Origin: a virus
IMG/VR virus record: IMGVR_UViG_3300009702_000093
Span: 1 to 21,706 of that record
Strand: one strand, 5' to 3'
DNA: 21,706 nucleotides
Both the position numbers and the translations under genes were made by a program. Of the stretch, positions 1 to 21,706 are shown one piece after another. The notes beneath the pieces were generated by a model that did no database searches, was not told the DNA's origin, and saw nothing but the letters and a program-made list of their open reading frames with translations. Each line of letters starts with the position of its first letter. Positions within the stretch are counted from its first letter, which is position 1.

Positions 1-123
1 AGCGCAGGGAACCCGCGTAGCGGGCAAACCGTTGCCGGCGAAAAGGCGTACCACCCGTGACGATTTCACCCACCCTTCAACGGCAATTCCCGGTTAACGG
101 GGGACGGTTTATTTAACTTTTCA
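1..123. other. possible host flank outside the prophage right end
   Basis: No coding region is supported here. The stretch holds two small inverted repeats: CCCGC-GTA-GCGGG at 12-24 and CCCG-GTTAA-CGGG at 89-101. If the phage end is at 124, as the repeat structure beside it suggests, this is host chromosome. The five bases next to 124 would then be the target duplication, which can only be confirmed with the other prophage end. It could instead still be phage DNA. Confidence 0.35.
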
Positions 124-130
124 TGTAAAG

Positions 131-173
131 CGCGACTTGGTTTGCGGTGCGTTTCAACATGGTTTGCGTTGAC
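131..173. repeat. two direct 22-bp-spaced transposase-type end repeats
   Basis: TGGTTTGCG occurs at 138-146 and again at 160-168, exactly 22 bp apart. Matching bases outside this core (C, A and C just before it, TG just after it) give roughly 14 of 19 identities between the two units. The right end of Mu carries contiguous 22-bp MuA-binding sites (R1, R2) a few bases from the terminal TG/CA. Here a TG sits at 124-125, about 6 bp outside the first unit, so the geometry matches. Identity as transposase sites is inferred from spacing and position, not from a known consensus. Confidence 0.55.
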
Positions 174-907
174 TAAAAAAGCGCCAATGTGGCCGATTGC
201 TTGGGGCCGTCCTCGGCATTCTGATTCCAGATAAGCAGCTCCTGAGCCTCACTACCGTCGCCGCCGCCGACCGTATAGGTGATCCCCAGCGTCTCCATGT
301 GGAGGCCATCGAAAGCACGCCGCATTTCCGGGTGATCATTGACGCTGATGACCATCGATCCGGCTATGGATCTGGACAGCTCAGCCATCTGATCATATTG
401 CTCCAGGCCGAACTCGACACCATACCCTTCTGTGGCCCAGTAGGGCGGATCCATGTAGAAGAGCGTGTGGGCTCTATCATACTTATCCACAACCTTCTGC
501 CAGGGCAAATTCTCGATATGGGCAGACTGCAGCCGTAGGTGGGCCTGGCTCATATCCTCCTCGATCCGGAGCAGGTTCAGGCGTGGCGGCGAGGTGGTGG
601 CCGTGCCGAATACCTGGCCCTGGACCTTACCCCCGAATGACAGTTTCTGCAGGTAGAAAAACCGGGCAGCCCGCTGGATATCGGTCAGGGTTTCCGGTTC
701 GGTCATCTGGTGCCATTCGTAGATCTGGCGGCTGCTCAAAGCCCATTTAAACTGCCTGATAAACTCCTCTAAATGGTGTTTGATGACCCGGTACAGATTC
801 ACCAGTTCACCATTGATATCGTTGATCACCTCGACGTGGCAGGGGGCCTTGCCTGGCTCACAGTGATATCCCACTGTGGGTTGGGGTCCGGTCACGTGTT
901 CGTGCAC
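173..907 (-). CDS. D12-class DNA adenine methyltransferase, N-terminally truncated
   Basis: This 244-residue protein resembles phage Dam-like (MethyltransfD12) enzymes that methylate adenine N6 with SAM. Catalytic motif IV, DPPY, is clear at residues 153-156. The family segment VEVINDINGELVNLYR is at about 25-40. Homologues begin with a K-W-x-GGK segment and the SAM-binding FxGxG motif I just before VEVIND. Here that part is reduced to about 24 residues with no FxGxG, so about 30 or more residues appear lost. The start is a GTG at 907. An in-frame TAA at 929-931 (also the stop of the neighbouring gene) rules out a longer form. The gene is the last one before the phage end, where Mu carries its DNA-modification gene mom, so an anti-restriction role is the natural inference. 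Without motif I the enzyme may be inactive. Confidence 0.75.
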   Translation of the reverse strand: MHEHVTGPQPTVGYHCEPGKAPCHVEVINDINGELVNLYRVIKHHLEEFIRQFKWALSSRQIYEWHQMTEPETLTDIQRAARFFYLQKLSFGGKVQGQVFGTATTSPPRLNLLRIEEDMSQAHLRLQSAHIENLPWQKVVDKYDRAHTLFYMDPPYWATEGYGVEFGLEQYDQMAELSRSIAGSMVISVNDHPEMRRAFDGLHMETLGITYTVGGGDGSEAQELLIWNQNAEDGPKQSATLALF

Positions 908-928
908 GTGGCCGGTCGCCCTCTCTCT

Positions 929-1249
929 TTAATTCGCCTCGAGTAGCGGTTCGCGGTACTCATCCCACTTATCAGGCAGTGGCTGTGTTCGCCTGAACCA
1001 GTTTCTGGTTATCTTCACAGCAAACCAGTATAGACGGGCCAGCCAACGTGGTGCGCCAAGCTCAATCAGGTATGCATGGAAGATTCGATCGGCTTCTTTG
1101 ACTGGCACAATCGCATGCCGACGCAGAAAGTCGTGGAGTTTGCAAGCTGGCTTGAGATCTTTACCAAAAAACCTGTCTGGTGAAAATGTGCATCCGTCAG
1201 ACTTGAACTCTGGAGGAACTCGCCAACCTCTAAATATCGGATCATTCAT
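929..1249 (-). CDS. small phospholipase A2-like / DUF1353-like protein
   Basis: A 106-residue protein with a compact pattern: SDGCT at residues 17-21, SPD at 23-25, ACKLHD at 35-40, and EAD at 52-54 before a hydrophobic helix with LARLYWFAVKI. A Cys-x-x-His-Asp motif after a DGC loop recalls the small prokaryotic phospholipase A2 fold. The HD...EAD...Y-AV spacing also recalls phage DUF1353 proteins. No signal peptide is visible. ATG at 1249 overlaps the fibre gene stop (ATGA), so it is translated with the tail genes. A role in attack on or exit from the host envelope is possible but unproven. The family choice is uncertain; the HD-motif enzyme character is the better-supported part. Confidence 0.5.
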   Translation of the reverse strand: MNDPIFRGWRVPPEFKSDGCTFSPDRFFGKDLKPACKLHDFLRRHAIVPVKEADRIFHAYLIELGAPRWLARLYWFAVKITRNWFRRTQPLPDKWDEYREPLLEAN

Positions 1250-1791
1250 CCTATCTTACGGAACTCAGCAGATGTATAAACTTCATTAGCCCACGACAGC
1301 GCAAACCCAAATCCATTAAATGCTTTACTGCTTTGACACCGATGTTGGACTTCGAAAACGGTCTGTGAACTGATAGTGAAGAGGCCCGAAATGACGGACC
1401 TGCTCGTTGAGTTGACGCCTTGTTCATTTGTCCCCAATAGGACTGTCACAGAATTCGTGACGTCTCTCAACCTGGATTGGTTCCCATTAACAGTCCATGC
1501 CGGACATGTTATATAAGCCACATAAGTTCCTGGTTCCAGGGTTATCTGATTACCCGCAAGAGCGGATAGGTTGTTGACATCTGAATCCGTTGTATTTAGA
1601 TCGCGTGTTTGCCATGCGCCAGCGTTAAATGTCCCGCCACTGGTACCTGAAGTCTTTACATCACTGATTTTGATATAACCAGTGATGATCGAGTCGAGAA
1701 GGTCTAAATCACCATTCAGCTTACCATCCCACCCATTGCTGCCTGGATCAGGCTTAATGAGTTTAAGGTTTTGAGTCAGTGTGTCAGCCAC
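1246..1791 (-). CDS. tail fibre / receptor-binding-type protein
   Basis: A 181-residue protein. The N-terminus (LTQNLKLIKPDPGSNGWDG, then LNGDLDLLDSI) matches the short attachment segment that opens many phage tail-fibre and tail-tip proteins. Residues from about 80 on form an all-beta domain with EPGTYVAYITCPA and later FEVQH, consistent with a compact jelly-roll fibre tip. The start is GTG at 1791, backed by a strong Shine-Dalgarno ACCTCCT on the plus strand (1798-1804) with a 6-nt spacer. The codon overlaps the previous stop as TAGTG. GC is near 45-50%, below the head genes, which is common in exchanged host-range genes. The exact receptor is unknown. Confidence 0.7.
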   Translation of the reverse strand: MADTLTQNLKLIKPDPGSNGWDGKLNGDLDLLDSIITGYIKISDVKTSGTSGGTFNAGAWQTRDLNTTDSDVNNLSALAGNQITLEPGTYVAYITCPAWTVNGNQSRLRDVTNSVTVLLGTNEQGVNSTSRSVISGLFTISSQTVFEVQHRCQSSKAFNGFGFALSWANEVYTSAEFRKIG

Positions 1792-2654
1792 TAGAGCACC
1801 TCCTGAAATTGAACGGGTGCGTTTGCATTGCCAGCAAACGCCTGGCGTAGAGTGAGCTGGTCAAACACGCCATAGTAGGTTGTTGATTCTTGCTCAAAGC
1901 CACCAATAGGGCGTTGCACAAGGATGAAGGGCTTGTTTTTACCGAGCAGCATATGAATGATCCAGATACGGTCCCTGTCCGAATCCGTTAGCCAGTCCAG
2001 AGAGAACGACAGAATGGTCCGGTCAGTACGTGGATTCCCATAATATTGACCGCCTCTCGACTCACGCCGCCGTGTACGATTCTGCCTTGATCGTCCCGAT
2101 CCAAAGCTGAAGTTCTCTTGCGGAGACCACCCTGGTCCTAAATAGGCAATGCCACATTGATAGTACGATACGGTTGGATCATTGAACGTGATCCTCCAGT
2201 ATCTTGCCGTTAAAGCCGGGGCTATTTTTGCCATCAGTATTGGTCTTAGAACTGACCTCGCATCAGCGATTGACAGACCGCTGATAAAGATATCAAAACC
2301 ACCGTACAAACCCTCACCATACGGTAATGCGCCGTAGCCATACGTTGGCTGGTAGGGCTGTAATATCTGGTTCAGTACCTGTGTTGCACCACCGAGCGCA
2401 TCACTCCAGGCTTCCAATGTCACCGTTCCTGACAATGTCAGGTTGTGGTCTACCAGCGCGAAGGCCTGAACCTGGTCCTCGTCGGCTGCCAGCGTGATAT
2501 CAATGCTTTGCACGCCGCCCTGTGCAGACCTGTACATGATCGTTCGTTGTGGGTCCTGCAGGTTCGTGACGGGCATGGCTGCGGCCTGTGACGACGCTGT
2601 GAGCACCGCCCTGTCGACCTGGTTATCGTGTAGTAGCATGATCGGCTGATTCAT
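1791..2654 (-). CDS. tail tip / baseplate-type structural protein
   Basis: A tail protein of 287 residues if translated from ATG at 2654. An ATG two codons earlier (2660) directly abuts the Shine-Dalgarno GGAGGT (plus-strand ACCTCC, 2661-2666) with no spacer, so the 2654 start with a 6-nt spacer is preferred. It also gives an ATGA overlap with the upstream gene. The protein is mostly beta. It has a Gly/Tyr-rich stretch near residues 105-120 and an Arg-rich stretch near 190-205 (RSRQNRTRRRESRGG). Its place between the larger tip protein and the fibre, and its size, suit the distal tail of B3/D3112-type phages. No enzymatic motif is seen, and the exact role is inferred from context. Confidence 0.65.
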   Translation of the reverse strand: MNQPIMLLHDNQVDRAVLTASSQAAAMPVTNLQDPQRTIMYRSAQGGVQSIDITLAADEDQVQAFALVDHNLTLSGTVTLEAWSDALGGATQVLNQILQPYQPTYGYGALPYGEGLYGGFDIFISGLSIADARSVLRPILMAKIAPALTARYWRITFNDPTVSYYQCGIAYLGPGWSPQENFSFGSGRSRQNRTRRRESRGGQYYGNPRTDRTILSFSLDWLTDSDRDRIWIIHMLLGKNKPFILVQRPIGGFEQESTTYYGVFDQLTLRQAFAGNANAPVQFQEVL

Positions 2655-4138
2655 CCCCATACCTCCAGGTCAATGAGAGGAATCTCGCCATCCCACTTGT
2701 CGACCATGCCCGTGACAATGTGGTCTCCATCAACATCACTGGTATCAATCAGTGAAGACGAATCGCCAAGCTCTAAGGGTGGATCTGTAAACGGCACCGT
2801 TACCGTCGTCCTTTTCCGCTTTACGCCGAATAGCGATATGGCCCGGATCGCGACAGCGACTGCGGGTGTCTCATTATCAAAAAAGGTTTCAATCCGCTTT
2901 GCCGTGATGGCATAGGAATATTTTGACTTCACTGTCACATCGTCGACAGGTGACTCATAGCCCTCACTGGACAACCATGTCCTGTAATCCAGAGATACTG
3001 TTGATGCAGGTTGGGTGATACGTGTCCAGTTTCGTCCATAGAGCAAGGGCACTGACCAGATAACATCGCGCTCCTCGCGCCATTTAATATCTGACAACTG
3101 CCGTGTTTCATCGAATACTTCTCCACCTGACACCGGCACTGTGAACAGCCGCGCACGCAGCTTGCTCTGGCGTGTAAACCCCCACCATCCAATGATCCCC
3201 TGCATCAGTTTGGTGATGACATCGGCGAGCCGCTGGCGTGTGTTGATGTAAATGCCGATGGCATCTGCTGGCAGGCCGGTGATATCGATATCCGCTGGTA
3301 CGACACTGCCATAGGTGCGTGATAGCCAGTCGATAATCTGCGTCGTCGAACTCAGCCAGGTAGCGCCATCCATCATGCCCTGGACGTCGCAGGTCAGCTG
3401 GCCAGTAGGTTTTACGCCGAGCGTGATGGTCGCGTTAACGGTATCAACGCTGAACTCACCAGCGGCCGGAGCGCCGGCCACTTTCGTCAATGCTATGCCG
3501 TTGTCATAAACGGCCGTCACATCCTGAATTGGCCCGTCATTCACCTGTGCAACGAGGTTTAACGTATCGATGAACACCGGTGTTATGTTGCGGCAGGTGC
3601 CGAGGCACAGCGGCTTTGCTTTGCCGATGTTTGACGGTGGGAAGTTCGCGCTCTCTGTGCCGTCATACACGGCGGCTGGAATCTCGATGGCATTAAACTG
3701 TGCCTGGCGATCCAGCACCTGGACGGTAATGCCTTCGTCGGGGTTTCCTGAGCGCTCGCCTATGATGCCCTCCAACACGATCGCCCTGTCTGACCAGGCG
3801 ATTTCACTTCGCGGTCCCGTCAGGCAGAGGCGTAGCAACTTATCGCGTATATCAGCCGTTGACAGATCGGTGTTGCCCGCCATTTTGGTGGCCAGCGTCA
3901 GTGGCCCCCAGGCCGGTACGGATTGCCCACCCCAAACCTCCTGGATCCTGCGTGACAGGCGCGGTACGCCGCCTTCGGCAATAATCGGCGAGTACGGCTG
4001 GTTTGCCACCGCATCACCGGGTTCCGTGAAGTACGGTGTGTCCGACAGGTAGACCGGTGAGGCGCCATTTGGATCGATATCGACCAGCAATACCTTTTCA
4101 GTATCGAGGCGCTGGAGGTGCTGGGCCAGCGTCGTCAT
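2651..4138 (-). CDS. tail hub / tip protein
   Basis: A 495-residue protein directly downstream of the tape measure, the usual place for distal-tail and hub proteins. The N-terminus (LLVDIDPNGASPVYLSDTPY) and the long beta-rich body look like tail-tip proteins of Mu-like siphoviruses. Near the C-terminus FTDPPLELGDSSSLIDTSDVD resembles the LGD segment of hub-like domains, where a path out of the tail closes. No protease or lysozyme motif was recognised. ATG at 4138 overlaps the stop of a short in-frame segment after the tape measure (ATGA), so it is likely to be translationally coupled. Confidence 0.65.
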   Translation of the reverse strand: MTTLAQHLQRLDTEKVLLVDIDPNGASPVYLSDTPYFTEPGDAVANQPYSPIIAEGGVPRLSRRIQEVWGGQSVPAWGPLTLATKMAGNTDLSTADIRDKLLRLCLTGPRSEIAWSDRAIVLEGIIGERSGNPDEGITVQVLDRQAQFNAIEIPAAVYDGTESANFPPSNIGKAKPLCLGTCRNITPVFIDTLNLVAQVNDGPIQDVTAVYDNGIALTKVAGAPAAGEFSVDTVNATITLGVKPTGQLTCDVQGMMDGATWLSSTTQIIDWLSRTYGSVVPADIDITGLPADAIGIYINTRQRLADVITKLMQGIIGWWGFTRQSKLRARLFTVPVSGGEVFDETRQLSDIKWREERDVIWSVPLLYGRNWTRITQPASTVSLDYRTWLSSEGYESPVDDVTVKSKYSYAITAKRIETFFDNETPAVAVAIRAISLFGVKRKRTTVTVPFTDPPLELGDSSSLIDTSDVDGDHIVTGMVDKWDGEIPLIDLEVWG

Positions 4139-4245
4139 GGCGCCACTCCGTTAGCGTGCACTACAATCTCTCCCTGCTGACTCCTGGCGAGTATGTCATT
4201 GATCGTCTGTTCCTGTATGACACGTCCATCAAGGGCGAACGTTAT
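4135..4245 (-). CDS. 36-codon open segment in frame after the tape-measure amber stop, no canonical start
   Basis: Directly after the tape-measure TAG (4248-4246) the same frame stays open for 36 codons. It ends in a TGA that overlaps the next gene's ATG as ATGA. The peptide begins ITFALDGRVIQEQT and ends GEIVVHANGVAP, which looks like ordinary soluble protein and not noise. There is no ATG, GTG or TTG near its beginning; the first codon is ATA, and no Shine-Dalgarno precedes it. Options are amber readthrough that extends the tape measure, a separate small gene with a mutated (ATG to ATA) or rare start, or chance. The tight junction with the following gene favours a real, once-translated segment. 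Confidence 0.35.
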   Translation of the reverse strand: MTFALDGRVIQEQTINDILARSQQGEIVVHANGVAP

Positions 4246-7200
4246 CTAAATCGGTGGCAGGTCAGACGTCTGATTCGTGGCGTTGCGGTCCTGAACAGCC
4301 AAGAGCGCCGCCACCAGCTGGTCTGTCAGTTGCTGGAACTGCGGTCCTGATGCGAACGCGTCACGGCCAGCAGCAATCAAATTCTGTGCTGTGGCGTTCA
4401 GCGAACCGATGTTGTTGTCTGCGAGCGCCGTATTGAAATCCGCCACCAGCGCATCGATCTGCTGCACCGGCGTGAGCGATTGACGCGTGAGCTGCGTGAT
4501 CAGGTCATTGAGTGAGCCGAATTGCTCCTGGATGATCTGTGTTCGCTCCAGTGCGGTTAGCCGCTCGACTTCGTTGAGTTTACGGCCCAACGCCGTGGCA
4601 TTATCGATCCGCTCCTGGGCAACCTTTGCCTGATTCTCAAGCGCGAGCTTTGCCGGATCCTGAATCGCCAGAATCTGGTCACGTATCGATTTATCAAAAT
4701 CCGATCCCAGCTTGGCGATCTGCTCGCTACGTTTGCGCTCGACCTCCTGAATGCTGAAGCCGAGTTTCTTGGCGGCGCCTGCCAGCTGGTCGAACTTGCT
4801 GTTCAGGGCGTTGATCGCCTGCTGCGCCGCGTTAATCGGCTCACCCGGGTCCCTGAACAAGTTGATCAACTGCACGATCTCACCGGCCTTGTTGACCAGG
4901 GCTTTCACATTACCTTGTTTGGCGGCTATCCCATCGAGTAGTTTCGATGCCACCTGATTGTTGGCCAGCGAATCGATAATAGTGACCAGGCGCTCTTTGG
5001 CCACTGTGAAAATCTCGTTATCGAATTTATGGGCTTTGATGCGCGTTCCGACGCCTATGCTTCCCTTTGTGAGACCGGCCTTCACCGTAGCGACCTGTGA
5101 GGTGGTGAGCAGCTTGGCGATGGTCGTATCGATGGTGGACAGGAGGTCGGTTATCCCCTTACCTAATCCGCCGCCGAAGTTGTTGCTTCGATCCGTCAGA
5201 CCGACGACGCCGAATGGCGTGGTGCGCACGTTATTGAAGCGTGCGGCCTGGGCGGTGCTTAAATCCGTGGCTGTGCCGACCTGGACTTTGACCTTTGACT
5301 TGCCGAAGCCGAGGGCGCTACCGATGGCGTTGCCGACGATATCACCCACGAATGAACCGATAGCTGCACCGATCGGACCACCGAAAAAAGCGCCAACGCC
5401 TCCGAGAACAACGCTGCCGACTGTGCCACCGTCATTCGTGCGGATTCCGAGTTGCCCGGAGGCGAAGTTGCCTAAGCGATTGCCGGCGAATCCTGCTCCG
5501 AGCGCAAGCGCGGCCGTGCCGAGTGAGGCCGTGCTCAGTGGCCCAAGGCCTGGGACGTTGATAAACCCGGCTCCAGTGGTACCCGCCGCACTTGCAGCGC
5601 CTGCGCCACCGGGCAGGAATTTCGCGATCGCGGGGCCGATGAATGGCACCTTGGATAGGGATGCAGCGATGCCAGTGGGTGCGCCCCCGGCTGTACCGGC
5701 TGCTCCACCACCTAATTGCTGTGTGACACTGGCAATGGCAGACTGTGAAATACCCAGTGAGCTGCCTACGCTGGTGACGATCGGGATAATGATTTTCCTC
5801 GATGCCGCCAATGTCAGGAGATCCGCAAGCAAGTCTTTGAAAATATTTTTAACCTTATCGGCAAGCCCCTTGAATCCATCTACGCCATCATCGAGCACCT
5901 GCCGGAAGGTATCGCGGAAGGATTGGCGTATTGTTGTTGCTGTGTCCTTGTAGATCTGTGCGATCGGATTTACAGCCTTGGCGAGGCCATTGGATTTATC
6001 GATCGCTGATTTCAGCTCTTTATTGAGTGCCTTTAAGGCCTTCTGATATTCAGCAGCGGACAGGTGTGGCTTGAGCGCATTGAGTTCCTTCAGTGACTGG
6101 TTATAGTCCTTTTGCGCTTTGCGTACCGGGAGGAGTCTGTCCAACAGGGACTTCTGCGCATCACTCATTTTGAAGGCGGCTTTTGCGCCATTATTTTGTG
6201 CCTTGGCCGTGCTGTTGAGTGCTGCTGCAGACTGATTTGCTGAAGCGCGTAATTCATCGAACTTCTTGCGCGATGCATCGATGAGCGCGTTGGCTTTGTC
6301 CAGTGGCAGGTTGCTGCCTAATTCTGATAATTCTAATTTAATATCAGCAATTTCTGCCTTGAATTGAAGGACAGTAAGTTTGTTTTTTGCGATCACCTCT
6401 TTTTGTTGTTTTGTCAACTCACTGAATGGGTGCCTCAGATTGAAATAGGCTTCACTCACTAAAGAAGCACCTTGCACAAGTCTTAATTCAAGCTCTGCAT
6501 CAGCCAATCTCAAGATGTTAAACGCGTCAACAACACCGAGAACACTTGTCGAGATAAGAGCAAAACCTTTGATCACAACCGCAGCACCTTCAAACAGCGA
6601 TTCTGACCAGGTAATAGCCTGATTCGTGCTGATATCAAGATTCTTGCCCAGCTCTTGCAGGAAAGAACTCTCAACCAGCGATATGGTCAGTCCAAGTTTT
6701 TCATTCGAGTCACTTAGCGCATTTTTGAACTGGTCAATGCCGCCAGTCGCGGTTTGACCGAGTGCCTTATTGATGCCACTGACCTGGCTTTCCATGTCGC
6801 GCAGGATAAGGGTAAAGTCCTTGGTGCGTTTTGCCTCATCTGAAAGTGTGATGCCGACACGGCTGAGTTCGCCGGTCATCCCCAGGCTGGCCTTGCCGAC
6901 CAGGTTAGCGGCACTGACAACATCGCCACCCATTTTTGCAGCAAGATCGACCATCACACGTGTCGCGCGCGGCAAGACGTTATCGGCGATATCGGAATAC
7001 GTTGTGAGGAATGATTGGCCCTGGATAATGGCCTCATCACCAATGATGCCTTGACGCTGTATCTGTGCGGCAAGGTTCTGAAGATTCTGGGACAGCCCAA
7101 CCGTGGTTCGCCCCATGCTGGTGATCGAGGCGTCCAGTGCGGCGACCGCCTGCTCTTGCTTTTTGAAATCGGCGACGAATTCAGATGCTTTTCTGAGGCT

Positions 7201-7455
7201 TACATACGTAGCTACCAGGCCGATCAATGTCCGCCCAAGGTTTTTACTGCGGTCGTTTAAGGTCTTTGCACTTTTCGCGCCACGCTGGTTTGAAGAAGTA
7301 AACTTATCGGTATCACGTGCCGCGCCCTTGGCTGATTTGCCCGCCTTGCTGGTGCTTTGCGCCAGTTTGTCGAGTTCCCGCTGTGACACGCGGACCTGAC
7401 CGACAAGGCCTGATCCGTCTGCTTTCAATCGAAGTGTTACATCAAGCTCAGACAT
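4246..7455 (-). CDS. tape measure protein
   Basis: At 1069 residues this is the longest gene, in the normal place between the tail chaperone pair and the tip proteins. It sets tail length and is ejected with the DNA. The N-terminal third has a basic coiled-coil-like start (residues 1-90), then the conserved tape-measure region with GGDVVSAANLVGKASLGMTG and GQTATGGIDQFKNALSDS. Hydrophobic stretches occur near residues 290-320 (VVIKGFALISTSVLGVV). A Gly/Ala-rich segment around 590-730 has several glycine-zipper-like runs (GGPIGAAIGSFVGDIVGNAI). The C-terminal part is helical. The start ATG at 7455 follows the chaperone stop by 6 nt. It ends in TAG, after which the frame is open again. The 6300-6680 part is markedly AT-richer than the rest, which suggests mosaic exchange. 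Confidence 0.93.
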   Translation of the reverse strand: MSELDVTLRLKADGSGLVGQVRVSQRELDKLAQSTSKAGKSAKGAARDTDKFTSSNQRGAKSAKTLNDRSKNLGRTLIGLVATYVSLRKASEFVADFKKQEQAVAALDASITSMGRTTVGLSQNLQNLAAQIQRQGIIGDEAIIQGQSFLTTYSDIADNVLPRATRVMVDLAAKMGGDVVSAANLVGKASLGMTGELSRVGITLSDEAKRTKDFTLILRDMESQVSGINKALGQTATGGIDQFKNALSDSNEKLGLTISLVESSFLQELGKNLDISTNQAITWSESLFEGAAVVIKGFALISTSVLGVVDAFNILRLADAELELRLVQGASLVSEAYFNLRHPFSELTKQQKEVIAKNKLTVLQFKAEIADIKLELSELGSNLPLDKANALIDASRKKFDELRASANQSAAALNSTAKAQNNGAKAAFKMSDAQKSLLDRLLPVRKAQKDYNQSLKELNALKPHLSAAEYQKALKALNKELKSAIDKSNGLAKAVNPIAQIYKDTATTIRQSFRDTFRQVLDDGVDGFKGLADKVKNIFKDLLADLLTLAASRKIIIPIVTSVGSSLGISQSAIASVTQQLGGGAAGTAGGAPTGIAASLSKVPFIGPAIAKFLPGGAGAASAAGTTGAGFINVPGLGPLSTASLGTAALALGAGFAGNRLGNFASGQLGIRTNDGGTVGSVVLGGVGAFFGGPIGAAIGSFVGDIVGNAIGSALGFGKSKVKVQVGTATDLSTAQAARFNNVRTTPFGVVGLTDRSNNFGGGLGKGITDLLSTIDTTIAKLLTTSQVATVKAGLTKGSIGVGTRIKAHKFDNEIFTVAKERLVTIIDSLANNQVASKLLDGIAAKQGNVKALVNKAGEIVQLINLFRDPGEPINAAQQAINALNSKFDQLAGAAKKLGFSIQEVERKRSEQIAKLGSDFDKSIRDQILAIQDPAKLALENQAKVAQERIDNATALGRKLNEVERLTALERTQIIQEQFGSLNDLITQLTRQSLTPVQQIDALVADFNTALADNNIGSLNATAQNLIAAGRDAFASGPQFQQLTDQLVAALLAVQDRNATNQTSDLPPI

Positions 7456-7461
7456 ACTGGC

Positions 7462-7809
7462 TCAGCGTTCCTCATTAAGGGCGTTAACCGCTGACGACTC
7501 CATCACCCGCAACCCTTTGAACATCTCCGGCGTGACATCCATCTCTGCGAACCTCACCGCACTATCGATGGCGGTATAGTCCAGACCGATCACGCCACCC
7601 ATTGATCCGGTGCGCCACTGGGTCTGTACCAGCAGGAACAGTTGCACCGTGTCCCAGTTTTCCGGCCAGACTTCGAATTCATCCTGTTCCTGTGACTGGC
7701 TGTACGCCGCTTTTACATCATCGGAGGCGTCCCAGGCATCCAGGTCCGCCTCCACATCGTCACTACCTTCGGGTTTACGCGCGGCCCAGTGACGAGCCGC
7801 GTCAATCAG
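7462..7809 (-). CDS. tail assembly chaperone, -1 frame extension (DUF1799-like)
   Basis: This is the second half of a G/GT-type chaperone pair. After a -1 slip on A AAA AAC the frame continues LIDAARHWAARKPEGSDDVE and runs through a domain of about 97 residues with DEFEVWPENWDTVQLF and TQWRTGSMGG. These match the small phage DUF1799 family found in this position. A GTG at 7755 could start it alone, but no good ribosome-binding site precedes it. The frame is open without interruption back to the slippery site, so fusion to the upstream protein is the expected product. The stop lies 6 nt before the tape-measure ATG, as expected for a chaperone that loads onto the tape measure. Confidence 0.8.
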   Translation of the reverse strand: MIDAARHWAARKPEGSDDVEADLDAWDASDDVKAAYSQSQEQDEFEVWPENWDTVQLFLLVQTQWRTGSMGGVIGLDYTAIDSAVRFAEMDVTPEMFKGLRVMESSAVNALNEER

Positions 7810-7815
7810 TTTTTT
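7780..7815 (-). promoter_or_regulatory. programmed -1 frameshift signal
   Basis: On the minus strand the heptamer A AAA AAC (plus GTTTTTT, 7809-7815) is in the zero frame as CGA AAA AAC and is followed at once by TGA (7808-7806). Seven nucleotides further on is a 6-bp stem CGCGGC/GCCGCG (plus strand 7796-7801 and 7780-7785) with a 10-nt loop. Slippery heptamer, spacer and stem are the classical arrangement. The -1 frame enters the DUF1799-like domain. A longer pseudoknot was not assessed. Confidence 0.85.
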
Positions 7816-8144
7816 CGCTGATTCTTTGCCTGGATGATGTGGAAGTACTCCGAGACCATCGCTACGCGCGCGCAGGCATCGTCCTTGACCATATCGAGTG
7901 TCTTGTCATCCGACGGCATCGGGTCGCCGTTGGCGTCGGCAATGCCGTCGACTGCGACCAGGATTTCATTGAGGAGCGCGCGATCACCGCCGTCTTCTTC
8001 GCCATCGGATACCAGGGCATCGATGCGTGATTGGGGAAGGCGCTTGAAGGTGGCGGTAAATGTACCTTTCGACGTGCCGTCATCCGTTGGGATGACTACG
8101 GTGACTTCGCGCTTGAAGGTGGTGTTTGAGGCCAGTTTAAACAT
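7806..8144 (-). CDS. tail assembly chaperone, zero-frame product (gpG-type)
   Basis: A 112-residue acidic protein located between tail tube and tape measure. N-terminal beta strands (FKREVTVVIPTDDG, then FTATFKRLPQSRID) and an acidic helical C-terminal half fit the small chaperones of siphovirus tails, which coat the tape measure during assembly and are absent from the virion. The gene ends QRKN-stop directly on the slippery A AAA AAC, so most ribosomes should make this short form and a minority the G-T fusion. ATG at 8144 has an AAGGAG Shine-Dalgarno about 10 nt upstream. Family membership is inferred from position, size and the frameshift. Confidence 0.8.
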   Translation of the reverse strand: MFKLASNTTFKREVTVVIPTDDGTSKGTFTATFKRLPQSRIDALVSDGEEDGGDRALLNEILVAVDGIADANGDPMPSDDKTLDMVKDDACARVAMVSEYFHIIQAKNQRKN

Positions 8145-8169
8145 GGGTTAAACGCTCCTTAAGAGTCGG

Positions 8170-9102
8170 TTATTTGGTGGTGATCTTGATTTCGTCGTCA
8201 CCGGCGCTGGAGGGGATTAGCGACAGGTCCATTTCCAGCGATCGAATGCCGTCCGACTCACTGTAGTTCGGTGACAGCAGCTGTACGGTCGGTGCATCCA
8301 CCTGGATGATGTTGCCGGCTATCGTGCCGTGCACCAGCTGCAGGGCGCCGGTGGTGTTGGCTTTGGCCACCGTGAACGCGTTGAACGTTGAAAGTACGGG
8401 CGCCTCGATCGTCACCTTGCCCGCCGGTTTGCGGTCGGTGATCTGTACCGACTCGCTGCCGACCACGTTGCGGTAGACCACATCGTTGGCCTGGTCGATG
8501 TTCAGACTCAGCAGGTTGAAGGCATTGGCGTGCAGGTTGAACGTCGGCGTGTTGGCGTTGGTGACCGCAAGCGGTGTCTGGAACGCCGCGAAGTTGGGTA
8601 CGGGATCCGCCACGGAGGCTGGGTCGACCCACAGGCCCGTGAAGCTGAACTTGAGGTAGGGGATGCCCTTCGGGTCCATCTGGATGGTCCAGGTCCCGCG
8701 CGCACCCACCATTGCGTGTTTTTGCCCGCCAAAGTGCAGGTACATGGTACCGGATTCTTCATTGGCACTGACCGGGTCGTACTGCACATCGACGGTGGCG
8801 TTGATCGTCTGCGCCATTCCGCAGGCGCGCATCAGCACGCCCCAGGCGGGCGGGGTGTCGACTGCGCCGCCGCCGGCGAGTTCGACGTCGAACTCCGCCA
8901 CGACGTGGGTGCCCACATGGATTGACAGGTCGTTGCCGAGCGTCGGGCGGTCCACGTCGCGGTTGACGGTTTCGCCTTCCATCGGCCGGATCGTCAGGCC
9001 ATGCGTGAGGATGGCGTTTGCAGCGCCGGTCGGCGCGGCATCGGTGCCGTAGACGCCCTCGATGGCGAACAGCACGATCTTTCTGCGGAACTTGATGGCC
9101 AT
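8170..9102 (-). CDS. major tail tube protein
   Basis: A 310-residue protein that opens with FRRKIVLFAIEGVYGTDAAP, the typical start of siphovirus tail-tube proteins in Mu-like phages of the B3/D3112 type. Repeated beta-strand patterns follow (RGTWTIQMDPKGIPYLKFSF; VTIEAPVL). Subunits stack as hexameric rings to form the tail tube. ATG at 9102 has an AAGGAG Shine-Dalgarno 9 nt upstream (plus CTCCTT 9112-9117), and this motif overlaps the end of the preceding small gene. No sheath gene is found beside it, which argues for a long non-contractile tail. Confidence 0.85.
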   Translation of the reverse strand: MAIKFRRKIVLFAIEGVYGTDAAPTGAANAILTHGLTIRPMEGETVNRDVDRPTLGNDLSIHVGTHVVAEFDVELAGGGAVDTPPAWGVLMRACGMAQTINATVDVQYDPVSANEESGTMYLHFGGQKHAMVGARGTWTIQMDPKGIPYLKFSFTGLWVDPASVADPVPNFAAFQTPLAVTNANTPTFNLHANAFNLLSLNIDQANDVVYRNVVGSESVQITDRKPAGKVTIEAPVLSTFNAFTVAKANTTGALQLVHGTIAGNIIQVDAPTVQLLSPNYSESDGIRSLEMDLSLIPSSAGDDEIKITTK

Positions 9103-9108
9103 AACGGT

Positions 9109-9276
9109 TTACTCCTTGCCTTTGGTGTTCGCTACGGGTTTCGATACAGGCTTCGGCGCGTCCAGTGGCTGGCCGTGCTGATCCCGTGGCCTGTTGCCTT
9201 CCGGATGCTCTTTCGTGCGCTCGACCAACCGGGCCGGTTTGCCCTTGTCTTTGATGTAGCTTCCGCCTTCTTTCAT
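9109..9276 (-). CDS. small basic tail-region protein
   Basis: A 55-residue hydrophilic protein (MKEGGSYIKDKGKPARLVER at its start) rich in Lys, Pro and Glu. ATG at 9276 overlaps the upstream stop (ATGA), and its stop is just before the tail-tube Shine-Dalgarno. A longer frame that starts at 9441 is rejected because the extra part overlaps the upstream gene and is arginine-rich shadow sequence. Small proteins of this kind are common between the tail terminator and tube genes of Mu-like siphoviruses. No function is known to me. Confidence 0.65.
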   Translation of the reverse strand: MKEGGSYIKDKGKPARLVERTKEHPEGNRPRDQHGQPLDAPKPVSKPVANTKGKE

Positions 9277-9716
9277 CGGTGTTGTCTCCTGACGGCGCGG
9301 CGGAACCGCGCGGTGGTGTAGATGTCTTGCCAGTACATGGTGCCGCCGGCCAGGCTGACCAGACTGCCGCCGCCGTATTCCAGTGGCTCGGCAGCGGGAT
9401 CGGGGGTCCAGTTGAGCAGTGCCGCATCGACCTGTTGGCACAGCGCTTCGTTTTCATCGGAGCTGTCACCACCACGGGCATCGCGCTTGTTGCTGGTGAC
9501 CACGACCACGGCGTAGCTTTCCACGACGCGTTGTGAGACGCCGATATCGAGCGTGTTCCCGCCGGGGTTGTTACGCAGCCTGAACACGTAGCAGGCGGGT
9601 GCTGAGACGCGCGATTCGAGTACACCGCGCAGGTTCGCCGCGCCGGCCACTTCGCGGAAGTTGTTCGCAGTGTCCTGTGCCTTGATCCGTTGCTCGATCG
9701 CCTGGCGTATCGTCAT
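9273..9716 (-). CDS. tail terminator-type protein
   Basis: A 147-residue protein. It has an N-terminal helix (TIRQAIEQRIKAQ) and a central beta hairpin with QRVVESYAVVVVTSNKRD. The C-terminal half has LNWTPDPAAEPLEYGGGSLV and TMYWQDIYTT, the arrangement of small tail-terminator (gp37-like) proteins that cap the tail and prepare it for the head. It lies between gpG-like and tube genes, which is the normal place. ATG at 9716 overlaps the previous stop as ATGA. The strong beta strand and the W-x-D-x-Y pattern support the family, but the call rests mainly on context. Confidence 0.7.
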   Translation of the reverse strand: MTIRQAIEQRIKAQDTANNFREVAGAANLRGVLESRVSAPACYVFRLRNNPGGNTLDIGVSQRVVESYAVVVVTSNKRDARGGDSSDENEALCQQVDAALLNWTPDPAAEPLEYGGGSLVSLAGGTMYWQDIYTTARFRRAVRRQHR

Positions 9717-10171
9717 GTGATCAGCCCTCGCGCCCAGTCCGTCACGATGGCGTCCATGTCGGCCTGGTTCTCATGAGACAGGCCGAGGTAGGGCCGTGCC
9801 GGAATGGCCTTGCCCACTCCGGCGCCACCGAACTGATGGATGGCGGCGTAGAGGACGTTACTGCCCCATTCGACTTCGCTATTGCCGATTACGTTATAGG
9901 TCAGGCTGTCTTTCAGATCGCCCTCATATTCGAGTAGGCCGACACCGGGCTTGAGTTTGTCTTTGCGGGCCTGGTAGGCGGGTGATAGCGGCGCCCAGGG
10001 CGTGCCGTTGGGGGCGGTCTTTTCTTCGTCGATCCGCCGGCGCGTCTGTGACTCGCCTTCCGCGCCAAGTGCATCGAGCAGCGGCCGCAGGTTTGGCTTT
10101 GCCATGCGCCGTAGCACGGCGCGAACCCGGTCCATGCCCTGCATCTCGATGCTGAAGCGTGCGCCGGTCAT
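9713..10171 (-). CDS. virion morphogenesis protein, Mu gpG-like
   Basis: A 152-residue protein of the phage virion morphogenesis (Phage_tail_S / Mu gpG) family, which acts in head-tail joining. The family features are clear: ESQTRRRIDEEKTAPNG at about 40-56, WAPLSPAYQARK after it, LEYEGDLKDSLTY in the middle, then WGSNVLYAAIHQFGG and IPARPYLGLS at the end. The length is typical. ATG at 10171 overlaps the gp36 stop as TAATG. No irregularity is seen. Confidence 0.88.
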   Translation of the reverse strand: MTGARFSIEMQGMDRVRAVLRRMAKPNLRPLLDALGAEGESQTRRRIDEEKTAPNGTPWAPLSPAYQARKDKLKPGVGLLEYEGDLKDSLTYNVIGNSEVEWGSNVLYAAIHQFGGAGVGKAIPARPYLGLSHENQADMDAIVTDWARGLIT

Positions 10172-10674
10172 TACAGCCCCTTGAGCGTGTTGCGGGTGAA
10201 GATCCGTTCCGGACCTGAGACCACCACGGCGCCGGCACTGGCGGCCGCCGGCTCACCGGCGCCGATGCTGGCTTTGCCCTCGGCCAGATCGCGCAGCCAA
10301 CGCAGGGCGCGATCGTAGCGCTTGGTGATGGTATCGACTTCCTGGTCATCGGTGAGCTGGTAGCGGGCGATATCGCCCGCGTGGCGCGGTAATGGGCTGG
10401 CGTCGATCTGGGCTTGTGAGAGTGGCAGTTCGTAGCGCTTGCCGACGTAGGAATCAATGATGGCGTCAGCAGCATCCAATGCCTCGTTGATCACGACCAG
10501 GGCGGCATCGGCCGCATCGATCTCTGGCTGCGTGTAGGCGGAGCGATTGCCGCCGGAGACGGTGAGTTCCAGGAGTACGGTATCGACGACAGGGTAGCGC
10601 TTGGGTGTCGCGAGCTGCGCGAGTTCCTGGGCGTCGAACCAGTCGAGCAAGTTTTGTGGGGTGGCGTAGATCAT
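10171..10674 (-). CDS. gp36-like head-tail protein (DUF1320)
   Basis: A 167-residue protein with the DUF1320 / Mu gp36 pattern. It opens MIYATPQNLLDWF. A central EIDAADAALVVINEALDAAD leads into IDSYVGKRYELPL, and HAGDIARYQL and YDRALRWLRDLAEGK close the fold. It is a head-tail connector-like structural protein. In Mu and FluMu this gene follows the HI1506-like gene directly. Here four extra genes separate them. ATG at 10674 overlaps the stop of the PhoD-like gene (ATGA) and has no Shine-Dalgarno, so it may depend on translational coupling from the inserted cassette. Confidence 0.88.
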   Translation of the reverse strand: MIYATPQNLLDWFDAQELAQLATPKRYPVVDTVLLELTVSGGNRSAYTQPEIDAADAALVVINEALDAADAIIDSYVGKRYELPLSQAQIDASPLPRHAGDIARYQLTDDQEVDTITKRYDRALRWLRDLAEGKASIGAGEPAAASAGAVVVSGPERIFTRNTLKGL

Positions 10675-12254
10675 AGGAAGGCTTGCCGCATTCCATCAGG
10701 GGCCTGTAGCACAGCGCCAGAGTAAACCTTCGTGGTTCTCTCGACGGTCCCAGCAGCGCTTTCACCGACCGACCGGACAAAATCCACAGACAGTTCCCAA
10801 CCGCCATCATGCTGCTGCGTCAGATCTGCGATAATTCCGGTGTTCGCCACACCCGGGCTGAATTGTGTCTCTGTGATGTCTTTTGTTTGCCAGCGTATCT
10901 GAACGCCCTTATACCCTGACGGCGCCTGCTTCGTTCGGTGTAATCCGTGCTGGTGCCATCCATTACATGACCCCATAGAAAACTGCATCATAGACAACAG
11001 AGCCTTGTTTCCCTCTGGTGGTTTGTATGCATACCGCTCCATCGGGTAGTGCGTGTCACCATGAAAAGCGACAAATGCTGCCCCGTAGCTATTGGCTACA
11101 TCGCATATTCCGCCTGGCTCCCTGACCAGCTCATTCCATTCAGATGCACCGCTGGCATCGAGTGTTAAACCATCAATCGGATCCTGGCTTCCGGAATGCG
11201 CCAGGTCGGCAAAAACAAGTTCCGCATCGATAGCCAGGCGTTCAGCCTGGTCAGAAACGAAATATGACTGCGCGCCACTCATCAAAACCTTGAACGGGCT
11301 ACTTGTGTTGAGGGCCGATTTAATATCGGTGATTTGCGTGACACCAAGCCAGCGCTGTCCAGCGGATATACCACCCGAATTTACCTGCGCCGAAATATCA
11401 TAGATCGCAGAGTTGTTCATGACGGTGAATGCGCGGTCAATACCGATCAACTCCATCGGTCCGACTACGTTCACAGCTGCAGCATGTGCAGGATTCAGTT
11501 CCGGCATAACTGCGCCAATGGTCTGTTTGTACGCTGCCAGCGCCTTATCTCGCCATGCAGTCGTCACATCCCCAGATCTTTCCGGGTTATTAGTGATCTC
11601 GTGATCACCTGTCCACACATAAGAGGGCAGGTTGTGGTGACACCAGATCATGTCAGTGTCATGCATTTGCGTTTCGTTGGCTAGAAGCCCCATAAATGCG
11701 GCATAGCCGACAACGTAACCGTACGTGGTTTTTACTGTGGCGCTCCTTGGGTCGACCCCATTCCACCGTTGGTTACCACCTGCTGCGACCACCGCATATC
11801 CGTCCGTGTAGCCGTGGTCGTCGACATGCAACAATGCGCGGATATTGCGCCCGGCGTCATACTCTGCGTGGATGTACCCCCATATTCCCTTACTTGTTCC
11901 AAATCCACACCGGTAACAAGTCACGACTGCGACGCTGGCATCATTGTCGCCAAAGTCTGTGCATACCGTGATGTTTATAGTGTTTGCGCCCTGGGTAACC
12001 GTACCAGGGTATTTCATATTCTGGCCCAGACCGGCTATTGCAATGTCCGCTCGGTACAGCGCTACCGGTTGCGTTGCAGATGAATCCCCATTCGTTACGC
12101 TATCCCCATCTGTTCCAACAGACGCCCACGCCGCTATGTTGTAGGTAGTGCCATTGACAACGACAGTTGCGGCGGCATTGGATAGCGAAAATACCGACAT
12201 TTTTGCTGTCGTTTTCGTCGATGTATAGCGGATCGCAATAGGCGTTTCCGGCAT
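10671..12254 (-). CDS. PhoD-like metallophosphoesterase in the cargo cassette
   Basis: A 527-residue protein. The first ~115 residues are beta-rich (fibronectin-like or PhoD N-terminal-like). The rest carries metallophosphoesterase marks in the order seen in PhoD-type alkaline phosphatase/phosphodiesterases: LLHVDDHGYTDG at 141-152, a W-T-GDHEITNN block at 214-223 (compare WDDHE in PhoD) and FVAFHGDTHYPMER at 394-407 (compare SGDxH). These Asp, Asn and His residues would bind two metals. PhoD enzymes are normally exported, but no signal or Tat peptide is visible, so this one may be cytoplasmic or carried in the particle. ATG at 12254 overlaps the upstream stop (TAATG), and its own stop overlaps gp36. 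GC is about 45-53%, well below the head and tail genes. The substrate is unknown. Confidence 0.65.
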   Translation of the reverse strand: MPETPIAIRYTSTKTTAKMSVFSLSNAAATVVVNGTTYNIAAWASVGTDGDSVTNGDSSATQPVALYRADIAIAGLGQNMKYPGTVTQGANTINITVCTDFGDNDASVAVVTCYRCGFGTSKGIWGYIHAEYDAGRNIRALLHVDDHGYTDGYAVVAAGGNQRWNGVDPRSATVKTTYGYVVGYAAFMGLLANETQMHDTDMIWCHHNLPSYVWTGDHEITNNPERSGDVTTAWRDKALAAYKQTIGAVMPELNPAHAAAVNVVGPMELIGIDRAFTVMNNSAIYDISAQVNSGGISAGQRWLGVTQITDIKSALNTSSPFKVLMSGAQSYFVSDQAERLAIDAELVFADLAHSGSQDPIDGLTLDASGASEWNELVREPGGICDVANSYGAAFVAFHGDTHYPMERYAYKPPEGNKALLSMMQFSMGSCNGWHQHGLHRTKQAPSGYKGVQIRWQTKDITETQFSPGVANTGIIADLTQQHDGGWELSVDFVRSVGESAAGTVERTTKVYSGAVLQAPDGMRQAFL

Positions 12255-12958
12255 TAGTAAACTCTCAAGTTAGCGAGATTCACGCCATTGGTATTCGCCG
12301 ATCCTGAAATGAACAGGCGTGTGCCTGAGAAATCCAGCGAATCAAAGTTGACTTGAGGTATGACGACGCGATTTTCTACTGAGTTTATGCGTACGATGGA
12401 TTCTCGTGTCTTTTTATCGAAGCTGAAGTAGACCTGCGTGAAGCTGGTTGCAGACCTTATCACGTTAACAAATCGGCTCGCTGCAGGTAGCAACAAATAC
12501 TCAGAAAACGTCTGATGAGTTGTTACAACACCAGCTAAATAGGTTCGCACCCGCACAGCTATATCAGTACCGTTGGTCTCCGTTCTTAGGCCTATACCGA
12601 CGCCGGTGAAGGTGTTATTGGTAAGCTTTCCAGTCCTGGAGGCTGCATCTGAAACCCCCATATAAACATCAATGTTTTGACTATTATCGTTGTTCCGCCC
12701 GATATTCATCTTGACAGCGTTGATAACGCCGCCGACCCCGATATTGACCTGGTCAGTAGGATCGCTACCAGGAAAATCGAGTACGCCATTCGCTACCGAC
12801 GCTGGAAAACTTGGGTACGAAATATCAGCGTTACCCGACCAACTATCGTCTGCCGGATTTTTATCCGGCGCAGAACCGATGAGAACGCCGCTGCGCATGA
12901 AATCGTCGGCGAAACGAATATCTTCAATTTCGTAGTTTGGTGAGATTATCCTGTTCAT
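12254..12958 (-). CDS. unrecognised beta-rich protein of the cargo cassette
   Basis: A 234-residue protein I do not recognise. It opens MNRIISPNYEIEDIRFADDF and continues as alternating beta strands with many Asn, Ser and Gly (residues 60-230). This is suggestive of a concanavalin-like or jelly-roll carbohydrate-binding fold; the FADDF start and the C-terminal LFISGSANTNGVNLANLRVY fit such a fold. There is no signal peptide, transmembrane segment or catalytic motif. Both ends are coupled: ATG at 12958 overlaps the sulfotransferase stop (ATGA), and its TAA overlaps the PhoD-like ATG. A surface or glycan-binding role alongside the two enzymes is inference. GC is low (about 43-47% in places). 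Confidence 0.6.
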   Translation of the reverse strand: MNRIISPNYEIEDIRFADDFMRSGVLIGSAPDKNPADDSWSGNADISYPSFPASVANGVLDFPGSDPTDQVNIGVGGVINAVKMNIGRNNDNSQNIDVYMGVSDAASRTGKLTNNTFTGVGIGLRTETNGTDIAVRVRTYLAGVVTTHQTFSEYLLLPAASRFVNVIRSATSFTQVYFSFDKKTRESIVRINSVENRVVIPQVNFDSLDFSGTRLFISGSANTNGVNLANLRVY

Positions 12959-13530
12959 TGCTCAGACTCGATTTTGTAATTCATGGCGGGCTTGTAGGTG
13001 CTCGGACGCAAAGCAAGTCTTTCGATACCCAGGTAATCACAGATTTCATCTGAAACCGATGCGCTGAACTCCCGCGTATCAACACCGCCGGTCAGGTCGT
13101 CATAGTCCATCACCAGTGCTGAATGATGATCTGAGATAAATGCATCGAGCAGAACTTGTGAGTGATCAATCACATTAATGTGGTCGAGTTCTTTCGGGAC
13201 AGGAATGGTACCCAGATCGATACGTTCTGGTGCCGTGTAGTGAAATTTGACTTTCACGCCATTACTGTTCTTACGCGAGATCAGCTTGCTCAGGTAGCGG
13301 TCTGTCAGATTGCGGCGAATCACGATGACCTTGTCAGGCGCACTGGATAACAGTTCCACGTTGTAGGGCATCGCATGGACGAGGGTGAAATTCATCACCT
13401 CATTGATGCGCGACTTGTTGGGATCTCTATACTCGCCCTCAAAATTTAGCGCTGGGTGTGACCCTAGTGCAGTCGCCAACATGTGTGAACCTGAACGCGG
13501 AGCACTGACCATAATGAATGGATAGTTCAC
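12955..13530 (-). CDS. sulfotransferase
   Basis: A 191-residue protein with the two PAPS-binding signatures of sulfotransferases. The 5'-phosphosulfate loop is at residues 8-18 (VSAPRSGSHML). The 3'-phosphate strand-helix is VIVIRRNLTDRYLSKLIS at 68-85, with R72/R73 and S81 in the expected places. A C-terminal IxDYLGI-type segment is also usual. It is shorter than many (250-300), but small phage and Stf0-like members exist. It would transfer sulfate from PAPS to a sugar or other hydroxyl/amine in the cytoplasm. The start is GTG at 13530, which overlaps the upstream stop (GTGA). A sulfotransferase inside a Mu head-tail gene block is not part of the standard phage set; a role in altering host surface polysaccharide is inference. 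Confidence 0.82.
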   Translation of the reverse strand: MNYPFIMVSAPRSGSHMLATALGSHPALNFEGEYRDPNKSRINEVMNFTLVHAMPYNVELLSSAPDKVIVIRRNLTDRYLSKLISRKNSNGVKVKFHYTAPERIDLGTIPVPKELDHINVIDHSQVLLDAFISDHHSALVMDYDDLTGGVDTREFSASVSDEICDYLGIERLALRPSTYKPAMNYKIESEQ

Positions 13531-13976
13531 TCAACGACCCCCCACTGCAGGGCAACGTCTGCAGGCAATGCTTGGAATATGCTGAGTTTTGTCGGCGTGG
13601 TCAGAAACCCGTCGCACGGGACGACCAGGTTGCTGCCTACCGGGATGACCCAACGCTGACCCGGTGTCTGCGGGTCATTGAATGAGGTGTTGTTCAGTGC
13701 GGCGTAAACAACTGCACTGCCTACAAACGCCTCATCAAGCGCGTACGCCATAATCGAGAAACCTCTTATTCCAGCAAAGTTCATATCCGTCTGTACGGCT
13801 GAACCTGTTCCGGTAATCTCGCCAAAGGTTATTTCGCCAAACACATCGGAAGGGCGAGCTATGTTGATAGAGCCATTCTTTTTTGCGGCTACGGAGTAGG
13901 TTTCAAATACGCCTGGCGACGTCTCTACGTAGGCAACCAGTCCGGCAATAGCGTTCGGTTCAATCTTTTTGCTCAT
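13527..13976 (-). CDS. unrecognised structural-like protein, first gene of the cargo cassette
   Basis: A 149-residue protein I do not recognise. It has a hydrophilic start (MSKKIEPNAIAGLVAYVETS), a beta-rich middle and a C-terminal block with WVIPVGSNLVVPCDGFLTTP and a final QWGVVE. The composition and strand pattern look like a small virion protein such as a decoration or spike component. ATG at 13976 has an AGGAAG Shine-Dalgarno 4 nt upstream, 12 nt after the HI1506-like stop. It is the only cassette gene with its own good ribosome-binding site. The next three are joined to it by stop-start overlaps, so it probably sets translation of the whole cassette. Confidence 0.6.
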   Translation of the reverse strand: MSKKIEPNAIAGLVAYVETSPGVFETYSVAAKKNGSINIARPSDVFGEITFGEITGTGSAVQTDMNFAGIRGFSIMAYALDEAFVGSAVVYAALNNTSFNDPQTPGQRWVIPVGSNLVVPCDGFLTTPTKLSIFQALPADVALQWGVVE

Positions 13977-13988
13977 ATCGCTTCCTGG

Positions 13989-14201
13989 TTAAGTTCCCAC
14001 TTCCTCAACCACCAGCATCGGATCCGCCTTGAGCAGCTCGATCTTCTTCTTGCTCAACCTGGAGACCAGGATCGTCTGCGGCTCGCGGCCGAAGTTGATG
14101 CCGGCGCGCCAGCGGCTGTCCTGCGTGGCGTGGATTTTCAGGGCGGGCTTCTTGCCGCCTGCATTTTTGGCGCCTGTTTGGGTTTCTGTCTTGCCTGCCA
14201 T
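13989..14201 (-). CDS. HI1506-like (FluMu gp35-type) small head protein
   Basis: A 70-residue basic protein that follows the capsid gene, as gp35/HI1506 does in Mu and FluMu. The recognisable core is LKIHATQDSRWRAGINFGRE, followed by a Leu/Lys-rich helix (LSKKKIELLKADPMLVVEEV). The start was placed at ATG 14201, not at the upstream frame start (14216), because GAGGGG (plus CCCCTC, 14209-14214) lies 7 nt before it. The family assignment rests on the R-A-G-I pattern and the position. It lies just downstream of the RNA element that follows the capsid gene. Confidence 0.75.
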   Translation of the reverse strand: MAGKTETQTGAKNAGGKKPALKIHATQDSRWRAGINFGREPQTILVSRLSKKKIELLKADPMLVVEEVGT

Positions 14202-14276
14202 CGGATGACCCCTCATGTGTAATGTGTGCGTGTTCTGCCTACACCAATCCCCGGCTATCCAACACGCGAAGGTTCA

Positions 14277-14328
14277 CCGGTTAAGTCTGTCCCGGCTTCC
14301 CCGCAGGGGTGACAGACACCCCCTGCGG
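14277..14328 (-). ncRNA. structured RNA element downstream of gpT (Mu-gpT-DE-like candidate)
   Basis: Between the capsid stop and the HI1506-like gene, the minus strand forms a strong hairpin. CCGCAGGGGGTG pairs with CACCCCTGCGG (plus 14317-14328 and 14301-14311), 11 bp with one bulged base and loop UCUGU. Downstream, ACAGA (plus 14286-14290) is a perfect complement of that loop and itself sits in the loop of a second CCGG/CCGG hairpin (14277-14295). A pseudoknot or kissing-loop RNA is therefore possible. A published candidate RNA class called Mu-gpT-DE lies downstream of gpT genes; identity with it is from memory and position only. No T-tract follows, so it is not a simple terminator. Confidence 0.55.
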
Positions 14329-14355
14329 ATCAACAGCCAGCGGCGTGGTATTCGC

Positions 14356-15438
14356 TTATACGGTGCCGTCCGAGCCATAGCTCATCTGCCAGAAGGCGTA
14401 GCCGCCAGCGGCGCGGGCTTCGGCGCCGAACTTGTACATGCGGCGGTTGAACACATCGTCAGCGTTCATGTCGGTCTGGGAGACGAACACCGGCTTCTTG
14501 CGCTCCTGGTAGATGAACGGTTTGACCGGGCGGCTGGTCACGTGCAGGAACCAGGCGGTGTCGGAGGTGAGGCGCGGATTGACCAACACCTTGGCAGTCC
14601 CCTTGAACGGGTTCTTGGTGCCGTCCTCCAGCTCATCATTCTCCAGCAGGACGCGTGCGGTGGTTTCCAGCGCCGGCGGTACCTCCAGGGTATCGGGTAC
14701 CAGCGCCAGCGGGCGCGCTTCGTCGTCGGTGAACTTCATGACGGCCGTGCGTGCATTGCCATAACTGCCCTGGGCGGCGGCGACCGTGGCGGCCGACAGC
14801 TTGGCGGTGCCCTTGTTGCTGAACAGGACCGTGCCACCGTCACCATCACCCACCGGGTGATCGGTGTCGTAGAAGAACTGGCCGTCGTAGCACAGGCTGG
14901 TGAACGCGGCGTTCTTCAGGTCGGCCACGATCTCATCCGGCAGCTGTGCAGATGAATGCCCGGCTTCCTGCGCCTGCGGCGCGTAGATGCCCAGGGTGTC
15001 GTCTTCGATGTGGTTACGGTCAACCTCGACGGTGGCCTCCCAATCATCGTTAACGATGGTGTACTTGAAGGCGGCCAGCGCCTTGACCACCTTGTCACCA
15101 ATCCACTTGCGCATACGCGGGAACCGGGATAACCAGGAGTAATCGTTCTGACTGGATCCAGACGGCACCAGCATGGCGGTCTGTTGCCAGTCACTGGGCG
15201 CGGTATCGAAAGCCTTGTTAAAGGTCGTTTTAAGGTTGATGAACACGTTGCTGAGCGTGTTCTTGTTGATCAGCAGGCCGGCCATGCCGAACATCGGCAG
15301 GGAATGGTTCAGCAGTGTATCTGCATGACCACCGGTCATGGCCACCAGGTCGGGCGTTGGGCCGCCAACCGCAAACGCGGCGGCCGAGACCAGCACGCTG
15401 GCGATCAGCATCGAGAGGAAGGTGAGGACAGATTTCAT
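14356..15438 (-). CDS. major capsid protein, Mu gpT-like, with N-terminal extension
   Basis: A 360-residue gpT-family major head protein. The classical gpT start appears at about residue 54 (LLINKNTLSNVFINLKTTF). Then come DTAPSDWQQTAMLVPSGSSQ, WIGDKVVKALAAFKYTI, RNHIEDDTLGIYAPQAQEAG and the C-terminal NRRMYKFGAEARAAGGYAFW. Upstream of this core is an unusual ~50-residue segment whose first 24 residues look like a signal peptide or membrane helix (Lys, then LTFLSMLIASVLVSAAAFA). ATG at 15438 was chosen because GGAG lies about 11 nt before it; internal ATGs at 15294 and 15285 are nearer the usual start but lack a ribosome-binding site. The frame upstream of 15438 is shadow of the decoration gene. 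Confidence 0.88.
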   Translation of the reverse strand: MKSVLTFLSMLIASVLVSAAAFAVGGPTPDLVAMTGGHADTLLNHSLPMFGMAGLLINKNTLSNVFINLKTTFNKAFDTAPSDWQQTAMLVPSGSSQNDYSWLSRFPRMRKWIGDKVVKALAAFKYTIVNDDWEATVEVDRNHIEDDTLGIYAPQAQEAGHSSAQLPDEIVADLKNAAFTSLCYDGQFFYDTDHPVGDGDGGTVLFSNKGTAKLSAATVAAAQGSYGNARTAVMKFTDDEARPLALVPDTLEVPPALETTARVLLENDELEDGTKNPFKGTAKVLVNPRLTSDTAWFLHVTSRPVKPFIYQERKKPVFVSQTDMNADDVFNRRMYKFGAEARAAGGYAFWQMSYGSDGTV

Positions 15439-15475
15439 GATTGCGTTATCTCCGAGTGAGTCAGTTGTGCCGGGG

Positions 15476-15877
15476 TTACTGGACCCAGACGCCGTTGGAA
15501 TCGAGTGACACCACCACGCCGGCGGCGGATCGCGTGCCAGCGCCGTTGGTGGCCGCCACGCTTTCGTCGTCGACGATGTAGCAGACCTGGCCGAGACTGG
15601 CCTGGGTGACCGGGTCGCCGCCGTCGTTGGCGAACTTGAAGGCCTTGCCGCGACTGACGGCCACCGACTTGTCGCCGTTGGCGCCACCGGTGTTGTCCAC
15701 CTGCTCCTCAAAGCGGCCCAGGTAGGTCAGGTTCAGCGCCGTGGAGCCGGGTGCGGCGTAGCCATTGGCGTCTGCAACCGCCAGCCCGCCGGCAAAACAC
15801 TTGGCGTTGGCGGCCACGGGGACGGAGATCAGCTCACCGTCTTTTTTGGGGGTATTGCGATCGGCTGTCAGAGCCAT
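15476..15877 (-). CDS. head decoration / capsid cement protein (DUF2190-like)
   Basis: A 133-residue protein between protease-scaffold and major capsid genes, the place of small decoration proteins in many Mu-like and lambda-like heads. The protein is Ala/Gly/Val-rich with short beta strands. Typical DUF2190 features are the ISVPVAANAKCFAGGLAVAD opening, TYLGRFEEQVDNTGGANGDK in the middle and VCYIVDDESV, then a short AAGVVVSLDSNGVWV end. It would coat or lock capsid hexamers after expansion. ATG at 15877 follows an AGGAGAG Shine-Dalgarno about 7 nt upstream, so it is well translated by itself. Confidence 0.8.
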   Translation of the reverse strand: MALTADRNTPKKDGELISVPVAANAKCFAGGLAVADANGYAAPGSTALNLTYLGRFEEQVDNTGGANGDKSVAVSRGKAFKFANDGGDPVTQASLGQVCYIVDDESVAATNGAGTRSAAGVVVSLDSNGVWVQ

Positions 15878-15920
15878 GATGCGTCTCTCCTATATATGGG
15901 TAGCGTTGGGTTGACCCGGC

Positions 15921-16421
15921 TCAGGCCTGGCCGTACTTCTTGATGTCCTCGACCGAGTTGCCGAACTGGTCGGCCACCGCCTGGGCTTCGGCGTTCAGCG
16001 CCGTGCCGTCGCCTTCGGGCTTCTTCTTGTCCAGCTCGGTGTCGGGGACGATCTGCGGCGCGCTCTCGCAGAACTTCCGGAAGCGCTCCAGGCCGCCATC
16101 CTGGGCGCAGCTGGCGGTGTAGAACTCGACGCTGGCCGGGGTGATCTTGCCGGCGTTGAGCGCGGTCTCGATCTCGGCCTTGATTTCAGCGTCCCTGGAC
16201 TCGGTCTTGATCGACTCCAGCTGCTGTTCGGCGTTGGTGGCGCGCTGGATCTGTGCGTCGTAGTCGGCACGTGGCACGTACAGATCCAGTGACGGTGTCG
16301 CCTGGGCGTTGCGGGCGGTGTCGATGTCAGTCCGCAGCTGGTTGATGGCGCTGATGGCCTGTTCCTCGGTGGCGTTATCAGCCAGCCCCAGGGCAGCACA
16401 AATGGCTTTTGAAAGGTTCAT
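15921..16421 (-). CDS. nested scaffold protein (Mu gpZ-like)
   Basis: A second internal ATG at 16421 begins the scaffold segment (MNLSKAICAALGLAD). GGAGA (plus TCTCC, 16429-16433) lies 7 nt before it. The product is 166 residues with a helical coiled-coil-like middle (YDAQIQRATNAEQQLESIK) and an acidic tail. Mu makes its scaffold gpZ from an internal start in gene I, so this is expected for the family. The scaffold helps assemble the prohead and is removed by the protease. Confidence 0.7.
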   Translation of the reverse strand: MNLSKAICAALGLADNATEEQAISAINQLRTDIDTARNAQATPSLDLYVPRADYDAQIQRATNAEQQLESIKTESRDAEIKAEIETALNAGKITPASVEFYTASCAQDGGLERFRKFCESAPQIVPDTELDKKKPEGDGTALNAEAQAVADQFGNSVEDIKKYGQA

Positions 16422-16652
16422 GGAATCTTCTCCATTGTTTGCAGGTAAGGTTTTGTTGAGCGTGTCGACTGACACACCCAGCACACGGGCGAAGCCGGCC
16501 AGACGGTTGTCCGGCGGGCGGGAAATCTCACCGCGCAGGATTTCACCCATCGTGGATTCACTGATGCCGCCGGCCTTAGCCAGCTGCGCAGTGGTGATGT
16601 TCTTTTCTTTCATGAGGCGCGTTAGCAGGCGCCCCAGATCGCTGGCTTGCAT
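15921..16652 (-). CDS. possible nested product: HTH + scaffold
   Basis: An internal in-frame ATG at 16652 (peptide MQASDLGRLLTRLMKEK) is preceded by AGGAGA (plus TCTCCT, 16661-16666) with an 8-nt spacer, a near-ideal ribosome-binding site. The 243-residue product would keep the XRE-type HTH and the scaffold but drop the protease. Since the full-length start has no Shine-Dalgarno, this product could be more abundant. Whether it binds DNA or only joins the prohead is not known. The start quality is seen in the sequence; expression is inference. Confidence 0.5.
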   Translation of the reverse strand: MQASDLGRLLTRLMKEKNITTAQLAKAGGISESTMGEILRGEISRPPDNRLAGFARVLGVSVDTLNKTLPANNGEDSMNLSKAICAALGLADNATEEQAISAINQLRTDIDTARNAQATPSLDLYVPRADYDAQIQRATNAEQQLESIKTESRDAEIKAEIETALNAGKITPASVEFYTASCAQDGGLERFRKFCESAPQIVPDTELDKKKPEGDGTALNAEAQAVADQFGNSVEDIKKYGQA

Positions 16653-17156
16653 GGATAGACTCTCCTGATTGAGTGCCGGCAACGGCAGATTGGGGTTGTT
16701 GACCAGGCCGACCGAACGCATCCGGGTGATGCGGCCGGTCTCGCGTTCAAACAGGAAGGTCGGCGACAGGTAGCGGTACTCGCGCGCCTGCAGGGAATTG
16801 CGTCCGGCGTCGGTCCAGGTGACGTGGCCCCAGATCGCACCGCCGTCACGGACTTCGAGTTTGTTGATCCAGCCGGCGGCCGGCGAGGGTTCGCCGTGGC
16901 GTGCCTTCAGTTCGGTGGCGTGATTCCAGTCAACGGGCAGATCCTTGCCATCTGCAGCAAACGCATCGAGGATGGCCTGCGGCTGATCGTTCAACCAGGC
17001 GCGGCCGTCGCGGCCAATGACCTGCTGGCCGGCCGGGATCAGTTCGACGACATCGGGCAGCGCGCCCTGCTGGGCGTTGAGTTCGAGGCACAGCGTCGCC
17101 AGCTCCGGGCTGAGCGACTCGTTCATTGCGACGACAATGGCGGGATGACCGTACAT
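15921..17156 (-). CDS. prohead protease-scaffold (Mu gpI-like) with inserted HTH domain
   Basis: A 411-residue protein in three parts. Residues ~11-165 are the Mu gpI protease, with LPVDWNHATE (His 79), AAGWINKLEVRDGGAIWG and EYRYLSPTF (Ser 131), which carry the His and Ser expected at the active site. Residues ~173-238 are an XRE-type helix-turn-helix (RLMKEKNITTAQLAKAGGIS, then ILRGEISRPP and ARVLGVSVDTLN). Residues ~246-411 are the scaffold (gpZ-like), with LSKAICAALGLADNATEEQA and a coiled, acidic C-terminal half. In Mu the scaffold is also made from an internal start. The HTH between protease and scaffold is not standard. ATG at 17156 has no clear Shine-Dalgarno; ATG at 17126 is an alternative. 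An in-frame TAA just upstream excludes a longer form. Confidence 0.85.
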   Translation of the reverse strand: MYGHPAIVVAMNESLSPELATLCLELNAQQGALPDVVELIPAGQQVIGRDGRAWLNDQPQAILDAFAADGKDLPVDWNHATELKARHGEPSPAAGWINKLEVRDGGAIWGHVTWTDAGRNSLQAREYRYLSPTFLFERETGRITRMRSVGLVNNPNLPLPALNQESLSMQASDLGRLLTRLMKEKNITTAQLAKAGGISESTMGEILRGEISRPPDNRLAGFARVLGVSVDTLNKTLPANNGEDSMNLSKAICAALGLADNATEEQAISAINQLRTDIDTARNAQATPSLDLYVPRADYDAQIQRATNAEQQLESIKTESRDAEIKAEIETALNAGKITPASVEFYTASCAQDGGLERFRKFCESAPQIVPDTELDKKKPEGDGTALNAEAQAVADQFGNSVEDIKKYGQA

Positions 17157-17190
17157 GCGACCAATTGTGGGATGGGGCGGCGGTGGATTC

Positions 17191-17210
17191 CCGCTAAGGG
17201 GCCTTAGCGG
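17191..17210. promoter_or_regulatory. perfect palindrome upstream of the protease-scaffold gene (operator candidate)
   Basis: CCGCTAAGG-GG-CCTTAGCGG is a perfect inverted repeat with 9-bp arms and a 2-bp centre, 35 nt before the ATG at 17156. The following minus-strand bases are not T-rich, so a terminator is unlikely. It lies about 17-36 nt downstream of the start expected from a weak sigma70-like promoter. A dimeric HTH protein would fit such a site, and the gene downstream encodes an HTH domain. The link is inference. Confidence 0.4.
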
Positions 17211-17233
17211 TATTTCTTGAGGACGTACATCAC

Positions 17234-17262
17234 AGGTTAAGCGCCAGCAAAGTCGGCGTCAA
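17234..17262 (-). promoter_or_regulatory. weak sigma70-like promoter candidate
   Basis: On the minus strand TTGACG (17262-17257, 5 of 6 to the -35 consensus) is followed after 17 nt by TAACCT (17239-17234, 3 of 6 to the -10). It lies in the non-coding gap and would transcribe the protease-scaffold gene. Mu late promoters need an activator, so a poor -10 may be normal. By-eye matches of this quality arise by chance. Confidence 0.22.
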
Positions 17263-17413
17263 CGCCGGCGGTACGGAATTTCGCTCGCAGTTTGATTGTG
17301 GATGCCACAGACCGCATTTAAATCTTTTCAGATTCATTTAACGGTTTCGAGGATACCCGGTAGGCGCGCTTTTCTGAGATCGCGGCTCAGGCGGGCGCTC
17401 AGGCGGTCTGACG

Positions 17414-17449
17414 GATTTGGGCATTTTGGGCGCTTTGGGGCGTTTTTGC
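17414..17449. repeat. short degenerate tandem repeat with G-runs
   Basis: On the plus strand the unit (A/G)(T/C)TT-TGGGC recurs about every 9-10 bp: ATTTGGGC, ATTTTGGGC, GCTTTGGGGC, then a fourth degenerate unit GTTTTTGCGC. It holds three runs of three or four G with 6-nt loops, and a further GGGG lies about 20 nt on. It could be a protein-binding array or only low-complexity DNA. It does not belong to a supported gene. Confidence 0.35.
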
Positions 17450-17516
17450 GCCACCGGCCGGTGGGGTCTACACTGAGGTCTCGGGTGAGCGTGACGCGGT
17501 GATATTCTCCCGGCCG

Positions 17517-17581
17517 TAGCACCACCTTCGGGTGGGAGCGCTATGTGGGGTTTCCGGCATCTGCCGGGTGGGAGGCCCCAC
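17517..17581 (-). ncRNA. double-hairpin RNA element after gpF
   Basis: Read on the minus strand, 12 nt after the stop of the nuclease-like segment, an outer stem GTGGGG/CCCCAC (17581-17576 with 17550-17545) encloses CCGGC-AGAT-GCCGG. A second hairpin CCACC-CGAA-GGTGG with a lower TAGC/GCTA stem follows (17543-17517). The ten bases CTCCCACCCG are repeated in both halves (plus CGGGTGGGAG at 17529-17538 and 17565-17574). No T-tract follows, so intrinsic termination is unlikely. It could be an RNA-stability element, an attenuator or part of a non-coding RNA. No family was recognised. Confidence 0.4.
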
Positions 17582-17593
17582 CGCTCACCTTCT

Positions 17594-18000
17594 TTACTTG
17601 CCCAGTAATCGTTTGATTTCCCGATCCCGCTTGGCGGCATCCCGGCTCAGCCTCCGGAAGCTGGTCAGGAATATCGTCTTGCCGCTCTCGGTCGCCTTCA
17701 CCACGCTGACAAAGCCCTGCGTCTCTTCCAGGAAGTAGATGAGTGTACGCGGGCTATCCTGGACCCGCCGACCGCGTTCGATGGTTTCCTGCACCCGCGC
17801 ATAGTCGGAGGCTTTGATATCAGGGTGGATCGTCCGCTGTTTTCCGGCTGTCTCCGACGACATCAGCACCGCATGCGTCTGCGCGCCGATCCGCCCCGCG
17901 TCGGCCTCGGGCAGCGTGCCGACCGGGAACCGGCCCTCCGGCTTTTTGTACCAGGCGGCGAAGCCGGGTGTCTGCACCAGGGTGCACGCCGGCCGCCGCG
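17594..18000 (-). pseudogene. PBECR-type nuclease-like C-terminal segment of gpF, out of frame
   Basis: The first GTG in this frame is at 17977, but the frame is open further upstream to beyond 18000. From 17977 on it reads QTPGFAAWYKKPEGRFPVGT, then LMSSETAGKQRTIHPDIKAS and TLIYFLEETQGFVSVVKATE, and ends FRRLSRDAAKRDREIKRLLG. The HP-I-x-x-x-DY, short strand, G-x-V-x-VVKAT pattern is that of phage Barnase/EndoU/ColicinE5-D/RelE-like (PBECR) domains, found at the C-terminus of many Mu F-like head proteins. It is in the +1 frame relative to gpF. No start with a ribosome-binding site serves it alone. Either gpF carries a frameshift (mutation or sequencing error) or an unusual recoding event joins the two. 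Confidence 0.65.
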
Positions 18001-18782
18001 AGCGGTGGTGTGGCGGCGTTGATCTTGCTGGTGGCGGTTTCCAGTCCCTGGGCGAGTCGGGCCACGCGCCCCGGGTTGGTGTCCCAGCCCGGGTCGATGC
18101 CGACCGGCACGCGGGTCACCTCACCGGTGCGCTTGTTGATCCACTCGCGTGTGCGGGTAGGTGGCGCCTCAGTCAGGTACCGGCCTGTGGCTTTCAATCG
18201 TTCATATTCCCGCTTTGACACCTGCCTTACATGGCATTTACAGCCCCAGCCATTGGGCGGCATGTGGGCGGCCCAGAACGGATCGTCGATGGGCAGCAGC
18301 AGGCCGTCCCAGGCCACGTGCTCGGCGCGGTGGTTCTCTGAGGGGCCGAGTCTATATAGAAGATAGGGGTGGCTCTGGCGGTTGCGCTCGATGCGATCCC
18401 ACTGGCCGGCGGCGCGGGCGGTACGCAGGTTGGCCTGGTAGATCGTCCGCAGGCGGGGTGGACTGCCGAGCTGCACGGTGCGCACCTCACCGGTCACGGG
18501 GTCGAGGCGATCCTTGACGCCCCACCAGCCGAGCTTTTCCAGGCGAGGCTTCAGGCTGCGGCCGAACTCGCGGAAGGTGATGCCGTCGGCCAGGGCGCGG
18601 TCAACCTCATCGCGTATCGAATTCAACACATCGAGGTTCATGGCCTTGGCCACGGTGAAATTCGTCGCGTGCTCCTCGCGCCAGACGTCGCGGTAGTCAA
18701 AGCCGGGTTTGAGTTTCTTGGCGCGAAAGAACGCCAGCGCCTCTTTCGGTACCGGACCCGGGGTGGTGGCGCTGCCCTTCAT
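17820..18782 (-). CDS. head morphogenesis protein, Mu gpF-like (SPP1 gp7 family), frameshifted tail
   Basis: A minor head protein needed for prohead assembly and DNA entry. The N-terminal half has EALAFFRAKKLKPGFDYRDV and AGQWDRIERNRQSHPYLLYR. The family core is R-x-EHVAWDGLLLPIDDPFW, then HMPPNGWGCKCHVRQVSKRE, with the conserved H, W, C-K-C and DG at about 158-195. From about residue 268 the frame leaves the expected sequence: the last ~55 residues (VHPGADTRLRRLVQKAGG, then Arg/Ala-rich) look like out-of-frame sequence, while a PBECR-like domain continues in the +1 frame. ATG at 18782 overlaps the upstream stop (ATGA). The gpF core appears intact; only the appended domain is disconnected. 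Confidence 0.85.
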   Translation of the reverse strand: MKGSATTPGPVPKEALAFFRAKKLKPGFDYRDVWREEHATNFTVAKAMNLDVLNSIRDEVDRALADGITFREFGRSLKPRLEKLGWWGVKDRLDPVTGEVRTVQLGSPPRLRTIYQANLRTARAAGQWDRIERNRQSHPYLLYRLGPSENHRAEHVAWDGLLLPIDDPFWAAHMPPNGWGCKCHVRQVSKREYERLKATGRYLTEAPPTRTREWINKRTGEVTRVPVGIDPGWDTNPGRVARLAQGLETATSKINAATPPLAAAGVHPGADTRLRRLVQKAGGPVPGRHAARGRRGADRRADACGADVVGDSRKTADDPP

Positions 18783-19111
18783 GCGGTGTACCGCACGCGT
18801 TTATGGACGGGCGTTTTCTCAATCCAGTCGGTTGCCCAGGCGCTCTCGTAGGCGAGATACAGCGTGACCAGGCGGTGTCCGCTGATCACCACGACGACAG
18901 ACTGGTAGCGCTTATAGGGATGTGGCACCAGCAGGTAGGTGGCATCGTCGTCGCCATGTTTGAGTAGGTGGGTGATGCTGCGGGGGAGATGCATCACCCA
19001 GGCCGTGGAAAGCACTGACGCCAGGTCTTTCCCCTTCAGTAGCCAGGGCGCACGTGTCAGCGCGCGGCAGGTGAAATGGGTGGTCGGTATCAGTGGCGCA
19101 ACCTCACCCAT
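18779..19111 (-). CDS. unrecognised 110-residue protein between portal and gpF
   Basis: A protein of 110 residues (MGEVAPLIPTTHFTCRALTR at its start). It has a basic N-terminal half and a beta segment (YLLVPHPYKRYQSVVVVISG) followed by LVTLYLAYESAWATDWIE. ATG at 19111, 4 nt after the portal stop, was preferred over the longer frame from 19147, which overlaps the portal gene. It ends in an ATGA overlap with gpF. I do not recognise a family. The VVVVISGHRLVTLY pattern is faintly like the last strands of small RelE/BECR-fold RNases, but no catalytic set is identifiable, so no function is assigned. Close coupling to gpF suggests a joint role in the head. Confidence 0.6.
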   Translation of the reverse strand: MGEVAPLIPTTHFTCRALTRAPWLLKGKDLASVLSTAWVMHLPRSITHLLKHGDDDATYLLVPHPYKRYQSVVVVISGHRLVTLYLAYESAWATDWIEKTPVHKRVRYTA

Positions 19112-19115
19112 CGGG

Positions 19116-20684
19116 TCACACCGCGTCAGTCGCGTCGCCCATCCCACGCGCCTTGAACGCGGCCTGCGCCAGCGCCTGGACCAGTTCGGTGTTGTCCATT
19201 GTGTCCAGCAGGTCGGCCAGGCCGGTCACGAACTCATCGTAGGTCTGGGCGTTGTTGGCGAGATCCAGCACCGGCTGGACGATGGGTCGCATCTGCGGTT
19301 CCCAGTCGGCCAGGGCCTCATCGGCCAGGGCATCGAGGGCGTCGACGTGCTGGCCGGCGGCGTTGAGCGCGGTACCGCAGTGGGTGCAGTGGCCCGCCTG
19401 GTTGGCCGCCGGTGCGGCTGGCGCGGCACCGGCCGGCGCCTGGAGCAATTTGACGTTCTTGCCGGTGGCCGGGTCCGGCAGGCCGAGCTTGTCGCGCACC
19501 ACGCTGGCTTCGACTTCCAGGCCCAGCGGCACCAGTTTGACCAGGGCATCGGTCAGTGACTGGATGTCTTCCGGCTCGGCGACGGTCAGGGTGACGAGCG
19601 GGTAGTTCGCCTGTACGCCGTAATTGAGATCGATGAACGGCCGCACCAGGTCACGGTTCAGCGTGTTACACAGTTGCCTGGCATCGTCGACCTGAATATC
19701 GCCGCGTACCTTGTCATGCACCTGGGCCTGGGCGTTGGAGCTGCCGTTGTCGGTGGTCATGGTCTGACCGAGCACGCCCTTGGAGATCTGCTCATCCCAC
19801 CATTGCGCTAGGCCGAGGAACAGCTTGTCGCCGCCGGCGCCCTGGGCGGCCTGCTGGAATTCGATGCGCATGGAGTCAGGCAGGACGGCCGCCGCGTCCG
19901 AGCCGATGTTGGCGACGGCGCTGATCAAGGTCTGGATGTCTTCGTTGCTGGCGTTGGCGCCATAGCGGCCGAGACGCAGCGGCATGCCGAACACTTCGGC
20001 AAACGCCATCCAGTCCTTGACGCTGTAGGCTTTGCACATATAGCCGACGACGGCGAGGCGTGCCAGGCCGTTACGAATCGGCAGGCCGGACTTGATGCGC
20101 GGCTGGTGGACGATGAACTTGTAGGGCGGTAGCGGCACGCCATTGAGATCCTGCTCATCGATGAGCAGCAGCTCGCGGCCGCTGACGCGGTCGAACATAA
20201 AGAAGCGCGGATCACGCCATTCATAGCGCGCCGGCGTCCACTGCGGGCCTTGCCGGTCCCAGATGATTTCCGTGGCGGAATAGCCTTTGCCCAGCGCATC
20301 CATCATGTCTTTTAGCATGTCGCCGAAGGCCGGCTTGCGCACCAGGTTGTGGACCGCATCCGCCAGCTCGATGTCGCGCTTGTCGTCGCTCGCCGCTTCG
20401 ACCTGGACGGGCAGACCGGTGACGGCCAGCTTACGTGTCGACAGCACGCTGCCGTAGTGCAGGTCGCGCTCCTCCATTTCCTCGGCGAGCGTCAGGTAGT
20501 CACGGTGATCCCCTTCCACAGCGTTGCCCAGAAGGGTCGCCAGGCTGGCGGGCGTGAGGCGATACGAGACCGAGTCGTTACCCCACAGGGTGCGTACCCC
20601 GGTGAGGCTGGGGGCGGCGACTTCGCGGGTGAGTTCACGTTTGCGGATCGGGCGGCCACGACGGTCGAGGATGACGCTCTCCAT
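19116..20684 (-). CDS. portal protein, Mu gp29-like (DUF935)
   Basis: A 522-residue portal through which DNA is packaged. The DUF935 features run in order: ILDRRGRPI near the start, DPRFFMFDRVSGRELLLID after the first third, then KFIVHQPRIKSGLPIRNGLA, VKDWMAFAEVFGMPLRLGRY, an ILGQTM-like VLGQTMTTDNGSSNAQAQVH and DLVRPFIDLNYG. The C-terminal extension has a Cys-x-x-Cys (HCTHCG) and a helical LADLLDTMDN end, as in other family members. ATG at 20684 was chosen over the GTG one codon earlier because its spacing from AGAGAGG is better and it overlaps the terminase stop as TGATG. It looks intact. Confidence 0.92.
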   Translation of the reverse strand: MESVILDRRGRPIRKRELTREVAAPSLTGVRTLWGNDSVSYRLTPASLATLLGNAVEGDHRDYLTLAEEMEERDLHYGSVLSTRKLAVTGLPVQVEAASDDKRDIELADAVHNLVRKPAFGDMLKDMMDALGKGYSATEIIWDRQGPQWTPARYEWRDPRFFMFDRVSGRELLLIDEQDLNGVPLPPYKFIVHQPRIKSGLPIRNGLARLAVVGYMCKAYSVKDWMAFAEVFGMPLRLGRYGANASNEDIQTLISAVANIGSDAAAVLPDSMRIEFQQAAQGAGGDKLFLGLAQWWDEQISKGVLGQTMTTDNGSSNAQAQVHDKVRGDIQVDDARQLCNTLNRDLVRPFIDLNYGVQANYPLVTLTVAEPEDIQSLTDALVKLVPLGLEVEASVVRDKLGLPDPATGKNVKLLQAPAGAAPAAPAANQAGHCTHCGTALNAAGQHVDALDALADEALADWEPQMRPIVQPVLDLANNAQTYDEFVTGLADLLDTMDNTELVQALAQAAFKARGMGDATDAV

Positions 20685-21706
20685 CACCAGGCACCTCTCT
20701 GGGTTTTGAACCCGGCGGTGGTGCGCACGGGTCGGTTAACGGGATCTTTGGTTCTGCGGAAATTCACGGCCTGATAGCCAAACGCTTCCACGTCCATCTG
20801 GCTGGCGTAGTAGGCAAGCGCAATTGCGATCGCGCTGTCGCCGTGGCGCTGGAACTCGGTGTTTTTGGTATCTTGCTGGCGGAGTTTCGGCAGCTTGATG
20901 ATGCCGTCAATGAGCTGCAGGGCGCGGATGTCGTTTTTGATATCGGCGTCGCGCGGCAGGTCCAGCATGCCGTCTTCGAACGCCGCCTGGAACTTCACCA
21001 TGTGCTCGCGGTACCAGGCATTGCTGAGCATCACCTGCTCGATGAGCTGATGGCCGAACTTGTCGGCGGTGTATTCGGCGAGTGTCGAGCCATTGCCGGT
21101 GGCGTCCATCGCGCCGCCGACAAAATACGGTAGTGCGTAGATGATGGCCCAGAGGATCTGTTCCTGCTGTTTGGTCGGCACGTTGTGCATCTCGACGGTC
21201 CAGGGCACGCGCCGTACCAGGTTCTGGCCGATCTCCATCGGTGCGATGACACTGAAATCACCGTGGCGCGCGAAATCCTCGCCGAGGGCGTGCTGTAAAC
21301 GCGGGTTTAAGGTATCCAACAGGGGCTGTAACTGGTCTTCAATCCAGGCTTCACACCAGGCGATGCGGTAGTCCGGATCTTTGAGTGCAAAGTCATCGTT
21401 GATCATCAGCCGCAGTACCGGGCGTTCTTCCGGCATGCAGTTCTCGATCAGCAGGCCCGGGATGGCGACACCGTTACCTTCCATCGGGATGCCATCCAGC
21501 TCCTGGCGCATGGCCGCTTTACGGGCCCCATACGCGCCGCGCACCTTGTTGTACCAGGCTTTCTTGCCCTGGGCGGTGACGTCCCAGCCTTTGATCATGC
21601 ACACGCGTTCGTACAGGCCGTTGGCCACGGCATCATCGAAGAACACCTGGTAGACCTTGAAGTCGTAGAGGCCCTTGCGCGAATCCCGCACCAGCTCATT
21701 GAACGG
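20684..21706 (-). CDS. large terminase subunit, Mu gp28-like, C-terminal nuclease part (incomplete)
   Basis: The frame is open to the right edge (PFNELVRDSRKGLYDF at the border), so the true start and the N-terminal ATPase lie outside the window; a GTG near 21691 is not a real start. The visible 340 residues are the RNase H-like nuclease that cuts packaged DNA in headful packaging. It shows RHGDFSVIAPMEIG (first acidic position), GGAMDATGNG (second) and QRHGDSAIAIALAYYA (third). LPRDADIKNDIRAL and KLPKLRQQDTKNTEFQ lie between. Its TGA overlaps the portal ATG (TGATG). Confidence 0.92.
   Translation of the reverse strand, partial: PFNELVRDSRKGLYDFKVYQVFFDDAVANGLYERVCMIKGWDVTAQGKKAWYNKVRGAYGARKAAMRQELDGIPMEGNGVAIPGLLIENCMPEERPVLRLMINDDFALKDPDYRIAWCEAWIEDQLQPLLDTLNPRLQHALGEDFARHGDFSVIAPMEIGQNLVRRVPWTVEMHNVPTKQQEQILWAIIYALPYFVGGAMDATGNGSTLAEYTADKFGHQLIEQVMLSNAWYREHMVKFQAAFEDGMLDLPRDADIKNDIRALQLIDGIIKLPKLRQQDTKNTEFQRHGDSAIAIALAYYASQMDVEAFGYQAVNFRRTKDPVNRPVRTTAGFKTQRGAW

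Follow-up and report, generated by a model that had tools for sequence, protein, structure and literature searches.

The window analysed here, 21,706 bases long, is a virus record from IMG/VR with no host assignment. On the head side, its minus strand encodes in order a protease/scaffold protein, a small structural protein, a major capsid protein (MCP) of the Mu gpT type, an HI1506-like protein, four ORFs and gp36, and downstream of gp36 follow a gp37-like gene, a tail terminator, a tail tube, a tape measure and the tail-fibre end. The four ORFs occupy positions 10671–13976 and form a tightly packed cassette (Table 1). An earlier note on this DNA had described them as lying between the HI1506-like gene and gp36 with stop-start overlaps of 1–4 nt, and this arrangement was confirmed: the overlaps between the ORFs measure 4, 4, and 1 nt (junction sequences GAGTGA, AATGA, and TAATG), and the stop of ORF 4 overlaps the start of gp36 by another 4 nt (ATGA).

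Table 1. Genes of the cassette and of the neighbouring head region in the window.
Feature	Position	Strand	Description
ORF 1 of the cassette	13527–13976	-	149 aa, no family; ribosome-binding site AGGAAG
ORF 2 of the cassette	12955–13530	-	191 aa, GTG start; putative short sulfotransferase, Sulfotransfer_3-like
ORF 3 of the cassette	12254–12958	-	234 aa, no family; apparently beta-rich by composition
ORF 4 of the cassette	10671–12254	-	527 aa, putative relative of PhoD-like metallophosphoesterases
HI1506-like (FluMu_N) gene, upstream edge of the slot	13989–14216	-	PF17891 E = 7.9e-4, below cut-off
gp36 / head-tail adaptor, downstream edge of the slot	10171–10674	-	PF07030 E = 2e-27; phrog_195 E = 2.1e-36
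Major capsid protein (MCP), Mu gpT-like	14356–15276	-	62% identity to the major head protein of Pseudomonas phage H70

The cassette is poorer in GC than the head genes around it, with 52.7, 49.1, 47.2, and 53.1% in ORFs 1–4 compared with 59.6% in the HI1506-like gene, 61.1% in the MCP gene, and 63.7% in gp36. The earlier note was therefore right that the GC content drops relative to the flanks (47–53% versus 60–64%), but the low value is not special to the cassette, as the tail-fibre end of the same phage (1246–4138) is also GC-poor (46–56%).

To place the junction in a wider context, capsid relatives were gathered from viral and bacterial genomes and the distance from the end of the capsid gene to the start of gp36 was measured. 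This gap amounts to 9–746 bp in 107 of 111 distinct relative slots, which leaves space for the HI1506-like gene only and none for cargo, and to about 3.7 kb in the window. It exceeds 2 kb in the other four relatives (L002, L007, L012, and L020), and a fifth filled relative is L239, where 1.7 kb separates the HI1506-like gene and gp36. The cassette is thus firmly established as a true insertion, beyond chance, at an otherwise tight junction of the head operon. None of the relatives carries any of the four genes. Together with the short gaps, this supports the earlier proposal of a foreign cargo unit outside the ordinary gene set of the lineage.

The closest phages, L002 and L239, encode gp36 proteins 95 and 92% identical to that of the window and share 84–93% nucleotide identity with it on both sides of the slot. 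Their slots hold a set of four different genes, encoding proteins of 107 aa, 214/218 aa, and 150 aa and a DUF1353 protein. In both sisters, homology to the window ends at position 14008, within the final codons of the HI1506-like gene, and restarts exactly at 10674, the first base of the gp36 start codon. Since the breakpoints fall at gene edges in both, the cargo has been replaced at gene edges with the gp36 overlap kept, and a swap of whole gene sets in the slot is firmly shown. The junction thus shows what defines a variable cargo slot: a fixed site that lies between conserved neighbours and, among close relatives, holds genes without homology to one another. The last gene of the L002 set (4557–4892, DUF1353) is 66% identical to another DUF1353 gene of the window, which lies at 929–1249 directly after the window's own tail-fibre gene. 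Phospholipase A2 activity has been demonstrated for one member of the DUF1353 family (PMC11525133).

ORF 2 carries a 5'-phosphosulfate-binding (PAPS) loop, APRSGSHML, near its N-terminus, which fits the pattern PRSG[ST], as well as E33. Residues 4–38 match PF13469 (Sulfotransfer_3) with E = 1.8e-4 and a score of 22.3 bits, which does not reach the curated cut-off of 27. In a profile-profile comparison (hhalign) with 28 independently gathered bacterial members of the family, ORF 2 scored 43.8 (probability 81%), compared with at most 20.5 for 30 shuffles and at most 16.5 for seven other proteins of the window. Further downstream, the segment VIRRNLTDRYLS resembles by eye a 3'-phosphate-binding motif, and the profile probability for residues 41–191 is 1.75%. 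The assignment of ORF 2 to the relatives of P-loop sulfotransferases is thereby supported in outline for its N-terminal part. Of the PAPS-dependent sulfotransferase announced earlier, the PAPS loop stands, with a significant profile match; the full family call falls below the curated cut-off, and the C-terminal part is assigned by motif only. An AlphaFold2 model made without an alignment (pLDDT 30) was not usable. A sulfotransferase match in L100 (E = 0.0075) was set aside as too weak to use, the gene resembling another sulfotransferase family.

For ORF 4, the match to PF09423 (PhoD) has E = 0.011 and 15.3 bits, again short of the curated cut-off of 27. Residues 104–242 scored 46.5 (probability 72%) against a profile built from 26 bacterial PhoD proteins (hhalign), compared with at most 20.3 for shuffles; the N-terminal halves of ORF 2 and ORF 4 thus score about twice their best shuffle against the respective family profiles. 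The conserved residues C113, D146, Y149, D217-H-E, N222, and N223 are kept, and of these C113, D146, D217, N222, and N223 align to Cys180, Asp207, Asp266, Asn271, and Asn272 of Bacillus subtilis PhoD, a mapping made via the conserved motifs of bacterial family members rather than by direct alignment to a solved structure. Gly216, however, stands where PhoD has Asp265, a position at which all 26 bacterial family members have Asp. A plausible counterpart of the Asp436 motif is HGDTH at 398–402 (GD400TH), in a C-terminal half for which the profile probability is 0.4%. In B. subtilis PhoD, the substitutions C180A, D265A, N271A, N272A, and D436A abolish activity, and D207A and D266A nearly do so (PMC4223295). 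A relationship of the N-terminal half of ORF 4 to PhoD is supported in outline, and the protein may be non-catalytic. The earlier PhoD-like call is the weaker of the two family calls; it holds for most of the metal ligands and fails at the lost Asp265 ligand and at the Pfam cut-off. As in the Bacillus enzyme, Cys, GDxxY-like, and DHExxNN metal motifs follow one another along ORF 4, with a plausible GDxH motif after them; ORF 4 differs in Gly216 and in a C-terminal half without profile support (PMC4223295). The AlphaFold2 model of ORF 4, also made without an alignment, was not usable (pLDDT 32). A PhoD-like match in L099 (E = 0.006) proved to be a shadow frame within an rseP-like gene.

The remaining two proteins belong to no known family. 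For ORF 1, neither tblastn nor a pattern search nor profile-profile comparison yielded a relative, and ORF 3 matched no Pfam, NCBIfam, or PADLOC model, its best similarity being to phrog_28180 (E = 0.01), a family of unknown function. Neither is homologous to the proteins of the sisters or of other slot occupants. The cassette as a whole is also rare. Searches of viral contigs with all four proteins, of genome contigs and plasmids with ORF 4, of phages with ORFs 2, 3, and 4, and of 369 genomes of one class with ORFs 2 and 4 found no real relative. A DNA pattern for the PAPS loop gave 0 matches, PF13469 and PF09423 were found in 0 of 50 related virus records, and PDB sequence searches yielded nothing meaningful. 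The tblastn searches returned no matches whatever at E ≤ 10, and near copies of the window may be missing from the collections searched, so the failure to find relatives is not proof of absence.

A textbook moron has its own promoter and terminator (PMC4378225). The cassette does not conform to this description: no sigma-70-type promoter was seen on the minus strand between 10000 and 14600, and the hairpin matches on this strand lie within genes. The earlier observation that only the first gene has a good ribosome-binding site is broadly right, with AGGAAG at ORF 1 and only partial sites at the other three, such as a G-run before ORF 2 and GAGAG before ORF 4. The cassette is most likely carried on the late transcript and translationally coupled to gp36. 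The overlaps within a structural operon thereby support the suggested expression with the late genes, the late timing being deduced from this arrangement.

The company found in the slot gives some indication of function. L020 encodes a reverse transcriptase (phrog_1423 E = 7.9e-120) and a protein in which the second Mtd domain is recognised (PF21916 E = 5e-23), together with a pair of 116-nt repeats (VR 2860–2975, TR 3065–3180). All 16 differences between VR and TR fall at TR adenines, which is the signature of a diversity-generating retroelement. This complete-looking element (L020, 940–4640) lies directly after the major capsid gene and ahead of the HI1506-like gene. L007 carries a 760-aa protein of the laminin-G lectin type (PF13385 E = 1.5e-25), and L012 a repetitive, fibre-like protein of 1092 aa, whose role can only be guessed from its repeats. 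Features of host recognition are therefore present in four of the five other filled slots (L020, L007, L002, and L239), where the two sisters are counted because of their DUF1353 gene, akin to the gene after the tail fibre. This company points to host recognition or adsorption, in preference to a paired chemistry of addition and removal. Its bearing on the window's own cassette is by association and circumstantial.

Taken together, the four genes are best explained as a horizontally acquired cassette of a transposable phage whose head is of the Mu type, occupying a site of variable content flanked by the HI1506-like gene and gp36. Whole gene sets are swapped at this site, its downstream edge coincides with the first base of the gp36 start codon, and the occupants in the close lineage are all translationally coupled to gp36, so that cargo is probably produced in the late phase along with virion proteins. 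A probability of about one half is given to the reading as an exchangeable cargo unit that is expressed late and most likely serves interaction with the host surface; the surface role is suggested by the other cargo of the slot and by the enzyme classes. ORF 1, ORF 3, and the PhoD-like protein could be accessory components of the virion, or be released, and could bind or trim an envelope polymer that carries phosphate. As a sulfotransferase needs cytoplasmic PAPS, the site of action of ORF 2 would be the infected cell, its target being either a virion protein or a precursor of the envelope. The mechanism first suggested, in which the two enzymes would add and remove charged groups on a glycan, is possible but speculative. 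It has also been considered, as a rather unlikely generalization, that the junction after the MCP gene in these Mu-like phages is a dedicated second host-recognition site, perhaps displayed on the head, with occupants ranging from retroelement-diversified binders and lectins to, in the window, enzymes sulfating and dephosphorylating surface polymers.

The strongest alternative, although unlikely, is that the cassette acts on the cell and not on the virion: the sulfotransferase, alone or together with the PhoD-like protein, would change the host envelope and block adsorption of further phages. Phage genes that modify the O-antigen are a parallel for such cargo, and the use of cytoplasmic PAPS by sulfotransferases suits an enzyme whose PAPS loop is intact. 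Typical conversion genes, however, are expressed in the lysogen, while here no promoter of the cassette's own was found, the genes are coupled to gp36 in a structural operon, and the other content of the slot is receptor-binding-like. It is less probable still that the enzyme-like domains are dead folds serving in capsid decoration. Decoration proteins encoded by accessory genes have been described for this head module (PMC4378225), and one essential PhoD ligand is lost, but the sulfotransferase has kept its PAPS loop and a segment resembling a 3'-type motif, and most of the other PhoD ligands are retained. Anti-defence cargo, whose enzymes would act, by modification or hydrolysis, on a nucleotide signal or some other target of host immunity inside the cell, is quite improbable. 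PhoD-type enzymes can be phosphodiesterases, and related Mu-like Pseudomonas phages carry anti-CRISPR accessory ORFs in their plastic regions (PMC4378225). Accessory ORFs of that kind in phage H70, however, precede the protease gene rather than occupying this slot, a sulfotransferase with two small proteins of no family fits such a role poorly, and no PADLOC model matched, these models covering defence rather than counter-defence proteins. Finally, a recent random capture of bacterial genes without selected function, to which the low GC and the single encounter with the cassette in everything searched might point, is very improbable, given that all four ORFs are intact and overlap within a late operon that is polar, that the edges are precise, and that the slot is filled in the sisters too.

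The slot recalls the plasticity regions of Casadabanvirus, Mu-like phages of Pseudomonas, in which varied, often low-GC genes occupy fixed sites within a conserved head-tail core and some encode virion proteins (PMC4378225). Those regions mostly hold one short ORF, whereas the slot described here is multi-gene, follows the MCP gene, and includes two enzyme-like proteins; in phage H70, only small annotated ORFs follow the major head gene. The element in L020, with its Mtd-like protein, reverse transcriptase, and VR/TR pair, resembles the Mtd-retroelement cassettes of Bordetella phage BPP-1 and the Bacteroides hankyphage, but it lies between the capsid and HI1506-like genes instead of at the tail-fibre locus, and the window contains no such element. 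Short phage-borne sulfotransferases are known from marine phages, namely the Sulfotransfer_3 (PF13469) genes of Synechococcus phage S-SRM01 and of OM43 phages, and their role has been called unclear (PMC10580990). ORF 2 differs from these in its placement in a Mu-type structural operon and is not detectably close to any phage record. A phosphodiesterase domain among virion genes also has a precedent in the tail-associated GDPD enzymes of enterococcal phages, thought to cut teichoic acid, which differ from ORF 4 in enzyme family and in their location in the tail module (PMC10194240).

These results delimit, in the head operon of Mu-like phages, a slot with precise borders whose cargo is exchangeable and consists in part of host-recognition genes, including one diversity-generating retroelement. 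If active, the cassette would to our knowledge be the first case in which a phage combines a sulfotransferase and a PhoD-like phosphoesterase among its virion genes, and would provide a concrete setting for testing the role of phage sulfotransferases.

Two further features of the window lie outside the slot. The Mu-like protease/scaffold protein (15921–17156; PF10123 E = 3.9e-59) contains at residues 178–235 a Cro/C1-type helix-turn-helix domain (PF13443 E = 6.8e-11). A search for this domain found it only in the sister L002, whereas the whole protein matches 148 ORFs. Phage H70 has an accessory DNA-binding ORF just before its protease/scaffold gene, so a domain fusion may be considered for the window. 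After the tail-fibre end, positions 173–907 contain a gene for a D12-class adenine methyltransferase (PF02086 E = 1e-13).
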